A stretch of 64,000 bases of DNA from Neobacillus sp. PS2-9 (GTDB taxonomy: Bacteria > Bacillota > Bacilli > Bacillales > Cytobacillaceae). Position numbers and translations under genes: made by a program. The stretch lies in NCBI RefSeq assembly GCF_030915525.1, contig NZ_CP133269.1, forward strand, positions 3,011,001 through 3,075,000, read 5' to 3'. Below are positions 1-64,000 of this stretch, one piece after another. The notes beneath the pieces were generated by a model that saw only the letters and a program-made list of their open reading frames with translations, had not been told where the DNA came from and ran no database searches. The number at the start of each line of letters is the position of its first letter. Positions within the stretch are counted from its first letter, which is position 1.

Positions 1-750
1 GAATAAATCAAGGTTCTTTTCTTCGATGATAGAATTGATTGCTGCTTCTATTTCCGTTTGGCGAGCAAGAACATCAGCTGTGTCAACCACGTTTACTTGA
101 GCGATTTCTACCTTGCTAGCGCCCATTTCGAAGCCTTTTGCATCCAGGCTTAACAATTCAGCGATTGATTTGTCACGAACATCTGCTCCAGCCTTTAACA
201 TTTCAAGGCCGTAGCTTTCAGCATCTACACCTGCAATGGCAGCTAATTCACGCGCAGCTTCCACGTCTTCTGGTGTGCAAGTTGGAGATTTAAATAATAA
301 AGAGTCAGAAATAATCGCAGATAACATCAAGCCAGCGATCTCAGGCTTAATTTCTTTTCCATTCTCTTTATACAATTTATTTAAGATTGTCGCCGTACAG
401 CCTACAGGCTCACAACGGTAGTATAACGGATCACTTGTTTCGAAATTGGCAATACGGTGATGGTCGATTACTTCTAGTACACGAACATCCGCGATATCGT
501 TGGCACTTTGTTGGCGCTCATTGTGGTCTACTAAAATAACGGAGTTAACCTCAGCAGCCACTGCTTCTACTAAACGAGGAGTCTCAGCTTTGAATTGAGT
601 AAGTGCGTATTGTGTTTCACCGTTAATTTGACCTAGGCGGACAGGTTCAACATCCATGCCTAATTGTTTTTTCAAATCTGCATATGCAATAGCAGAACAA
701 ATTGTATCTGTGTCGGGATTTTTATGACCGAAAATAAGTACTTTTTCCAT
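1..750 (-). CDS. ppaC: Manganese-dependent inorganic pyrophosphatase (family II), 3' end cut by window edge
   Basis: Hydrolyses pyrophosphate to phosphate in the cytoplasm. The first 250 codons are present and the reading frame runs off the left edge; the family is about 309 aa, so the end of the second (DHHA2) domain is missing. The DHH-domain metal ligands are all in their family positions: HKNPDTD at residues 9-15 (H9, D13, D15), D75 in VDHNE, H97 in DHHR, and D149 in ISDS. The ATG at 748-750 follows AGGAGT at a normal distance. It is not a flagellar gene; it marks the left border of the flagellar island and is separated from sigD by 135 bases containing a small hairpin. Confidence 0.95.
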
Positions 751-795
751 GTTACTACTCCTAATCGTATGAAATTATGTAGGACAAGCCCAAAC

Positions 796-815
796 TGATG
801 GGAATGACCCCATCA
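796..815 (-). other. Short hairpin in the sigD-ppaC spacer
   Basis: A perfect 7-bp inverted repeat TGATGGG / CCCATCA with a 6-base loop lies about 45 bases upstream of the ppaC start. No U-run follows on the minus strand, so it does not look like a standard terminator of the sigD operon; it may be a leader hairpin of ppaC or a factor-dependent end. Low certainty. Confidence 0.3.
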
Positions 816-885
816 AAAATTATATATTATTCTGTTAGAGGATTCAAAACAAAAACTGCCCCTTAACACAATATATCCTACATCT

Positions 886-1689
886 CTATAAAAAGGAATC
901 TAAAGAATACCCATTGGCTTCGAAGCTTTGTCTCAACCGTAAGATCGCTCTTGAATGGATTTGAGAGATTCTTCCCTTTGTGAGATTCAAGACTTCTGAA
1001 ATCTCTACTTGAGTTAAACCCTCATAATATAATAATGAAATGACTAGTCTTTCTTTTTCTGGCATTGTATCAATACATGCAGCCATCATTTGCTTGAAAT
1101 CTGCCATTTGTAACCCTCGATCATGATTGCTGAAGCTATCATCCTTAACCTGATCCATCCGACTTTGCTGTTTCCCATCATCCTCGTTAGAATTAAACGG
1201 TTCATTAAGTGAAAGCAGTGTGGACACTGATAACGCAGCCATGGCTTGGTCGACTTCATCCAGTGGAATGTTCAAATATTTGCTGAGTTCCTCTTCAGAG
1301 GGAGATCTCATCAAATTTTGCTCTAACTCCCGAAAAGCACTATTTAGTCTTTTGGCTTTGTCTCTAAGCCCTCTTGGTACCCAGTCCATTTGCCGGATCC
1401 CATCCAACATGGCTCCCTTTATTCTCCACAAGCCGAAAGTTTCAAATTGATATCCCTTTTTGTAATCAAATTTCTTAATTGCTTCAAGTAAGCCTATATA
1501 GCCTAACCCAACTAAGTCCTCTTTCGGAATAATACGTTGCGGGATACTAAGACTCATTCGATTAGCCATTTGCTCAACCAAGTACATGTACTGTTTGACT
1601 AAATGTTCCTGTGACCTTGAATCGTGCCCCTCTCGGTAGCTTTTCCACAATAAATCATGCGGTTTGGTTTCTTTAATACCTGTGTTCAA
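886..1689 (-). CDS. sigD: Flagellar sigma factor sigma-D (FliA/WhiG family)
   Basis: RNA polymerase sigma factor for late flagellar, chemotaxis and autolysin genes; held inactive by the anti-sigma factor FlgM encoded at 24496-24771. The 267-aa protein has region 2 at about residues 25-100 (a ..DLVGLGYIGLLEAIKKFD.. type core), region 3 at about 105-180 and region 4 at about 205-262 with the helix-turn-helix around LTQVEISEVLNLTKGRISQ. Length fits the family (B. subtilis SigD 254 aa). It is the last gene of the long block that begins at flgB, the position known to limit sigD expression in B. subtilis. Its target promoters are visible elsewhere in the window. Confidence 0.96.
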   Translation of the reverse strand: MNTGIKETKPHDLLWKSYREGHDSRSQEHLVKQYMYLVEQMANRMSLSIPQRIIPKEDLVGLGYIGLLEAIKKFDYKKGYQFETFGLWRIKGAMLDGIRQMDWVPRGLRDKAKRLNSAFRELEQNLMRSPSEEELSKYLNIPLDEVDQAMAALSVSTLLSLNEPFNSNEDDGKQQSRMDQVKDDSFSNHDRGLQMADFKQMMAACIDTMPEKERLVISLLYYEGLTQVEISEVLNLTKGRISQIHSRAILRLRQSFEANGYSLDSFL

Positions 1690-1736
1690 CGTTTATCCCT
1701 CCTTTTCTTGGGTTGTACATGTAGGAATGAGTTTTA

Positions 1737-2075
1737 TTAGGATGATCGCTCTTCCCCTTGATGTAAAGAATGCAGGGGAATTTGTTGGAACAACATATCT
1801 TCCTTATTTAATTCACCTAATAGTTTTTCCTCTGCCTGTTCCAGGTCATCTTCCGTAAATTGTTCATGGATTAGGTTCGATTTATTCTCTAAATTTTTTA
1901 CATTCATTTGACTTAATACGATTCGGAATAAATAGCCTAATAGAAAGAAGAATAGAAATCCGAAAATTGCTCTTAAGATGGATGTTTGCCATATGTTATT
2001 TGTAATTGAAAAAAAGTAGGTCAAGAGGAACGCAGTGGCCCCCATTATTGTATTAACTTTCCAAGTCAATTCCAT
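1737..2075 (-). CDS. Small membrane protein between flhG and sigD, unknown function
   Basis: 112 aa. Two hydrophobic segments at about residues 8-25 and 33-55 are followed by a charged, Glu/Lys-rich cytoplasmic tail of about 55 residues. I do not recognise the family. Position and layout (membrane anchor plus charged tail, next to sigD) recall SwrB (YlxL) of B. subtilis, which helps the export apparatus switch to secretion, but SwrB is longer, has one N-terminal membrane segment and lies on the other side of sigD, so this is only a positional analogy. It lies 12 bases after flhG and 47 before sigD, so it is almost certainly co-transcribed. Confidence 0.75.
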   Translation of the reverse strand: MELTWKVNTIMGATAFLLTYFFSITNNIWQTSILRAIFGFLFFFLLGYLFRIVLSQMNVKNLENKSNLIHEQFTEDDLEQAEEKLLGELNKEDMLFQQIPLHSLHQGEERSS

Positions 2076-2087
2076 AGGCGCCCCCTT

Positions 2088-2972
2088 TTACATTGTTTTA
2101 CCGAGTGAAAACATTTTTTCAAAAAAACCACGGATTCCTTTGGTTTGATCTTTTGATGATTCTTCAGACTGAGGTAAAAAGGAATTAACAATTTGTTTAA
2201 TGTTCTTAGATGCTTCACAATTAGGGTAAGTGATAAAAAATGGCATTTGAGCTCTAACAGATTGCCTAACATGTGCATCTTCCATCAAAAACCCTAATGT
2301 CACTAATTTAAATTTTAGAAAACTACTAGTAGCATTTTTTATTGCTCTAGAAGTGTCAACAGCTTCCCGATAAGATTGCGCACGATTGACTACCAAGCGA
2401 AAATTTGGGGTTTGCTTCGTAAACTGAATGACTGTTTTTAAAACCGCATAGGAATCTGCAATAGCAGTCGGTTCCGGTGTGGTAACCAATATGGTTTCAT
2501 CAGAAGCTAAAATAAAATCTACTAATTCCTTTGATATCCCGGCACCTGTGTCTAGTAGAATAAAATCTGCATAGGTTTGAAGTTCCTGAATTTGACTCCA
2601 AAAATACGAAAGTGTATTTGGGTCTAACTCCATTAGGTCTTGGATCTCAAGTCCTCCAGAAATATAATCGATTCCAGCCGTTCCTTTTTCTAATACGTCC
2701 CAAATTGACTTCTGACGATGCAGAACATCTGCCAGACTATTCCGTGGCGTTATTCCCATTAATATATTAATATTCGCGGTCGATAAGTCTAAATCCAAGA
2801 CCACAACTCTTTTACCGACTGCATTTAAACCTAATGCAAAGTTAAGAGTGAAATTTGATTTCCCTACCCCGCCCTTACCACTTGTAATTGTTAAAACACG
2901 AGCAGAGTGATGTTCTTCTTGCTGAACATTAAATCGATGCATGTATTCTCGTAGACTTTGTGCTTGGTCCAT
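2088..2972 (-). CDS. flhG: Flagellar number regulator FlhG, MinD-like ATPase
   Basis: MinD/ParA-type ATPase that, with FlhF, sets flagellar number and position and helps load FliM/FliY into the C ring. The deviant Walker A KGGVGKS lies at about residue 33, after an N-terminal segment DQAQSLREYM resembling the DQA motif of FlhG that stimulates the FlhF GTPase. The C-terminal amphipathic membrane-targeting part is expected in the last 25 residues (FFEKMFSLG). 294 aa matches the family (B. subtilis YlxH 298 aa). It starts one base after the flhF stop, so translation is probably coupled. Confidence 0.95.
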   Translation of the reverse strand: MDQAQSLREYMHRFNVQQEEHHSARVLTITSGKGGVGKSNFTLNFALGLNAVGKRVVVLDLDLSTANINILMGITPRNSLADVLHRQKSIWDVLEKGTAGIDYISGGLEIQDLMELDPNTLSYFWSQIQELQTYADFILLDTGAGISKELVDFILASDETILVTTPEPTAIADSYAVLKTVIQFTKQTPNFRLVVNRAQSYREAVDTSRAIKNATSSFLKFKLVTLGFLMEDAHVRQSVRAQMPFFITYPNCEASKNIKQIVNSFLPQSEESSKDQTKGIRGFFEKMFSLGKTM

Positions 2973-2973
2973 T

Positions 2974-4281
2974 TTAAAGTTCCTTTCCTAATAAATATTT
3001 CGCAAGCAATGTCGCATCGACGTTAATAATATCTTCAGGAACACTTTGTCCATTTGTGATGTATGCTAATTGATATGGATATTTATAAGCAATATTAAGA
3101 ATCGAACCATAACTGCTCGTTTCATCAAATTTAGTAAGGATCAATTTTTTAATTGGGCTTTCTAAAAACTCATCTAACAATATTTCCATATCCTCAAACT
3201 TCGTAGTCATACTTAATACTAAATAATTATCACTTTCCAAAGGATGATTTAAGAATTGATTAATGGATTCACGGTATTCCACTTCTTTATAGTTGCGTCC
3301 AGTTGTATCCATATAAATCAAATCATAATGTTCCAACTTTTTAAGTGCTGATCCTAATTCATCCGCGGTACGAACCACTTCAACAGGTACATTTAAGATT
3401 CCAGCATAGGTTTTTAATTGTTCAACTGCAGCAATCCGATAGACATCCGTAGTAATCATTGCCACTCTGCGCTTTTGCTTTAGCACCTGTTCAGTTGCAA
3501 GTTTTGCAATTGATGTCGTTTTTCCTACACCAGTAGGCCCAATGACATTGATCATGCGCGTTCTCTCATGAACTACATTAGAAACAGGTAGTTTCTTTTC
3601 AATAATTCCAGTAATCATTGAAAAAAGCTCAGTTTCAATAATGTCATCCGCCAAATCAGCCTTTGACTCATATTTCAATAGAATACGATTCACTAGGTCC
3701 CCAACAACTTCATCATCCACACCTTGCTTTTTCAAACGTGTGACCCAATTATTCAGATTAGGCGATAGTCCCTCATCTTGTTTGCCATTCATCATGAAGG
3801 TCATCATCATTTTTTTCATCTGTTGTAACTCATCGAGTAAAGGATTTTGCTCTTCCATTGCCTTTGATAACACAGATACTTTTTTTTCATCTTCTTGAGA
3901 CTTGGTGGTGGTTGTAGACGGAATAGGTTTTTCTGTTCCAACTGGTTTTTTTGAATAATAATTATATAACCCTTGAGGATTCCTATGAAAGCCTGATATA
4001 GTCTCTTCTTGCTCCTCAGATTCATTTTCGATATTGTTTATATTTAAGAGTGGTTTTTCTGTTTTATCCTTTAATTCCAGAGCGAATTTTGGCTCTGAAC
4101 TAGGGCTTTTCTTTTCCATGGCATAAGCAGTCACTTCATATTTTTGCTTAGAAAAAAGACCGAAAACGCCACCTTTTTGGATGGTCCTAGTATTAACAAT
4201 TATTGCGTTCTCACCTAATTGCTGGCGCACCATTTTTAAAGCAAGGGGCATAGAGTCTGCCACGATTTTCTTGGTTTTCAT
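2974..4281 (-). CDS. flhF: SRP-type GTPase FlhF, flagellar placement
   Basis: Third member of the SRP GTPase family (with Ffh and FtsY); marks the membrane site for flagellar assembly. The 435-aa protein has an N-terminal B domain (MKTKKIVADSMPLALKMVRQ) with a long acidic, low-complexity stretch, an N domain, and a G domain starting about residue 248 with P-loop GPTGVGKTTS, then DTTGR (G3) and TKFDE (G4). Length is larger than B. subtilis FlhF (366 aa), the excess being in the B domain. Its ATG overlaps the flhA stop by 4 bases (ATGA), indicating translational coupling. Confidence 0.95.
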   Translation of the reverse strand: MKTKKIVADSMPLALKMVRQQLGENAIIVNTRTIQKGGVFGLFSKQKYEVTAYAMEKKSPSSEPKFALELKDKTEKPLLNINNIENESEEQEETISGFHRNPQGLYNYYSKKPVGTEKPIPSTTTTKSQEDEKKVSVLSKAMEEQNPLLDELQQMKKMMMTFMMNGKQDEGLSPNLNNWVTRLKKQGVDDEVVGDLVNRILLKYESKADLADDIIETELFSMITGIIEKKLPVSNVVHERTRMINVIGPTGVGKTTSIAKLATEQVLKQKRRVAMITTDVYRIAAVEQLKTYAGILNVPVEVVRTADELGSALKKLEHYDLIYMDTTGRNYKEVEYRESINQFLNHPLESDNYLVLSMTTKFEDMEILLDEFLESPIKKLILTKFDETSSYGSILNIAYKYPYQLAYITNGQSVPEDIINVDATLLAKYLLGKEL

Positions 4282-6311
4282 ATATTGACCACTCCTATAC
4301 TTTGGATCTCAACATTAGGTTCCAGCTCCGTATAAGCAAGAACAGGTACAGTAGGCATGATTTTATCAACAAATTGTTTTAAATACATGCGAATATTTGG
4401 TGAAGTTAGAAAAATCGGAAGACCTCCCGCTTTAACCACCCGCTCAATTTGTTCTTGCAAAACTTCTGTAATTCTTCTAGATGTTTGTGGATCCATAGAA
4501 AGGTAATAACCGCCAGCTTCTGTTTGCTGAATAGAATCAGATATACCTTTTTCTAATGTGGCTCCAGCAGTTAAAACATTAATCACGCCGCCTTCTGAAA
4601 ATTGTTCTGTAATTTGGCGTGTTAAGGATTGGCGTACATATTCTGTTAATACTCTTGGTTCCTTCGTATATACAGCATAGTCAGCTAATGTTTCAAAAAT
4701 AGAAGCCAAGTCACGAATAGATATCTGCTCACGAAGAAGATTTTGTAGTACCTTTTGGATATCGCCTACTGACAGTAAACCAGGAACCAGTTCTTCAACC
4801 AAATTAGGGTGTGTTCCTTTTAAGTTCTCGATTAATTCTTTCGTCTCTTCTCTACGAAGTAACTGATAAGCATACTGCTTCAAAACTTCTGTTAAATGAG
4901 TAGCAATGACTGAAGGAGGATCAACAATCATATAACCCATGAGTTCTGCCATTTGTTTGGCTTCCATACTTATCCAAGTCGCAGGGAGACCGAATGCTGG
5001 TTCAATCACCTGAATACCATCTAATTCTTCTCCTTCTCCGCCTTGATTCATAGCTAGAAAATGATCCAGGTATACTTCACCTTCCGCAATTCGGTTACCA
5101 CGAAACTTTAAGACATATTGGTTTGGTGTTAACTGTAGATTGTCCCGAATCCGAATCGTAGGGATGACCAATCCTAATTCAAGTGCAAATTGTCTTCGAA
5201 TCATGACAATGCGGTCAAGAATGTCTCCCCCTTGTTTTTGATCAGCCAATGGAATTAACCCATAACCAATCTCCAGTTCAAGAGTGTCCAGCTGAAGCAA
5301 ACTAATCACTTTCTCTGGATTGCTTATATCATCCTCTGCCGCTTCCATTTCCACTTGCTCATTAAGTTGCTCTTCCTTCTTGGCAGTTTTTTGTATGGAA
5401 TACGCTCCATAAGCTAGAATTCCAGCCACAGGAACTGTTAAGAGAAGTCCAATTGGTGTAAATAATCCAAGCAAAAATATTGTTACTGCAACAATATATA
5501 GCAGCTTAGGATAGTTAAAAATCTGCTGCATAATATCCGTACCAAGACTGCCATCTGTAGCTGCACGGGTAACGGTGATCCCTGTCGCAGTTGAAATCAG
5601 CAACGCAGGCACCTGACTAACTAATCCATCCCCTACAGATAAAAGAGTAAACGTACTGGCAGCTTCAGCAAAGCCCATACCATGAATAGACATACCGATA
5701 ATAAAACCACCAATAACATTGATTAACAGGATAATAATACCTGCTATCGCATCCCCTTTTACAAATTTACTGGCACCGTCCATTGCTCCATAGAAATCTG
5801 CTTCCATCTCTATTTTCCTACGTCGTGAACGAGCATCTTGTTCACTGATCAATCCGGCATTCATGTCGGCGTCAATACTCATTTGTTTCCCAGGCATCGC
5901 GTCCAATGTAAAACGAGCAGCTACTTCTGCTACCCTTTCCGAACCCTTGGTGATAACAATAAATTGAATAACAACCAGTATTAAAAAGACGATAAAACCG
6001 ATTACCGGACTGCCCCCAATTACAAAGGATCCAAATGTCTCGATCACTTTTCCGCCATCTGCCTTTGATAGGATGGAACGGGTAGTAGACACGTTAAGTG
6101 CTAATCGAAATAATGTTGTAATTAATAATGCTGTTGGAAAAATTGAAAAATCCAATGGTTCTTTCGTATTCATGGCTACTAATAAAATCATCAAAGAAAC
6201 ACAGATGTTGAAGATTAATAGAAAATCCAATAGTAATGTTGGCAGTGGAATGATCATCATCGTAACAATCAAAATGACAACAATGAATACGGAAAACTCT
6301 TTTATTTTCAT
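4278..6311 (-). CDS. flhA: Flagellar type III export gate protein FlhA
   Basis: Export-gate component that couples proton motive force to secretion and docks chaperone-substrate complexes. 677 aa, as in B. subtilis. The N-terminal half has about eight membrane helices up to residue 310, with the conserved FHIPEP-family stretch FTLDAMPGKQMSIDAD in the first cytoplasmic loop; the C-terminal 360 residues form the soluble docking domain. A 4-base overlap on each side (flhB and flhF) places it in a tightly coupled gene string. Confidence 0.97.
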   Translation of the reverse strand: MKIKEFSVFIVVILIVTMMIIPLPTLLLDFLLIFNICVSLMILLVAMNTKEPLDFSIFPTALLITTLFRLALNVSTTRSILSKADGGKVIETFGSFVIGGSPVIGFIVFLILVVIQFIVITKGSERVAEVAARFTLDAMPGKQMSIDADMNAGLISEQDARSRRRKIEMEADFYGAMDGASKFVKGDAIAGIIILLINVIGGFIIGMSIHGMGFAEAASTFTLLSVGDGLVSQVPALLISTATGITVTRAATDGSLGTDIMQQIFNYPKLLYIVAVTIFLLGLFTPIGLLLTVPVAGILAYGAYSIQKTAKKEEQLNEQVEMEAAEDDISNPEKVISLLQLDTLELEIGYGLIPLADQKQGGDILDRIVMIRRQFALELGLVIPTIRIRDNLQLTPNQYVLKFRGNRIAEGEVYLDHFLAMNQGGEGEELDGIQVIEPAFGLPATWISMEAKQMAELMGYMIVDPPSVIATHLTEVLKQYAYQLLRREETKELIENLKGTHPNLVEELVPGLLSVGDIQKVLQNLLREQISIRDLASIFETLADYAVYTKEPRVLTEYVRQSLTRQITEQFSEGGVINVLTAGATLEKGISDSIQQTEAGGYYLSMDPQTSRRITEVLQEQIERVVKAGGLPIFLTSPNIRMYLKQFVDKIMPTVPVLAYTELEPNVEIQSIGVVNI

Positions 6312-7402
6312 GCCATCATCCCCTTATACCGACCTTCTTGATAGTATACATATGCTAAAATCTCCCCCACTGCATTAAACAACTCTTCTGGTATTGGCTG
6401 TCCTATTTCTACTGCTGCAAAAAGAGCACGAGCCAATGGTTTATTTTCTACTGTCATTATTTTATTTTGCTTAGCAATTTCTTTTATTTTTAGTGCAATA
6501 TGATCTTTACCTTTGGCAATGACTTCGGGAGCCACCATCGTATTAAAATCATACCGAATAGCAACGGCAAAATGCGTTGGATTGGTAATGACCACATCCG
6601 CCTTTGGAAGCTCTGCCATCATTCGATTCATAGCCAATTGCTGCTGTCTGGCTCTCCTCTTTCCTTTAATCAAAGGATCGCCTTCCATTTTTTTATGTTC
6701 ATCCTTTATATCTTGTTTTGACATCCGGATTTTCTTTTCATGTGAAAACCATTGATAGAAATAGTCAGCCGCTGCCAAAGCTACCAAACAGATTCCTATT
6801 GTCATCCCAATTTTTATAGTCAATGAGCCTATAAAACTTGCAGAATCAAAAAGACTTTTTTCTCCAATAGAAAATAATTCATTTTTTTGATTCCAAATCA
6901 TTAAAAATACAATCACCGAGGTAATAACGATTTTTAAAATTGATTTTATTAATTCTACAACCGAGCGCATAGAAAAAATTTGCTTCGCACCCTGTAGAGG
7001 GTTAAGCTTTCCGAAGTTCATTTTAATTGACTCAAGATTAAACATGAACCCTACCTGAATATAGTTAGCAAGAACACCTGCAACAAGGACAATAGCAAGA
7101 AAAGGTCCTACTAATTTTGTAACATCCCACAGGAGCTGATTAAATAATAGTTGAGAGCTTGAGTTTGAAAGATTCCAAAGTAAATATTCTTGGAAACTAT
7201 GCCGGTAGATGTTTAAACATCCCTCAATAAAACTTTTACCAGCAATCATGAAAAAGCCGAAACTAAGTAGCAGTGTAAGGGCTGAAGAAACTTCTGGACT
7301 CTTCGCGACCTGCCCTTTTTTTCTCGTCTCCCTCCGCTTTTGCGGTGTGGCTTTTTCCGTTTTTTCACCAGAAAACAATTGCAAATCTAAACGAAGAAGC
7401 AT
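6308..7402 (-). CDS. flhB: Flagellar export switch protein FlhB
   Basis: Controls the change of export specificity from rod/hook to filament proteins through self-cleavage. The 364-aa protein has a basic N-terminal leader, four membrane helices, and the autocleavage motif NPTH at residues 274-277 in VITNPTHFAVAIRY. The hook-length ruler FliK (46296-48251) is its expected partner. It overlaps flhA by 4 bases and starts 2 bases after fliR. Confidence 0.97.
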   Translation of the reverse strand: MLLRLDLQLFSGEKTEKATPQKRRETRKKGQVAKSPEVSSALTLLLSFGFFMIAGKSFIEGCLNIYRHSFQEYLLWNLSNSSSQLLFNQLLWDVTKLVGPFLAIVLVAGVLANYIQVGFMFNLESIKMNFGKLNPLQGAKQIFSMRSVVELIKSILKIVITSVIVFLMIWNQKNELFSIGEKSLFDSASFIGSLTIKIGMTIGICLVALAAADYFYQWFSHEKKIRMSKQDIKDEHKKMEGDPLIKGKRRARQQQLAMNRMMAELPKADVVITNPTHFAVAIRYDFNTMVAPEVIAKGKDHIALKIKEIAKQNKIMTVENKPLARALFAAVEIGQPIPEELFNAVGEILAYVYYQEGRYKGMMA

Positions 7403-7404
7403 CC

Positions 7405-8184
7405 TTACACCCCCATTATTTTAATGATTTCAGACATAGAACCAAACATGTTTTCGAATAGTATTTTTAATAAATAGAAGAAGCTAGGTAAAATGAATAT
7501 ATAGATAAAAAAGTGTATTAATATTTTCATAGGTGGAAACACCGCAAACAAGTTCATTTGTGGCACCGTTCTTGCAATAATTCCTAATGCTACATCCACG
7601 ACAAACAACGTACCTATAATAGGCGCAGCCATCATAAACCCGATTAAAAACATTTGTTGAAGACAATCCAAGATAAAGGATGCGAGTTTGCCATCGGTAA
7701 ATGCTGGCACTGTAGCTTGTAGTGAAATCCAATCAAAACTTGCTAAAACCCCTTGTATCAATAGATGGTGTCCATTCGTCGTTAATAAAACTAATAAAGC
7801 AAGAGTATTCTGCATACGCCCTGTTAGTTGAGAATTTGTCCCAAACGTAGGATCAAAAAGACTAGCCATTGAAAAACCGATTAATACATCCATAATTGAC
7901 CCGGCCATTTGTACAGCATATAGGAGAATATTCCCCACCAATCCTAGTACTATACCAACCATAAACTCTTTGAGTATTAACATGACAATCTTTGACTCAG
8001 GCAATGAATCAATAGGTTCATTTACGATTCCAACGCAGAGTATACTTAGGAATACACTAAAACCAATTTTGTAATGTGTTGGTATTTGTCGTCCTGAAAA
8101 TAATGGAGCTGTGACCATAAATGTCGTGATGCGTACAAAAATTAGTAAAAAGGTCCACAAAGAAGAAGCATCCATAGCCATCAT
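7405..8184 (-). CDS. fliR: Flagellar export protein FliR
   Basis: Membrane subunit of the FliPQR export channel. 259 aa with six predicted hydrophobic segments across the length, as for the family. The start is ambiguous: the fliQ stop is followed directly by ATGATGGCTATG, giving three possible ATG codons within 10 bases; the third (MDASSLWTF) has the best distance from GGGG upstream, the first is used here. Confidence 0.94.
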   Translation of the reverse strand: MMAMDASSLWTFLLIFVRITTFMVTAPLFSGRQIPTHYKIGFSVFLSILCVGIVNEPIDSLPESKIVMLILKEFMVGIVLGLVGNILLYAVQMAGSIMDVLIGFSMASLFDPTFGTNSQLTGRMQNTLALLVLLTTNGHHLLIQGVLASFDWISLQATVPAFTDGKLASFILDCLQQMFLIGFMMAAPIIGTLFVVDVALGIIARTVPQMNLFAVFPPMKILIHFFIYIFILPSFFYLLKILFENMFGSMSEIIKIMGV

Positions 8185-8454
8185 TTACCCCACAAATTGA
8201 GAAAGATTTCCTAATAAACTTTGTGTAAAATCTACAACGTGACGCAGCATCCACGGTCCAAAAAATAAGATTGATAGGAACACTGCCACGATTTTCGGAA
8301 CGAATGCAAGTGTCTGCTCCTGTATTTGTGTGGTAGCTTGAAAAATACTCACGAGTAAGCCAACTATTAAAGCGATCCCTGCCACTGGAGCGATTACAAT
8401 GAGAATCGTATATATTGCTTCCTGAGCAATTCGTAAAATTAGTTCGGTAGACAT
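8185..8454 (-). CDS. fliQ: Flagellar export protein FliQ
   Basis: Two-helix membrane subunit of the export gate. 89 aa with hydrophobic helices at about residues 14-38 and 52-75 separated by the conserved polar loop QATTQIQEQTLAFVPK typical of FliQ/SctS. Lies 17 bases after fliP and abuts fliR. Confidence 0.96.
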   Translation of the reverse strand: MSTELILRIAQEAIYTILIVIAPVAGIALIVGLLVSIFQATTQIQEQTLAFVPKIVAVFLSILFFGPWMLRHVVDFTQSLLGNLSQFVG

Positions 8455-8471
8455 TTATTACACTCCCTCTA

Positions 8472-9218
8472 TTAAAAACTCACGAGCAATGATTTTACAA
8501 TTAAATGCCATCCATCAACTAAAATAAATAATAGTATCTTAAAGGGCAGTGAAATCATTACTGGCGGGAGCATCATCATCCCCATTGACATCAAGACACT
8601 TGAAACAATCATATCGATGACTAAGAATGGGATAAAAATCATAAATCCCATCTGAAAAGCAGTTTTCAGTTCACTTATCGCATATGCAGGTACGAGTGCT
8701 GTTAGTGGTATATCCTTAATTTGATTCGGTTTTTTCATTTTGGCATACTCCATGAAAAGCGCTAAGTCCTTCTCCCGTGTATGTTTGGCCATGAATTCCT
8801 TTAACGGATCACTCGCCGATTCAAACGCTTCCTGCTGTGTCATTTTACCAGCTAAATAAGGTTGCAGTGCGTTATGATTTATTTCAGAAAAAGTCGGTCC
8901 CATTATAAAAAATGTCATAAATAATGATAATCCAATTAACACTTGGTTCGGTGGTATTTGCTGAGTGCCTAGAGCATTTCGTACAAACCCAAATACTACA
9001 ATAATACGAGTAAAGCTTGTCATTAAAACTAGGATAGCCGGTGCGATAGACAGTACCGTAATTAACATAATGATACGCATTGTATTAGAAACTTTATCTG
9101 GTTCACTTGATCCTAAATCAATTCCAGGAATAATGTTCCCATTTGGACTAGCCGCATGAGCTACCGAAATAAATCCGAGTAATAGGAGCGGAACAAGAAT
9201 AGCTATTTTTCGTTTCAT
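8472..9218 (-). CDS. fliP: Flagellar export protein FliP
   Basis: Core of the FliPQR export channel. 248 aa with a cleavable signal peptide (hydrophobic stretch to about AHA at 20-22), then membrane helices and the conserved blocks VLMTSFTRIIVVFGFVRNAL and FMIFIPFLVIDMIVSSVLMS. Length is slightly above the B. subtilis protein (221 aa). Preceded by an AGAGGAGTA ribosome binding site. Confidence 0.97.
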   Translation of the reverse strand: MKRKIAILVPLLLLGFISVAHAASPNGNIIPGIDLGSSEPDKVSNTMRIIMLITVLSIAPAILVLMTSFTRIIVVFGFVRNALGTQQIPPNQVLIGLSLFMTFFIMGPTFSEINHNALQPYLAGKMTQQEAFESASDPLKEFMAKHTREKDLALFMEYAKMKKPNQIKDIPLTALVPAYAISELKTAFQMGFMIFIPFLVIDMIVSSVLMSMGMMMLPPVMISLPFKILLFILVDGWHLIVKSLLVSF

Positions 9219-9223
9219 TGTTC

Positions 9224-9790
9224 CTACTCCTCTCTGTTTTCTTGATGCATCTTTTGTAAATGTTTGCGAAAAACAGTATCCCAGACTTTTTTAGAATCCT
9301 TAGGAAACCATTTCGGTGTATTACTTTCTGCAGCTTGGTTTTCATAGCTTTCGAGAAGGTGCTGATACTCTTCTCCTTGAGAGATGGTACGAATCAATGT
9401 AACATCTTCGCCAACACCCACGACATATATGGTTTGGCCAATAAGCAGGATCTGCATGGAACGGTTATTACCCAGACTGTGACCGCCTATAGGTAGTACA
9501 GGTCCATTGGTTTGCAGTAAGCGCCCTCGTTTTGATAAGAATCGTAATAATAGAAATAAAAGTCCTATAACCAAAATAAACGAGATTATAAATTTTATAA
9601 GTAAGGGGAATAAAGAAGGTGATTGACTATCCTCAACTTTTCCCGTTGAAGGAGATGTTTTTTTATCCCCTTTTTGGATAGAATCATAGACGGAAGGCTC
9701 GCCGCTTGATGATGAACCAGCGGCAAAACTTGTGGATTGAAATGAAAATAGATAAAAAAACATAACTAAAAACAACATGGTGCGTTTCAT
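9224..9790 (-). CDS. fliO: Flagellar biosynthesis protein FliO/FliZ
   Basis: Assists FliP assembly in the export gate. 188 aa: signal peptide (residues 1-24), a Ser-rich periplasmic segment, one membrane helix at about 60-80, then a small cytoplasmic FliO domain (LLQTNGPVLPIGGHSLGNNRSMQILLIGQ). Called FliZ in Bacillus. Immediately precedes fliP (5-base gap). AAGGAGA ribosome binding site. Confidence 0.92.
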   Translation of the reverse strand: MKRTMLFLVMFFYLFSFQSTSFAAGSSSSGEPSVYDSIQKGDKKTSPSTGKVEDSQSPSLFPLLIKFIISFILVIGLLFLLLRFLSKRGRLLQTNGPVLPIGGHSLGNNRSMQILLIGQTIYVVGVGEDVTLIRTISQGEEYQHLLESYENQAAESNTPKWFPKDSKKVWDTVFRKHLQKMHQENREE

Positions 9791-9816
9791 GATTTTCTCC
9801 TTCCTTGGAGTTATTT

Positions 9817-10674
9817 CTACTTGTTTAATTCGCCAGTAATCTGCGCTGCTAATTTCGCATCGATTTTGGCAATTTCGGTTAAGATTTGAGAACGGCTGCT
9901 AGTACTGATTTTTTTCATAATATCCATTGCCACAATAGAATTGGTGCCCATCATGGACTGAATAATAACTGCCGATTGAGCAGGCGGCATTCCTGCAATT
10001 GTCTCTGATAAAGTTTCTGTAGGATTCTCATGTTGTAATGCAAGTTCATGTACTTGCTGTTCAAAAGTTAAGGAATCATTCTCACTTATTGAAGCAATTT
10101 CTTTGAGCAGCATCGTTATTTCTGCAGCCTTTTTCGGGTCCTTTATTCCTCCGATAATGCTACTTTGATGTTCTTGGTCCAGCATCCTAATTGTTAGTGT
10201 AGCATCTTCCAAAGGCATAGCTTCAAAAATAGCAGCTGCTTTTGATGCAGACATATTGGTGTAAATACCAGCTACTTGCTTCATTTCCTCTTGAGACTGT
10301 TGAGATTTTTTTTCCTTTAATTGATTTTGTAAATCTCCATTCTCTTGTTTTAATTCCCCTAATGCATTTTGATTAGAACTAAGTTCCTTTTTTAATTTTG
10401 ATAGTTTTTGATCTAATTCTTTTACATCTGATTGACTTTTTAAGTACTTATTTTTCCATTCATCTACATTATCGGGCTTTTGCGCTTCAGCAGAAGGAGG
10501 ATCATCGATCAGTTGATTAACCAATGGAAGTGCATTTCCCCATTCCTGAAAGGTTTTTACAACTGGAAAACCCATGAAATTCAACAAAAAAGCAACTAAG
10601 ATAACAGTAAACAGTAACGGAATGATACCAATGTAAAAAATATTTGCTAGTTTTGAACGGTGTTTCTCTTCCAT
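9817..10674 (-). CDS. MotE-like flagellar protein (YlxF type), MgtE-N domain
   Basis: 285 aa with one N-terminal membrane helix (residues 14-36), a long Lys/Glu/Gln-rich coiled coil (about 75-130) and a C-terminal helical repeat domain (about 135-285) resembling the MgtE cytoplasmic N domain and the FliG middle domain (ASKAAAIFEAMPLEDATLTI; MPPAQSAVIIQSMM). In alphaproteobacteria MotE is a MotC chaperone; the Bacillus YlxF occupies the same fliJ-fliK slot. Here fliK is not next to it, and it is followed directly by fliO. Confidence 0.85.
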   Translation of the reverse strand: MEEKHRSKLANIFYIGIIPLLFTVILVAFLLNFMGFPVVKTFQEWGNALPLVNQLIDDPPSAEAQKPDNVDEWKNKYLKSQSDVKELDQKLSKLKKELSSNQNALGELKQENGDLQNQLKEKKSQQSQEEMKQVAGIYTNMSASKAAAIFEAMPLEDATLTIRMLDQEHQSSIIGGIKDPKKAAEITMLLKEIASISENDSLTFEQQVHELALQHENPTETLSETIAGMPPAQSAVIIQSMMGTNSIVAMDIMKKISTSSRSQILTEIAKIDAKLAAQITGELNK

Positions 10675-10686
10675 TTGTTTCTCTCC

Positions 10687-11121
10687 TCATATCCTTCGTG
10701 AGTATCGAAGGATGGCCATTTCATCTAACATGGCTTGCTCTTTTCGATCCATTTGCTTTTGAAAAGCTTCCTTGGACTTCGCTTTCCACTGGTTCCACAT
10801 TTTAGCTTCTTGTGATTTTTCGATTAGCAATTGGTGTTTTTCTTCCACTTTCTTATGAATAATCTGTGATTGATTTTCCAACTGTTTCATCTTAAGATTT
10901 ACATGTTCAATTTCTTGTTGGACTTCTAATATCTCCCACACTGTTTTGCGATGGACTTGGTTATATTGATTAAAAATTTCAACCTTTACCATTTCTAATC
11001 CTTCAATTTGTTCGTCAATTTGGGTTTGTTGAAGTTTTACAGTACCGTATTCCTGATGTGCAATTTCTTTCTCATTTTCTTTAAAATCAAGCACTTTCTG
11101 AAAGGAAAAGTTAAATTTCAT
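10687..11121 (-). CDS. fliJ: Flagellar export chaperone/ATPase stalk protein FliJ
   Basis: Central stalk of the export ATPase; recycles chaperones and links FliI to FlhA. 144 aa, almost entirely alpha-helical coiled coil, starting MKFNFSFQKVLDFKENE as is usual for FliJ. Overlaps the fliI stop by 4 bases (ATGA). Confidence 0.93.
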   Translation of the reverse strand: MKFNFSFQKVLDFKENEKEIAHQEYGTVKLQQTQIDEQIEGLEMVKVEIFNQYNQVHRKTVWEILEVQQEIEHVNLKMKQLENQSQIIHKKVEEKHQLLIEKSQEAKMWNQWKAKSKEAFQKQMDRKEQAMLDEMAILRYSRRI

Positions 11122-12440
11122 CGCATGATCGCTCCAAATTGTGAAGTTAAGAAGGATTCCGAATCCTCTAAGTTAGAAGTTTCATAGATACCTTGACGTA
11201 AAAAATGATCCATTTGTGGCTTTAGTCGCATCGCCAAATCAATCTCACGGTTTGATCCTTTTTTATATGCTCCGATATTAATTAAATCTTCTGCCTGATT
11301 ATAGGAAGCTAATAGATTTTTAAAATTACGGGCAGCGTGTTGGTGTTCGTCCGAGGTTATTTCAGTCATCACACGGCTAACACTGTTTAACACATCAATT
11401 GCAGGGAAGATTCCTTTTGCACCAATTGCGCGATTCAAAACAATATGACCATCTAAAATCCCTCTCACTGCATCAGCAATTGGTTCGTTCATGTCATCCC
11501 CATCAACCAAAACCGTATATATAGCTGAAATAGATCCCTTTGGTCCAGTTCCAGCACGTTCTAAAAGCTGTGGCAGCATGGCGAATACTGAGGGAGTATA
11601 CCCTTTAGTCGTCGGCGGTTCTCCAATGGCTAAGCCAATTTCTCTTTGAGCCATGGCAAACCGAGTAACAGAATCCATCACAAGCATCACGTTCATTCCT
11701 TGATCACGGAAATATTCTGCAATAGAGGTAGCTGTTAGTGCGCCTTTTATTCGAATAAGTGCGGGCTGGTCGGATGTAGCTACAATAACAACCGATTTTT
11801 CCAATCCTTCTTCACCAAGGTTTTGCTCTATAAAATCGAGAACTTCCCGCCCTCTCTCTCCGATTAAGGCAATAACGTTAACATCAGCTGTCGTATTTCT
11901 TGAAATCATTCCAAGCAGTGTACTTTTACCTACACCACTTCCGGCAAAAATACCCATTCGCTGTCCTTTGCCCATTGTGAGTAAGCCATCGATTGTCCGT
12001 ACTCCTACCCCTAGTGGTGAATGAATACGAGGCCTAGCCAGTGGATTGGGTGGTATTGCATGAGTAGGTACTTCCTCTAATCCTAATGGAAGTGGTTTGC
12101 CATCAATGGGCTGGCCGAGACCATCTAAAATTCTTCCCAGCAGCTGGCGGCCTGCTTTCACCATCATCTGTTTCCCGCTAGCGACAACGTCACAGCCAGG
12201 TCCGATCGACCGAACTTCACCAAGAGGCATAAGAAGCACCTTATTTTCCCTAATACCAACGACCTCAGCTTGAATAGGAATTTGTGAATTTGTTGGATAG
12301 ATGGAGCACAATTCACCAATTCTTACATCAGGACCTTGTGATTCAATGGTAAGTCCGATGATTTGAGTTATTTTACCATTCACTCTTACCGGATCCACAC
12401 TTCGAATAAGCTTGGCATAGTTTTCAACTGATAACACCAC
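11118..12440 (-). CDS. fliI: Flagellum-specific export ATPase FliI
   Basis: Hexameric ATPase related to the F1 beta subunit; energises substrate unfolding and delivery to the export gate. 440 aa with Walker A GSGVGKST at residues 167-174, the ALIGERGREV block, Walker B ..VMLVMDSVTRFA. and the C-terminal substrate-recognition part. The start is GTG (two GTG codons in a row) with GGGAG about 8 bases upstream; it overlaps the fliH end by 17 bases. Confidence 0.97.
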   Translation of the reverse strand: MVLSVENYAKLIRSVDPVRVNGKITQIIGLTIESQGPDVRIGELCSIYPTNSQIPIQAEVVGIRENKVLLMPLGEVRSIGPGCDVVASGKQMMVKAGRQLLGRILDGLGQPIDGKPLPLGLEEVPTHAIPPNPLARPRIHSPLGVGVRTIDGLLTMGKGQRMGIFAGSGVGKSTLLGMISRNTTADVNVIALIGERGREVLDFIEQNLGEEGLEKSVVIVATSDQPALIRIKGALTATSIAEYFRDQGMNVMLVMDSVTRFAMAQREIGLAIGEPPTTKGYTPSVFAMLPQLLERAGTGPKGSISAIYTVLVDGDDMNEPIADAVRGILDGHIVLNRAIGAKGIFPAIDVLNSVSRVMTEITSDEHQHAARNFKNLLASYNQAEDLINIGAYKKGSNREIDLAMRLKPQMDHFLRQGIYETSNLEDSESFLTSQFGAIMR

Positions 12441-13245
12441 TTTCCGGCTCCCTTCTCGCTTCTAGAATGACCTTTTTGATCTCTTCAATTTGTGTATCAA
12501 TACGTGCATCTACACTGCCATATGCGGTTCGAATAATACACCCCTTGATAGAAACGGAATGGTCCGGAATAATTTTAATTTCAGTTTCGCCATTTACGAC
12601 AGCGACAAGATGAGCTCGTTGTGATTGGATAAAATCAAAGTCATCAGGATGAACACAAACGGTAATAAATTCTTTTTCTTTAAAACGAAGGATATGTTGT
12701 TTGATTAACTCAACAAACTGATTTGGATTACTAGTTAATTCTGACTTAATAATATGTGTAGCAATCACAGTACTTAGCTCAAGCAAAAATGGTTCTGCCT
12801 CTGAAATAATTGCTGCCTTTTGTTCGTATGCTTGTTCCAACAAGTTTTGAACCTGTTCCATTTTCCCTTGATATTCTCTTAAAACTTCAAACTCCGCTTC
12901 TTGTTTTCCAGTGGTGTAACCTTCCTGATAACCTTTTTGTTTCGCTTCAATAGATAAATCCTCAAGTTTCTGATGATTTTCATCCCACCATTGGCTTATT
13001 TTTTCTTCTGTTGCTGATTCTAGTAATCGGGCATTTTTATCTGCATTTTCTACAATGGTTTGTGCTTCTGCTTCAGCCGCTTGAATTATTTGTTGCAGAT
13101 AAACACTATTCACCGCATCATTAGTTTCTTGATGCGGTGTCTCTTGGTCGTTACGATTAATAACTATCCGTGGTTGAGAAATTACTTTTTTTTCTTCAAG
13201 TACAGAGAGATTGGAAGACTTAAACACCTTAGAATAAGACATCAT
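12424..13245 (-). CDS. fliH: Flagellar export ATPase regulator FliH
   Basis: Peripheral stalk that holds FliI inactive and tethers it to the C ring. Helical N-terminal two thirds with coiled coil, and a C-terminal V-ATPase subunit E-like domain (FKEKEFITVCVHPDDF; GCIIRTAYGSVDARIDTQ). I place the start at the ATGATG at 13245 because GAGGTGG lies about 8 bases upstream; an in-frame ATG at 13275 inside fliG has no such site. The start overlaps the fliG end by 17 bases. About 273 aa. Confidence 0.92.
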   Translation of the reverse strand: MMSYSKVFKSSNLSVLEEKKVISQPRIVINRNDQETPHQETNDAVNSVYLQQIIQAAEAEAQTIVENADKNARLLESATEEKISQWWDENHQKLEDLSIEAKQKGYQEGYTTGKQEAEFEVLREYQGKMEQVQNLLEQAYEQKAAIISEAEPFLLELSTVIATHIIKSELTSNPNQFVELIKQHILRFKEKEFITVCVHPDDFDFIQSQRAHLVAVVNGETEIKIIPDHSVSIKGCIIRTAYGSVDARIDTQIEEIKKVILEARREPESGVIS

Positions 13246-14239
13246 CCGAACCACCTCGAGCAATAACAACCTCACCGGAATCCTCTAAACGGCGGATAAT
13301 AGAAACAATTCTTCCTTGTGCTTCCTCCACATCCTTAACTCTAACCGGTCCAAGGTACTGCATTTCTTCTTCGAACGTTTCGACCATACGTTGTGACATG
13401 TTCTCGAAAATAACTTTTTTGACTTCTGCACTTGAGGCTTTCAAGGCAAGTAGTAAATCCTGATTTTCCACCTCTTGGATGACGCGCTGAATTGCACGTT
13501 TATCCAATGTAATGATATCCTCGAATACAAACATCCGTTTTTTGATTTCATCCACAAGTTCTGGATCCTTCGATTCAAGCTGCTCAAGAATGGTCTTCTC
13601 AGTTGTACGATCAACACCATTAAGAATGCTGACAATGGACTCAATTCCACCGACCACTGTAAAGTCATGACGAATCGTCGATGCCAGCTTTTGTTCAAGA
13701 ATATTTTCTACTTCCTTAATTACTTCAGGAGAAGTTTGTTCTAATACTGCTATTCTCCTTGCAACATCCGATTGTAATTCTTCAGGTAGTGAAGAGAGAA
13801 TCATAGAAGATTGCTGCGGCTCTAAATGAGCTAATACCAATGCAATCGTCTGCGGATGCTCATTTTGAAGAAAATGATAAATTTGCATGGCATCCACACG
13901 ACGAGCAAAATCAAAGGGTTTCACTTGTAATTGTGTCGTTAAACGATAAATAATCTCCTGTGCACGGTCTTTTCCTAATGCCGACTCTAATACATCTTGC
14001 GCATAGCTAATACCACCCATTTGCAGGAAGTCTTGTGCAATACACATTTCATGAAATTCCTTCAACACTTCTTCTTTTTCTTTCTGATCCACCTTTTGAA
14101 TATTAGCAATCGCGAGGGTTAATTGATCAATCTCTTCCTCAGGTAAATGCTTAAATACCTTGGCAGAGCCCTCCTTGCCCATCGCAATAAGCAATATCGC
14201 TGCTTTCTGTTTTCCAGTCAACTTTAGTGCTGTAGCCAT
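13229..14239 (-). CDS. fliG: Flagellar motor switch protein FliG
   Basis: C-ring rotor subunit that contacts the MS ring (FliF), FliM/FliY and the stators. 336 aa, full length for the family, with N domain (LTGKQKAAILLIAMGKEGSA), middle domain, and C domain carrying the charged stator-interaction helix (EEAQGRIVSIIRRLEDSGEV). Lies between fliF and fliH as in B. subtilis. Confidence 0.97.
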   Translation of the reverse strand: MATALKLTGKQKAAILLIAMGKEGSAKVFKHLPEEEIDQLTLAIANIQKVDQKEKEEVLKEFHEMCIAQDFLQMGGISYAQDVLESALGKDRAQEIIYRLTTQLQVKPFDFARRVDAMQIYHFLQNEHPQTIALVLAHLEPQQSSMILSSLPEELQSDVARRIAVLEQTSPEVIKEVENILEQKLASTIRHDFTVVGGIESIVSILNGVDRTTEKTILEQLESKDPELVDEIKKRMFVFEDIITLDKRAIQRVIQEVENQDLLLALKASSAEVKKVIFENMSQRMVETFEEEMQYLGPVRVKDVEEAQGRIVSIIRRLEDSGEVVIARGGSDDVLF

Positions 14240-14244
14240 GGGAC

Positions 14245-15840
14245 TTAAACCTCCTCTTCATGTATCCAAGTTCTAATAACTTTTGAAAAATCTTCTGGTC
14301 TTTGCTCAAGCAGCTTTTTCAATTGACTCTCCACACTCATATCCTGCTCAGCAAAATAATCCGCTTCTTTAACCGGTCCTGATGTAGAAAAATCAAGTTC
14401 TTCTTCCATTTCCTCTTGTTTATGTTTTCTTCTACGTAATAAAAACCAAGTTAGTCCTCCAAGTAATAGGAGTCCTCCAGCAGCTACAGCGCCAATTAAC
14501 AGCCAATTTTGTGCAGATGCACTTTCCACAGCAGTATTCTTTGCAAATGAATGAGGAAAAACAGTGATCCGCTGATCTATTTCTTTTTGGCTTAAATTTG
14601 GATGGCCAAGCGCTGTACGTACTGTATTCGCCACAATATTTTTAATATTATCTTGTGTGGCTTTTGATAATGTATTGGCTTTAGGTGAATCTGGCTCTAC
14701 ACCAACATTGATAGTAATATCCTCTATTTGATAAGGACTTTTTATGATTTCGTTATTAATTCTATTCACTTCATAATTGACCCTATTTTCAGACTCTTCA
14801 TAATTGCTTTCGCCACCAGAATTAGTCCCAACATAACCAGGAACATCGGTTTCACCTGTTCCAACTACGCCACCAGGATTTGAACCTGTTCCATTGTAAG
14901 ATTTGGAGGTTTTTTCTGAACTAATTGCAATTCCGTTATTATTATTATCGGTAGGCTTAACTAATTTTTCTTCGGTTTTGACTTTATCAAAATTCATTTT
15001 TACAAACGTGTGAACGAACACTTTATCCGTTCCAAGTATGTTACCTAATAAACTATGAAGATCCTGCTGAATATCCCGTTCAACATTTTGTTGTACTTTA
15101 CGTTGTTCATCATATTTATCAAGTGCAGGGTCTTCATCATCTGATTCCGACAACGCTAGAGTCTCACTATATTGATTCATAATCGTGATGTTTTCTACTG
15201 GCAAGTTTGGGACACTGCGGGAAACTAAGGTATATAGCGCTTTAATTTGCTGTGAACTTAGCTTTGCACCTGGTTCAACCTCTACCATCACTGAAGCACT
15301 TGCTTTTTGTTCTTCTCCTTGTTGAACGAACACTGAATTTTCGGGTAAGGTCACAATGACCTCCGCATTTTTAATTCCAGCCACATGTTTAATCACTTCA
15401 GCTACTTGATTTTGCATCGCTTCACGTTCAAGAATATCGTACTGTCTGTCCGTTGCGCCAAAAGAGAGATTTTGACCAAAAATATCGTAGTTAATTTTGT
15501 TGTCTTTTGGATACCCCTTGGATGCAAGACTGACTAATAAATCAGGGGCATCTTTTTTAGGCACTTCTATACTTGTTCCCGTGTCGGAAAGTTTGTACTC
15601 TGTGTAGCCTTCCTTGTCCAATTCTGCTTTTATGTCCCCAACTTCCCTTTGGGATAATTGACCAGTGTATAACGGTACATATTGAGGTCGTGACGCAAAG
15701 AAGATAAAGGTAGAAAGGGCAACTAAAAGAAATAAAAATGTCCCTACGATGAGTCCTTTTTGTTTTGAACTTTTGGAGTTCCACCAACTGCCAAATAGCT
15801 CTCCTGTATGTTTAAGTTGATCTATCCATGATCGTTTCAT
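14245..15840 (-). CDS. fliF: Flagellar MS-ring protein FliF
   Basis: Forms the membrane ring on which the rotor and export gate assemble. 531 aa with membrane helices at about residues 26-48 and 438-460, ring-building motifs RBM1-RBM3 between them (YKLSDTGTSIEVPKKDA; VIKHVAGIKNAEVIVTLPEN), and a short C-terminal FliG-binding tail (QLKKLLEQRPEDFSKVIRTW). Gly/Ser/Asn-rich spacer around 310-345. Confidence 0.97.
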   Translation of the reverse strand: MKRSWIDQLKHTGELFGSWWNSKSSKQKGLIVGTFLFLLVALSTFIFFASRPQYVPLYTGQLSQREVGDIKAELDKEGYTEYKLSDTGTSIEVPKKDAPDLLVSLASKGYPKDNKINYDIFGQNLSFGATDRQYDILEREAMQNQVAEVIKHVAGIKNAEVIVTLPENSVFVQQGEEQKASASVMVEVEPGAKLSSQQIKALYTLVSRSVPNLPVENITIMNQYSETLALSESDDEDPALDKYDEQRKVQQNVERDIQQDLHSLLGNILGTDKVFVHTFVKMNFDKVKTEEKLVKPTDNNNNGIAISSEKTSKSYNGTGSNPGGVVGTGETDVPGYVGTNSGGESNYEESENRVNYEVNRINNEIIKSPYQIEDITINVGVEPDSPKANTLSKATQDNIKNIVANTVRTALGHPNLSQKEIDQRITVFPHSFAKNTAVESASAQNWLLIGAVAAGGLLLLGGLTWFLLRRRKHKQEEMEEELDFSTSGPVKEADYFAEQDMSVESQLKKLLEQRPEDFSKVIRTWIHEEEV

Positions 15841-15870
15841 TTCTCACCCTGCCTAGCTTTCTATCATTCT

Positions 15871-16170
15871 TTAAAATTGCATCCGCATCATTTCTTGATA
15901 AGCCTCTACTGCCTTATCCCTAATAGTAACGGTTAGTTCTAAAGCAACCTTCGCCTTTTGTGATGCAATCGTTACATCATGTATATTATCAATTTCCCCT
16001 GCCGCAGCTTTGACGGTTAGATCCGAGGCTTGCTTTACTGTATTATCGACGTTTTCCAAGTAACCTTTAAGCACGCCTGAAAACGAGTTTGATGTCGAAC
16101 CCGATTCCACATTTTGAATAGGATTTTGATTAATTTTGATAAGTCCACTATTTATACCAGAAACGTTCAT
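15871..16170 (-). CDS. fliE: Flagellar hook-basal body protein FliE
   Basis: Joins the MS ring/export gate to the rod. 99 aa, with C-terminal helices IASQKAKVALELTVTIRDKA and VEAYQEMMRMQF typical of FliE. Third gene of the flgB-flgC-fliE-fliF string; 12-base gap to flgC. Confidence 0.96.
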   Translation of the reverse strand: MNVSGINSGLIKINQNPIQNVESGSTSNSFSGVLKGYLENVDNTVKQASDLTVKAAAGEIDNIHDVTIASQKAKVALELTVTIRDKAVEAYQEMMRMQF

Positions 16171-16182
16171 TTATGCTTCCCC

Positions 16183-16632
16183 CTAACGGCCTATTTCTAA
16201 AGCCTTTAACATCATTGATTTTCCAGTATTAAATGAAGTGACATTTGCTTCATATGCTCTTGAAGCAGCCAATAAATCTATCATTTCCTTTGATAGGTCG
16301 ACATTTGGCATCATGACATAGCCATCCGCATTCGCATCAGGATTTGATGGGTCTAAGACCATTTTGAATGGTGTCTTGTCATTAACTATCCCTGAAACTC
16401 TAACACCTTGGAGCTGGGATTGTGATTGTTTTTCCATCGCCCCTTGTAAAATTTGGTTAAATGACTTTTCTCTTGGTTCCATCATCACCATTTTACGTCG
16501 GTAGGGTTCCCATTTTCCATTTACAAAAGATCCTCTTGTCGATTCTGCATTCGCAATATTGGAAGAGACAACATCCATTCTTAGACGTTGTGCGGTCAAG
16601 GCTGATGCACTAATATTTAACGAATCAAACAT
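16183..16632 (-). CDS. flgC: Proximal rod protein FlgC
   Basis: Rod subunit exported by the flagellar type III system. 149 aa with the N-terminal rod/hook signature (SASALTAQRLRMDVVSSNIANAESTR) and the C-terminal helix (VDLSKEMIDLLAASRAYEAN). Five bases separate it from flgB. Confidence 0.96.
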   Translation of the reverse strand: MFDSLNISASALTAQRLRMDVVSSNIANAESTRGSFVNGKWEPYRRKMVMMEPREKSFNQILQGAMEKQSQSQLQGVRVSGIVNDKTPFKMVLDPSNPDANADGYVMMPNVDLSKEMIDLLAASRAYEANVTSFNTGKSMMLKALEIGR

Positions 16633-16637
16633 GTTCC

Positions 16638-17030
16638 TTAACTCCTTCCTTTAATCGCTATAGATAATTGTTGAAATTCACTGTTAATTTGTTCCGTAAG
16701 TGTGTAGTACCAGAGTGAATTTTTTCCCATGCGAGTCATTTCTTCATCGACATCTACGTTGTTCCCGCTGTTTTGCATGACGGTATTCGTATTCTCAACA
16801 ACGCTTGCTGAAGGTATTATTGATGGTCTTCCAATGACCAAATGGCGGGCATCGGAACGATTTCCTTCAAAATTTGTTTGATTAGTTAAGTGTTTTTTCA
16901 GTATATCTTCAAAAACTACTTGTTTTGCTTTATATCCAGGAGTTTCAGCATTTGATATATTATTAGAAATCACCTGTTGGCGTAAACTGGAAGCATCTAA
17001 TGCCTTTTGTAGGAGGTTAATATTAGTCAA
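16638..17030 (-). CDS. flgB: Proximal rod protein FlgB
   Basis: First rod protein and first gene of the long early flagellar block (flgB to sigD). I choose the TTG at 17028-17030 (LTNINLLQK) because AGGAGGAGG lies 7-9 bases upstream; the longer frame starting at GTG 17051 reads through that ribosome binding site. This gives 130 aa, the B. subtilis length (129 aa). It carries the flagellar rod signature SSLRQQVISNNISNAETPGY. Confidence 0.93.
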   Translation of the reverse strand: MTNINLLQKALDASSLRQQVISNNISNAETPGYKAKQVVFEDILKKHLTNQTNFEGNRSDARHLVIGRPSIIPSASVVENTNTVMQNSGNNVDVDEEMTRMGKNSLWYYTLTEQINSEFQQLSIAIKGRS

Positions 17031-17137
17031 CTTTCTCCTCCTCCTTTCCACCTATAAAACTTTGACATTTTTCGATAAATATCAACAAATTATTAACATT
17101 CAATCATCAATATACTATAAAAAAGGTATTTAAATCT
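17031..17137 (-). promoter_or_regulatory. Probable promoter region of the flgB-sigD block
   Basis: Very AT-rich 107-base region directly upstream of flgB and downstream of a hairpin. It must hold the promoter of the long block. A sigma-A-like TTGAAT, 16 bases, TATTTA can be read, as can a GTTGATAT resembling a sigma-D -10 box, but the -35 partner of the latter is poor. I cannot assign the promoter type. Confidence 0.35.
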
Positions 17138-17162
17138 ACACTTTTTTACATAGTAAAAGTGT
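17138..17162 (-). terminator. Hairpin after the wall-hydrolase gene
   Basis: Inverted repeat ACACTTTT / AAAAGTGT with a short loop, 24 bases past the stop of the hydrolase gene at 17186. The following minus-strand sequence is AT-rich with a T-run 15-20 bases later. A weak intrinsic terminator. Confidence 0.4.
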
Positions 17163-17185
17163 GTTATAGGAACATTATGTGAATA

Positions 17186-17854
17186 TCAAGCTTTTAACTG
17201 GCCAAAAAACTTACTCACCCCTGTAACCCAATGATTATTCAGATTAGTAGGGTCATTCTCCGCACCAACAGGGGCATATTTTCCAGCAATTTTAGTTATG
17301 CTTGTTAGCCCCATTCCAAGATAATTCTTACTTATATTTCGAGCCATATCCATAATACTTTCTTCAATAGAGGGATAGGATCTTAACCCATTTTTCCCCA
17401 TCATTCCAGCAATGTTATTTTTAACATTGGCTGCTTTTGATGATCCGTTACCCGTTTCATGTTGAGCAATCGCTGCCAATAATGCTGGATCTACATTAAA
17501 CCTTTTTCCAGCTTGAATAAATACTTCTCCCATACCTTTCAATTTTCCGCCAAGCACTTGATTAATTTTTTCTGCACCCATTGATTGAAAACGTAAAGAT
17601 TCTGTTGAGTTAGACGCAAAAGAATCCATATCCATATTTGAATTTTCATTGGTAAAGGTCATGTTTTCTATAAAAGAAGGAAACGTGGGTTGGATGGAAG
17701 ATGATGCATCGCCATTCATCATTTCATTTAAAACCGATGTAAAAAGGTTCGCAAATTCAGAATTAGTCGTCCCCATTTGTGAAGATAATTTTTCATTACG
17801 GGACAATGTACTAGTTAACATAGTTTTGGTAAACCAATCATCACCTATTTTCAA
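17186..17854 (-). CDS. Cell-wall hydrolase with glucosaminidase/lysozyme-like domain, flagellar locus
   Basis: 222 aa. The C-terminal half (about residues 95-222) is a lysozyme-fold domain: NVDPALLAAIAQHETGNG holds the probable catalytic glutamate (HETG), followed by NNIAGMMGKNG and a GAENDPTNLNNHWVTGV tail, as in glucosaminidase/lytic transglycosylase proteins. The N-terminal half is low-complexity (Asn/Ser/Met/Phe) and there is no signal peptide, so export through the flagellar system, like a FlgJ-type rod-gap enzyme, is an inference. The start is TTG at 17854, with AAAGGAG 7-8 bases upstream; a longer frame to 17959 runs through a terminator hairpin and is rejected. It lies between a riboswitch-controlled gene and flgB. 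Confidence 0.8.
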   Translation of the reverse strand: MKIGDDWFTKTMLTSTLSRNEKLSSQMGTTNSEFANLFTSVLNEMMNGDASSSIQPTFPSFIENMTFTNENSNMDMDSFASNSTESLRFQSMGAEKINQVLGGKLKGMGEVFIQAGKRFNVDPALLAAIAQHETGNGSSKAANVKNNIAGMMGKNGLRSYPSIEESIMDMARNISKNYLGMGLTSITKIAGKYAPVGAENDPTNLNNHWVTGVSKFFGQLKA

Positions 17855-17913
17855 TGGAAAGCTCCTTTCTTCTGCTTCAAATCTACTATTTTGATTCTCA
17901 CTACATTTATACA

Positions 17914-17956
17914 GAAAAAGAAGCGTGACTACGATAATTGCATCCGTGGTCACGCA
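17914..17956 (-). terminator. Intrinsic terminator between the 104-aa gene and the hydrolase gene
   Basis: Strong stem GCGTGACCACG / CGTAGTCACGC (11 bp, one mismatch) with an 11-base loop, followed on the minus strand by TTCTTTTTCTG. It lies 43 bases after the stop of the 104-aa gene and 60 bases before the hydrolase start, so it would end the riboswitch transcript or act as an attenuator for the hydrolase. Confidence 0.75.
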
Positions 17957-17998
17957 CAAGTATGTCCCAAACTTGACAACATTTTTAATACGATTTCA

Positions 17999-18313
17999 TT
18001 AAATTGCACCTTCTAAAATCTTGCTTACATCCCCTAAACATTCTTCTGTAAGCATTGAAATGCATGTTAGCTGACCATTTTCAATTTTCCCTTCTACCAG
18101 GACAATTGTATTGATATCATTTTCTTGTTTCATAGCCAGAATTTGTTTCCCCATGTAAACGACATTTTTCACTATATAATAGGAGCAATTGATTGGGTAT
18201 CCAAGCGTTATTTTAATTGGATGCTTGAAAAACGGTTTCTTCTTTTTAAATTCCATTAAATTTAAAATCTTACTATTGGCACGTTCGTCTGTTTTAATTT
18301 GTTGCAGGAACAT
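17999..18313 (-). CDS. Unknown 104-aa protein under c-di-GMP riboswitch control
   Basis: I do not recognise this protein. It has a basic N-terminal part (NLMEFKKKKPFFKHPIK), a beta-rich middle (ITLGYPINCSYYIVKNVVY) and an acidic C-terminus; no signal peptide, membrane helix or metal motif. The ATG at 18313 follows AAGGAGAGG. It is the first gene after a c-di-GMP-I aptamer and an intrinsic terminator that sits directly before its ribosome binding site, so its expression should follow cellular c-di-GMP. Flagellar genes lie on both sides. A small regulator or export chaperone is possible but is guesswork. Confidence 0.75.
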   Translation of the reverse strand: MFLQQIKTDERANSKILNLMEFKKKKPFFKHPIKITLGYPINCSYYIVKNVVYMGKQILAMKQENDINTIVLVEGKIENGQLTCISMLTEECLGDVSKILEGAI

Positions 18314-18349
18314 TCATTTTTCCTCTCCTTAACCGAATGTTAAAGAATA

Positions 18350-18381
18350 TAAAAATAACCCCGCCTTTTTGAAGGGGGGTT
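18350..18381 (-). terminator. Riboswitch expression-platform terminator
   Basis: GC-rich stem AACCCC / GGGGTT (with further inner pairs CTT/AAG) followed on the minus strand by ATTTTTATA. It lies about 85 bases downstream of the c-di-GMP aptamer and only about 25 bases before the ribosome binding site of the 104-aa gene, the arrangement of a transcription-terminating riboswitch. Confidence 0.85.
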
Positions 18382-18407
18382 AACAGACAAAAAATATCTT
18401 TCAGGTG

Positions 18408-18450
18408 GGTATAGAAGTCCTATACCTTTGTAGACATTTTATACCTAGGT
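18408..18450 (-). promoter_or_regulatory. Possible switching segment of the riboswitch
   Basis: Between aptamer and terminator there are two AGGTATA copies and one TATACC segment. The TATACC side pairs perfectly with the nearer copy (7-bp stem, 18408-18426) and could pair instead with the farther one. Just after P1, CCTA..TAGG could also compete with P1 itself. These are plausible alternative pairings for the on/off switch; the true one is not resolved by eye. Confidence 0.4.
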
Positions 18451-18465
18451 AAAACACCCTATCTT

Positions 18466-18543
18466 TTAGGCAGCTGGCTGGCATAGTGATTTTCTCCTTA
18501 GCCCCTTTAGCTTTGCGCCACTGATTTTCACCAGTTTTGCCTT
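18466..18543 (-). ncRNA. c-di-GMP-I (GEMM-I) riboswitch aptamer
   Basis: Read on the minus strand, the sequence follows the GEMM-I consensus in order. It starts with AGGCAAA, then a 6-bp stem ACTGGT/ATCAGT capped by the GAAA tetraloop, then the conserved GGCGCAAAGC (consensus G-R-CGCAAAGC), then AGGGGCTAAGGA at the start of P3, and finally ATGCCAGCCAGCTGCCT, whose GCCT closes P1 with the initial AGGC. Every universally conserved block of the class is present, including the tetraloop and its partner side. Downstream are a GGTATAG/CTATACC hairpin (18408-18426) and the terminator at 18350-18381. Confidence 0.9.
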
Positions 18544-18750
18544 GATCGAGATTCAATGTTTTTAGTATCTAAATAATCTCTAATCAAATAATAGAATGTT
18601 TTAACAATATCGAATATCCGACTATTTTCCCATTTTTGTCGAATTTACTAGGTATTTAGTTCTAAATTATAGAATATTACGTAGATTTATTTAGAATCAT
18701 GTCATAAATTGTCATTTATTCAAATTTTTATGACTCAATCTATTACTTTT
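18544..18750 (-). other. AT-rich leader/promoter region upstream of the riboswitch
   Basis: 207 bases between fliT and the aptamer with no coding potential. It must contain the promoter of the riboswitch transcript, for instance TCGACA, 17 bases, GGATAT in the middle, but several weak sigma-A-like pairs can be read and none is convincing. No clear terminator follows fliT. Confidence 0.4.
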
Positions 18751-19098
18751 TTACCTTTTAGAATCTAAAAAGATTCCATTTGTTTGCTTACTATAAGTCC
18801 TATATTGTTGAGAGACAAGTTTTTGCTTCTTTTGCTGATTAATAAGGCTTTTTGTTTCTTTGAGATTTTCATCTAGTAGAGGTGCCATTTGTTGATCTAA
18901 CAAGTAAGTGTCTTTTAATAATTTCTGCTCATTTGAAGTATATACATAATTCTTTTCGTGGTTTTTTTGCGCATCCACTCTACTCATTAATGCCTGTCTG
19001 TCATTAAGTAGTTTTTCAAATTCCTCATAATTTTCTTCCTTTAAGGAACTGCACATCTCTAGTGTTACTTCATAAATACTTTTTAGTATTTCTTCCAT
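18751..19098 (-). CDS. fliT: FliT-like flagellar protein (filament-cap chaperone position)
   Basis: 115 aa, all-helical, starting MEEILKSIYEVTLEMCSSLKEEN, with a Lys/Gln-rich C-terminal helix. Sequence similarity to FliT is weak by eye, but size, helical layout and position directly after fliS (14 bases) match FliT, the chaperone of the cap protein FliD (encoded at 29514-31004). Confidence 0.75.
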   Translation of the reverse strand: MEEILKSIYEVTLEMCSSLKEENYEEFEKLLNDRQALMSRVDAQKNHEKNYVYTSNEQKLLKDTYLLDQQMAPLLDENLKETKSLINQQKKQKLVSQQYRTYSKQTNGIFLDSKR

Positions 19099-19112
19099 TT
19101 TTATCTCAGACC

Positions 19113-19493
19113 TTAGCTTTTTAATTTGGCTTGTTTCATTGCAGTTGACCAGGTATCCGATAATTCGACAGCGAATCCTTCAACTTCATCTAGTATTTCC
19201 GAATTCTTATTAAGATTCGCTTCGATTAACCGGGATTTCATATAATCATACATAGTAAGTAATTGTTCCGCTACACTATATTCTTTTTTTAAGGTTATCA
19301 TTAATTCACTTAAAATATCCTGTGCTCTTAAATTATAGTTATTGCTATCTTCAAAGTTGTTATTTTTTAGAGCTGATTTAGATAATCGAATAAATTTGAT
19401 CAATCCTTGATATAACATAAAGGTAAGATCTTCTGGTCTTGAAGTTGTGACAGCTTGTTTTTGATAGGTTTGATAAGGATTTTTTAGACCCAT
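19113..19493 (-). CDS. fliS: Flagellin export chaperone FliS
   Basis: Binds the flagellin C-terminus and prevents premature polymerisation. 126 aa with the FliS N-terminal signature NPYQTYQKQAVTTSRPEDL and LTFMLYQGLIKFI, then a four-helix bundle. Its own sigma-D promoter lies upstream at 19539-19565. In many Bacillaceae it sits after fliD; here it is about 10 kb away from fliD. Confidence 0.96.
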   Translation of the reverse strand: MGLKNPYQTYQKQAVTTSRPEDLTFMLYQGLIKFIRLSKSALKNNNFEDSNNYNLRAQDILSELMITLKKEYSVAEQLLTMYDYMKSRLIEANLNKNSEILDEVEGFAVELSDTWSTAMKQAKLKS

Positions 19494-19538
19494 ATTTGAT
19501 TACTCCTTTTTCTTTCACACATTTTCGTCTATAAATAA

Positions 19539-19565
19539 TTATCGGATAAACTATGTAATAGTTAA
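19539..19565 (-). promoter_or_regulatory. Sigma-D promoter of fliS-fliT
   Basis: Minus-strand -35 TTAA (19562-19565), 15-base spacer, -10 TCCGATAA (19539-19546). Same architecture and spacing as six other promoters in the window. Confidence 0.85.
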
Positions 19566-19600
19566 GTTCTTTGAAAAAAAACATAACAAAAAATATAATA

Positions 19601-19638
19601 AAAAAAGATAGTCCATTTCAAGATGGAGTATCTTTTTT
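19601..19638 (-). terminator. Terminator after the RsfA-like gene
   Basis: Near-perfect inverted repeat AAAAAAGATA-TCCAT / ATGGA-TATCTTTTTT directly after the stop at 19643, with T-run. A standard intrinsic terminator. Confidence 0.85.
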
Positions 19639-19642
19639 ATAA

Positions 19643-20536
19643 TTAGCTACCGACCTGGAGAACAATTCCAAACCCATCAATAAGATAGTTAAGTCTTTGA
19701 TTATACGATTTGAGGTTTTGAATTTTAGCTGCATCCCCCAATTTATTAAATGCAGTAATTTCTCTAGCAAGCTTAGAAACTTCTAACTGTAATTCGTCAT
19801 TTCGTTTTTTCTCTTGTCTTAGTTGCTGTTCCTTCTTAACTAGCTTTTCCTTAAGTGCTTCTTTTTCATGGTTAATTGTCGATTTCATTGTCTCAACTTG
19901 TTGAACAGCTTCCTGGTTTTGAAGGGCCATATTGGTTAATTGGTATAACCCTCTCAACATTTCATTTAGGTTAAGACCTGGAAGTTGTTGTACGTTCGTA
20001 ATAAGCCCTGATAAAATATCGAGCAAATCAGTATTCTGTTCAGTATTTTGATAGGAAGCTTGAGGAACTGCAGGTACCTCATTAATTGCTTCAATTGAAA
20101 TTACCGGTACGTTATTTTCGTTAATCGTTGTAAAATGAAGGGCTTTTTGATTTGATTTTGGCTCTTTTTCATTCGACTTTAATGTGGAATAATATTTATA
20201 GTTTACAGATTGATAGCCTCGGTTCAGCAGTTGTGCTGCCTCCTCTAATATCTCCGTAATATTCAGTGCACCCTCTTCTTGCCGGTCTTTAATATATTGA
20301 AACATAAAGGTAATTTCATTTTTGGTCCATTTACGATTCGTCTTTTTTGATTCCATGTTATTTTGATTATTTTCATTCATATTAAACATCATCAAATTGT
20401 TAAAATAATAAACTAATGATCCAGAAGTCAAATTGTTTTTATTCTCCAACTCATGAATGAAAGACTCTTCTGATTGTCCTAATTCCTGATTCGCAAATGC
20501 CTCTTTCAGCTCAGATAGTGCGGATTTTAAACTCAT
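19643..20536 (-). CDS. RsfA-like Myb/SANT-domain protein with coiled coil
   Basis: 297 aa from the ATG at 20536, which follows AGGAGG at 7 bases; an in-frame start at 20611 lacks a site. Residues about 65-125 (RKWTKNEITFMFQYIKDR ... GYQSVNYKYYSTL) look like the Myb/SANT-type DNA-binding domain of RsfA, a prespore regulator of Bacillus. The middle is low-complexity and residues about 210-275 form a Lys/Glu/Gln coiled coil. RsfA-family proteins act in sporulation or as phage-type regulators; one inside a flagellar island, between fliS and the PilZ gene, is unusual. Target unknown. Confidence 0.7.
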   Translation of the reverse strand: MSLKSALSELKEAFANQELGQSEESFIHELENKNNLTSGSLVYYFNNLMMFNMNENNQNNMESKKTNRKWTKNEITFMFQYIKDRQEEGALNITEILEEAAQLLNRGYQSVNYKYYSTLKSNEKEPKSNQKALHFTTINENNVPVISIEAINEVPAVPQASYQNTEQNTDLLDILSGLITNVQQLPGLNLNEMLRGLYQLTNMALQNQEAVQQVETMKSTINHEKEALKEKLVKKEQQLRQEKKRNDELQLEVSKLAREITAFNKLGDAAKIQNLKSYNQRLNYLIDGFGIVLQVGS

Positions 20537-20611
20537 AAGAATACCTCCTACATGATTATTAGAAATGAACGATTGGTACAAAAGCAATAATCCTAAACAA
20601 CAATAATACAA

Positions 20612-20793
20612 GCATCAAAATCATTTGTCATTTCAAACGCACTTTCGTTATCATTCTCTTACTATATGTATTCGATCTTATGAATTTTTTATGGGTGTCG
20701 TTCAATCAGAAAAATCTATTACAAGTATTTACATGAACATGTTAATTATATAAAATTTGTAATTATCTGTAAACACCTTATTTAAATATTAAT
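20612..20793. other. Non-coding AT-rich spacer
   Basis: Spacer between the RsfA-like gene and the PilZ gene terminator. It presumably holds the promoter of the RsfA-like gene; no sigma-D pair with 15-base spacing and no convincing sigma-A pair is visible. Nothing else recognised. Confidence 0.4.
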
Positions 20794-20830
20794 AGAGGCT
20801 TTTTTAATAGAAAACAACAAAAAAGCCTCT
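20794..20830 (-). terminator. Terminator after the PilZ gene
   Basis: Inverted repeat AGAGGCTTTTTT / AAAAAAGCCTCT with a 13-base loop, downstream of the stop at 20868. A second partial copy (AAAAAAAGCC, 20847-20857) precedes it. Confidence 0.75.
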
Positions 20831-20867
20831 CATTTTGAATTAAGAAGGCTTTTTTTATAAACAAATA

Positions 20868-21494
20868 TTATCGTTCCTTTAAGCGGATTTGTCTTTGCTT
20901 TTCAAAACAATGCTGGATAATTTTCATTTGATCAGGTCGTTTGATTGAAGTGAATTCTAGAGCTACATATCTTCTTTCGATCTCTCTCATCAAACTACTT
21001 CGAATTACTTTTCCTTGAATTGGGACTTGTACTAGTTCCTTACTCCGTAAATCTGGAACGAATAAGGTACCAGCAATTTCTTCACCTTCATGAAATTGAG
21101 AATCTAGTTTACATGAAAATAGTACTCCTCCAGCACTAATATTGATGGTATGTAGTTCATTCCCTTCAATCAATAAACGTAAATTTGAATTCACTCGAAC
21201 ATTTTCTCTATGTTGGATTTTAATAATCTCATTTTCATTCGGCTTCTCTAGGCTGAGCAGTGGGATGGTATCTCTTGTTCTGCCTATAATTTCAGTCTTA
21301 AATTCAAATTTATTTTCACCAATAATATAAGATATTACTAATTTTGTCCCTATAGATAACAGACCAATTATTTCTCTATCAAGTGGAATACTAATGAGAA
21401 TCTCTTTTTCTCCAATCTCGGCAATATTTGACTTACAGGATAGTTCATGGGTTAGTATATCGATCATTATGTTTTGATTCACTTTTGGATACAT
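20868..21494 (-). CDS. PilZ-domain c-di-GMP receptor (YcgR/DgrA type flagellar brake)
   Basis: 208 aa with the N-terminal YcgR-N (PilZN) beta domain (about 1-90) and a C-terminal PilZ domain. The c-di-GMP motif RxxxR is R96-ENV-R100 and the second motif NxSxxG is N118-ISAGG, both intact. In B. subtilis the homologue DgrA (YpfA) binds c-di-GMP and slows or stops the motor through MotA. Here it has its own sigma-D promoter (21543-21569) and sits inside the flagellar island, so the brake is made with the late flagellar genes. It links functionally to the c-di-GMP riboswitch at 18466-18543. Confidence 0.93.
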   Translation of the reverse strand: MYPKVNQNIMIDILTHELSCKSNIAEIGEKEILISIPLDREIIGLLSIGTKLVISYIIGENKFEFKTEIIGRTRDTIPLLSLEKPNENEIIKIQHRENVRVNSNLRLLIEGNELHTINISAGGVLFSCKLDSQFHEGEEIAGTLFVPDLRSKELVQVPIQGKVIRSSLMREIERRYVALEFTSIKRPDQMKIIQHCFEKQRQIRLKER

Positions 21495-21542
21495 AGAGTC
21501 CTCCTGATAATCTGTTCAATTAAAATATGTCATATTTATATT

Positions 21543-21569
21543 TTATCGGATATTGGAAAAAAAAGTTAA
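21543..21569 (-). promoter_or_regulatory. Sigma-D promoter of the PilZ gene
   Basis: Minus-strand TTAA (21566-21569), 15-base spacer, TCCGATAA (21543-21550), about 50 bases before the start codon. Confidence 0.85.
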
Positions 21570-21583
21570 GGATAAAATTGCAT

Positions 21584-21618
21584 AAAAAAAGGGCAATCAC
21601 AAAAAAATTGCGCTGCCC
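21584..21618 (-). terminator. Terminator after flgL
   Basis: GGGCA / TGCCC stem with inner AAT/ATT pairs followed on the minus strand by a run of seven T. Ends the flgM-flgN-flgK-flgL operon just before the PilZ promoter. Confidence 0.75.
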
Positions 21619-21625
21619 CATATGA

Positions 21626-22516
21626 TTAACGTAAGAAATCTACTAAAGAGGGTTGGATAATACGAGCACCAACAGATAAAGCAGCCCGCTGCACATTCTC
21701 TTGGGCTTTTAGATTGGTGATAACTTCTGCCATATCAACATCCTCTTCACCCGATAATAAACGTGTAGTGGATACTTCAAGCCCGTCTATTCGTGAGATA
21801 CTTAATTCCATCCGGTTCATTCGTGCCCCTAATTCAGAACGATGTCTGAGAAGGTTGTCCATTTGGCCGTCTAATTGTGCTAAATGGTCTGTTGATCCTG
21901 GATTGGGAGAACGAAAATCAGTTTCAATATCTGAAAGTACTTTAAAGATCCCGCCAGTTCCATCGTTGTTAAATACATCTATGCCCTTCACATTGATTTG
22001 CACTGTGTTATTTTGCCCCACCACTAATTCTAGTTTTTCATTGTTAGCATTTGTAAACTCTTTTGTAGCACTGCTATATGGAGGAGTTTTTACATCGGTA
22101 CCTGCAAAAATATATTTTCCAGCTATCTGAGAGTTTGAAATCTCCCCTAGATGCTCTTTTAATTGGCTGATTTCTTCAGCAATAGCATTCCGGTCGGTTT
22201 CACTATTCGTTCCATTCTCACCTTGTATTGTAAGCTCTCTTACCCGTTGAAGTACAGAGGTGACTTCATCAAGTGCTTCGTCCGTTGAAGTCATCCAGGA
22301 AAGTCCATCATCTGCATTTCTTTTATACTGATCAATTTCGTTTAATGATGAACGATAAAACATGCCTCGTACTGCTATTACTGGATTATCAGAGGGTTTA
22401 TTGATCTTTCTGCCTGATGATACCTGTTCTTGTAATTGGTCCATCGTCTTATTGGTTCGCTGTAAATTAAACAACAAATTCTGATTCAATATATTTTGAG
22501 TGACACGCAAGGTCAT
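21626..22516 (-). CDS. flgL: Hook-filament junction protein FlgL (HAP3)
   Basis: Second junction protein between hook and filament. 296 aa with flagellin-like N-terminus (MTLRVTQNILNQNLLFNLQ, QVSSGRKINKPSDNP) and C-terminus (VDMAEVITNLKAQENVQRAA). Follows flgK by 10 bases. Confidence 0.97.
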   Translation of the reverse strand: MTLRVTQNILNQNLLFNLQRTNKTMDQLQEQVSSGRKINKPSDNPVIAVRGMFYRSSLNEIDQYKRNADDGLSWMTSTDEALDEVTSVLQRVRELTIQGENGTNSETDRNAIAEEISQLKEHLGEISNSQIAGKYIFAGTDVKTPPYSSATKEFTNANNEKLELVVGQNNTVQINVKGIDVFNNDGTGGIFKVLSDIETDFRSPNPGSTDHLAQLDGQMDNLLRHRSELGARMNRMELSISRIDGLEVSTTRLLSGEEDVDMAEVITNLKAQENVQRAALSVGARIIQPSLVDFLR

Positions 22517-22526
22517 ATTATCCCTC

Positions 22527-23972
22527 CTACAAGCCTACACGGCCCATGCCGTTAATGATTTTATCTAGACATTGGTCTACTACTGTTACCATCCTAGCTG
22601 AAGCATTGTATGCCTGCTGGAATTTAATCATGTTCGCCATTTCTTCATCCAATGATACACCGGATACAGACTGGCGGCGGTTCTCTACTTGTTGAATAAT
22701 CACTTCAGAGTTGCTTTGCATTCTCTGTGCTTCCTGTGAATCAATACCTAACTGACCGATAATATTTCGGTAATAATCATCTGCCGTAGAGTTTATTCCA
22801 GGAAAACCAAGGGCTATAAATTTAATATTAGCAATGTCTTGCGCATTTTTACCATTTCCTGTTGATGATTGGCCGGATGATTCCTCCTTAGCTGCAGCTA
22901 TCAAACCAGGAGATTTCAAAATATCCGGATTAACGGCAATATCATTCATACTCGTTCCTATAAAAAACGGCACTTTATTGGTTGATGTACCGTTAATATT
23001 TTCCAGGTTCATCCCTTTTTCATGAACAGCATTAACGGCATTAACAAATGTCATGGCTAAGTTATTCATTTTTTCCTGAATAGTAGGTATGGTGGATTTT
23101 ACTCCGCCGCCTAAAATTCCAAACGACTCGATTCTTCCTAATAATTCACCCGAATTTAAGGCAACTTGGGTATTCCCAATTTTGATATTTGCAGGATCTA
23201 CAACCCCGCTTGATGTATCAACTGTTAGCGTGTTAGCTGTTTTCCCTGAAACAAGTAGAACGCCACCAACAGAGATATCTACTACTCCCGTATCTTTATT
23301 TGGAGGGGAAACCTTTACATCAACTAGCTTAGATAGCTGATCAATTAAAACATCCCGTTGATCATATAGATCATTCGGCTGATATTCATTTGGAACAAGC
23401 CGACCAATTTGATCATTGAGGTTTCCAATTTGTGTTGCTAACGAATTAACTGAATCCGTTTTCGTTTTAATAACTAATTTAAGATCATCCTGAATTTGAT
23501 TTAAAGACTCGGAAATATGTCTAAGAGTCTCGGTTACTGCTACCCCTTTTTGGCTTACAACGGCACGGGCGGCAGCACTGTCTGGATTCTTCGACAGCTC
23601 TTCCCAACCCTTCCAAAATTCATCCATTGTATAAGCTAATCCATCATCAGATGGCTCATTTAATAGCTCTTCCACCTTAGTAAGGGTATCACTTTTCGCT
23701 TCCCAGTAACCCAAACTCTTATTCTCGCCACGTAGCTGCACGTCCAAATAATCCTCACGTAAGCGAACAAGCTTATCTACTTCAACACCGGTCCCTAGTT
23801 GGATTTGCATACCTGGGATGGAAACTGGCTTTGTGGCGATCATTTCTGCCCGTTGACGTGTATACCCTGTAGTGTTTGCATTAGCAATATTATGACCAGT
23901 GGTAGAAAGGGCAGTTTGTTGTGCCGCAAGTCCTCTTTTTCCTAATTCGATCCCATGAAAGGTTGATGTCAT
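22527..23972 (-). CDS. flgK: Hook-associated protein FlgK (HAP1)
   Basis: First junction protein on the hook. 481 aa, with the rod/hook/HAP N-terminal signature GLAAQQTALSTTGHNIANANTTGYTR (in part) and C-terminal VSLDEEMANMIKFQQAYNAS. Length close to B. subtilis FlgK (507 aa). Confidence 0.97.
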   Translation of the reverse strand: MTSTFHGIELGKRGLAAQQTALSTTGHNIANANTTGYTRQRAEMIATKPVSIPGMQIQLGTGVEVDKLVRLREDYLDVQLRGENKSLGYWEAKSDTLTKVEELLNEPSDDGLAYTMDEFWKGWEELSKNPDSAAARAVVSQKGVAVTETLRHISESLNQIQDDLKLVIKTKTDSVNSLATQIGNLNDQIGRLVPNEYQPNDLYDQRDVLIDQLSKLVDVKVSPPNKDTGVVDISVGGVLLVSGKTANTLTVDTSSGVVDPANIKIGNTQVALNSGELLGRIESFGILGGGVKSTIPTIQEKMNNLAMTFVNAVNAVHEKGMNLENINGTSTNKVPFFIGTSMNDIAVNPDILKSPGLIAAAKEESSGQSSTGNGKNAQDIANIKFIALGFPGINSTADDYYRNIIGQLGIDSQEAQRMQSNSEVIIQQVENRRQSVSGVSLDEEMANMIKFQQAYNASARMVTVVDQCLDKIINGMGRVGL

Positions 23973-23998
23973 GACAAATCCTCCTAAAAAATAAAACT

Positions 23999-24484
23999 CT
24001 AAATCTTAGCATCCAACATGCTAGTATAGCGATTTTTAGCATTTGGTCCGTAGCCAATGGCCGGTTCTTTCTTAGCAAACATTCCAATAGAATATTGTAT
24101 AAATGATAGAGAAGTTTGGATTAATTGTTGGTTATTCTCATTGATCTGAGAAATTTCCTGAATTAACCTGCGCAATTGTTTTGCGGCTAATGTTAGTTTA
24201 GCCTTATAAGTGGTATCTTGCTGTATATTTGTTAATTCTTCTAAGGTATAGGAATCACTAATGATTCCCTTCTGTTCCATATATTCTTGCACTTTTAGTT
24301 TTCTAATTTGTTCTAGTTTTTGAATTTCATCTACGCATAAAGCTTCACGATGAATTTGACTTTGAAGACCCTGAATATTACCTTCCACCAGCAAGTTTCT
24401 TTTCCCTTTGGCCAAGTCTAGTAATCGTGTGTGCGCATCGACCATTGTTTCCAAGATTTGAATAATTGTGTTCAGGGGTTCCAT
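23999..24484 (-). CDS. flgN: FlgN-type chaperone for FlgK/FlgL (YvyG)
   Basis: Helical chaperone for the hook-filament junction proteins encoded next to it. I set the start at ATG 24484 (MEPLNTIIQIL), preceded by TAGGAG; an upstream in-frame ATG at 24517 overlaps flgM without a good site. This gives 161 aa, the size of B. subtilis YvyG/FlgN (160 aa). Confidence 0.9.
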   Translation of the reverse strand: MEPLNTIIQILETMVDAHTRLLDLAKGKRNLLVEGNIQGLQSQIHREALCVDEIQKLEQIRKLKVQEYMEQKGIISDSYTLEELTNIQQDTTYKAKLTLAAKQLRRLIQEISQINENNQQLIQTSLSFIQYSIGMFAKKEPAIGYGPNAKNRYTSMLDAKI

Positions 24485-24495
24485 TTTTTTGTCTC

Positions 24496-24771
24496 CTAGA
24501 TTGATGTATTTTTCCAAAACGCAGTCATTTTTTCAGCAATTTTGCTGCTGTCTACTTTGTAGGTTCCGTCCGCAATTTGCTGTTTCAATTCCTGAATGCG
24601 CTGTTGACGTTGTGCTTGTTCAGACATCATGGCTTGAGAGATTTCACGGCCGCGTGATGATATGCTAACGTCTGCAGAAGTAGATGTCTTTTTAGTGGTG
24701 TTATTTGTATTTGAACGATTCGATTGATTTTGGTAGGAATAAAAACCAACTTTCGTATCATTAATTCGCAT
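24496..24771 (-). CDS. flgM: Anti-sigma-D factor FlgM
   Basis: Binds and inhibits sigma-D until it is removed or secreted at hook completion. 91 aa with N-terminal MRINDTKVGFYSYQNQ and C-terminal sigma-binding helices (SRGREISQAMMSEQAQRQQR; ELKQQIADGTYKVDSSKIAE). Transcribed from its own sigma-D promoter, giving a feedback loop. Confidence 0.96.
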   Translation of the reverse strand: MRINDTKVGFYSYQNQSNRSNTNNTTKKTSTSADVSISSRGREISQAMMSEQAQRQQRIQELKQQIADGTYKVDSSKIAEKMTAFWKNTSI

Positions 24772-24802
24772 TTGTAGTTCCCTCCTATTCCTTTATTAAT
24801 TC

Positions 24803-24829
24803 TTATCGGTATATTTTTTAAATAGTTTA
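24803..24829 (-). promoter_or_regulatory. Sigma-D promoter of flgM-flgN-flgK-flgL
   Basis: Minus-strand TAAA (24826-24829), 15-base spacer, ACCGATAA (24803-24810). Exact consensus -35. Confidence 0.9.
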
Positions 24830-24881
24830 GTTATCGTTATAAATTTTGTTTCTTTTATCGAATTGCTCTATTAAACTTGTC

Positions 24882-25010
24882 TGTTGATTTCCGCTCCAGG
24901 CACTTCGCTTTCCGTGGGTGTTTCGGCGAGCTCCTCGTCGCTTGCGCCTGCGGAGTCTCCCCTGAACCATACTCCCATAGGAGTCTTCGTGCCTTCCGCT
25001 CCAATCAACA
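24882..25010. repeat. 129-bp palindromic interspersed repeat of Bacillaceae type
   Basis: Bounded by TGTTGATT / AATCAACA. GC content is clearly above that of the flanks, and the interior holds nested inverted repeats (GGCACTTCG..., GAGTCTTCGTGCC; GCCTGCGGAGTC, ACTCCCATAGGAGTC). From memory, closely similar elements are scattered in intergenic regions of many Bacillaceae genomes. No coding potential. Function unknown; possibly a transcribed structured RNA or a small mobile element. The rest of the 24772-25167 gap holds the flgM promoter and the yviE terminator. Confidence 0.8.
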
Positions 25011-25132
25011 GGGTGTAAAAATCAATAATGCTATTTAACACAGCCTTATCAAAAAGAATATAATCTATATAATTGTATCAAAATATCCTTTTGATTTCAT
25101 TATGATATTACCAGCTCAAAATTAAAAAAATA

Positions 25133-25157
25133 CAGCCGAAAGAATTCCTTTCCGCTG
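25133..25157 (-). terminator. Terminator of flaG-yviE
   Basis: CAGC-GAAAG / CTTTC-GCTG type stem followed on the minus strand by TATTTTTTTAATT, just after the stop at 25168. Confidence 0.85.
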
Positions 25158-25167
25158 CTGGTCATTT

Positions 25168-25755
25168 TTATGATTTACTATCCACATTGCCGCCGACAAA
25201 GTCGATTTCTAAATTCTGCATCTGACGAAGGTATACTTCCGTTTTCCCTGGTGTATAGTTGTGAATTGGCTTATTTTGAGTCGTCTCTATTTCAGCCCCG
25301 CCTTGTTTCCAGTCAATAGTTAGCTCAGTAGGTGTAAAGTGAATTTTTACTGAACCGTAGCTTGGGATAAAGCCGATATTAAATTCAGCTGGCCCTGGGT
25401 TTGCTTTAGCTGACACAACAGATTGAATCGCATCATTCTTTTTTTCAATGGCTGCAAACTGATCGCCTTCTTGTGCTTTTTCGGCTACCGCTTCTAATGC
25501 TTCTTGCTTTGCGAACGCTGCCATATCCTCGCTAAATACACTATTACTCTTAAAGTTTAATTCATTCCATAATTGCTCTTGATCAATATCAAGGTGGCTC
25601 GGCTTTCGTTCTATAGTCATCGTGGCGGGAACCTGTTTGATCGATTGATCTGCTTGCTTTTGTTCTATTTCTTGGACTGGCTGGGTGATTCGGAGTCCAA
25701 TTTGGGCATAGGTTTGTTGTAGTCTTATTTGTGGAATCTGCATGATGTTTACCAT
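25168..25755 (-). CDS. YviE-like protein (DUF6470 type)
   Basis: 195 aa beginning (M)QIPQIRLQQTYAQIGL, as in YviE of B. subtilis, which lies between flgL and fliW in that species. Function is not established; a role in the flagellin/CsrA/FliW branch is suggested by its usual neighbours. Here it follows flaG by 3 bases and no fliW is adjacent. The start could be ATG 25755 or ATG 25743; neither has a clear ribosome binding site. Confidence 0.8.
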   Translation of the reverse strand: MVNIMQIPQIRLQQTYAQIGLRITQPVQEIEQKQADQSIKQVPATMTIERKPSHLDIDQEQLWNELNFKSNSVFSEDMAAFAKQEALEAVAEKAQEGDQFAAIEKKNDAIQSVVSAKANPGPAEFNIGFIPSYGSVKIHFTPTELTIDWKQGGAEIETTQNKPIHNYTPGKTEVYLRQMQNLEIDFVGGNVDSKS

Positions 25756-25758
25756 TAC

Positions 25759-26121
25759 CTATACTTTTTTATCAACTAATAGACCTAGATAATCGGTCAT
25801 TGCTGCGTACATATCTAGGAGTTTCTTAGAGGGAATTTCTTTGACCACTTCGTTTGTTGAATCGTCAACCAAGGTTACATAGTATTCTTTTAGCTCGTCA
25901 TGAAACTGGAATTTTAAATGTGTATTGGAAGCCTTTAAGAATTCATTCATGCTGTTCATGACTTTTTCAGTTTTTTCTTTTGTCTGTGCTTGTTGTTGTG
26001 GTGGTGATTGTGACTGCTCTTTTTTTTCTGGCAATACTTCTTTAATTTTGACGGTACCTTCCACTTTAGGAACGGTATAATCAACTGATTGGTTATTAGA
26101 ATTGGACAATTTGTCTATCAT
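25759..26121 (-). CDS. flaG: FlaG family protein
   Basis: About 120 aa from ATG 26121, which follows AAGGGGG; an in-frame ATG at 26148 precedes this site and almost touches the promoter, so it is rejected. C-terminal FlaG domain: HLKFQFHDELKEYYVTLVDD, NEVVKEIPSKKLLDMYAAM. FlaG influences filament length in other bacteria. Transcribed with the yviE-like gene from a sigma-D promoter. Confidence 0.92.
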   Translation of the reverse strand: MIDKLSNSNNQSVDYTVPKVEGTVKIKEVLPEKKEQSQSPPQQQAQTKEKTEKVMNSMNEFLKASNTHLKFQFHDELKEYYVTLVDDSTNEVVKEIPSKKLLDMYAAMTDYLGLLVDKKV

Positions 26122-26157
26122 TTTATGCCCCCTTTTTGTCACTATCATTTTACTTTA

Positions 26158-26184
26158 TTATCGGATGAAAAATTTGAATGTTTA
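26158..26184 (-). promoter_or_regulatory. Sigma-D promoter of flaG-yviE
   Basis: Minus-strand TAAA (26181-26184), 15-base spacer, TCCGATAA (26158-26165). Exact -35 consensus. It shows that the divergent endonuclease reading frame must start farther right. Confidence 0.9.
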
Positions 26185-26294
26185 GTGAAAATTATGTAAA
26201 TGTAGGAAAAAAACAGTTATTAAACTATCAATTAAGAATTTGTTTATTAGCCTTATTACTTTATAATCAGAGTAGAAACATATGTTCTCGAAAG

Positions 26295-27157
26295 ATGAGG
26301 GAGAGTTTGTTTCAGTCTCTAAATGACATTCAAATTAATGTTTTAATTGCTAGTATTATAGGTGATGGAGAATTAACGAAGCTTTATAAAGGAAGCAGAC
26401 GAAAAAATAGTAGTTACAGGGAGCACTACGGAGTAAAACAAAAAGAATACCGTGAATGGAAAATGGAGATTATGAATGGTCTTTTTTATATAACTCCAAA
26501 AAGTAATTCTTTACGTTCAGCCTCGAGTCCTCTTTTCACAAACCTATTAGAACTTTTTTATAATAATAATGAAAACAAAAAAATACCTTCTTCAATATTA
26601 CCCTTTTGTAATCTTCCACATTTTCTAGCTGTACTTTACATGGATGATGGGTCTTTGTCTATCAGTACAAATATTAACCATAATAATAAAAAATTTATAT
26701 TACACCCCATATCTATTTATATTTACAGAACTACCCCTTAGAGGAATTAGCACTTCTTAAAAACCACATCAAAAACTATTTTCAAATCAATTTAAGATTG
26801 GCAAGAAGAAAAGATGGACATGGTTTTATCTTACGAACCACGTCAGTAAATGAAACAATAGCTTATTTAAGTATCATTAAAGACATTTCGGAAACTTGCC
26901 CAAGAATGCTTTATAAAACCAGTTTGAGTTACCGATTACAACAAGAAACACAGAAATGGAAACTCAAATTCCCTGATTACAAACTTATTGTATCTAGTTC
27001 CGATAGAAATAAAAATTATACAGCAGAAGAAAACAAGTTGCTAATCTCTTTAAAGAATAGTGGACACAAGGATAAGGAAATAGCCATTATACTTGGTCGA
27101 AGCTATTGGTCTGTGGTATATAAACTTAGTGAATTACGGAAGATAAATCTTTTATGA
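26295..27157 (+). pseudogene. LAGLIDADG homing endonuclease gene with one frameshift
   Basis: Plus-strand gene, opposite to the flagellar genes. The first part has two LAGLIDADG motifs, IASIIGDGEL and FLAVLYMDDG, with intact acidic residues. The frame breaks at a run of six A at 26688-26693: adding one A joins ..NHNNKK to IYITPHIYLYLQNYPLEE and then to the second open part ending at 27157, giving about 287 aa. The C-terminal 45 residues (YTAEENKLLISLKNSG ... GRSYWSVVYKLSEL) look like a Myb/SANT DNA-binding domain. The ATG at 26295 is the likely start; a longer frame to 26178 overlaps the flaG promoter. It could be a true loss, a programmed -1 slip on A6, or a sequencing error. It lies outside the group I intron, between flaG and hag. 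Confidence 0.8.
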
Positions 27158-27162
27158 AAAAT

Positions 27163-27193
27163 AAAAGAGGCTTTGAAATTCAAAGCCTCTTTT
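27163..27193. terminator. Bidirectional terminator between hag exon 2 and the endonuclease gene
   Basis: AAAAGAGGCTTTG / CAAAGCCTCTTTT, perfect 13-bp stem with A-run and T-run on both sides. It ends both the convergent endonuclease transcript and the hag transcript. Confidence 0.9.
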
Positions 27194-27200
27194 ACTATTA

Positions 27201-27245
27201 TTAACGAAGAAGTTGAAGAACTCCTTGTGGTTGTTGGTTCGCTTG
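27201..27245 (-). other. Second copy of the flagellin C-terminal codons (3' exon)
   Basis: Fifteen codons on the minus strand encode QANQQPQGVLQLLR and stop, the canonical flagellin C-terminus. They lie after the group I intron and directly before the hag terminator. Joining the flagellin frame at ..MLA (codon boundary) to this exon gives the usual flagellin ending; joining at ..QMP gives the same ending seven residues later. The last 27 bases are a diverged duplicate of the end of the main hag frame. Confidence 0.85.
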
Positions 27246-27600
27246 CTTTGCGACTGTATCTTTCGATTACAGAATAGACTATATCTTCATCCATAATTCT
27301 ATGGAGCCGGGCACTTCGAACAGTATTAGCTGCCCTACGAGATTCATAGTCATAGCTATTTAGCCTTAGACCGTATTCCCTAGTCGTTGAACCTTCTCCA
27401 GAGTTTCCTCACAGGAGCTTGGCTGCTGATTATCCATTGTTTCATCTTTATCATTTTCAAACCATTCCGTTTACCGTTTCCAGTTCCGTTGCGGTTGATA
27501 AAGCTTTAGGAAGTTCCAGCAATTCACCCAGTTATACTCTAGCTCGTTACCTAGCTAGACGCCCTTATAATCATTATCTCAGAAGTTGTAAAACTCCTTG
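27246..27600 (-). ncRNA. Group I intron (about 355 nt) at the 3' end of the flagellin gene
   Basis: Minus strand. P2 hairpin CTAGCT/AGCTAG (27539-27558); P/Q pairing TGCTG with CAGCA of AATCAGCAGCCAAGCTCC (27414-27431); P6 CTCC/GGAG; R element GTTCAACGACTAG (27380-27392); S element AAGATATAGTCT (27276-27287); P7 GACTA/TAGTC; P9 CTGTA/TACAG (27254-27272); P9.0 UU/AA before a terminal G at 27246. The internal guide GGGCGT (27559-27564) pairs with exon ATGCCT (27601-27606) with the required U.G at the splice site, placing the 5' splice site at 27601/27600. No reading frame inside. The first 27 intron bases encode QGVLQLLR-stop, so the unspliced RNA is also complete. Confidence 0.85.
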
Positions 27601-28758
27601 AGGCATCTGATTTGATTGAGCCAACATTGCTTGTGCTGCTTGAGAAAGAATTGAGTTCTTTGTTTGAGTCATCATTTCCTTCGCCATATCAACATCCCTT
27701 ACACGAGACTCAGCAGCTGTTAAGTTTTCAGAAGATGTACCTAAGTTATTGATAGTGTGTTCCAAACGGTTTTGAGCAGCACCTAGAGTAGAACGTTGTT
27801 TAGAAACTTGCTTTATCGCTGCATCAAGTGATGAAGTTAAAGTGTCAGCTTTCGCTTGAGTATCAATAAGAGAATTTGCAGCACCAGTTACTAAAGTACC
27901 GATTTCGCTTCCAGAAGTACCCAAGGTAGTGGAATCCATTTTCGCGAAGGAAACAGCTAGTTTTTCGTCACTAGATCCATTTGATCCTATTGCAAAACTT
28001 GCAGAAGAATTAGCACCAGTTGTTATTGTTAGACCTGCTAAATCAGTTGCAGTATCTGCAGCAGCTTTTGTTGTTACACCGGCAATTTCAATTGAAATTC
28101 CTAATTCACTAAAGTTAAGTGTTGATTTACCATCCGCACCAATAGTAGGCTCAGCGGTAATAGTTTGTGCTACTGAGTCTGATGTACGAGTTAAACTAAT
28201 TTTTCCTCCAGTAGCATTACCTAATGTATATGTTTCGCCACCAAGAGCACCAGAAACATCAATTTTAGAAATTGCAGCGGCGCCATTTGTTGCTAATGCT
28301 TTACCAACAACAGCTGTACCACCAGATACTGTCGGTGCTAAATCACCATTTAATAGCTTTTTACCGTTGAATGCAGTAGTTTTTGAAATACGGTCAACTT
28401 CAGCTTTTAATTGCAGTAATTCTTCACCGATCGCTTCGCGGTCATCAGTATTATTTGTGTCTGTTGATCCTTGAACTGATAGTTCACGCATACGTTGAAG
28501 GATGTCATGCGTTTCGTTTAAAGCACCCTCAGCAGTTTGAATCATAGAAATACCATCTTGAGCGTTACGAGAAGCTTGGTCTAAACCGCGGATTTGTCCA
28601 CGCATTTTTTCTGAGATCGCTAGACCTGCTGCATCATCACCAGCACGATTGATGCGAAGACCTGAAGATAATTTTTCCATAGATTTAGCTTGTGCATTTG
28701 ATGCACTGCTTAACTGACGATGTGTGTTAAGTGCAGCAATGTTGTGATTAATACGCAT
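27574..28758 (-). CDS. hag: Flagellin, genomic (unspliced) reading frame
   Basis: Filament subunit, 394 aa. N-terminal D0/D1 (MRINHNIAALNTHRQLSSAS ... SGLRINRAGDDAAGLAIS) and C-terminal D1/D0 (NRLEHTINNLGTSSENLTAA ... QMPQGVLQLLR) are conserved; residues about 140-300 form a variable Ala/Thr/Gly-rich D2/D3 domain, larger than in B. subtilis Hag (304 aa). AAGGAGG lies before the ATG. The last 27 bases of this frame lie within the predicted group I intron; splicing would replace the last 8 residues by 14 (QANQQPQGVLQLLR). It is unknown which form is made. Confidence 0.95.
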   Translation of the reverse strand: MRINHNIAALNTHRQLSSASNAQAKSMEKLSSGLRINRAGDDAAGLAISEKMRGQIRGLDQASRNAQDGISMIQTAEGALNETHDILQRMRELSVQGSTDTNNTDDREAIGEELLQLKAEVDRISKTTAFNGKKLLNGDLAPTVSGGTAVVGKALATNGAAAISKIDVSGALGGETYTLGNATGGKISLTRTSDSVAQTITAEPTIGADGKSTLNFSELGISIEIAGVTTKAAADTATDLAGLTITTGANSSASFAIGSNGSSDEKLAVSFAKMDSTTLGTSGSEIGTLVTGAANSLIDTQAKADTLTSSLDAAIKQVSKQRSTLGAAQNRLEHTINNLGTSSENLTAAESRVRDVDMAKEMMTQTKNSILSQAAQAMLAQSNQMPQGVLQLLR

Positions 28759-28843
28759 AATATTTTTCCTCCTTAGAATTAAATCAATATAATTTGTTAG
28801 GGATATACCCTTTAAAAATATCTATAATAAACCCTTGGGGCTA

Positions 28844-28870
28844 TTATCAAAAATAAAATTTAAAAACTTA
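28844..28870 (-). promoter_or_regulatory. Candidate sigma-D promoter of hag
   Basis: Minus-strand TAAG (28867-28870, over the csrA stop), 15-base spacer, TTTGATAA (28844-28851). Spacing is exactly that of the other sigma-D promoters but the CC of the -10 box is replaced by TT. The leader that follows has a small GGG-TATAT-CCC hairpin (28798-28812 region) and a single GGA in the ribosome binding site, a possible CsrA target. Confidence 0.5.
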
Positions 28871-29200
28871 AGTTATTAGTTCCTGATTATTTCCTTTATA
28901 CAATTCTTCTCGAAATATACTAATTTCTTTAGGTGCATCAATAGCAAATCTTAGTAAACCAGATTCAGTTTGAAGAATTGAAATTTTTACATTTTCACCA
29001 ATTTTAGTTGAGGACTCAATTATTCTAGTCCCTTTTTTCAGAAACTTACTACTACTTTCAGTATCCTTCAACTTAGAAATTGACAAATTCTCTGGTGCAT
29101 CAATGACTAAACGAAGTTTTGAATCAACTTGTAAGACAGTAACCTTGATAACATCATCAATGATCACTGATTGCCCGATTTCTCTGCCTACAATGAGCAC
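28868..29200 (-). CDS. csrA: Tandem two-domain CsrA-like translational regulator
   Basis: 110 aa from GTG 29200, preceded by GGAGG at 8 bases. Normal CsrA is 60-75 aa and a homodimer; here two CsrA units are fused. Unit 1 (about 1-47) begins MLIVGREIGQSVII, keeping R6 of strand 1, but its strand 5 is decayed (LSISKLKD instead of VSVHREEIY). Unit 2 (about 57-105) has a decayed strand 1 (FLKKGTRIIESS) but an intact strand 5 (APKEISIFREELY). In CsrA each RNA site is made of strand 1 of one subunit and strand 5 of the other, so this fusion appears to keep one site and lose the other. It lies between fliD and hag, whose mRNA is the known CsrA target in Bacillus. No fliW is nearby. Confidence 0.88.
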   Translation of the reverse strand: MLIVGREIGQSVIIDDVIKVTVLQVDSKLRLVIDAPENLSISKLKDTESSSKFLKKGTRIIESSTKIGENVKISILQTESGLLRFAIDAPKEISIFREELYKGNNQELIT

Positions 29201-29241
29201 GTTACCATCCTCCAATGATTCATTAATTTGTACAATTCTTA

Positions 29242-29268
29242 TTATCGGATGACTTTTTGAATTGTTTA
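29242..29268 (-). promoter_or_regulatory. Sigma-D promoter P1 of csrA
   Basis: Minus-strand TAAA (29265-29268), 15-base spacer, TCCGATAA (29242-29249), about 42 bases before the GTG start. Confidence 0.9.
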
Positions 29269-29373
29269 GTAGTTTTTGAAAGTTTTTTTGATTTTAACAA
29301 GATCTTCTTTATTTTTTTGATTAATTCATTTATTTTGTGTAATTTTTATCAGAGTCTAATCTTGTTACTTTTA

Positions 29374-29400
29374 TTATCGGTCCTACTTAAATATTGTTTA
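29374..29400 (-). promoter_or_regulatory. Sigma-D promoter P2 of csrA
   Basis: Minus-strand TAAA (29397-29400), 15-base spacer, ACCGATAA (29374-29381). With P1 it gives csrA two tandem sigma-D promoters 132 bases apart; the intervening leader has no reading frame. Confidence 0.88.
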
Positions 29401-29452
29401 GTAATATTTATAAAAAATTATTAAAAATTTCTTATTTTAAATCAAAAATAAA

Positions 29453-29498
29453 AGAACTGCTTTATCCGAAATCAATTAACTTTAGATAAAGCAGTTCT
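29453..29498 (-). terminator. Terminator after fliD
   Basis: Perfect 14-bp stem AGAACTGCTTTATC / GATAAAGCAGTTCT with an 18-base loop, followed on the minus strand by TTTATTTTTG. Confidence 0.9.
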
Positions 29499-29513
29499 AT
29501 TAAATTAGGTATA

Positions 29514-31004
29514 TTACCCTCCTAGTTGTTGTGACAGCCAAGATCCTTGTGAATTAAGCTGCTGTATTGCCTTTTCCATAGCTCCAAATTGCTTCCACAA
29601 TCGTTGTTCATAAGAGTTAACCTTATCTTGTTCTCTATCAATATTTTCATCTAAAGATTTCAATTGTTTTGCAATGGAACTTTTAGTGTCAACTAGTGAA
29701 TTTGGCGAGCCAGCTAATGAACCAAGTTCAGAAATTGTAGAATTTATTCTGTCATATATTCTCCAACCAAATCCACTATTACCATGCATATTAGTATCTG
29801 TTGCTGTTGTTGAAGAACTTGTTGCCCCTGTACCCTTTGTTGAGAAGAGTCTTTTTACATCTTCTAAATTTGTCTGAAGAACTCCCTTTAGTTTCTCTTC
29901 ATTCAAAACTAATTTTCCGTTTTCCCGATAGTTCGTAGAAAAATCTATTCCAATGTCTTTTAACGATTTAAAGGCTGTTGACAATGCAGGATTTTGAACA
30001 GACGTTATAAGACTATTTCGCATTTCTGTCAAAAATGATCTAATCGTTGAATCACTAGTTAGCAAACCACTCTTCGCTTTTTCATCCCATAACTTAATAT
30101 CATTATCTTTCATATCTTTTTTCTGATCATCCAGCAATGGTGGGTAATCGCGATAGCGTTTTTCTGTTAATCTACCATTTAAGTCAGCAATAAGTTCATT
30201 ATATTTATCAACAAATGTCTTTACCGTATCAAATATTCCTTTCGTATCACTGCTTACTCGAACTGAAATAGTACTATTTACAGGGATATTTTCTTTTAAA
30301 TTAAACGAAACGCCCTGGTATGTAAACTTATTTGAAGAAACCGCTATTTGTGTGCCATTTATAGTAACTGTGCCTGACTTTGCTTCTGATCCAGTGATAT
30401 TTGTTGTATTGGATATCTTTAAGGGGTTATTTGTATCTGTAATTGTAATATCAATTTTTTGTGCCGATCCAGTTGTCAAAGTAGTAAAAACTAAAGATCC
30501 ACCCACATTTTCAGCTTTAACATTTGTTTGACTACTTTGTTCATTAATTTTTGCTACAGCTTGATCAAATGTAAGATTGGGATCAAGTGCAATATCAATA
30601 TTGTTTAATTTAAATGAAAATCCCGTAGCCCCAACACTTGAAGATGCACTCGCAAAACTAACAGTAGCTGGTTTAGCTGCCTCAGCAGGTGTTGCTTCAG
30701 AAATTACAAAATCTGTTAATGTACTAGTACCAGCAGAAGATACTTCTATTCTAGGATCACTTGAAGTTACAGTCTGTTTATTAAAAGTCGACTGCAAACG
30801 TAATCCTTCCATCGCTTTACGGAATTCGTCCACTTTTTTATTCACATCACGGTAGGCATCCTGTTTCCAGGTGGCCGTTATTTTATTTTGCTGCATTTTA
30901 AATAATCGGCTACTCTGTACTTTAACCAGATTTGCTACAATTTCATCCGTATTCATTCCAGATGCCAGACCGCTGACTCTCAATGTATTACTGCTATTAA
31001 TCAT
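29514..31004 (-). CDS. fliD: Filament cap protein FliD (HAP2)
   Basis: Caps the growing filament and folds flagellin at the tip. 496 aa with FliD N domain (SGLASGMNTDEIVANLVKVQ), a beta-rich variable middle and the C domain (FDTVKTFVDKYNELIADLNG; coiled-coil end ENIDREQDKVNSYEQRLWKQ). Expressed from its own sigma-D promoter and terminator, so monocistronic; fliS and fliT are 10 kb away. Confidence 0.96.
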   Translation of the reverse strand: MINSSNTLRVSGLASGMNTDEIVANLVKVQSSRLFKMQQNKITATWKQDAYRDVNKKVDEFRKAMEGLRLQSTFNKQTVTSSDPRIEVSSAGTSTLTDFVISEATPAEAAKPATVSFASASSSVGATGFSFKLNNIDIALDPNLTFDQAVAKINEQSSQTNVKAENVGGSLVFTTLTTGSAQKIDITITDTNNPLKISNTTNITGSEAKSGTVTINGTQIAVSSNKFTYQGVSFNLKENIPVNSTISVRVSSDTKGIFDTVKTFVDKYNELIADLNGRLTEKRYRDYPPLLDDQKKDMKDNDIKLWDEKAKSGLLTSDSTIRSFLTEMRNSLITSVQNPALSTAFKSLKDIGIDFSTNYRENGKLVLNEEKLKGVLQTNLEDVKRLFSTKGTGATSSSTTATDTNMHGNSGFGWRIYDRINSTISELGSLAGSPNSLVDTKSSIAKQLKSLDENIDREQDKVNSYEQRLWKQFGAMEKAIQQLNSQGSWLSQQLGG

Positions 31005-31069
31005 TTCGTTTCACTCCTTCACCTTTCATCTCTATGTAGTTTAAGTATAGAAAAATTAATTTGTTTTTA

Positions 31070-31096
31070 TTATCGGACAAAATTCATTATTGTTAA
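31070..31096 (-). promoter_or_regulatory. Sigma-D promoter of fliD
   Basis: Minus-strand TTAA (31093-31096), 15-base spacer, TCCGATAA (31070-31077). Confidence 0.88.
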
Positions 31097-31134
31097 GTGA
31101 TTTTCCTATATTTATAGAAAATGAACCCCCAACT

Positions 31135-31165
31135 ACAAAAAAAGAGACGCAAAAAAACACGTCTC
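31135..31165 (-). terminator. Terminator after flhP
   Basis: GAGACG / CGTCTC stem with a 10-base T-rich loop, then seven T on the minus strand. Just after the stop at 31177. Confidence 0.8.
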
Positions 31166-31176
31166 ATCTCTATTCA

Positions 31177-32034
31177 CTACTTTAAAATCCCATTCGCAAT
31201 TCCAATCATTTGATCCGCATAGGAAACCGCTCGTGCATTCATTTGAAACCCTCTTTGCGTGGTCATAAGATCCGTCATTTCTTTCGTTAACTCTACATTG
31301 GACCCTTCTAGAAAACCTGATGCAATTTGCACATCTGCAGGCTGCATCATCTTCACGTAATCAGATGCATTTGCCCCAGTAGGCAACACAGTAGAATCGA
31401 TAGAAAATTCATTTCCACCCATATTTTTTAACACATGGGGATTTTGAATATCGACAATGCCGACTTGTTGGGCAGAAATAAACGGTGTACCGCTGCCATC
31501 CTTGCTTCTTAAATTCATTTGACCATTCCCATCAATACTAACTTCATATTGGCCATCCAACTCAATCGGCTTCCCATTTTGATCGAGTAAGTAACCACCG
31601 TTCGCATTCACTAAATGATAGCTTCCTTGTTTAGTAGGATTTGGGCTCAAATGAAAATTCCCATCACGTGAATAACGAACCTCGTCAGCTCCTCCGACAG
31701 TCGAAGAAGGATACCCTACTTGGAAAAAACCCTTTCCTTGAATCATCAAATCAAAAGGATTTCCCGTTGAAATAGCTTGCCCTTGCTCCATGACTAGCTG
31801 AGTAAGACCTGTTCGGGTTCCATAGCCAACGCGCAATCCATCCGGCGTCAGGCGCCCAACTTCTTGATCCGTTCGACCTTGATTATTCAGTTGAGAAGCC
31901 AAAATCTCAGAGAAACTTTGATCTTTTCGTTTAAATCCTGGTGTGTTCACATTAGCAATATTGTTTGCAGAAGTATCAATCTTCTGTTGGTACGCTTGTA
32001 AAGCCCCAGAAGAAATATATAATGACGTATTCAA
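31177..32034 (-). CDS. flhP: Flagellar rod/hook-basal-body protein FlhP (FlgG family)
   Basis: Distal rod component in Bacillus. 285 aa with N-terminal rod signature GALQAYQQKIDTSANNIANV and C-terminal helix NVELTKEMTDLMTTQRGFQM. Paralogous to the gene just upstream (flhO), as in B. subtilis, but with the flagellar island rather than mbl as neighbour. Confidence 0.93.
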   Translation of the reverse strand: MNTSLYISSGALQAYQQKIDTSANNIANVNTPGFKRKDQSFSEILASQLNNQGRTDQEVGRLTPDGLRVGYGTRTGLTQLVMEQGQAISTGNPFDLMIQGKGFFQVGYPSSTVGGADEVRYSRDGNFHLSPNPTKQGSYHLVNANGGYLLDQNGKPIELDGQYEVSIDGNGQMNLRSKDGSGTPFISAQQVGIVDIQNPHVLKNMGGNEFSIDSTVLPTGANASDYVKMMQPADVQIASGFLEGSNVELTKEMTDLMTTQRGFQMNARAVSYADQMIGIANGILK

Positions 32035-32058
32035 GTGACTTTTCCCCTATTCTGGATA

Positions 32059-32943
32059 TTATCCGTTAATCTTTCCTACCGAATAAAGCTGTTCAAGTGA
32101 TTGATTATACACACTGACAACTTTTTGATTTGCCTCATAGGCCCTCACTGTCATCATCATATCGGCCATTGTTTGACCGGGATCTACATTTGATTGTTCA
32201 ACATATCCCTGGTGAAGGGTTACGCCGGGATTCGTCCCACCTGCATCTTGGATAAATGGAAGTGGATTTTCAGATTTATAAACATTCCCGCCTTGGCGAG
32301 TAAGATCATAAGGATTTTGTACAACAACCATCCCGATTTTGCCCACCTGTCTCGCATTTGCAGCATCATTAGGATTAGCAATAAGCTGTCCATCTGCATC
32401 TATGTACAAATCATCTTTACTGACACCGCTAGTGACTTGAATAGGCTTATGATCCGCACCCAGTATCTTATATCCATCAGATGTAACCAGATTCCCATTC
32501 GAATCTAAGTCCCATTTTCCATTCCGGGTATATCCAACCGATCCATCTGGAAGCTCGACAGCGAAAAAGGCTGTGGGCTTCACTGTTCGGCCATTAACAA
32601 CTTGCAAAGGAATGTTCTGATCATCTATAGCAATATCTAATGGTTGATCTGTTTGAACAAGTGCCCCTTGAAGGAAGCTCGGGATCCGTTCCTGTGCATA
32701 AACACCGTTTGCTAGCTCTCCGACCGGTACCCCCTGACCTGGAATCGTTAATCCATTAGCGCCAGGAATCGTTTCATTATAGTCTCTAATACGTTCCACT
32801 AATAGTTTAGGAAATGCACGCATAACCGTATCATCCTTTTTAAACCCAGGTGTTTGTGCATTGGCGAGATTATTAGATAGTGTTTCTTGTCTACGTTCTA
32901 AGGAGAACATCCCTGACGCTGCAGAATACAAACCTCTTAGCAT
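32059..32943 (-). CDS. flhO: Flagellar rod/hook-basal-body protein FlhO (FlgF/FlgG family)
   Basis: 294 aa from ATG 32943 (MLRGLYSAASGMFS), preceded by AGAGAGG; an upstream in-frame start at 33033 would overlap the previous gene and is rejected. Contains the rod N-terminal motif RRQETLSNNLANAQTPGFKK and C-terminal VDPGQTMADMMMTVRAYEAN. First of the flhO-flhP pair. Confidence 0.93.
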   Translation of the reverse strand: MLRGLYSAASGMFSLERRQETLSNNLANAQTPGFKKDDTVMRAFPKLLVERIRDYNETIPGANGLTIPGQGVPVGELANGVYAQERIPSFLQGALVQTDQPLDIAIDDQNIPLQVVNGRTVKPTAFFAVELPDGSVGYTRNGKWDLDSNGNLVTSDGYKILGADHKPIQVTSGVSKDDLYIDADGQLIANPNDAANARQVGKIGMVVVQNPYDLTRQGGNVYKSENPLPFIQDAGGTNPGVTLHQGYVEQSNVDPGQTMADMMMTVRAYEANQKVVSVYNQSLEQLYSVGKING

Positions 32944-32959
32944 AAAAATACCTCTCTTC

Positions 32960-33394
32960 TTAAGTACGTGCCTGTTCAGCCAATTGGAGAATAAAAGCGA
33001 CTTCACCATTGCCTTTACCCAGTTGCTTTGCAATCTCTTCCACTGAGAGACCTTTAGCTTTCAAATCAAAAACTTCCTTATATCGATCATTCAAAAATAA
33101 TTGATGACCATTGTTTGCTTTTGAATTAGAGTCAGATTCAATTTTCACCGCATTCAATGCTTGAACCATTTCTACCTTCCATTGTTCATTCTCTCTTTGA
33201 GTCATCATATGGTGGTGCTCAATAGTTATTTTTATATCAGTTAATTGACGCATCAATTTTTCTTGATTGGATACCATCTTTAAGGATAGTTCCTGCTGAT
33301 AGTCCCATTTTTTTCGGAAAGAACTCTTGATGACTAAATACAGCACAGCGATAAAATTGACTATTAAAGTTGCTACATTTAGATATTCTTGCAC
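32960..33394 (-). CDS. Small membrane-anchored protein with HTH-like tail, unknown function
   Basis: 144 aa. One N-terminal membrane helix (about residues 6-23), a helical middle, and a C-terminal 35-residue helix-turn-helix-like segment (DLKAKGLSVEEIAKQLGKGN). Similar small proteins (DUF6115 type) are encoded with flagellar genes in Bacillaceae, from memory; function unknown. Lies 16 bases before flhO and 22 after the YaaR-like gene, so probably one operon. Confidence 0.75.
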   Translation of the reverse strand: MQEYLNVATLIVNFIAVLYLVIKSSFRKKWDYQQELSLKMVSNQEKLMRQLTDIKITIEHHHMMTQRENEQWKVEMVQALNAVKIESDSNSKANNGHQLFLNDRYKEVFDLKAKGLSVEEIAKQLGKGNGEVAFILQLAEQART

Positions 33395-33416
33395 GTGTTC
33401 TTCCCCTTTCTATTGA

Positions 33417-33860
33417 TCAAGTATATAAATTAATTAATAATCCCTTAATCTCACCAATGCGATCCAGAATAGATAACCCTTCATCCTGCTCTTTTAAAAC
33501 ATGGTCAGTTAATTCCATTAATTTACGGTCGAGAACTTGGACGGTTTTTAATGTTTTATTTCCTCCATATGGGTCCCAGCTATCTGTTTGATAGAGACCA
33601 ACACCATTCTTTGTTACTTCACCCATAAACCGCTTGACCACTTCTTTATATTTCCTGAGTTCAGCAAAGGTCGGTTTCTCACTTAATCTCTGACCCTGTT
33701 GGTCGATTTCTTGCAATATTTGCTGAAGATGTTCTTTAGTCAGTTCTTTCGAAAAGGTATTCATGATTTTTTGAAAGGATGCTGTGTTTGTCGATGAACG
33801 GTCGCTCGGAGAGAGGCGGGAATCACCTATATTTATTCTTACCGGATCCTGTATTTTCAA
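33417..33860 (-). CDS. YaaR family protein (DUF327)
   Basis: 147 aa, helical, with the DUF327 features ELTKEHLQQILQEIDQQGQR and FAELRKYKEVVKRFMGEV. Members occur in flagellated Firmicutes and spirochaetes near flagellar or cell-wall genes; no proven function. First gene of the set yaaR-like, DUF6115-like, flhO, flhP. Confidence 0.85.
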   Translation of the reverse strand: MKIQDPVRINIGDSRLSPSDRSSTNTASFQKIMNTFSKELTKEHLQQILQEIDQQGQRLSEKPTFAELRKYKEVVKRFMGEVTKNGVGLYQTDSWDPYGGNKTLKTVQVLDRKLMELTDHVLKEQDEGLSILDRIGEIKGLLINLYT

Positions 33861-34012
33861 GTGAATTCACCCCATCTTACTTCTTCAAAATCATCTTTTG
33901 CAAAAGTATCAAAATAAATCAAAATTATGTTGTAATTATACCTCAAGTGAACATAAATTTCATTAAAAGTTAGAGAAAAGTATGCTGATAGGATGATAGT
34001 TTTTTATAAAAA
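33861..34012 (-). promoter_or_regulatory. Promoter region of the yaaR-like/flhO/flhP operon
   Basis: AT-rich gap. A TATAAT box (around 33938-33943 on the minus strand) with an ATGAAA 17 bases upstream is the best sigma-A candidate. No sigma-D pair with the right spacing is seen. Confidence 0.45.
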
Positions 34013-34042
34013 AACACCTTCGCTTATATTGCGAAGGCGTTT
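34013..34042 (-). terminator. Terminator after the first receptor gene
   Basis: AACGCCTTCGC / GCGAAGGTGTT stem followed by a T7 run on the minus strand; 14 bases after the stop at 34056. Ends the cheA-cheW-cheW-mcp operon. Confidence 0.88.
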
Positions 34043-34055
34043 CGTCAACTATTAA

Positions 34056-36266
34056 TTATTTTAATCTTTGAATTTGTTTATTTACATCCGTAATGGCAAG
34101 TACGACTTCTTCAACACCTTTTGATTGCGTATCGATGCTGGAATTGAATTCTTCTGTTTGTTTTTGAACATTTCCTACCTCTAACGCAATTTCCTGGCCA
34201 TATCTCGCTTGCTCATTGGTTGCCATCATCATTTGTTGAACCATTTCTTTGATGCTGTTAATATTGCGAACGATTTCTGCCGCTGTCAATGCCTGTTCTT
34301 TCGTTGCATTGGTTACAGAGCCTGATTGATGTGTTACATTTTCTACAGCAGCAACAATAGCATGACTTCCTTTGGCTTGTTCAGCCGTCGCAATAGAAAT
34401 TTGTTGTACCTGTTCCTTCGTACTGGTAATTCCTTTTACAATTGCTTCAGCAGTGATCGATTGTTCTTTTGTAGATTGAGTCATTTCTTCAGCCTGGCTT
34501 GTTACGCTCTCCACCGCTTTGGTAATGAACTCACTATTTTTTGATTGTTCTTCCGTTGCTTTTGCAATTTGATTCATTTCAACCGTTACTTGAGAGATAC
34601 CCTCAGAAATCTTCTTAATCGCTTGGTTCGTTTTATCCGCCAATTGATTTCCTACTTTTACTTTTTGAGCACCATCTTTAATAGAAGATACTGCAACTGT
34701 CGTTTCATTCTGAATCCCCTTGATTAGAGATGCAATCTCTTTTGTTGCTTTTGCAGATCTTTCGGCAAGCTTACGAACCTCATCAGCAACAACTGCAAAT
34801 CCTTTTCCATGTTCACCTGCTCTTGCTGCTTCAATGGCTGCGTTAAGTGCTAGAAGATTTGTTTGGTCAGCGATATCATCAATTACTGCAATGATGCTGC
34901 CAATTTCCTCCGAGCTTTTTCCTAAGTTCTCCATTACTCTACTAGTCTGGTCTATTACCTTAGAAATCTCCTTCATCCCGTTCAATGTTTCATTTAATGA
35001 AATCGTTCCTTCATAAGCATCATCTTTAACTGCATTGCTTAGTTGGTTAACGGTCTGGGCACTTGCTGCAACCTGTTGAATGGAAACAACCATTTCTTCT
35101 ACTGTGTCTGATGTTTGTTTAGCCGTATCAGTTAGACTTACAGCATGTTCACTTACTCCTTTAATAGAGTGGCTCATTTCTTCAATCGAAACAGAAATTT
35201 GTTCCACATTTGCCCCAGCATTACCTACACTGATTGCCACTTGTTCAATGGAAGCCATCATCTCTTGGATTGCTGAAGAAGTTTCTTCCGCAGAGGATGC
35301 AAAATGGTCTGCACTTGCTGCAACTAAGTTAATGGAAGCACTCATTTGTTCAATAGCAGCAGAAATTTCATCTACCCCTGATGCCGTTATATTTGTGTTC
35401 CCTGCCACTTGCTGTATGGAAGCAACTAATTCACTTATGGCATCATTTGCTTTATTCATAGAAGCATCTAGTTGTTGCGCACTGAGGGCTGTTTTATCTA
35501 TCGAGTTTTTAATTTCTGTAGCAGAATTAGTGGTGATTTCTGCATTTTTCAATACTCTGCTTACTGTACGACGAATGAGTCCATTGATTAAAAATGCTAC
35601 CAAGATACTTAAAACCATTGCTAACACAGAAACACCTATAATCTGAATAAGTGAATTAGTTGAGCGTTGCTTTGCATCATCGATAATCTTATTGGTATTT
35701 GTTTGTGAACTTTTGGCCATTCTCTCAAGAGAACTGATGGTATTGTCCCCATTATGTTGTAAAACCCCTAATCTTGCATGGGTAGTGTAGTAATTCTCAC
35801 CTTCAGTCGCTTTAAAGATTGTTGGAATCGTATTTTCATAGGATCCGAAGTTAATATTAAACTGCTGTACTAATTTTTTATCCTTACTTGTATTCACTAC
35901 AAGTTTTTCCAAATCCTTTACATCACTTTTAACCTTTTTGATATCAGCATTTACTATATCTTCTATCTTAGCTTTTTCATCTGCACTTTTCTCATATGAA
36001 TATTTGGTTAAATTTAAGCGAATGTCTGTAATGCTGTCTTTAAGTTTTGAGATGATTTGAGCCTCTTTTAACTGAGTATTCCCTAAATAAGTTACGTCGT
36101 CACTTAACACATTTATTTTATAATAAGATACAATCGAAACTGACCCTAAGAATAATAAAAGAATAATAAAGCTGCCCCATAGTTTGACACCCATAGAAAC
36201 ATTATTTGCTAGCTTTAGATACTTGTAGGATTTACTTGAACCATTTTTCTGTATTTTTTTCAGCAT
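34056..36266 (-). CDS. Methyl-accepting chemotaxis protein
   Basis: Transmembrane chemoreceptor, 736 aa. TM1 about 31-50, an external four-helix-bundle type domain to about 205, TM2 about 206-230, then a long signalling coiled coil. The hairpin tip [20 protein letters not shown] and [20 protein letters not shown] is canonical. After TM2 I see no normal HAMP proline motif; the sequence goes into Ser/Gln/Ala heptads repeated many times ([15 protein letters not shown]). Closely related to the receptor at 39524-41683, so a duplication flanking cheA and cheW. Ligand unknown. AAAGGAGAGG ribosome binding site. Confidence 0.93.
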
Positions 36267-36280
36267 TGTATACCTCTCCT

Positions 36281-36793
36281 TTAGGCTTCTGCTCCTTCAT
36301 TGCTATTGATAAAGCTTTGGATCATATCTCTCAAATCATCAAGATTTGTTGTATTTTCCAATAGCTTTTCAATATCTAGAAGAATAACTATACGATTATC
36401 AAACCTTGAAATACCCAACAGATAAGAAACATTATTTGTTTCCAAAATATTGGTTTGCTCGACCGATTCTGCTGGAAGATCGAGCACATCAGTAGCCGCA
36501 TCTACTATAATTCCAATTTCTTTGTCGTACACTTTCACAATTATAATTCTTGTCACATCTGTTTGTTTCAGTGCTTCCCCTGTAAGTGCCGCGCGCATGT
36601 CAACAATAGGAATCACAACATCACGAATGGAAGCAACTCCTAATACATGTGATGCCCGATTTGGATAGGGAGTAATAGAAAGCGTCTGCATTCTATCAAT
36701 GGAGACAACTTGATTGATATGTACACCATATTCTTCCTGGCCTAATTTAAAAATAAGTACTTTAGCATCCTGAAACTTGACTTGATCTTTCAT
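36281..36793 (-). CDS. CheW-type coupling protein (second copy)
   Basis: 170-aa CheW-fold protein: [20 protein letters not shown] start, and [16 protein letters not shown] in place of the usual INLRGxVIPVxD. It is divergent from the neighbouring cheW and has a short C-terminal extension. No receiver domain, so it is not CheV. It lies 14 bases upstream of a receptor gene and may be dedicated to that receptor or to stress-type input (Aer/McpB-like sets). Confidence 0.9.
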
Positions 36794-36818
36794 ACGTTAT
36801 CCCCTCTTCTTGAATTAC

Positions 36819-37262
36819 TTAGTCCTCTACGTCCGATTCATTTGCCTCAGTTTTTATTATTTCTTTTAAATTTACGAGGATAATTAATTGCCCTTCGTAT
36901 TTTGCAATTCCTTCAAAATGGTCTGTATTAAAACCGCTGGATGCTGCAGCTTCTATTGCATCTGAAGGAATATTAATTACATTACTGGTTTTATCTACAA
37001 TGAAACCTAATTCAATCTCTTCAAATTTCACAATAATAACTCGCGTGCTTTCAGAGTATTCCACTTGTCCTAGGTTTAACTTACTTTGGAGATCAATCAG
37101 GGGGATTATATTTCCCCTGAGGTTAATGACGCCCTTTACATAAGACGGGACATTGGGAACTCTTGTAATCGGAGACAACCGTTCAATGGATTGAACATAA
37201 TCAATGTTCAATCCATACTCTTCATCTCGTAATGAAAAAGCGATTACTTTGATATTCTCCAT
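36819..37262 (-). CDS. cheW: Chemotaxis coupling protein CheW
   Basis: Links receptors to CheA. 147 aa with the canonical motif VKGVINLRGNIIPLIDL. Directly follows cheA (21-base gap). Confidence 0.95.
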   Translation of the reverse strand: MENIKVIAFSLRDEEYGLNIDYVQSIERLSPITRVPNVPSYVKGVINLRGNIIPLIDLQSKLNLGQVEYSESTRVIIVKFEEIELGFIVDKTSNVINIPSDAIEAAASSGFNTDHFEGIAKYEGQLIILVNLKEIIKTEANESDVED

Positions 37263-37283
37263 AACTTTGGTTCACCCTTTCTA

Positions 37284-39287
37284 TTAAAAAAACTGATTCG
37301 AGTCAATGATTAGTGCTACTTGGCCATTTCCAAGGATTGTCGCACCAGATATAACAGGGAGGTTTGTTAAATATCCACCTAATGACTTTAAGACAATTTC
37401 TTGTTGCCCAACCACTGAATCAATAACGATTCCTCTGCTTTGGTTACCCTTTCGAACAATTACAATAAATTGTTGCTGCTTATCAACCGATGCATTGGTT
37501 GGTGGAACTTGCAGGACTTCATTTAAGAATACTAATGGAACAACCTGTCCTCTAAATTGGATTACTTTTTGACCTTGAAGAGTAGTAACTTGATTCTCAT
37601 CAGCTGTTGTGATTTCCACAATTGAGTTAAACGGAATAGCAAATGTCTCTTCTTCCACCTTCACTAACATCGCGTAAATGATTGATAAAGTCAGAGGTAA
37701 TTGGATATGAAAAACAGAGCCATTACCAGGGGTAGAATCAATCGTAATTAAACCACCTAATGATTCAATTTTCGTTTTTACTACATCAAGACCTACACCA
37801 CGGCCAGAAATGTCTGAAATCTTATCAGCTGTACTAAAACCTGACGAGAATAGTAATGAATAAACCTGTTGATCTGTCAGAGTTTTAGCTTCCGCCTCTG
37901 AAACTACTGCGCGTTCAATTGCTTTGTTTAATACCTTTTCACGATTGATACCTTTTCCATCATCAGAAACTTCAATAAATACGTGATTTCCACTTTGATA
38001 TGCTTTTAATGAAATGGTTCCTTCTTCGACTTTGTTAGTTGCAGCTCTCTCTTCTGCTGTCTCAAGTCCATGGTCTAAGGCATTCCTTAGTAAATGTACC
38101 AATGGATCGCCTATTTCATCAATCACCGTTCTATCTAATTCTGTTTCTGAACCTTCAATAACTAATTGAACTTTTTTATTCAATTCTTTGGCAAGGTCTC
38201 GGATCATCCTAGGGAAACGATTAAATACTTGCTCAACCTGGACCATTCGCATATTCAATATGAGTCCTTGTAAATCGGTTGAAATTCGCGTCATGTGTTC
38301 AACCGTTTCAGTCAATTCAGAAAGCTGAGATTTCCGTGCAATCTGATCCAGTCTTCCTCGATCAATAATTAATTCACTGAATAAATTCATCAGCTGGTCT
38401 AGTTTATCTATATCTACACGAATGGATTTGGAGCGTTGTTTTTTCTTAGCCACATTCGAATCTTCTTTATTTTGCTGACGGTTCACTGACTCAACCTTTT
38501 CCGATTCTACTGTTGCAGATGAGTTTGCCATTTCTGGATTTTCTATTCCGGTTCTCTCGTCCACAATGACTTCTCTAACCTCTGAAACATTGATTAATGC
38601 GGCATGTATTTCCTGAGAGCTGCGCTCTGACAACATTAAAAGGGTAAAAGAATCTTCAAATTTCTCTTCCTCAATTTGTTCTACAGTTGGGATGGTTTGA
38701 ATTAACTCCCCTAATTCTTCAGCAGCCTGAAAAACTAAATAAGCTCTAATTGATTTCATTACACAGTTAGTATCAAGTGATACTTTAATCTGATATATAT
38801 TCATTCCAGATTTCGTAGCTTCACTTATGACTGTTGCTTGAAACTCATCCAGTACAAATTCTGCAGTGGCGGCTACCTCACGTGAAGCACTGACAAGTTC
38901 TGTGTGATTTGGATTTTGGATTTTTTTTAATTGAGTCACAACTTCTGTGACGTTTTCTTTTCCATCTCCACCCGACTCAATACTGTCAACCATTCTTTCT
39001 ATTAAATCTACACATTTAAAAATAACGTCCATTATTTCTGAAGTAATCGTTAATTTAGAATTACGAAGAAGATCCAGGACATTTTCCATTTCGTGCGTTA
39101 ATGAGGCAAGGTCATCAAAACCCATTGAGCCAGCCATCCCTTTAAGTGTGTGGGCAGAACGAAATATTTCGTTTACAATAGCTGTATTCGTTGAATCTGA
39201 TTCAAGCTTTAAAAGTTCGTCATTAATTGACTGTAAATGTTCTTTTGATTCTTCGATAAACATCTCTAAATAATTATTTAAATCCAT
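37284..39287 (-). CDS. cheA: Chemotaxis histidine kinase CheA
   Basis: 667 aa with all five domains in order: HPt with phospho-histidine H46 in SAHTLKGMAGSMG; P2 CheY/CheB-binding domain (about 165-250); dimerisation (about 290-350, RVDIDKLDQLMNLFSELIID); ATPase with N box HLLRNALDHGLE, DDGKGI and SGRGVGLDVV; and the C-terminal CheW-like domain. First gene of cheA-cheW-cheW-mcp. Confidence 0.97.
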   Translation of the reverse strand: MDLNNYLEMFIEESKEHLQSINDELLKLESDSTNTAIVNEIFRSAHTLKGMAGSMGFDDLASLTHEMENVLDLLRNSKLTITSEIMDVIFKCVDLIERMVDSIESGGDGKENVTEVVTQLKKIQNPNHTELVSASREVAATAEFVLDEFQATVISEATKSGMNIYQIKVSLDTNCVMKSIRAYLVFQAAEELGELIQTIPTVEQIEEEKFEDSFTLLMLSERSSQEIHAALINVSEVREVIVDERTGIENPEMANSSATVESEKVESVNRQQNKEDSNVAKKKQRSKSIRVDIDKLDQLMNLFSELIIDRGRLDQIARKSQLSELTETVEHMTRISTDLQGLILNMRMVQVEQVFNRFPRMIRDLAKELNKKVQLVIEGSETELDRTVIDEIGDPLVHLLRNALDHGLETAEERAATNKVEEGTISLKAYQSGNHVFIEVSDDGKGINREKVLNKAIERAVVSEAEAKTLTDQQVYSLLFSSGFSTADKISDISGRGVGLDVVKTKIESLGGLITIDSTPGNGSVFHIQLPLTLSIIYAMLVKVEEETFAIPFNSIVEITTADENQVTTLQGQKVIQFRGQVVPLVFLNEVLQVPPTNASVDKQQQFIVIVRKGNQSRGIVIDSVVGQQEIVLKSLGGYLTNLPVISGATILGNGQVALIIDSNQFF

Positions 39288-39382
39288 TTCAACTTCCCCT
39301 CGCTAAGTAGCATACAAAAGTAGTTCTAGAGATACATTAATAACCCAAAAAAATACAGATATATACCTCATATTAGCATATA

Positions 39383-39430
39383 TTTTGATAAATATAACCA
39401 AATTTTTTGATAGTTTTTTAGTTTTTGATA
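39383..39430 (-). promoter_or_regulatory. Cluster of three TTTTGATA motifs upstream of cheA
   Basis: Three copies of TTTTGATA (plus strand 39383, 39405, 39423; 22 and 18 bases apart) lie in the cheA promoter region. One pair is matched almost base for base upstream of the receptor gene at 41683 (41750, 41771). Read as a promoter on the minus strand, AAAA, 15 bases, GGTTATAT gives a poor sigma-D match. Either a regulator site or part of the promoter. Confidence 0.5.
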
Positions 39431-39485
39431 GCAAAATCATAAATATATTTAATCACATTCATCAAAATACTAAAGTATGAATAAA

Positions 39486-39512
39486 ACGCCTCCGCAAATA
39501 TCGCGAAAGCGC
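39486..39512 (-). terminator. Terminator after the second receptor gene
   Basis: Imperfect stem GCGCTTTCGC / GCGGAGGCGT followed by TTTTATT on the minus strand, 12 bases past the stop at 39524; its sequence is similar to the terminator at 34013-34042, as expected for duplicated receptor genes. Confidence 0.65.
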
Positions 39513-39523
39513 CCCTTGATTAT

Positions 39524-41683
39524 TTATTTTAGTTTCTTAATCTGTGAGTTTACATCTGTAATTGCTAGTACTACCTCATCGACTTCTTTTGTTTGCGTTT
39601 CGATGCTTGAATTCAACTCTTCGGTTTGTTTTTGAACATTTGCTACCTCTAATGCAATCTCCTGTCCATATCTTGCTTGGTCATTTGTTGCAATTAGCAT
39701 TTGTTGAACCATATCTTTAATACTGTTAATATTTCGTACAATTTCTTCAGCAGTTAATGCTTGTTCTTTTGTTGCACTTGTCACTGAACTAGATTGGTTA
39801 GTCACATTTTCAATGGCTGTTACGATTGCATGGCTTCCTTTTGCTTGTTCAGCTGTTGCAATTGAAATTTGTTGGATTTGTTCTTTTGTATCGACAATCC
39901 CTTTAACAATTGCTTCAGAAGTAACCGTTTGTTCTTGTGCTGATTGAGTCATTTGAACAGCCTGAGTCGTAACACTTTCTACCGCTTTAGTAATAAATTC
40001 ACTATTCTTCGTTTGTTCTTCCGTCGCTTTAGCGATTTGATTCATTTCATCTGTTACTTGCGCAATACCTTCTGCTATTTTCTTAATTGCCTGATTAGTT
40101 TGTTCAGCTAGGTCATTTCCTACTTTTACCTTATCAGCGCCCTCTTTAATAGAGGCTACAGCTACAGTCGTTTCATTTTGAATGCCTTTTACTAGGCTTG
40201 CAATTTCTTTTGTTGCTTTTGCCGATCTCTCTGCAAGCTTACGTACTTCATCGGCTACTACCGCAAATCCCTTACCATGTTCACCCGCACGCGCTGCTTC
40301 AATTGCTGCATTAAGTGCTAATAAATTTGTTTGATCAGCAATATCATCAATTACAGCAACGATACTTCCAATCTCCTCCGAACTTTTACCTAAGTTCTCC
40401 ATTACATCACTAGCTTGTTCAATCACATAAGAAATCTCTTTCATTCCATTTAGGGTTTCATTTAAAGAGATTGTTCCTTTATATGCGTCATCTTTTACTT
40501 CTTTACTTAGCTGGTTAACTGTTTGTGCACTTGCAGCCACCTGCTTAATGGAAACAACCATTTCCTCAACGGTTTCAGAAGTTTTTTCAGCAGTATCGGT
40601 TAAACTAACTGCATATTCACTGACTCCTTTAATTGATTCACTCATTCCCTCAATCGCTTCTGAGAATTTTTCTACACTTTCATTCACATTACTTGTACTT
40701 GCAGCAACCTGTTCAATAGAAGCCATCATTTCCTGGATAGCAGAAGAAGTCTCCTCAGCTGAAGATGACAAATAATCAGCACTTCCTTTAACTAAATTAA
40801 TGGAGGCGCTCATTTGCTCAACAGCAGCAGAAATTTCATCGACACCCGAGGCAGTTACATTGGTATTACCAGCCACTTGTTGAATAGAAGCTACCAGTTC
40901 CCCTACTGAATCGTTCGCTTTATTCATAGATTCTTCTAACTCTTGTGCACTTGTTGCTGTCTTATCGATTGATTTTTTTATTTCGTCAGCAGAATTCGTG
41001 GTAATCTCTGCATTTTTAACCACTCCAGACACCGACCGTCTAATGAGGTTATTAATAAGAAATGCAACCAATATACTAAAGAACATAGCAATAATCGAAA
41101 CCACAATGATTTGAATAATAGCATTTGATGAATCCTTATCTGCCTTTTCAATGATTCCATCATTTGTCTTTTTGACACTCTTTGACAAATGATCAAGGGA
41201 AACCATTGTTTTACCGCCAAGAGCTGATAATAGTCCCATCTTCCCGTGTACTTCTTCATAATTATTACTCTTTGATTTTTCAAAAAAGTCAGGAGTATAG
41301 GCTACATATTTTTCAAAATCTTTACTAAACTCATCTAAAAACTTTTTGTTTTCTGATGTAGTTTCTAGTTTTTGTAACTCTTTAATATTTTTTCTTACTT
41401 TTGTTGCTTCTACTTTAATATAATTTTCAAGGTTAGCTTTGGTTGAAGCATCTTGTTCATAGGCATGCTGAGAGGCATACATTCTAATACTTGTTACTTC
41501 TTCTTTTAAATTTCCGATGATTTCTAGAACTGGTACTTGGGTACTGCCCAATTCACCGACATGATCACTTAATGTATTAATCTTATTATATGAAGCGATA
41601 GAAATAGATCCCAAAAATAACAGTACAATAATAAAACTGCCCCAGAGCTTAACACCCATTGATAAATTTCTTATTTTCTCCAA
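39524..41683 (-). CDS. Methyl-accepting chemotaxis protein (paralogue)
   Basis: 719 aa, same layout as the receptor at 34056-36266: starts [20 protein letters not shown] with TM1 at about 10-33, external helical domain, TM2 about 190-213, no obvious HAMP, repetitive coiled coil, and the same signalling tip. The cytoplasmic halves are nearly identical between the two while the external domains differ, so they probably sense different ligands. Transcribed alone from its own promoter. Confidence 0.93.
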
Positions 41684-41749
41684 CTTTACTTACATCTCCT
41701 TTACGCGCAACTACTACATTAAAGAATATATACTACATAGTAGTATATA

Positions 41750-41778
41750 TTTTGATTCGAAATCGAAATTTTTTGATA
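41750..41778 (-). promoter_or_regulatory. TTTTGAT(A/T) motif pair upstream of the second receptor gene
   Basis: TTTTGATT at 41750 and TTTTGATA at 41771, 21 bases apart, with the flanking bases conserved with the cheA upstream region. The minus strand continues with an inverted repeat ATATACTAC-TA-TGTAGTATAT type palindrome (41725-41750 region), a possible operator. Confidence 0.45.
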
Positions 41779-41802
41779 GTTTTCTATATAGGTATTTTTA
41801 TT

Positions 41803-41857
41803 AAAAAAGCGAGAGTGCTAGGAACCATGTAAGGTTCTAATAACATCTCGCTTTTTT
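41803..41857 (-). terminator. Terminator after yvyF
   Basis: Outer stem AAAAAAGCGAGA / TCTCGCTTTTTT with inner pairing GGAACC/GGTTCC type, just past the stop at 41862. Ends the fliK-to-yvyF operon. Confidence 0.85.
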
Positions 41858-41861
41858 TAGC

Positions 41862-42272
41862 TTATAAGTATCTTGTTATGTAGCCGCCTGCCTTGTCATC
41901 TCGTTCTGGGCTGCGATCTACTTCTTGTTGACTGTTAGGATCTAACTGTTTAATCTGTGTCGTACAGCTCTTGCATACCCTGCCCACCCGAATCATATTC
42001 CCACAAGTTTCGCAAGGGTAGGTTAAGTTAGGAAAACTTCCCATTAGAATTCGACCCGTTAATATATATTCCCGAATTTGAGCTACGGAGACTTTGGTTT
42101 CTTCACTCACTTCTTGAATGGTACTTCCCGGATATTCACGGAGATAGGCCGCTGTTTTCAAAAAATCCTCTTCCGCTTTTTGGTGACATTCATCGCATAT
42201 ATTTCTAATGCGAAGATAAAGTTTCCTGCATTTTGGACAATTCCCAAGCTGTGGCGTGGCCAAGAGCCCCAC
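41862..42272 (-). CDS. YvyF-type flagellar operon protein with zinc ribbons
   Basis: 136 aa with two CxxC pairs near the N-terminus (CPKC ... CDEC) and two more near the C-terminus (CETC ... CKSC), and a MerR/HTH-like middle (PGSTIQEVSEETKVSVAQIREY). This matches the YvyF (TIGR03826) family encoded before flgM in B. subtilis; it may regulate flagellar transcription or translation. Here it follows cheY. Confidence 0.88.
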   Translation of the reverse strand: MGLLATPQLGNCPKCRKLYLRIRNICDECHQKAEEDFLKTAAYLREYPGSTIQEVSEETKVSVAQIREYILTGRILMGSFPNLTYPCETCGNMIRVGRVCKSCTTQIKQLDPNSQQEVDRSPERDDKAGGYITRYL

Positions 42273-42328
42273 TCCCTTTTAACAAATTGAAATTAATAGT
42301 TACTAACCATGCTGTGCATAGTAAATGA

Positions 42329-42691
42329 TTAGCTGCCTAAAACTTTTTTAATTGATTCCATTACTCTGTCAGGTTGGAAAGGTTTCACTACAAAATCTTT
42401 TGCCCCAGCTTGAATAGCTTCTAATACCATTGGCTGCTGCCCCATTGCTGAGCACATAATGATTTTAGCTTGCGGGTGTAAAGCTCTGATTTCCTTAACA
42501 GCACTAATTCCATCTTTTTCTGGCATTGTAATATCCATTGTCACAATATCAGGATTAAGTTCACGGTATTTATCTACGGCGTCAGCTCCATTTACTGCTT
42601 CACCAACAACCTCAAGCCCATTCTTAGTCAATATATCTTTTAACATCATACGCATAAATGCTGCATCATCAACGATTAATACCCTAGCCAT
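42329..42691 (-). CDS. cheY: Chemotaxis response regulator CheY
   Basis: 120-aa single receiver domain; phospho-acceptor D53 in VTMDITMPEKDG, acidic pocket DD at 8-9, Ser in MCSAMGQQ and Lys in VVKPFQ. In Bacillus CheY-P binds FliM and promotes counter-clockwise rotation (smooth swimming). Lies 30 bases after fliY, which dephosphorylates it. Confidence 0.96.
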   Translation of the reverse strand: MARVLIVDDAAFMRMMLKDILTKNGLEVVGEAVNGADAVDKYRELNPDIVTMDITMPEKDGISAVKEIRALHPQAKIIMCSAMGQQPMVLEAIQAGAKDFVVKPFQPDRVMESIKKVLGS

Positions 42692-42721
42692 AGTTTTCTC
42701 CTCCTACATTCTTTGTTGATA

Positions 42722-43846
42722 TTAATTGGTCATATTAGTAATACGGTCAATTTGGCTGATAATATCTGTAATTCGCACTCCAAAGCTTTCTTCTATTACG
42801 ACCACTTCACCCTTGGCAATCAACTTATGATTTGCAAGAATATCCACAGGTTCTCCTGCCAATTTATCTAATTGAATAACAGCGCCAGGACCCAACTCCA
42901 AAATTTTGCGGATTTGCATTTTTGTACGCCCTAACTCAACTGTTATTTCAAGTGGAATATCAAATAACATATCAATATTTCCAGGATGAGCATCACTAGA
43001 TCTAGTTTCGGTAAAGGTACTGTACTCAACTTTTTGAACATTCGCATTGAATGAGGTTTGCTGAGTACTGTTTTGTGAAACAACCTGTTCTTGATAATGT
43101 GCAGAAGGAACTTCTTGCATCGAAACCGGTTGACTAGGTGCTGGAGTTGCTACTTTCTCAATCTTCACACTTGGTTCCGCAGGCTTACTTGGTGACATAA
43201 TTTTTTGGATCATATCCTTTCCAAAGGACAAAGGAATAAATTGAATCATATTGGAATCAATTAAACTTCCAACCTTCAAGCGGAAAGATATTTCTAAAAT
43301 TATATCATCTTCAAGATCTTCTAATTTTTTAGGTGGAAATCCAAGTACATCAATTATTGGTGGCGAGATATCCACCTTCTGGCTAAATATGGTGGACATT
43401 GATGTAGCAGCAGAACCCATCATTTGGTTCATCGCTTCCTGAACGGCACTTAGATGAAGTTCAGATAGTTCAGGTTCAAGGGAAGTGCCATCACCACCCA
43501 TCATCAAATTGGCTATAATCTTAGCATCGTTCTCTTTGATCATTAACAAATTTTTACCACGGATGCCCTCTGTATAATCCACATGTACTGCTACATGCTT
43601 TTCTCTTATTAACTCTTCCATTTTCTCCTGCTCAATCACAGCCAGTGTAGGTGTGGTAATTTCTACCCGTTGGTTCAGCAGTGAAGATAACGCGGTAGTA
43701 GAGCTCCCTAGTGCAATGTTTCCAATCTCTCCTAAAGCGTCCTGCTCCAAGGAACTCAAAAAATCATCTATAGACAAGCTAGGTGTCTCGTTCATTTGAT
43801 TAAACAGTGCGTTGATCTCTTCTTGAGATAATAACCCCTCGTTCAT
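42722..43846 (-). CDS. fliY: Flagellar switch protein and CheY-P phosphatase FliY
   Basis: C-ring protein that replaces FliN in Bacillus and also dephosphorylates CheY-P. From ATG 43846 (MNEGLLSQEEINALF, the CheY-P binding peptide) it is 374 aa (B. subtilis 378 aa). Two CheC-type active-site helices (ALGEIGNIALGSSTTAL; AVQEAMNQMMGSAATSM), a Pro/Gln-rich linker, and a C-terminal FliN/SpoA domain. I prefer this start over in-frame ATGs inside fliM. Confidence 0.94.
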   Translation of the reverse strand: MNEGLLSQEEINALFNQMNETPSLSIDDFLSSLEQDALGEIGNIALGSSTTALSSLLNQRVEITTPTLAVIEQEKMEELIREKHVAVHVDYTEGIRGKNLLMIKENDAKIIANLMMGGDGTSLEPELSELHLSAVQEAMNQMMGSAATSMSTIFSQKVDISPPIIDVLGFPPKKLEDLEDDIILEISFRLKVGSLIDSNMIQFIPLSFGKDMIQKIMSPSKPAEPSVKIEKVATPAPSQPVSMQEVPSAHYQEQVVSQNSTQQTSFNANVQKVEYSTFTETRSSDAHPGNIDMLFDIPLEITVELGRTKMQIRKILELGPGAVIQLDKLAGEPVDILANHKLIAKGEVVVIEESFGVRITDIISQIDRITNMTN

Positions 43847-43847
43847 T

Positions 43848-44822
43848 TTATATGTCATCTCCTTCAGAGTCGATTGTTTCTTCGATTTGGACAGCATAAC
43901 GTCCTTTTTGAAGACCCGGATTGCCTATAAATCTAGTCACTTGATCCACCTTGACTTGAATTTTTCCAGTTTCAATACCAATCACATCTCCAACCTGCAG
44001 GTTGTAGAGTTCGGATATCGGTAATGTAGCCCTTCCTAGCTCTGCAATAACGGGTACACCTACTGTGTCCAGGTTTTGCTTAATTTTATCCTGCTGAGGT
44101 ACACTTGTTTTCGACATCGTAGAAAGCCATTGATGTGTTGATAATTTTGGCAAAACAGGTTCCACAATTAGATGTGGTATACATAAAGTCATTCTTCCTG
44201 TTATTTCTCCAATAGTGGTGTGGAGAGCTATAACAATTACTGTATCATTTGGAGAAGAAATTTGGATAAATTGCGGATTTGATTCAATCGCTTCCGATCT
44301 TACTTTCATATTTTCAATATTTTTCCACGCATTTTGATATATGTCTGATGCTCTTGAAAATATTTTTTGTAAAAGTACAGTTTCTATCTCAGTTAATGAC
44401 CCGTTACGTGATGATGAATCCCCTTGTCCTCCCAGCAATCGTTCTAAAATTGCGTAGGCTACCATAGGATTCATTTCCATTACCATTTTTCCATCCATCG
44501 GTTGAACTTCAAATACGTTCAAAATTGTACGCGAGGGGATAGACGCGATATATTCTTGGTAGTTTACTTGGTCTACCAGATCTATTTGAATTTGAACGTA
44601 GGTTCTAAGTTGGGCTGAAAGATAAGAAGTTAGCAATCTAGTAAAATTCTCATGAATTCTCGTAATACTTCTCAGCTGTTCCTTGGAATAACGCATGGCA
44701 CGTTTGAAGTCATATAGTTTTACTTTTTCATCTTTAACCGTTACATCGGACGCTTGTATTTCACCATTATTTAAGGCGGATAACAGGGCATCGATCTCTT
44801 GTTGTGATAATACATCTGCCAA
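43848..44822 (-). CDS. fliM: Flagellar motor switch protein FliM
   Basis: C-ring subunit that binds CheY-P. 324 aa: N-terminal CheY-P peptide LSQQEIDALLSAL, middle CheC-like domain, C-terminal SpoA domain (VGDVIGIETGKIQVKVDQ). In B. subtilis flbD and fliL stand between flgE and fliM; here only 59 bases separate flgE and fliM, so both are absent from this place. Confidence 0.96.
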   Translation of the reverse strand: MADVLSQQEIDALLSALNNGEIQASDVTVKDEKVKLYDFKRAMRYSKEQLRSITRIHENFTRLLTSYLSAQLRTYVQIQIDLVDQVNYQEYIASIPSRTILNVFEVQPMDGKMVMEMNPMVAYAILERLLGGQGDSSSRNGSLTEIETVLLQKIFSRASDIYQNAWKNIENMKVRSEAIESNPQFIQISSPNDTVIVIALHTTIGEITGRMTLCIPHLIVEPVLPKLSTHQWLSTMSKTSVPQQDKIKQNLDTVGVPVIAELGRATLPISELYNLQVGDVIGIETGKIQVKVDQVTRFIGNPGLQKGRYAVQIEETIDSEGDDI

Positions 44823-44881
44823 AGGGCATCCCCCTAACTCTTCCCTGAGTTATTCAATCATTTTAGTCTATTAGTACTCTA

Positions 44882-45805
44882 TTATCGTTTTAAGTTTACT
44901 ACTTCTTCTAAAATAGAATCGGAAGTAGTTATTGTTCTAGCATTTGCTTGGAATCCACGTTGTGCAACGATCATTTCCGTAAATTCTTCTGTTAAATCAA
45001 CGTTGGACATCTCAAGAATTCCTGCATTAACTGTTCCACCTTTATTATTTTCAATCCTGTCAGGTGTAATATCGCCAGAATTTCCTGTTCCCTCAAACAT
45101 TGTGTTACCTATTTTCTTTAAGCCTGCAGGGTTTGGAACGACAGCGGTTGCTAATGATATATTCTCAATTGAATTCTCATTAGTGCTCAAGTAGTATTTA
45201 CCTGCACTGTCCATTGCTAATTTTCCACTTTCCCCATCTTCTCGCACAACATTTATATAGCCATTAGAATCGATGGAAAATGAAGTGAATTTCTGTGTTT
45301 TTCCGTCTTTATCAAGATTCAATTCATCCGCTACAATCTTTATTTCTGCATTTTGCGGTTTTCCATCGCCACCGACCACTACACCATTTACAAAGAAGCC
45401 ATTTGAATTAACTAAGAAACCATTCGTATCTCGAGTAAAGTTTCCAGCCTTTGTTAAGTATGTAGGGACATCTGTACCAGGTGTTTCAGGGCTCACCACA
45501 AAAAAAGCATCTCCGTCAATCGCTAAATCCGTTCCAACATTAGTTGTCATTGGGCTTCCTGGAGTATGAACGGTATCGATAGACCCTATCTTTGTTCCAA
45601 GCCCCACTTGTTGTGGATTGATTCCTCCACTTTTGGTAGTCGGTGCAGTAGCTCCAGAAATATTTTGATTAATAATATCTTGAAACATTACACGGCTCTT
45701 TTTAAATCCGACTGTATTGACATTGGCAACGTTATTACCAATGATATCAAGTTTCGTTTGAAAACCTTTCATTCCAGAAACCCCAGAGTAAAGCGACTTT
45801 AACAT
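44882..45805 (-). CDS. flgE: Flagellar hook protein FlgE
   Basis: Hook subunit, 307 aa: N-terminal SGVSGMKGFQTKLDIIGNNV, a beta-rich D1/D2 insert, and C-terminal GILEMSNVDLTEEFTEMIVA. Longer than B. subtilis FlgE (264 aa), the extra length in the middle. Follows flgD by 36 bases that include a TATATATATA run. Confidence 0.95.
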   Translation of the reverse strand: MLKSLYSGVSGMKGFQTKLDIIGNNVANVNTVGFKKSRVMFQDIINQNISGATAPTTKSGGINPQQVGLGTKIGSIDTVHTPGSPMTTNVGTDLAIDGDAFFVVSPETPGTDVPTYLTKAGNFTRDTNGFLVNSNGFFVNGVVVGGDGKPQNAEIKIVADELNLDKDGKTQKFTSFSIDSNGYINVVREDGESGKLAMDSAGKYYLSTNENSIENISLATAVVPNPAGLKKIGNTMFEGTGNSGDITPDRIENNKGGTVNAGILEMSNVDLTEEFTEMIVAQRGFQANARTITTSDSILEEVVNLKR

Positions 45806-45841
45806 TGTTTGTTCCTCCTATTATATATATATAAAGTAGTA

Positions 45842-46279
45842 TTAGTTCGTTTCTGTTTTTAACTGTTTAATTTCAGTTACCGCTGAGATTGGGATTTTTT
45901 GATCCCCTACCAAATAGTAATAATTACTATTTTGATTCGAAATCCCCGTTACCACACCTGTTACAGGTGATACTGATCCATCAGGTGTCCAGCTAATTTC
46001 TTTTCCTATAACTGCTGCAAATTGACTCATTTGATTGCTAGAAAATTTTTCAAAAGCCTTATTTAAGTTTGTCATTTGCTCTAGAGAGCTAAATGTTGCC
46101 ATCTGCGCAATAAAATCTTTATCCTGAAGGGGACTAGAAGGGTCTTGGTTTGCCAATTGAGTAGTTAAGATCTTTAAAAAATCATCCTTACCAAGAACGC
46201 TTTTTTGTTCAAACGGTTGTACGTTATTATATATTGAATTATTTTTAGCTACTGTATTAACATCCACCCAATTACTCAC
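45842..46279 (-). CDS. flgD: Hook-capping scaffold protein FlgD
   Basis: Scaffold required for hook assembly. 145 aa from GTG 46279, with AAGGAG 9 bases upstream; the longer frame to 46462 lies inside fliK and is rejected. FlgD signature [20 protein letters not shown] and [16 protein letters not shown]. Follows fliK by 16 bases. Confidence 0.93.
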
Positions 46280-46295
46280 TTTCAATAGCTCCTTC

Positions 46296-48251
46296 CTATG
46301 CAGTGAAATCAATTCGGGAGCTTGTATTTCGAACTGCTCCACCATATGTAATAGGTAAAACCTCCCGCTCTCTTTCTGTTTGTTCAGATAATTCTCGTTG
46401 TTCGTTTGAACCATCCTGTGCTGAGGTAAAAGTATGCTGTTGACGAGACGACTGGGATCCATCCTGGGAGAAAGATAATCCTGCTTGATTAGTATCTACA
46501 GAAACGGTTGGCTGTTGTACAACATCAAGCTTTTGCACCTGCAAACCAAACTGCTGTAATGCTTGCTTTAAGTGATGAAGCTGCCCCTCTAATACCTCTT
46601 TAGCCACCGATGTGTCAGTCAATATTTGGGCTGAAATCTGCCCATGCTGTGTAGTAACATTTATTTCGATATGGCCTAAATGCTCAGGAAATAAAGAAAA
46701 TTTAGCCTCTGTACTACCTGACCTACCGTTGGATATTCTTACAAAGCTACTAATCCATTCACTTACTTCTTTACTAAAATCTGAAATTACTAGCTTATTT
46801 GGTAAGTTTTCAGGTTTGGAAGTATCTACAGGTAATATCGGTTGTTGATGATTCACAATTATTGATTGGTCACTATTTTTTTGTACATCATCTAATTTTG
46901 GAATAGACGTTACTCGTGACTCTCGACTTCCCTCGGGGTTTACTTGCTGAGGCATAGCTGAGAATATAACTTGATTTTTATCGAGTGTCATACCTTGTTT
47001 TGAATTAGGAATTAGTCTTCGTTCGATTGTATCAGAATGTACACCCATACCCGACTGGTTCTCAAATTTAAGTCCATTCAAAATTATTTGAATTTTTTCT
47101 TCAAAATTAGTTGGGAATTCATAAGACTGTTTTGCTTTTATTTCACCTAATAAGATGTGTATTTTTTGTAAAATTTGATTTGTTTCGTGAGGTGAAAGGT
47201 TCCATTCTTCTTTCACTTTTTGTATCGCCTGACTTATAGTCTCCCTAACCATTTGGATGGATTTAGATAAAGGATTTACCATATTTTCTTCAAGTGATTG
47301 CTGTGAAACCATAGGCCAATCAGAATCATTTTTTATTGAAGTCAGTGGTTGTTCAACTGGTCTTTGATATACCATAGGTGAATCAGGGTCATTTTTTATT
47401 GAAGACGGTGGTTGCTCAACTGGTCTTTGATACTCCATAGGTGAATCAGAAGCATTCTGTATCGTAGACGCTGGTTGTTCAACTGGTCTTTGATACTCCA
47501 TGGGTGAATCAGAAGTATCCACCAGTGGGGATACTAGAAATTTTGCAGCTCGTTGATACACATTAGGAGTATCCAAAGAAGATGCTTGCATAACAAGAGT
47601 TCGTTGAGAATCTACTAATGTGTCAGATGTATCAGGAGCATTTTTTTTGGGAACAACTAATGTTTCATCTAATTGCTGCACTTGCTCCATTAGAGAAACT
47701 AATGAAGTCAAGACTCCGTCTATCTTCCCGAAATCTTCGTCATTTAGTTTTTTTGATTCAATGTATTTGGAAACTGACACATTTTTTTTATTTTCGCCCT
47801 TTTCATTTACCATGGCTGGTTTAGAATCTATTAAAACTGCCTTATCAGAATCATACTGGCTGTCTTCTAGATTTATAGGTATAGCACTTAATACACTTGC
47901 GTTGATTTCCTTTGAGTTTAACGGGATATCTTCCAACTTGACTTTTAATAAGTTAAGTTGGTTTACTGATTCACCCAATTCAATCAATTCTGCAGGTTCT
48001 TTATCTGTGATCTTTGACGGATTCAAAAAAACCTCGGCTTGAGTTAATTTTCCTACTTGATTAGATCCATTTGGTATTGAAAGCTGGGCTGACTGTTTAT
48101 CACTATTAGGTGATTGGTCTAGATGTTTAAACATCGCTATTATTTGATCAAAGGAATTTCCTGAACCTGCCATAGGCGAAGGTGTATTAGTTTTTCCTCC
48201 GTTTTGTTGGTTTGTTTGATTTATTTTGATGTCAATTGGAGTGATACCCAA
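46296..48251 (-). CDS. fliK: Hook-length control protein FliK
   Basis: Molecular ruler that measures the hook and switches FlhB. 651 aa from TTG 48251, preceded by AGAGGAGG; an ATG upstream (48290) would put the ribosome binding site inside the gene. C-terminal Flg_hook domain at about 520-600 ([40 protein letters not shown]). The N-terminal ruler part is low-complexity and has a tandem 21-residue repeat (DNA 47290-47517). Longer than B. subtilis FliK (487 aa). Confidence 0.92.
47290..47517. repeat. 63-bp tandem repeat within fliK
   Basis: Three and a half copies of a 63-bp unit encoding [24 protein letters not shown] 21-residue repeats, the last ([13 protein letters not shown]) diverged. 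The in-frame unit would let ruler length change by whole repeats. Confidence 0.9.
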
Positions 48252-48364
48252 ACAGTTACCTCCTCTCATTTCTAATATCCAAAGTTTCAATTAATCTACA
48301 TTATACCTCATGGACCTGAATTCGTCATGACAATTTTCGATTACTTTTTCAATTTATATCTTTT

Positions 48365-48391
48365 ATATCGACAAATATTTTGATAGATTTT
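48365..48391 (-). promoter_or_regulatory. Candidate sigma-D promoter of the fliK operon
   Basis: Minus-strand AAAA (48388-48391), 15-base spacer, GTCGATAT (48365-48372; consensus GCCGATAT). The spacer contains TATCAAAA, i.e. a TTTTGATA motif as upstream of cheA. About 115 bases before the fliK start. Confidence 0.6.
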
Positions 48392-48412
48392 GTTACCAAC
48401 ATATGATAAAAA

Positions 48413-48442
48413 AACAAGCAGCATCCATAGATACTACTTGTT
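48413..48442 (-). terminator. Terminator after cheB
   Basis: AACAAG-AG-ATC / GAT-CT-CTTGTT stem followed by a T7 run on the minus strand, just past the stop at 48452. Confidence 0.8.
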
Positions 48443-48451
48443 CTCTCTAAA

Positions 48452-49489
48452 TTACAATAAAAAAGAAGTAATCTTACTATACATCTGCGACAAAACAAAT
48501 TGTCCATCTGCAAAACCAGCTTCCAATACAGCTTTCGGCATGCCATATACTGTACACGATTCTTCTGATTCTACAAACACTTTTCCATTATACTTTTTTA
48601 CCTCCCCACAACCTTTTGCACCATCAACACCCATTCCTGTCAAAATGATTGATAACAATTTATCGGTGAAAATAGGAGCCGCTGAACTTAGAGTTATATC
48701 AATGGATGGCTTATATAATTCATTCACCATATCACAATCGTCCACTTTGAATACGATAGTCCCTGCAATCTTTTCAAAACGGGTTTGGTACCCTGAAGGA
48801 CAAATATATATCGTCCCTGGTTTAACTTCTTTTCCGTTTTGAGCTTCTTGTACCTCCATTTGACATAAGGAATCAAATCTTTCAGCCAAATGCTTTGTGA
48901 AACCAGGTGGCATATGCTGTGCAATGACAATAGGGACGGGAAAATCTTTCGGAAAACAAGGTAAAATCGTTTGTAATGCTTTTGGTCCCCCTGTTGAACA
49001 GCCAATAAAAATAAGTTCCGTATTTTGGTTAGTTTCAATACTTACTTCCATTTCAGGCAATTTAATTTTTGATAAAACAGTAGGCAGTTTAGCTTCTACT
49101 ATCCCTGCTAAGCGCTGTCTAAAATCTATACTCTGATCGTCTCCGTTTTGATTTCTAATCAGGTTTTCTTTTAAAAAGAAATCAACCGCACCTAGTGCTA
49201 GAGCTTGTAAAGTTTCTTGAGCCCCTTCTCCAGTCCGGGAGCTAATCATGACTACAGGAACAGGATTTGTTTTCATTATCTGCTCCAATGCACAAAGGCC
49301 GTTCATTTCGGGCATCTCTATATCCATTGTAACAAGATCGGGTTTTAGTCGTTTAACTTTATCAACTGCATCCACTCCATTTCTTGCAATTCCAATTACA
49401 AAAAATCGAGGGTCCGTTTCCAGCATTAGACTTATGGCCCTCCGCATAAAAGCAGAGTCATCGACTACTAATACTCCGTATTGTTTCAT
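48452..49489 (-). CDS. cheB: Chemotaxis receptor methylesterase CheB
   Basis: Response regulator that removes methyl groups from, or deamidates, receptors. 345 aa: receiver domain with D56 in VTMDIEMPEMNG, then catalytic domain with Ser in GCSTGGPKAL, His in AQHMPPGFTKHLAERF, and Asp in TGMGVDGAKGC. Start overlaps the cheR end by 32 bases; AAAGGAA upstream. Confidence 0.96.
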   Translation of the reverse strand: MKQYGVLVVDDSAFMRRAISLMLETDPRFFVIGIARNGVDAVDKVKRLKPDLVTMDIEMPEMNGLCALEQIMKTNPVPVVMISSRTGEGAQETLQALALGAVDFFLKENLIRNQNGDDQSIDFRQRLAGIVEAKLPTVLSKIKLPEMEVSIETNQNTELIFIGCSTGGPKALQTILPCFPKDFPVPIVIAQHMPPGFTKHLAERFDSLCQMEVQEAQNGKEVKPGTIYICPSGYQTRFEKIAGTIVFKVDDCDMVNELYKPSIDITLSSAAPIFTDKLLSIILTGMGVDGAKGCGEVKKYNGKVFVESEESCTVYGMPKAVLEAGFADGQFVLSQMYSKITSFLL

Positions 49490-50300
49490 TCGAATCAGAT
49501 TCCTTTCGATAATAAAAGCTCTTATCAGAGCGCACTTTTTGTAATCCCATGTTCGTATCTGTTATCGATTCAGCATGGCCAAGAAACAAGTATCCATCAG
49601 ATGATAAATTTTGGTATAAACTATGAATCACTTGTTGAGTTTTATCTCGATCAAAATAGATCAATACATTCCTGCAAAAAATGATATCTACTTCGCCAAT
49701 TTCTGCAACCTTTTCTTGGTTAAGTAGGTTTAAATGCTGAAACTTCACCATTCTTTTAGTAGATGATTTAATTTGGTATCCACCATTTTCTTCTATAAAA
49801 TATTTTTTTAATAAGCTTTCAGGTATTCGTCGAAAAGCAAAAGAACTATTATGATACCATCCCATCTCCGCTTTCTCGAGTACCTTCTTATTAATATCAG
49901 TTGCAATAATCTCTACAGTCCCTGGTAAAAACCGACCAGTTTCTTGTATTAACATAGCTAGTGTATATGGCTCCTCACCACTTGAACAGGCAGCACTCCA
50001 TATCCTAACTGGCCGGTTCATATTTCTACTTTTCAATAATGGCAATACAAAGGAACAACACTCGTTTAATTGTTCCTCTTCTCGATAAAAATAGGTTTCA
50101 TTAATAGTTAATAAGTCAATTAAGATATCCCACTCCGTAGCTGATTTTGTTAAAAAACCACAATAATCCTCATAGGTTATTCCTAATTCCATGATCCGTT
50201 TAGAAATTTTATCTTTAAGAATTGGAAGCCGATCATGATATCCCAATCCACAATAGTCATATACCATTTCGCTTAATCTTAATAACCCATTCTCTAGCAT
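49458..50300 (-). CDS. cheR: Chemotaxis receptor methyltransferase CheR
   Basis: Methylates receptor glutamates with S-adenosylmethionine. 280 aa from ATG 50300 (AAAAAGGTG at 6 bases upstream). N-terminal helical domain, then SAM-binding IWSAACSSGEEPYTLAML and VDIIFCRNVLIYFD. cheR-cheB pair lies divergent to motAB; in B. subtilis cheR and cheB are far apart. Confidence 0.95.
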   Translation of the reverse strand: MLENGLLRLSEMVYDYCGLGYHDRLPILKDKISKRIMELGITYEDYCGFLTKSATEWDILIDLLTINETYFYREEEQLNECCSFVLPLLKSRNMNRPVRIWSAACSSGEEPYTLAMLIQETGRFLPGTVEIIATDINKKVLEKAEMGWYHNSSFAFRRIPESLLKKYFIEENGGYQIKSSTKRMVKFQHLNLLNQEKVAEIGEVDIIFCRNVLIYFDRDKTQQVIHSLYQNLSSDGYLFLGHAESITDTNMGLQKVRSDKSFYYRKESDSNETIRSISSR

Positions 50301-50601
50301 GTGTATCACCTTTTTCCTCGCTACACTTTCATATAAATAATAGGAGCAGCAATGTTTTCTATTTCACACACTCTTTTATGTAGTTTATATAAACCGTTCT
50401 TAGTTGCCTCTCATACTTCAATATAATCAAATATGTAGTATAAAATTACTAGATAAAAAGGTAACCGTCAAATAGAATTTTTTTGAAAGAACTAACAAAA
50501 ACATTTTGATACAATCAAAATAAAACAAAAAACATTATTGTCGAAAATTTGTGATTAGCGTACAATTACATTACAAAACTTTTACAATAAAGGAGATTAT
50601 G
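50301..50601. promoter_or_regulatory. Divergent promoter region of cheR-cheB and motA-motB
   Basis: 301 bases, AT-rich. On the plus strand TAAA (50521-50524), 15 bases, GTCGAAAA (50540-50547) is a fair sigma-D candidate for motA. TTTTGAAA (50481) and TTTTGATA (50504) are 23 bases apart, like the motif pairs upstream of cheA and of the second receptor gene; the second is part of a small palindrome TTTTGATACAATCAAAA. No clear cheR promoter. Confidence 0.5.
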
Positions 50602-51399
50602 ATGTCTAGTATTATTGGTTTTTTATTGGCGTTAATAGCGATAGGAGTAGGTATGGTATTAAAAGGGGCCTCCTTATCTGCATTAATCAATCCGGCAGCA
50701 TATCTCATTATTTTTGGAGGCACAGCAGCCGCAGTTTTAATAGCATTTCCATTCAGCGAGATAAAAAAGTTTCCTATCATTCTAAAAATTGCTCTATTAG
50801 AACCAAAACAACCATCAAAGTCGGAGCAAGTTGCCAGCTTAGTAAGATGTGCTGAAATTGCGAAAAGAGAGGGTCTTTTAGCGCTTGAGGAAATTGCTGG
50901 TGAAACGAAAGATCCCTTTTTCAAAAAAGGCCTTGAAATGATTATTGACGGCCATGATATTGAATTCATTGAAGAAGTATTATTGGAGGAAGTAGCAGCC
51001 ATTGACAAACGACACAAAACAGGAGCTCTTATCTTTACCCAAGCGGGGACATATGCTCCAACCTTAGGAGTTCTTGGAGCTGTAATAGGTCTTATTGCAT
51101 CACTTGGAAATTTAAATGATGTAGAAAAATTGGGACATTCCATTTCTGCCGCATTTATTGCAACCTTGCTTGGTATATTCTCCGGTTATGTTATGTGGCA
51201 TCCCCTTGCAAATAAATTAAAACGTCTTTCAAAACGCGAGCAGGAATTTAAGCTTCTTACAATTGAAGGATTGCTTGCTGTTTATCAAGGACTATCTCCA
51301 AGCGCATTAGAAAAGAAGCTAACTGTCTACATTGCGCCAAATGAACGTAAAAAGATTGAGAAGGTAAACGAGGAAGTAGCGAATGAGAAAACAGCGTAG
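50602..51399 (+). CDS. motA: Flagellar stator protein MotA
   Basis: Proton-channel stator subunit. 265 aa from the second ATG of ATGATG (AAAGGAG at 6 bases). Four membrane helices (about 1-22, 30-52, 145-170, 178-200) and the large cytoplasmic loop that contacts FliG; AGTYAPTLGVLGAVIGLI is the conserved third helix with its proline. Only flagellar pair on the plus strand. Confidence 0.96.
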   Translation: MSSIIGFLLALIAIGVGMVLKGASLSALINPAAYLIIFGGTAAAVLIAFPFSEIKKFPIILKIALLEPKQPSKSEQVASLVRCAEIAKREGLLALEEIAGETKDPFFKKGLEMIIDGHDIEFIEEVLLEEVAAIDKRHKTGALIFTQAGTYAPTLGVLGAVIGLIASLGNLNDVEKLGHSISAAFIATLLGIFSGYVMWHPLANKLKRLSKREQEFKLLTIEGLLAVYQGLSPSALEKKLTVYIAPNERKKIEKVNEEVANEKTA

Positions 51400-52144
51400 A
51401 AATTTTGACGAAGAGCATGAAGAACATATCGATGAATCCTGGTTGATTCCATATGCTGATATTCTAACTCTACTTTTGGCATTATTCATTGTCTTATTTG
51501 CTTCCAGTACGGTTGATAAATCTAAATATGAGTCTATTATGGAAGCTTTTAAATCTGAATTAACTGGAACCAAAATTGAGAATAAGGATTCTGGACTCTC
51601 CATTAAACCTTCGGATAAGGAATCAGACGAAAAGACTGATCAACAGGAACAAGCAACGGTTCCTGTCGTTGAAGAAGCACAAAGTAAAGAGGAAATCGAA
51701 CTTGAACAATTGAAGCAACAATTAACTAAATATATTGAAGACAACAACCTTCAAGCAGTAATCACTCTTCAAGATACAAAACGCGGTGTAGAAATCTCCT
51801 TGAAAGATGTTATTCTTTTTGACCCTGGAAAAGCAGATTTAAAAGCTATCTCGTTTAAGACTCTAGATGTATTAGTCGGCTTATCCAAAACTGTAACGAA
51901 TCCGATTAGTATAGAGGGACATACAGATAATGTTCCGATAAAAAATTCGAAGTATCAGTCTAACTGGGAGCTTTCCTCAGCCCGAGCTGTCAGCGTTCTT
52001 CATTTTTTTGAATCAAAAAGCATTGCTAAAGAACGCTTGCAATTTGTTGGGTACGGCGAGTACCAGCCACTCTTTCCCAACGATACAAAAGAACACAAAC
52101 AGGCAAATCGCCGCGTCAATATTGTGATCTTGCGCAAAGGTTAA
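51383..52144 (+). CDS. motB: Flagellar stator protein MotB
   Basis: 253 aa: short cytoplasmic tail, one membrane helix with the proton-carrying Asp D26 in PYADILTLLLALFIVLF, acidic linker, and C-terminal OmpA-type peptidoglycan-binding domain (GHTDNVPIKNSKYQSNWELS; FVGYGEYQPL). Overlaps motA by 17 bases. The Asp plus surrounding residues fit the H+-driven MotB type rather than MotS. Confidence 0.96.
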   Translation: MRKQRRNFDEEHEEHIDESWLIPYADILTLLLALFIVLFASSTVDKSKYESIMEAFKSELTGTKIENKDSGLSIKPSDKESDEKTDQQEQATVPVVEEAQSKEEIELEQLKQQLTKYIEDNNLQAVITLQDTKRGVEISLKDVILFDPGKADLKAISFKTLDVLVGLSKTVTNPISIEGHTDNVPIKNSKYQSNWELSSARAVSVLHFFESKSIAKERLQFVGYGEYQPLFPNDTKEHKQANRRVNIVILRKG

Positions 52145-52184
52145 AAAAAGCCAGTTTCCTATTTTACAAGGAAGCTGGCTTTTT
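52144..52184. terminator. Bidirectional terminator between motB and the GNAT gene
   Basis: AAAAAGCCAGTTTCC / GGAAGCTGGCTTTTT stem with a 10-base loop, between convergent genes. Confidence 0.92.
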
Positions 52185-52188
52185 GAAT

Positions 52189-53043
52189 TTATAAGGTTTT
52201 CACCATCAGTACCTGCTCCGTCGTTTTCTTGAACCCCTGCTCCAACAAGTATTGGATGACTGGATTTGATTGTGAGGCATTGACGGTCATAAAGCTGACT
52301 GGATGGTTTTGTTGTTCGGTTATGGCTGAGAAAACTGCTTGTAAAGTCTCATCCGTTACCTCTCCCACTAATTCCACTTGAAATAAAAATACCTTTTCGA
52401 GCTGCCCTTCTTGGTTCCACACTCGTTTAAAAAGTGAATAGCCTACCGGGTTTTGGCTACCGTCAAAATAAATTTGTGCTTCACCAGCCTTAACACTCTG
52501 CCACTGGCACTGCCATGGAACATTTTGTTTATAAAAAGAGTAGGTTGATAGCTGTTCAGGACGAATAAATTCGGCTTGTAATTGAGAGTTCTTTTCCCCT
52601 TCGAGAGTACCAGCTAAATAGACAAGTACATCTGTTACTTCATAGCCGAATCTTGCATATAAACGGATCGCTCTCTCATTCTCTTTAATTGCTTCAAGGG
52701 TAGCGACCTCACAGCTCTCTTCCGCATAGATTTTTAGAATCTCTTCCATGAGTAACGTGGAAACCCCTTTGCCCCGATATTCCGTTGCGATACCAGTACC
52801 GCCATTCCAGGCAGTCTTTTTCCCATTTATCACCCTAAATCCATTTAAGACAATGGCTACGGGTGCCTCACCATCAAAGGCAACGATGGAGTGTGGTAAC
52901 GAAAGTCCTTCATTGACCAGACGATTGAAGAACATCTCAGGAGTCATTTCCAGTTGAACAAAATAGCCTTCGAAGCCCTTATTCCATGCGGTAATCATTT
53001 CTTGTATGGTACAATCTGTTAATCTCTTAATTTGTAAGTTCAT
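52189..53043 (-). CDS. GNAT family N-acetyltransferase
   Basis: 284 aa. N-terminal GNAT domain with the acetyl-CoA motif GIATEYRGKGVSTLLMEEIL and NERAIRLYARFGYE; the C-terminal half looks like a second, degenerate GNAT fold (NPVIQYLLEQGFKKT). Substrate unknown. Not in the catabolic operon: a 156-base gap with a terminator separates it from the acyl-CoA dehydrogenase. Confidence 0.88.
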   Translation of the reverse strand: MNLQIKRLTDCTIQEMITAWNKGFEGYFVQLEMTPEMFFNRLVNEGLSLPHSIVAFDGEAPVAIVLNGFRVINGKKTAWNGGTGIATEYRGKGVSTLLMEEILKIYAEESCEVATLEAIKENERAIRLYARFGYEVTDVLVYLAGTLEGEKNSQLQAEFIRPEQLSTYSFYKQNVPWQCQWQSVKAGEAQIYFDGSQNPVGYSLFKRVWNQEGQLEKVFLFQVELVGEVTDETLQAVFSAITEQQNHPVSFMTVNASQSNPVIQYLLEQGFKKTTEQVLMVKTL

Positions 53044-53160
53044 AACACCCCTCCTATGAAAAATTGCCTTTTCATTATCAAGTTGAAAATCGACTATTCA
53101 GTCTATTTTAATTAAATCAAAAAGCGCTTACATTTGCAACTATTTCTTGATTATTCAAAA

Positions 53161-53187
53161 AATCCCATTATGAGCCATAATGGGATT
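53161..53187 (-). terminator. Terminator after the acyl-CoA dehydrogenase gene
   Basis: Perfect 12-bp stem AATCCCATTATG / CATAATGGGATT with 3-base loop and following T-run on the minus strand. Confidence 0.9.
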
Positions 53188-53199
53188 TGGGTAACGTGT

Positions 53200-54414
53200 T
53201 TATTTGACCACTTCTTCTACTTCCTGAAACGGCCATGCTGGCAAGGACTTGGATAGGGGTTTATCCTCTCGATAACCAAGCACATATTCTGCCTGCATAA
53301 CCGTATGGATTTCGCGTGTTCCTTCATAAATCACTGGGGCTTTGGCATTTCTGAGGTATCGTTCGACCGGATACTCATTGGAAAAACCGTATGCCCCGTG
53401 GATTTGAACCGCATCATTGGCTGCTTCATAGGCATAATCACAGGCCTGCCATTTAGCTAGAGACGTTTCACGTGTGTTCCGTTTTCCCTGATTTTTCAGC
53501 CATCCAGCTCTAAAAACAAGTAATCTAGACTGTTGCAGACTTGCTTCCATTTTTGCAATCATTTGCTGTACGAGTTGGTGTCTGCCAATCTCTTTACCAA
53601 AGGTGCTTCGTTCATGGCAATATTTCAAGCTCGCCTCAAGGCTAGCCATGATTGTCCCACATGCACCGGCTGCAACTGTGAAACGGCCATTATCAAGGGC
53701 AGACATGGCAATTTTGAATCCTTCTCCTTCTTCACCAACGAGGTTTTCTTTTGGAATCTTGACGTTATCGAAAAAGAGCTCACCAGTATTACCAGCTCGA
53801 ATGCCAAGCTTTCCTTTGATTGCCTTTGAGGAAAACCCTTCCCACTCGCGTTCTACGATGAAGGCAGAAATCCCATGGTGCTTTTTGCTTTTATCGGTGT
53901 AGGCGAATACTAAAAAGTAATCCGCGACATCACATAGTGAAATCCATGTTTTTGATCCGTTTAATATGTAATAATCACCTTGTTTGGTGGCGGTTGTCTG
54001 CATCGCTGCCACATCTGACCCGGCATTCGGTTCAGTTAGTCCGAATGCGCCAACCTTATAGCCCTTTGCTTGTGCGGTGAGATATTTTTGCTTTTGCTGC
54101 TCATTGCCCCATTGAAGGAGTGTCATGCTGTTTAGACCGGTATGGACTGATACGGCTGTACGGAAAGCTGTATCGCCACGTTCTAATTCCTCGCAGACAA
54201 TCGCCAAAGCGTTGTAGTCCATTCCGCTTCCACCGTATTGCTCAGGGATACAGACCCCCATTAGACCTAGATTGGCGAGCCGCTTTAAAATACTTGACTC
54301 AAAATGCTGCTTTTCGTCCCATTCGCGAATATACGGCATGATCTCCTTGTCCACAAACTGGCGAACGGTCTTTCTTAACATTTCTTGCTCCTCTGAAAAG
54401 GAAAAATCCATCAT
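53200..54414 (-). CDS. Acyl-CoA dehydrogenase
   Basis: FAD enzyme that makes the 2,3-double bond in acyl-CoA. 404 aa with the three ACAD domains: FGLTEPNAGSDVAAMQTTA (FAD loop), NGSKTWISLCDVADYFLVFA, and C-terminal AVQIHGAYGFSNEYPVERYLR (in part). The catalytic base is probably E364 in VIYEGTREIH. Chain-length preference cannot be read. It follows the alcohol dehydrogenase gene after about 450 bases of repeats, so it may be a separate unit. Confidence 0.93.
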   Translation of the reverse strand: MMDFSFSEEQEMLRKTVRQFVDKEIMPYIREWDEKQHFESSILKRLANLGLMGVCIPEQYGGSGMDYNALAIVCEELERGDTAFRTAVSVHTGLNSMTLLQWGNEQQKQKYLTAQAKGYKVGAFGLTEPNAGSDVAAMQTTATKQGDYYILNGSKTWISLCDVADYFLVFAYTDKSKKHHGISAFIVEREWEGFSSKAIKGKLGIRAGNTGELFFDNVKIPKENLVGEEGEGFKIAMSALDNGRFTVAAGACGTIMASLEASLKYCHERSTFGKEIGRHQLVQQMIAKMEASLQQSRLLVFRAGWLKNQGKRNTRETSLAKWQACDYAYEAANDAVQIHGAYGFSNEYPVERYLRNAKAPVIYEGTREIHTVMQAEYVLGYREDKPLSKSLPAWPFQEVEEVVK

Positions 54415-54459
54415 ATAGTTGTTACTCCTCTCGGTTTTTAGTGTGATTTTTATATAAAA

Positions 54460-54765
54460 TTGTCATTGGGGTTTTCCATTGGCGGATGAGCTGTCCTCAT
54501 TGGCGGATAGGTATATTCAATTAACGGATAGCGTTTCCCTATTGGCGGATAACCGCTCTCAATCAGCGCATACCACCTTACTGTCGGATAGCTCACGATT
54601 ACTGTCGCTTAGCCATTGATTACTGTCGTATAAGCTGCATTTACTGACGCATAACCACCGATTACTGTCGCATACTCCATATACTGTCGCATAGACCCCA
54701 TTTACTGTCGTATGGCCACCCATTACTGTCGGATAGCTCACAATTACTGTCGCCCGCTCTCCAAC
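54460..54765. repeat. Degenerate tandem repeat of about 22 bp, roughly 13 copies
   Basis: Plus strand: units of the type (T/A)TTACTGTCGnATA..CC in the right two thirds (54576-54760) and ATTGGCGGATAnC in the left third. The short frame that runs through it (rich in DSNQW) is an artefact of the repeat. GC content higher than flanks. Function unknown; similar arrays are, from memory, common between genes in some Bacillus relatives. Confidence 0.75.
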
Positions 54766-54793
54766 ACAGCTACCCACTAAAACAAGTAAAGAA

Positions 54794-54821
54794 GCAAAGG
54801 TACAGAAATCTGCACCTTTGC
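54794..54821 (-). terminator. Hairpin after the alcohol dehydrogenase gene
   Basis: GCAAAGGTGCAG / CTGTACCTTTGC stem with 4-base loop (one mismatch), then TTCTTTACTTG on the minus strand. Likely end of the R2lox-type operon transcript. Confidence 0.65.
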
Positions 54822-54850
54822 ACATATTTCACTTTAACGCACTACCGCGC

Positions 54851-54867
54851 CGGGGGACTGTCCCCCG
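54851..54867. repeat. CGGGGGA-CTG-TCCCCCG palindrome
   Basis: Perfect 7-bp hairpin in an otherwise AT-rich genome, directly after the alcohol dehydrogenase stop. The same GGGGACTGTCCCC-type palindrome is, from memory, scattered in Bacillus genomes. Confidence 0.6.
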
Positions 54868-54870
54868 ACC

Positions 54871-56082
54871 TTATTTCACCCCAACCGGACAAACTTTCTG
54901 CCCAATCGCCGCAATCAACTCCGCTGGCATTGGGAAACTCAATGCTGCTGGATCCTTCATAACAGCTGGAATCGCCGTTTGAAGCGCCTCCTCGCTAATA
55001 TTGTACTGTTTGAAATCAGCAGGCAGACCCACCTTATGCTGAAGCAGTCTAATTTTTTCCACAACCTTCGTCAATGCCTCTTGTGGCGTATCCTCAGCCT
55101 CCACATCCACATTCAATGCCTGTGCCAGCTCAGCCACCTTCGGCAAATATAAATCTGGTACCATTTCCATTACTACCGGTAAAAAGATAGCATTTGCCAG
55201 GCCGTGTGGAATACGGAACAAAGCACCATACGCGTGAGCCATGTTGTGTACTGGGATCGCATTCAAAGCAAAGCTGAACGCAGTGATTCCCATTAAACTC
55301 GCCTGCAATAAATCCATGCGCGCATCTAGATTCCACCCGTCTGCCACGGCAACAGGAAGATTTTTTTCAATTAACCGAATGGCATGCAGGGCATACGCAT
55401 CCGTTAAGCCCGTAGCAGTAGGTGAAGCCAACGCTTCAATCGCATGGGTTAAGGCGTCAAACCCCGTAAAGGCCGTAATCAGCGGTGGAAGGCCGACCGT
55501 TAAATCAGGATCCAAAATCGCCATATCCGCACTAATAAATGGATTGATAATATTGGTTTTCATTTGAATATCTTCATTAAAAATAACTGCAATTGGGGAA
55601 ACCTCTGAACCCGTACCCGCTGTCGTTGGAATCGCGATGTGCGGAATCGGAATATAATTTGCCTTTGGAAACGATTCGTACAACAAGCCACCAGGAATCG
55701 CTTCCTTAATATCAGCCAGCCCTTTGTGAAGCGCATACTTCACCCCTTTTACCGTATCAAGCACACTGCCGCCGCCCACTGCTAGCAGGGAATCAGCGCC
55801 AATTTCTCGTGCATAGCGAACAGCATCATTAATGCATCGGCTTTCGGCATCCTGTTTGATATCCAAATACATTCCCACCAATTGTGGGCCGCTGCCATGA
55901 CCTGTTAAATCAAAAATGGATGCCACTTTTTCCACGACTCCTGCTTGTTCTAATCCTCTGTCACTTAAAAGCAGCACTCGTTTGGCACCAAGACCGGCAA
56001 ACAAACTAGGAACCATTGCCCGGGAATTCGAGCCGCTGTAGATTCCTGTACGTAACATGAACTGTGATAAGGTTGTTTTCAT
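54871..56082 (-). CDS. Iron-containing alcohol dehydrogenase
   Basis: NAD(P)-dependent group III alcohol dehydrogenase, 403 aa from ATG 56082 (GAGGTG upstream); the longer frame overlaps the previous gene. Coenzyme loop VGGGSVLDTVKG; PTTAGTGSEVSPIAV; metal ligands in FDALTHAIEA and HNMAHAYGALFRIPHGLANA. Predicted to oxidise an alcohol to the aldehyde used by the adjacent aldehyde dehydrogenase, or the reverse. 19 bases after the aldehyde dehydrogenase. Confidence 0.94.
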   Translation of the reverse strand: MKTTLSQFMLRTGIYSGSNSRAMVPSLFAGLGAKRVLLLSDRGLEQAGVVEKVASIFDLTGHGSGPQLVGMYLDIKQDAESRCINDAVRYAREIGADSLLAVGGGSVLDTVKGVKYALHKGLADIKEAIPGGLLYESFPKANYIPIPHIAIPTTAGTGSEVSPIAVIFNEDIQMKTNIINPFISADMAILDPDLTVGLPPLITAFTGFDALTHAIEALASPTATGLTDAYALHAIRLIEKNLPVAVADGWNLDARMDLLQASLMGITAFSFALNAIPVHNMAHAYGALFRIPHGLANAIFLPVVMEMVPDLYLPKVAELAQALNVDVEAEDTPQEALTKVVEKIRLLQHKVGLPADFKQYNISEEALQTAIPAVMKDPAALSFPMPAELIAAIGQKVCPVGVK

Positions 56083-56101
56083 GGTTTTCTTCACCTCTTC
56101 A

Positions 56102-57625
56102 TTAGTTTTGGCCAAATAGAATTCCGTACCAATTGCGTCTCTCAAGCTCAGGACTCATCGATGTATGAACATGTTTTACCTGTGTATAGGCATCAAGGGA
56201 ATGCTGACCCATTTCGCGGCCGATTCCACTTTGCTTGTAACCGCCGAACGGAGCGTCACTGCGAAGCATATGCCAGTCATTGATCCAAACCACTCCAGCC
56301 TGAAGTCTTCTAGCAACCTCATAGGCCTTATTCACATCGCGTGTCCAGACACCAGCTGCTAAACCATAAATGGTATCGTTCGCCATTTTAATCGCGTCAT
56401 CTAAATCTGAGTATCGGATGACACATAAAACAGGACCGAAAATCTCCTCTTGAGCAATTTTCATATCATTGGTTACATTCGTGAAAATGGTTGGCTCAAT
56501 GAAATGACCTTCTTCAAGGCCAGCCACCTTCACTTCTTTCCCGCCGCAAACAAGCGTAGCACCTTCTTGTTTGCCTGACTCAATATAGGAAAGAATGGAT
56601 TCCTTCTGCTTTTTCGAAATAACCGGACCCACATCAGTAGTCGGATCCAATGGATTGCCGAGCTTTAATTTGCTGGCGAGAGCCACTAGTCCTTCGACTA
56701 CTTGGTCATAGAGCTTATCTGGGACAAATAAACGTGTGCCAGATTCACAAAGCTGACCTGAGTGTAAAAACACTCCAAACAGGCTTCCAGGGAGAGCTAT
56801 GTTTAGGTCCGCATCCTCTAAAATAATATTGGGCGACTTTCCACCGAGCTCGAGGGTGGTATTTTTAATCGTACCTGCTGCAAGCGCCATAATGTTTCTG
56901 CCGACTTCTGTTGAACCCGTGAAGGCCACTTTATCGACCTTTGGATGGCTGACTAATGCTTCACCCACCTCAGCACCTGGACCTGCGACCACGTTGATGA
57001 CACCTGGAGGCACCACCTTGGAGATGATTTCTGCTAATTTCAAAGTGGATAACGGTGTGTAGCTTGCCGGCTTCATGACGATGGTGTTCCCCATGGCAAG
57101 TGCCGGAGCAATCTTCCAGGTGGCAATGACCATTGGGAGATTCCATGGTGTAATGGCTGCACAGACGCCGATTGGCTCGCGCCAAATAAAGTTATGTGCC
57201 GGTCCTGGAAACGGCGGGACTGGAAGCGTTTCTGAAAATGGATACTCTAAAGTGAATTTCGCTAATGTTTGGAACAAATCGACCATTTGTAAAATGTCAC
57301 TGTTGCCGATTCGGCGTACCGTTCCTCCAGAGCTAATTGCTTCTAGGTAAGCTAGTTCTTGTGCGTGTTCGACAATTTGATGGGAAATGGCATAAAGAAC
57401 ATTGGCACGATCCTTCGGTTTCATGTTTTTCCAATCACCCTGGTCAAAGGCTTCGCGTGCAGCCATGACCGCACGATCGACGTCCTCCTTCGTTCCTTTT
57501 GCTACCTTTGCGACCAACTCTCCGTTGGCAGGGTTATACACATCAAAGGTTTCCTGACTACTGGCTAGCTCCCATTTCCCATTGATAAAATGAGGAAATG
57601 TTTGCACCTCAACTTTAACTGTCAT
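56102..57625 (-). CDS. NAD(P)-dependent aldehyde dehydrogenase
   Basis: Oxidises an aldehyde to a carboxylic acid. 507 aa from ATG 57625 (AGGAGG at 7 bases). Coenzyme residues PWNLPMVIATWKIAPALAMG and FTGSTEVGRNI; active-site Glu in LELGGKSPN; catalytic Cys in SGQLCESGTR. It follows R2lox by 85 bases. Confidence 0.95.
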   Translation of the reverse strand: MTVKVEVQTFPHFINGKWELASSQETFDVYNPANGELVAKVAKGTKEDVDRAVMAAREAFDQGDWKNMKPKDRANVLYAISHQIVEHAQELAYLEAISSGGTVRRIGNSDILQMVDLFQTLAKFTLEYPFSETLPVPPFPGPAHNFIWREPIGVCAAITPWNLPMVIATWKIAPALAMGNTIVMKPASYTPLSTLKLAEIISKVVPPGVINVVAGPGAEVGEALVSHPKVDKVAFTGSTEVGRNIMALAAGTIKNTTLELGGKSPNIILEDADLNIALPGSLFGVFLHSGQLCESGTRLFVPDKLYDQVVEGLVALASKLKLGNPLDPTTDVGPVISKKQKESILSYIESGKQEGATLVCGGKEVKVAGLEEGHFIEPTIFTNVTNDMKIAQEEIFGPVLCVIRYSDLDDAIKMANDTIYGLAAGVWTRDVNKAYEVARRLQAGVVWINDWHMLRSDAPFGGYKQSGIGREMGQHSLDAYTQVKHVHTSMSPELERRNWYGILFGQN

Positions 57626-57710
57626 CGTAATTCCTCCTCTACTAATCTTCGACAACTGCATTATTTGTGACCGTTTCGCCCCAACTTCTCTTGTTTCGGG
57701 CACAATAAAC

Positions 57711-58604
57711 CTACAAAACTCCTAACTCACTATCTGAATATCTATAAATCTCTTCGATTTTTTTGCCTTTGGCTCTCGCTAAAATTTCCATTCGGACGGA
57801 TAGCTGTTTGAGGGTAAAGTTCATGATGTCATCAGGATTTCCTCCGAATGAACTAACCTCCCTTCCTGCGATGCCTTCCTGGTTTAAGCGAATCGCGAGT
57901 GGCGTCAACTCGCCCATTTTAACCGCAACAAAATCAAAAAGATGTGGGTGCTCACAAATCAATCGTTGCAGAAGGAACGTGCCGTACCCGATATGTCTCG
58001 ACTCATCCTTCTTCAAATTTCCAATGCCTTCAAGCAGTCCTGGCATGATTCCGGCTGTTTCCAAGGCAGCATAGAACGAATAATAGCCGGTTTCAGCTAA
58101 TACGCCCTCAACAAACATGTTATACACGACAGATGCTTCAGCAATCGCTTCAGGAGACTGGTCGGTAACCAGACGCTCCATCGCTGTCGGGAGAATTTCA
58201 TAAAATATCTTCTGATAGGTCTCCGTATGGAAATGGGAGAGATCCCCCTTCTCCCCAATCGCATTCAATACAAGTCGGAAAAACTCCGTGTGCTTCGCTT
58301 CCTCATATAAGAAGGTCGTTAAAAACATTTCTTCTTCCAGTCTGCCTTCTTTGGCAATCGCCATAATCAACGGAAGCAAATCAAGCGTAACCGCTTCCTC
58401 ACCCGCTTGAAACTGAGAAATCAGGCGTAAAATATCCTGTTGCTGCTCTTCATTCATCGCTCTCCAGTCTCGTTGATCCTGGCTGAAATCAATATCAGCA
58501 GGATTCCAGGTGCCTAAACGTTTGGCTTTTTGATAGAGTCGATACGGGAAGGAATCCTCCAGCAGACCTCTCGAGCTCGTCGTTAAAATGGTCCTTTTTT
58601 CCAT
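57711..58604 (-). CDS. R2-like ligand-binding oxidase (R2lox), Mn/Fe
   Basis: Ribonucleotide-reductase R2-like ferritin-fold protein with a Mn/Fe cofactor and a bound long-chain ligand in known members. 297 aa from ATG 58604 (AGGAGG upstream). Metal ligands: E69 (GEEAV), E102 and H105 (EEAKH), E166 (YNMFVEG), E201 and H204 (KKDESRH). V72 and Y161, the pair that forms the Val-Tyr ether cross-link in characterised R2lox, are present. It lacks the R2 radical Tyr context and no R1 gene is near. The operon (aldehyde and alcohol dehydrogenases, acyl-CoA ligase) suggests oxidation of an aliphatic substrate; the true reaction is not known. Confidence 0.9.
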   Translation of the reverse strand: MEKRTILTTSSRGLLEDSFPYRLYQKAKRLGTWNPADIDFSQDQRDWRAMNEEQQQDILRLISQFQAGEEAVTLDLLPLIMAIAKEGRLEEEMFLTTFLYEEAKHTEFFRLVLNAIGEKGDLSHFHTETYQKIFYEILPTAMERLVTDQSPEAIAEASVVYNMFVEGVLAETGYYSFYAALETAGIMPGLLEGIGNLKKDESRHIGYGTFLLQRLICEHPHLFDFVAVKMGELTPLAIRLNQEGIAGREVSSFGGNPDDIMNFTLKQLSVRMEILARAKGKKIEEIYRYSDSELGVL

Positions 58605-58628
58605 AATACTTTTCCTCCTCATTTCCCT

Positions 58629-60149
58629 TTACGGTTTGATTACAATTTCAGACGCAGTTCGGCGTAAATGTGTTTTTAAAATTTTTCCCACGCCATTTCT
58701 AGGCAACGCTTCTAGAAAAACAATTCTTCTCGGGGTTTTATTTTTCGCTAAATGATCTTGACAGTAACGAATCAGTTCTTCTTCAGTTACCTCAGACCCT
58801 GGCTTCTTCACGACACATGCCACCATCTCTTCACCCATTCGCTCATCTGGAACGCCAATAACAGCAGCCTCAAACACCTGTTCATGAGCGTTAAGAATTT
58901 CCTCTACATCACGTGGATAGACATTAAAGCCGCCGCGAATAATTAAGTCTTTTTTGCGGTCAACAATATAGACGTAGCCCTCATCATCGATTCGAGCCAT
59001 ATCACCTGTATATAACCACCCTTCCCTTAATACACGGCTCGATTCCTCCAGATTTTGATAGTAACCTGGCGTGACATTGTCACCACGGACAATCAACTCC
59101 CCTACTTCACCGGAAGGAAGCTCCTCGCCCTCCTCATTAACCACCATCACTTCTACCCCTGGAATCGGAATCCCGACGGAGCCAGGTTTAATCTCGATTC
59201 CTTTCCGATGGGCCGTCACAACAGGTGCAGCTTCAGATAAACCATAGCCTTCGTACACCTTCGCTCCAAACCTTTGTTCAAACGCATGGAGTAACGCCAC
59301 CGGCAGAGGCGCTGAACCTGATCCGACCGATTCCAGGCTGGAGGTATCATATTGGTCCGCCCCGGGAAAGGATAACATCGCATGAATCATCGCTGGTACC
59401 GCGGAAAACGTCCGAACCTTATAGGTTTCAATGGCTTTAAACACTTCTTTTATATCAAAGCTCGAAAAAACTACGATCGAACTGCCTGTTAAGTAGCAAA
59501 CATTGGAAACTGTTAGGCCATAGACATGGGCAAGCGGCAGGACACCTAGTGTTGTTCCCCGCTCTGTTTCATTATGTTTCGCCGAATTTCCAGCATTGGA
59601 AAATAGGTTTTTATGGGTCAAGAGAACTCCTTTTGGATTTCCTGTTGTTCCTGAGGTGTATAAGATGACCGCGGTATCTTCTTCTGTCACCCCTTCATCG
59701 AGAGAACCATTGTCCTGAACCATCACCTCGTAAAAGTTTTTCACCTGACTCGACGAAGGTTGGTCGACCACAATTAACTCTGGTTTGGCAGCTAATCCCT
59801 CAAGCGATTTTTCCACATTAGCTAACACATACGAGGAAGTAATCACTGCTTTGGCACCAGATTTCTCAGCGATATAGTGAAGCTCTTTCGGGTGAAGCGT
59901 AAACATGACTGGTACAATGATGGCACCCGCTCTTGTGATCGCTTGATAGGAGAAGAGGACTTCCGGACAATTGGGCATGCAAATCATGACACGGTCACCC
60001 TTATTTATCCCAAGTTTCCGTAGGCCATGAGCAAATTGGTCTGCAAATTGTTTCGTTTCCACATTTGTGTAGGACTTTTCTTTGAAAAATAAAAAAGGGT
60101 ACTCTCCAAAATTAGTTATATTTGTTTCAAGCAGCTCCTTAAGTTTCAT
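58629..60149 (-). CDS. AMP-dependent acyl-CoA synthetase (fatty acid-CoA ligase type)
   Basis: Activates a carboxylic acid to acyl-AMP and then acyl-CoA. 506 aa: P-loop ILYTSGTTGNPKGVLLTH, YGLSEAAPV, YTGDMARIDDEGYVYIVDRK (hinge), and the catalytic Lys in GVGKILKTHLR. 24 bases before R2lox. It overlaps the MBL-fold gene by 4 bases. Confidence 0.95.
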   Translation of the reverse strand: MKLKELLETNITNFGEYPFLFFKEKSYTNVETKQFADQFAHGLRKLGINKGDRVMICMPNCPEVLFSYQAITRAGAIIVPVMFTLHPKELHYIAEKSGAKAVITSSYVLANVEKSLEGLAAKPELIVVDQPSSSQVKNFYEVMVQDNGSLDEGVTEEDTAVILYTSGTTGNPKGVLLTHKNLFSNAGNSAKHNETERGTTLGVLPLAHVYGLTVSNVCYLTGSSIVVFSSFDIKEVFKAIETYKVRTFSAVPAMIHAMLSFPGADQYDTSSLESVGSGSAPLPVALLHAFEQRFGAKVYEGYGLSEAAPVVTAHRKGIEIKPGSVGIPIPGVEVMVVNEEGEELPSGEVGELIVRGDNVTPGYYQNLEESSRVLREGWLYTGDMARIDDEGYVYIVDRKKDLIIRGGFNVYPRDVEEILNAHEQVFEAAVIGVPDERMGEEMVACVVKKPGSEVTEEELIRYCQDHLAKNKTPRRIVFLEALPRNGVGKILKTHLRRTASEIVIKP

Positions 60150-61099
60150 CCAATCCGCTCCTTTCGGTACACCACTTTAGAACCTTGTTTTTCGTATCTG
60201 ACCTGCTGTCTTTGCTCAAGCAAATCTAAATGACCTTGGATTTGTGATAGCCCCAAAAACACCGTTCTACCGTTTAATCGAGGATACATCACGCTGCAAA
60301 TCTCAAAAATACTTTTTTCCCCATGATCAAGAATAGATAGAATCTGTTTACAGCGCTTTTCCTGTTCACTCAATCTTGTTTTGATTAATGATACGTGATC
60401 AGTAAATACCTCCCCATGGCCGGGATAAATCGTCACAAGTGGCAGCTGACTGACTTTTTCCATCGAATCCCTATACTGTAATAATGGTTGCGGTCGACTT
60501 AGCTCCCCTGGATTTGGCGGTTCAATAAAGGCATTTACGGAAAAGGCCTTTAATAAATGATCGCCAGCGAATGTTTCCCCGGTTTCAGGGCTCCACAGCA
60601 ACAGATCACATTGACTGTGTCCTGGAACATGCACCACCTCAAACTTCCTTCCACCTAGAGGAACCTGGTCTCTTTCTTTTAAAAAAGTGACATTCTGCCA
60701 AATTTCCTCATGAAATGGACGCTTAATAATATGCTTTTTCGGGTCGGCACCGCAGCTTGTTACAAACTGGTCAAAAAATTGCTGAACTCTTTGATACTCG
60801 TGAATATCAGAGTTGATGGACCCGGCCGCCTGTTCATGTACAAAAATAGGAATATCAACTTCTTCTTGAAGATGTGGGATGGCACCAGCATGGTCTATAT
60901 GAATGTGGGTGAGGACAATATGGTCAATATCTGTTAATTGAATGCCATGATTATGTAGTTGATTCTTTAACTGTTGATAGGACTCTCTGCCGGGGTTTCC
61001 GGTATCCACTAAGGTAACGGTTTCTCCAATGACCAAGAAGGCATTCACCGTTCCTTCGGCAAAGTGTGTTTGTAGCTCTAGAGGAATAATTTTAACCAT
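60146..61099 (-). CDS. MBL-fold metallohydrolase with winged-helix tail
   Basis: 317 aa from ATG 61099, preceded by AGGGAGGAG. Binuclear metal site: THIHIDHAG (HxHxDH), VHVPGHSQCD, FAGDHLL and YPGHGE. The C-terminal 75 residues form a winged helix as in LACTB2-like or thioesterase-like MBL proteins. Acyl-CoA thioester hydrolysis is one possible role next to the acyl-CoA synthetase; substrate unknown. First gene of the R2lox operon. Confidence 0.9.
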   Translation of the reverse strand: MVKIIPLELQTHFAEGTVNAFLVIGETVTLVDTGNPGRESYQQLKNQLHNHGIQLTDIDHIVLTHIHIDHAGAIPHLQEEVDIPIFVHEQAAGSINSDIHEYQRVQQFFDQFVTSCGADPKKHIIKRPFHEEIWQNVTFLKERDQVPLGGRKFEVVHVPGHSQCDLLLWSPETGETFAGDHLLKAFSVNAFIEPPNPGELSRPQPLLQYRDSMEKVSQLPLVTIYPGHGEVFTDHVSLIKTRLSEQEKRCKQILSILDHGEKSIFEICSVMYPRLNGRTVFLGLSQIQGHLDLLEQRQQVRYEKQGSKVVYRKERIG

Positions 61100-61170
61100 G
61101 TGATGGCTCCTCCCTTCTGAACGATAAGAGGCTTTGAATGCTCCAAATCTTTTGAACTTCAAGAAGCTTT

Positions 61171-61510
61171 GGTCGCGATGAACCCCTCATAGGAGACCTT
61201 TCTTTCGTTTTATCAGTTGTTTCGGTCGCGTAGAACCCTCATAGGAGCCTTTCTTTCATTTTTCCAGCTGGTTCGGTCGCATAGAACCCTTATAGGCGAC
61301 CTTTCTTTCGTTTTTCCAGCTGGTTCGGTCGCATAGAACCCTTATAGGCGACCTTTCTTTCATTTTTCCAGCTGGTTCGGTCGCATAGAACCCTTATAGG
61401 CGACCTTTCTTTCATTTTTCCAGCTGGTTCGGTCGCATAGAGCCCTTATAGGCGACCTTTCTTTCGTTTGTTAAGAGATTTTGGTCGCATACATAGAACC
61501 AATCACATCT
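61171..61510. repeat. Seven-copy 52-bp tandem hairpin repeat
   Basis: GGTCGC starts at 61171, 61224, 61275, 61327, 61379, 61431 and 61483, so period 51-53, mostly 52. Each unit has GGTCGC-ATAGAACCCTTATAG-GCGACC, a 6-bp inverted repeat around a 15-base loop, then a T/C-rich spacer with CCAGCTGG. The middle copies are almost identical, the outer ones diverged. No coding potential. The rest of the 61100-61645 gap holds the terminator of the binding-protein gene. Confidence 0.92.
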
Positions 61511-61576
61511 AAAGGAGGGTTGACCAATAGACTATATTTCTAGTAACCCAAGATTATGTCATAAAACTATTAAAAT

Positions 61577-61626
61577 CCCCCTTGTATACTAAACACCAAG
61601 TGGTGGTCGGATGTAATACAAGGGGG
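61577..61626 (-). terminator. Terminator after the binding-protein gene
   Basis: CCCCCTTGTAT / ATACAAGGGGG, perfect 11-bp outer stem (long loop with ACCAC/GTGGT inner pairing), followed by ATTTTAATAG on the minus strand, 19 bases past the stop at 61646. Confidence 0.88.
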
Positions 61627-61645
61627 AGAGTTACATAGTTACCTA

Positions 61646-62860
61646 TTATTTAATCTTGATTGGCACGATTTTTCCGTCCTCTACCGCTGCAACCTCTAAT
61701 TCACCATCGAAGCCGCCGCCAGTAAATTTCGTAAAGTCATATATTTTCACATTATCAGGAATATTGCTTACGCCATCCTGCATTTTGGCTTGGATTTTTT
61801 CTGCATCGTCAACAGAGCCTGCCGCTTTCATTGCTTCTACAAAAATGTACATCGCAATGTAATTAAGACCTGCTTCTGATCCAGGAGTCTCTCCATACTT
61901 TTCTTGGTATTTCTTAGCAAAATCAGGAATAGCTGGGCTTTTTGATTCAATAAGAGGCATAACGCCGATTGAACCATTTAACAAATCATAAGAACCAGTT
62001 ACCTTTTTCATTTCATCAAATTTTGCTTGGTCCATTACGATAAAACCGCCTTTAAAGCCTAGCTCACGTGCTTGCTTCGCTACTTTTGCAGTCGGTTCAG
62101 ATGCACCACCGATAAACAATACATCTGGCTTTTCCTTTAACGCATTTGTAACTGTCGTGAAGAAATCTGTTTCTTTCGCAAAGTCGATGGCAGAGTTGTA
62201 AACAACCTTCCCACCTTCTTTTTCCCAATGCGCTTTCAGCTTTTCAGACCAGTCTTTTCCGTATTGAGACGCAGTTGGTAGAAAGGCAATTTTCTTACCG
62301 AATTTCTTCATTTCATAGTCTGTAAACGGCTTTAAATATCCATCATAACGAGGAGGAATACGTACGGTTAGGTTATTGCCCACTTCAGACACTTTCGGTT
62401 CACTTGTGTAAGCACCAATGAGGAATTTATCTTGTTGGTTGAATACTTGTAGTGCAAAGACACCACCGCTGTGCGGAGTGAAAATGATTGGTGTTTTGTT
62501 TTCCTGAATCAGCCTTTTGGCGTTAGCTCCAGCTTCATTTGGAAGGTATTTGTCATCCAACGAAACAATATTCAGCTTGAATTTCTTTCCGCCTACTTCA
62601 AATCCACCGGCTCCATTAATCTCTTCTGCCGCCATCTTTACACCATTTAAAGTACGCTCACCATAAAAGGCAGCCGGGCCGCTTAATGGTCCAGTATAAC
62701 CAATATTAACTGTGCCTGTTTCTTCAGATTTACTGTCACCGCCGCCTCCTGAGGACGGTTTGGTGTTTGCTGATTCATTGGATGAACTGTTACATGCTGC
62801 CAAACTGAAAATTACTACGAAGATCAAACTCAGCATCAAAAGAGATTTTAATCTTTTCAT
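61646..62860 (-). CDS. ABC transporter substrate-binding lipoprotein, branched-chain amino acid family (LivJ-like)
   Basis: 404 aa. Lipoprotein signal with lipobox SLAAC (C23), a Ser/Gly/Asn linker, then a type I periplasmic-binding fold (VNIGYTGPLSGPAAFYGERT). Such proteins bind amino acids, aromatic acids, amides or other small acids; ligand cannot be read. AAGGGGGA ribosome binding site. Follows the ATPase gene by 92 bases. Confidence 0.93.
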   Translation of the reverse strand: MKRLKSLLMLSLIFVVIFSLAACNSSSNESANTKPSSGGGGDSKSEETGTVNIGYTGPLSGPAAFYGERTLNGVKMAAEEINGAGGFEVGGKKFKLNIVSLDDKYLPNEAGANAKRLIQENKTPIIFTPHSGGVFALQVFNQQDKFLIGAYTSEPKVSEVGNNLTVRIPPRYDGYLKPFTDYEMKKFGKKIAFLPTASQYGKDWSEKLKAHWEKEGGKVVYNSAIDFAKETDFFTTVTNALKEKPDVLFIGGASEPTAKVAKQARELGFKGGFIVMDQAKFDEMKKVTGSYDLLNGSIGVMPLIESKSPAIPDFAKKYQEKYGETPGSEAGLNYIAMYIFVEAMKAAGSVDDAEKIQAKMQDGVSNIPDNVKIYDFTKFTGGGFDGELEVAAVEDGKIVPIKIK

Positions 62861-62952
62861 TGGTTTTCCCCCTTATATTTTAAAAATATTCAGATATTGA
62901 CAGTGGTAATAAGCCCTTCCTCACCCCCTTAAAAGTGCAGCCAGTCAATAGA

Positions 62953-63660
62953 TTACGCACCTATATACGCTTTTCTCACTTCATCATTCGCAAATAATTC
63001 TTCTGAAGTGCCTTGAAGGACGATGGAGCCATTTTCAAATACATAGCCTTTATCTGCAATTTTTAAAGCAGCATTCGCATTTTGTTCTGCTAACAGGATG
63101 GTAGTCCCCTCTTGGTTAATTTTTTGAATAACCTCAAACATTTGCTCCACAATCAACGGCGCAAGACCAATAGAGGGTTCATCAAGCAGCATCAGCTTCG
63201 GTTTTGACATTAATGCTCTGCCAATCGCAAGCATTTGCTGCTGACCACCGCTTAGAGAACCTGCAGCATCATTCTTTTTTTCCCTCAGAATTGGAAACAG
63301 CTCGTATACATGCTCAAGAGAATGCTTGTATTCTTCCTTTTTTCCACGGTGTACATAGGCACCCATTCTAAGATTCTCCTGGACAGACATGGCAGGGAAT
63401 AGTTTCCTTCCCTCCGGACATTGACCGATTCCTAATTTTACAATTTGATCAGCCGACGTTCGATTCAATCTTTTGCCTTCGAAAAGGATTTCTCCAGTGG
63501 CAGGCTTACTTAGGCCGCTAATGGTTCGAAAGGTCGTACTTTTTCCGGCCCCATTTGATCCCAATAGGACGACGATTTCGCCTTCATTAACCTCAATGTT
63601 CACGTTTTGAATGGCTGTAAAACTACCGTATTTGACAGAGACATTTTGTAAACTAAGCAA
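62953..63660 (-). CDS. ABC transporter ATP-binding protein (LivF-like)
   Basis: 235 aa with Walker A GSNGAGKST, signature LSGGQQQM, Walker B LMLLDEPSIGLAPL and switch His in LAEQNA (Q/H region), typical of LivF. Overlaps the partner ATPase by 8 bases. Partner permeases (LivH/LivM type) should lie beyond the right edge. Confidence 0.94.
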   Translation of the reverse strand: MLSLQNVSVKYGSFTAIQNVNIEVNEGEIVVLLGSNGAGKSTTFRTISGLSKPATGEILFEGKRLNRTSADQIVKLGIGQCPEGRKLFPAMSVQENLRMGAYVHRGKKEEYKHSLEHVYELFPILREKKNDAAGSLSGGQQQMLAIGRALMSKPKLMLLDEPSIGLAPLIVEQMFEVIQKINQEGTTILLAEQNANAALKIADKGYVFENGSIVLQGTSEELFANDEVRKAYIGA

Positions 63661-64000
63661 TGGCGCTCCCTCCCAAGTACGCTTTTATAACCGATTCATT
63701 ATTACGAATTTCCTCCGGTCTGCCTTCGGCGATCTTTTCCCCATAATTCAGAACCATAATTTTATCGGCAATTCTCATAATCATCGACATTTTGTGCTCA
63801 ATTAAGCAAACTGTGATTCCTTTACTTACCATCTTTTTCATCAAATCTGCCAACCCTTCTGTTTCATCCGGGTTTACACCGGCCGCTGGTTCATCTAGAA
63901 ATACAATCTCAGGATCCGTTGCTAACGCCAAGGCAAATGCCGTTCGCTTTTTTTCTTCCTGCGTTAAGCTGCCAACGAGTTTATTGGCTGCCTGTTTTAA
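63653..64000 (-). CDS. ABC transporter ATP-binding protein (LivG-like), 5' part cut by window edge
   Basis: The last 115 codons of a second ATPase; the frame is open to the right edge. Walker B IVFLDEPAAGVNPDE and switch His in LIEHKM are present. The ABC signature position reads GSLTQEEKKR instead of the usual L-S/P-x-G-x-Q, so the signature glycine seems replaced; LivG proteins often vary here. Pairs with the LivF-like ATPase. Confidence 0.9.
   Translation of the reverse strand, partial: LKQAANKLVGSLTQEEKKRTAFALALATDPEIVFLDEPAAGVNPDETEGLADLMKKMVSKGITVCLIEHKMSMIMRIADKIMVLNYGEKIAEGRPEEIRNNESVIKAYLGGSAIA

Follow-up and report, generated by a model that had tools for sequence, protein, structure and literature searches.

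A probable splice-optional group I intron at the 3′ end of the flagellin gene in Neobacillus sp. PS2-9 and its Bacillales relatives

The flagellin gene hag of Neobacillus sp. PS2-9 probably contains a splice-optional group I intron, such that spliced and unspliced hag mRNAs would both make flagellin. In the window, by which we mean the whole 64,000-nucleotide stretch of DNA that was analyzed, the intron lies just past the codons for MLA, and both forms of the mRNA encode a complete protein, as judged from the sequence together with selection. The unspliced frame ends MLA-QSNQMPQGVLQLLR-stop and the spliced frame would end MLA-QANQQPQGVLQLLR-stop, each 14 residues past MLA, with two residues different between them. 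The first-pass annotation had proposed that flagellin is complete with or without splicing; this core idea holds and recurs widely, whereas its isoforms six residues apart give way to two ends of equal length.

The intron, its two flagellin endings and their recurrence

The presence of a group I intron after the hag reading frame, as first annotated, was borne out by a minus-strand match to RF00028 at 27592-27254 that spans model positions 1-253 of 253 with 76.4 bits (gathering score 50) and an E value of 1.2e-17. This covariance search had been named as a check, and it matched the complete model and accepted the core. Group I was the only intron family matched in the Rfam scan of the window, with no group II match. 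The open reading frame list likewise contains the complete hag frame, 28758-27574, that had been described as ending ..MPQGVLQLLR-stop without splicing, and the second flagellin C-terminus noticed downstream of the intron is indeed present as QANQQPQGVLQLLR-stop at 27245-27201. This hag is the single full flagellin match in the genome search; the other match, at 35% over residues 2-139 of a 302-aa frame at about 22.1-22.5 kb of the window, is to what we take to be flgL. Two RF00028 matches were found in the genome, the second of which (40 bits; G000:C1:1013256-1013535, locus L002) presumably falls in a tmRNA gene. Weak group I intron matches of similar score to this 40-bit match recur in other genomes of the genus. 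The features of the hag 3′ end are as follows, with a slash marking the predicted splice site.

27574..28758, minus strand: hag (flagellin) frame from unspliced mRNA, 394 aa, ending MLA-QSNQMPQGVLQLLR-stop (Flagellin_N and Flagellin_C)
27619..27627, minus strand: end of the 5′ exon, ATG TTG GCT (MLA); GCT pairs with the guide, with U.G at the splice site
27246..27618, minus strand: group I intron, 373 nt, last base G (RF00028; ends set by P1 and the 3′ exon)
27574..27618, minus strand: intron-borne flagellin C-terminus, QSNQMPQGVLQLLR-stop (sequence and selection tests)
27608..27612, minus strand: 5′ strand of the P1 extension, AAUCA, within the N-Q codons
27569..27573, minus strand: 3′ strand of the P1 extension, UGAUU, immediately past the stop codon
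27561..27564, minus strand: P1 guide GGGC, partner GCU/C (comparison and folds)
27250..27252, minus strand: short hairpin over the 3′ splice site, intron side CGC
27240..27242, minus strand: short hairpin over the 3′ splice site, exon side GCG (Ala codon)
27201..27245, minus strand: 3′ exon, QANQQPQGVLQLLR-stop

The predicted ligated junction joins ..ATGTTGGCT to CAAGCGAACC. Predicted tryptic C-terminal peptides are NSILSQAAQAMLAQSNQMPQGVLQLLR for the unspliced form and NSILSQAAQAMLAQANQQPQGVLQLLR for the spliced form, with a mass difference of about 18.98 Da.

Two further features lie behind the 3′ exon.

27162..27194, listed on the plus strand by the scan: palindromic terminator-like stem between hag and the convergent gene
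26178..27157, plus strand: convergent LAGLIDADG endonuclease gene, broken into frames 26178-26741 and 26798-27157

The first endonuclease piece matches PF03161 (3.8e-12, 46.9 bits) and the second has no Pfam match; the frame shifts between 26741 and 26798, and the window holds no open full-length frame of this gene. No terminator was listed on the minus strand between 26100 and 29300, including between the two flagellin stop codons. Relatives of the LAGLIDADG gene stand behind the 3′ exon in 36 of the 109 loci (out of 155) that have at least 1.3 kb of downstream sequence, and 13 LAGLIDADG relatives have stop-to-stop frames of at least 284 residues with a loose LAGLIDADG-like motif. The likeness to LAGLIDADG homing endonucleases found beside or inside group I introns is that a family-2 relative lies behind the 3′ exon; unlike them, the gene here is outside the intron and runs in the opposite direction (convergent in 36 of 36). 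The intron may be mobile as a unit with its 3′ exon and the endonuclease gene. Elsewhere in the window there is a c-di-GMP-I riboswitch aptamer (18466-18551, minus strand, 74.8 bits), and beside hag a CsrA-family protein (28868-29215, minus strand) with two matched stretches over 115 aa, which may be a tandem or fused CsrA.

Introns of this kind were collected in three ways. A pattern scan of named genomes gave at least 118 loci from Neobacillus, Heyndrickxia, Peribacillus, Niallia, Mesobacillus, Metabacillus, Rossellomorea, Sutcliffiella, Oceanobacillus, Aquibacillus, Virgibacillus, Sporosarcina, Fictibacillus, Brevibacillus and other genera; 106 pattern-scan loci carry the intron-borne copy of the ending (the locus L129 ends within the 3′ exon) and two, L131 and L084, do not. 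A family search added 36 introns with both copies, together with L069, one intron cut at its 3′ end and four late partial matches; L069 is a truncated relic with a false anchor, and L131 is the same relic. Because the family query contained both copies and the pattern scan fixed the QANQQPQG codons, only the order-level set is unselected for these features. Its query was the intron core alone (27545-27254), with no exon and no copy, and core matches, including relatives at other sites, were found in 164 of 397 genomes and 70 of 135 genera. The order set comprises 85 loci, mostly the best of the matches from those 164 genomes, and yields 75 distinct introns that follow an ATGYTNGCN exon. All 75 have a 3′ exon that stays open up to a stop at codon 15, and a complete 14-codon flagellin ending plus stop opens the intron in 72, a count that required neither GCT nor a good 3′ exon, with the 3′ exon still located by its flagellin likeness.

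Two other sets serve particular comparisons. The P1 set consists of 123 of 124 distinct introns, one of the two in L104 being left out. Introns entered a larger set of 155 only with GCT, a ATGYTNGCTCAR exon, a copy that has VLQL and stops at codon 15, and a 3′ exon that scored at least 50, so those features are present in it by construction; excluded from it were L077, L069, L176, L084, L284 and L097 for lack of an anchor, and L256, L270 and L159 by the copy filter, L159 having I for V at position 9 and being otherwise complete. The comparison with family genes uninterrupted at the site used 74 of about 112 rows, and the 30 loci used for the Ala codon overlap these. Across the 155 introns, the number of residues at which the two endings disagree is one in 7 introns, two in 109, three in 35, four in 3 and five in 1, with positions 2 and 5 accounting for most of the differences. 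The DNA of the two copies differs at 6 to 19 of 45 bases, and they are therefore not fresh duplicates.

The three order-level exceptions are L256, L270 and L291. Other sequence takes the place of the copy in L256 and L270, which would give a wrong or truncated end if unspliced; in a tree with introns from further upstream in hag both fall, with moderate support, among the copy-bearing introns, a placement that suggests they have lost the copy. In L291 and L084, both from Oceanobacillus arenosus, codons 1 and 7 of the intron copy are stops and the 3′ exon is open; complete flagellin would come only from spliced mRNA, which makes this species a natural test case. A further intron, L284, has a 5′ half like that of the upstream-site intron (..ALVA-stop) and a 3′ exon encoding QPNQQPQGVVQLIR-stop, and is likely a hybrid.

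The splice sites and P1

The first-pass annotation had paired a guide GGGCGT with exon ATGCCT and placed the 5′ splice site after ..MP, which would make the second isoform six residues longer. All six pairs of that helix can form in 71 of the 123 introns and the base at -1 would be U in 98, but GGGCG is invariant in all 123 whereas the proposed partner in the MP codons varies (ATGCCT, ATACCT, GCACCT, TTGCCG, TCGTCG, CAACCG and others). Four or fewer pairs form in 23 introns, the -1 base is A, G or C in 25, uninstructed folds pick GCUC:GGGC instead, and L256 and L270 are without any MP codons. We consider a splice site after ..MP extremely unlikely, and the spliced end ..MPQANQQPQGVLQLLR derived from it is replaced by ..MLAQANQQPQGVLQLLR, which follows from a splice site after MLA.

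On the comparative evidence, the 5′ splice site is predicted after ..MLA (GCT/CAA), with P1 formed by GCU/C:GGGC and an intron-internal extension. A side remark in the earlier annotation had suggested ..MLA as the original junction, and this is the junction that comparison now backs. In all 123 introns GGGC pairs with GCU plus the first intron base, which is C in 122 and U in 1, and this places U.G at the splice site. The junction codon is GCT in every one of the 123 although the search fixed amino acids only, and in 75 of 75 order-level introns, where any GCN was allowed; in family genes uninterrupted at the site, the codon is GCT in 41 of 74. The base immediately 5′ of GCT is a purine in 122 of 123 introns, and uninterrupted genes often have CTT at that place. 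The copy-free introns L256 and L270 begin at the identical GCT/CA. A guide targeting the upstream DV codons of hag was also considered, and was dropped once the GCU pairing had been recognized.

The U.G in GCU:GGC at the 5′ splice site is found in 123 of 123 introns and in 30 of 30 in a consensus fold, and these pairs, being invariant, are not tested by covariation. An uninstructed fold of the window RNA gave the GCUC:GGGC P1 with the extension AAUCA:UGAUU, the energy of this region alone being unexceptional (z -1.55; 15 of 200 shuffles fold equally well). The consensus fold of 30 diverse introns, also uninstructed, placed GCUC:GGGC in all 30, with the extension absent. The extension takes other forms elsewhere, such as CACAACA:UGUUGUG, CAAAU:AUUUG, GCGAAUAG:CUAUUCGC and GCAAAUAGUC:GAUUAUUUGC, and reaches at least five pairs in 109 of 125 distinct combinations, compared with a mean of 78 and a maximum of 88 when partners were permuted (400 permutations).

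At the other end, the last intron base is G in all 155 introns of the filtered set. The consensus fold places a hairpin over the 3′ splice site in which intron positions -7 to -5 pair with exon positions +4 to +6, the Ala codon of QAN. Intron -7 and exon +6 are paired in 155 of 155 introns, as C:G in 81, G:C in 72 and G:T in 2; since the pair switches between C:G and G:C, the third base of the exon codon covaries with the intron. That Ala codon is GCG or GCC in 152 of the 155 intron-bearing 3′ exons, and GCT or GCA in 23 of 30 uninterrupted genes. The conserved group I core fold, U.G at the 5′ splice site and a terminal intron G are thus all found.

Selection on both endings and on the ribozyme

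Sequence changes were counted by parsimony on the intron-core tree. Among the 72 order-level introns with a complete copy, the copy has 230 synonymous and 93 non-synonymous changes, with 218 of 323 at third positions, and the 3′ exon has 125 and 32, with 109 of 157 at third positions; the sequences are related, so these counts are not independent and their independence is overstated. Read in the other two frames, the order-level sequences give synonymous to non-synonymous counts of 54:264, 20:301, 28:127 and 10:147. The set of 155, filtered for VLQL, gives 449:162 for the intron copy and 255:60 for the 3′ exon, where the expected synonymous share is near 0.27. The residues V9, L10, Q11, L12 and L13 (VLQLL) are invariant in the 72 intron copies and 75 3′ exons of the order set. 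These patterns show, at the level of comparative sequence, that both endings are under protein-level selection. The 3′ exon sits behind a stop codon and still has the third-position pattern, for which the simplest reason would be translation of spliced mRNA; the same pattern in the intron copy points to translation of unspliced mRNA too.

The RNA is under selection as well. Of the 94 pairs in the consensus fold of the 30 diverse introns, 56 have changed on both sides with pairing preserved in one sequence or more, which fits a working core rather than a fossil and indicates that the ribozyme is under RNA-level selection. We infer from this comparative evidence that the intron splices in cells.

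An intron that no longer splices would be mere 3′ untranslated sequence, with the 3′ exon as a fossil. Partial relics do exist (L069 and L070), and the endonuclease gene adjoining the intron in the window is broken. Intact 3′ exons are found in L069 and L070 too, so the exon can outlast the intron for some time; broken 3′ exons occur in L097, L125 and L132, all of which are without an intact intron upstream. Against a dead intron stand the 75 of 75 open 3′ exons with their third-position pattern of change, and covariation within the core as well as between the two sides of the 3′ splice site. These objections concern the group: the intron of the window is judged through its relatives, could have lost activity recently, and could itself be a young relic. 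Overall we regard a dead relic as very unlikely. The earlier suggestion of a relic made harmless by recombination fits poorly with a 3′ exon that evolves as if translated, with compensatory changes in the core and with covariation at the 3′ splice site.

If splicing were instead obligate, only the spliced mRNA would matter: the early stop would serve to keep ribosomes off the ribozyme, and the flagellin likeness of the copy would be a by-product of RNA structure. An early end to the frame (..ALAA-stop), with no complete copy, is indeed seen in the related intron that lies further upstream in hag, and the Oceanobacillus arenosus introns described above combine a stopped copy with an open 3′ exon. 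VLQLL is nevertheless retained in the copies of 72 of 72 order-level introns, with free change at synonymous sites, and lineage-specific residues are common to intron copy and 3′ exon. Among the 155 introns these shared residues are, at position 8, A/A in 7, S/S in 3 and S/G in 2, and at position 14, Q/Q in 14, G/G in 3, K/R in 4 and Q/R in 2, the A/A, Q/Q and G/G cases stemming from few lineages. Obligate splicing therefore seems to us highly improbable. Gene conversion may help to keep the copies alike.

Proposed mechanism and comparison with known systems

In the splice-optional arrangement that we favor, a group I ribozyme lies within the flagellin gene past the MLA codons, and its first 45 bases, which double as the 5′ side and loop of P1, repeat in frame and in diverged form the coding sequence of the downstream exon through its stop codon. 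Ribosomes on new, unspliced hag mRNA would finish flagellin within those 45 bases and leave before the catalytic core, so that the ribozyme could fold. RNAs that escape to splice would join MLA to QANQQPQGVLQLLR, and later ribosomes would make flagellin of equal length. Splicing would be optional for the host, with both mRNAs made and both proteins having to work. Judging by the distances, the P1 extension and the guide should be hidden under a ribosome that terminates in the copy, and competition between translation and splicing is therefore probable.

A different reading of the same gene is a regulated switch, in which each C-terminus has its own function and temperature or translation governs splicing and thereby the choice between them. 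The endings do differ in 155 of 155 introns, by two residues in 109 and mostly at positions 2 and 5, and temperature-dependent splicing of a thermophile flagellin intron is reported in passages of PMC4853749. Position 2 lies within P1, however, so that RNA may dictate the codon and with it the residue, and position 5 accepts ten residues among the 72 order-level copies, which fits weak constraint better than a defined second role. For these reasons the two flagellins are likely to be near-equivalent, and we think such a switch unlikely. Equally tentative is a Bacillales-wide, RNA-level choice of flagellin C-terminus, in which ribosomes on the copy would mask P1 and keep the unspliced form, and low translation or warmth would lead to splicing and the other ending.

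Reports of group I introns in bacterial protein genes are rare, according to passages of PMC3984707 and PMC4853749. Plausible reasons are that the ribozyme is disturbed by translation and that a failure to splice leaves a truncated protein. With the host's protein ending in its own P1 loop, an intron would avoid both costs, which would explain its persistence in a very heavily translated gene and its spread through many genera. It would also provide a natural system in which to measure the competition between translation and self-splicing, with the C-terminal peptide as a built-in readout, and if the two endings differ in function, it would represent alternative splicing of flagellin in bacteria.

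In the genus, another group I intron is often present in flagellin genes, immediately 5′ of the MAKEMM codons (L003-L012 and others). At ten such loci the unspliced frame stops at ..DYALAA or ..DYALTA, and because it ends early, splicing seems to be required at that site. That intron resembles the present one in having a related core in the same gene, and several genomes carry both in one gene; unlike the present one, it has no complete flagellin end inside. In the tree, the introns at the MLA site group separately from the other 92 introns in the fetched loci, none of which is followed by a flagellin end; those of the 92 that were read sit before the MAKEMM codons of hag.

Our literature search, judged mostly from titles and the beginnings of abstracts, recognized no description of this arrangement. 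Group I introns in flagellin genes of Geobacillus and thermophilic Bacillus were described by Hayakawa and Ishizuka in 2009 and 2012, studies known to us only as cited in passages of PMC3984707 and PMC4853749. In the account given in part of PMC4853749, flagellin introns are assigned to subgroup IA2, and the activity of the thermophile intron depended on temperature and promoted motility when the temperature was higher. The thermophile introns share with the present one a group I ribozyme in a Bacillales flagellin gene; they differ in that temperature-dependent motility, as paraphrased from PMC4853749, suggests that the unspliced form is insufficient there. The nearest functional parallel that we met is the group II intron C.te.I1 in a surface-layer gene of Clostridium tetani, for which passages of PMC3919590 describe four alternative splices and five distinct isoforms. 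In that system too a bacterial intron leaves spliced and unspliced mRNAs that each encode surface protein, whereas the intron described here belongs to group I and has one predicted splice and two nearly identical ends.
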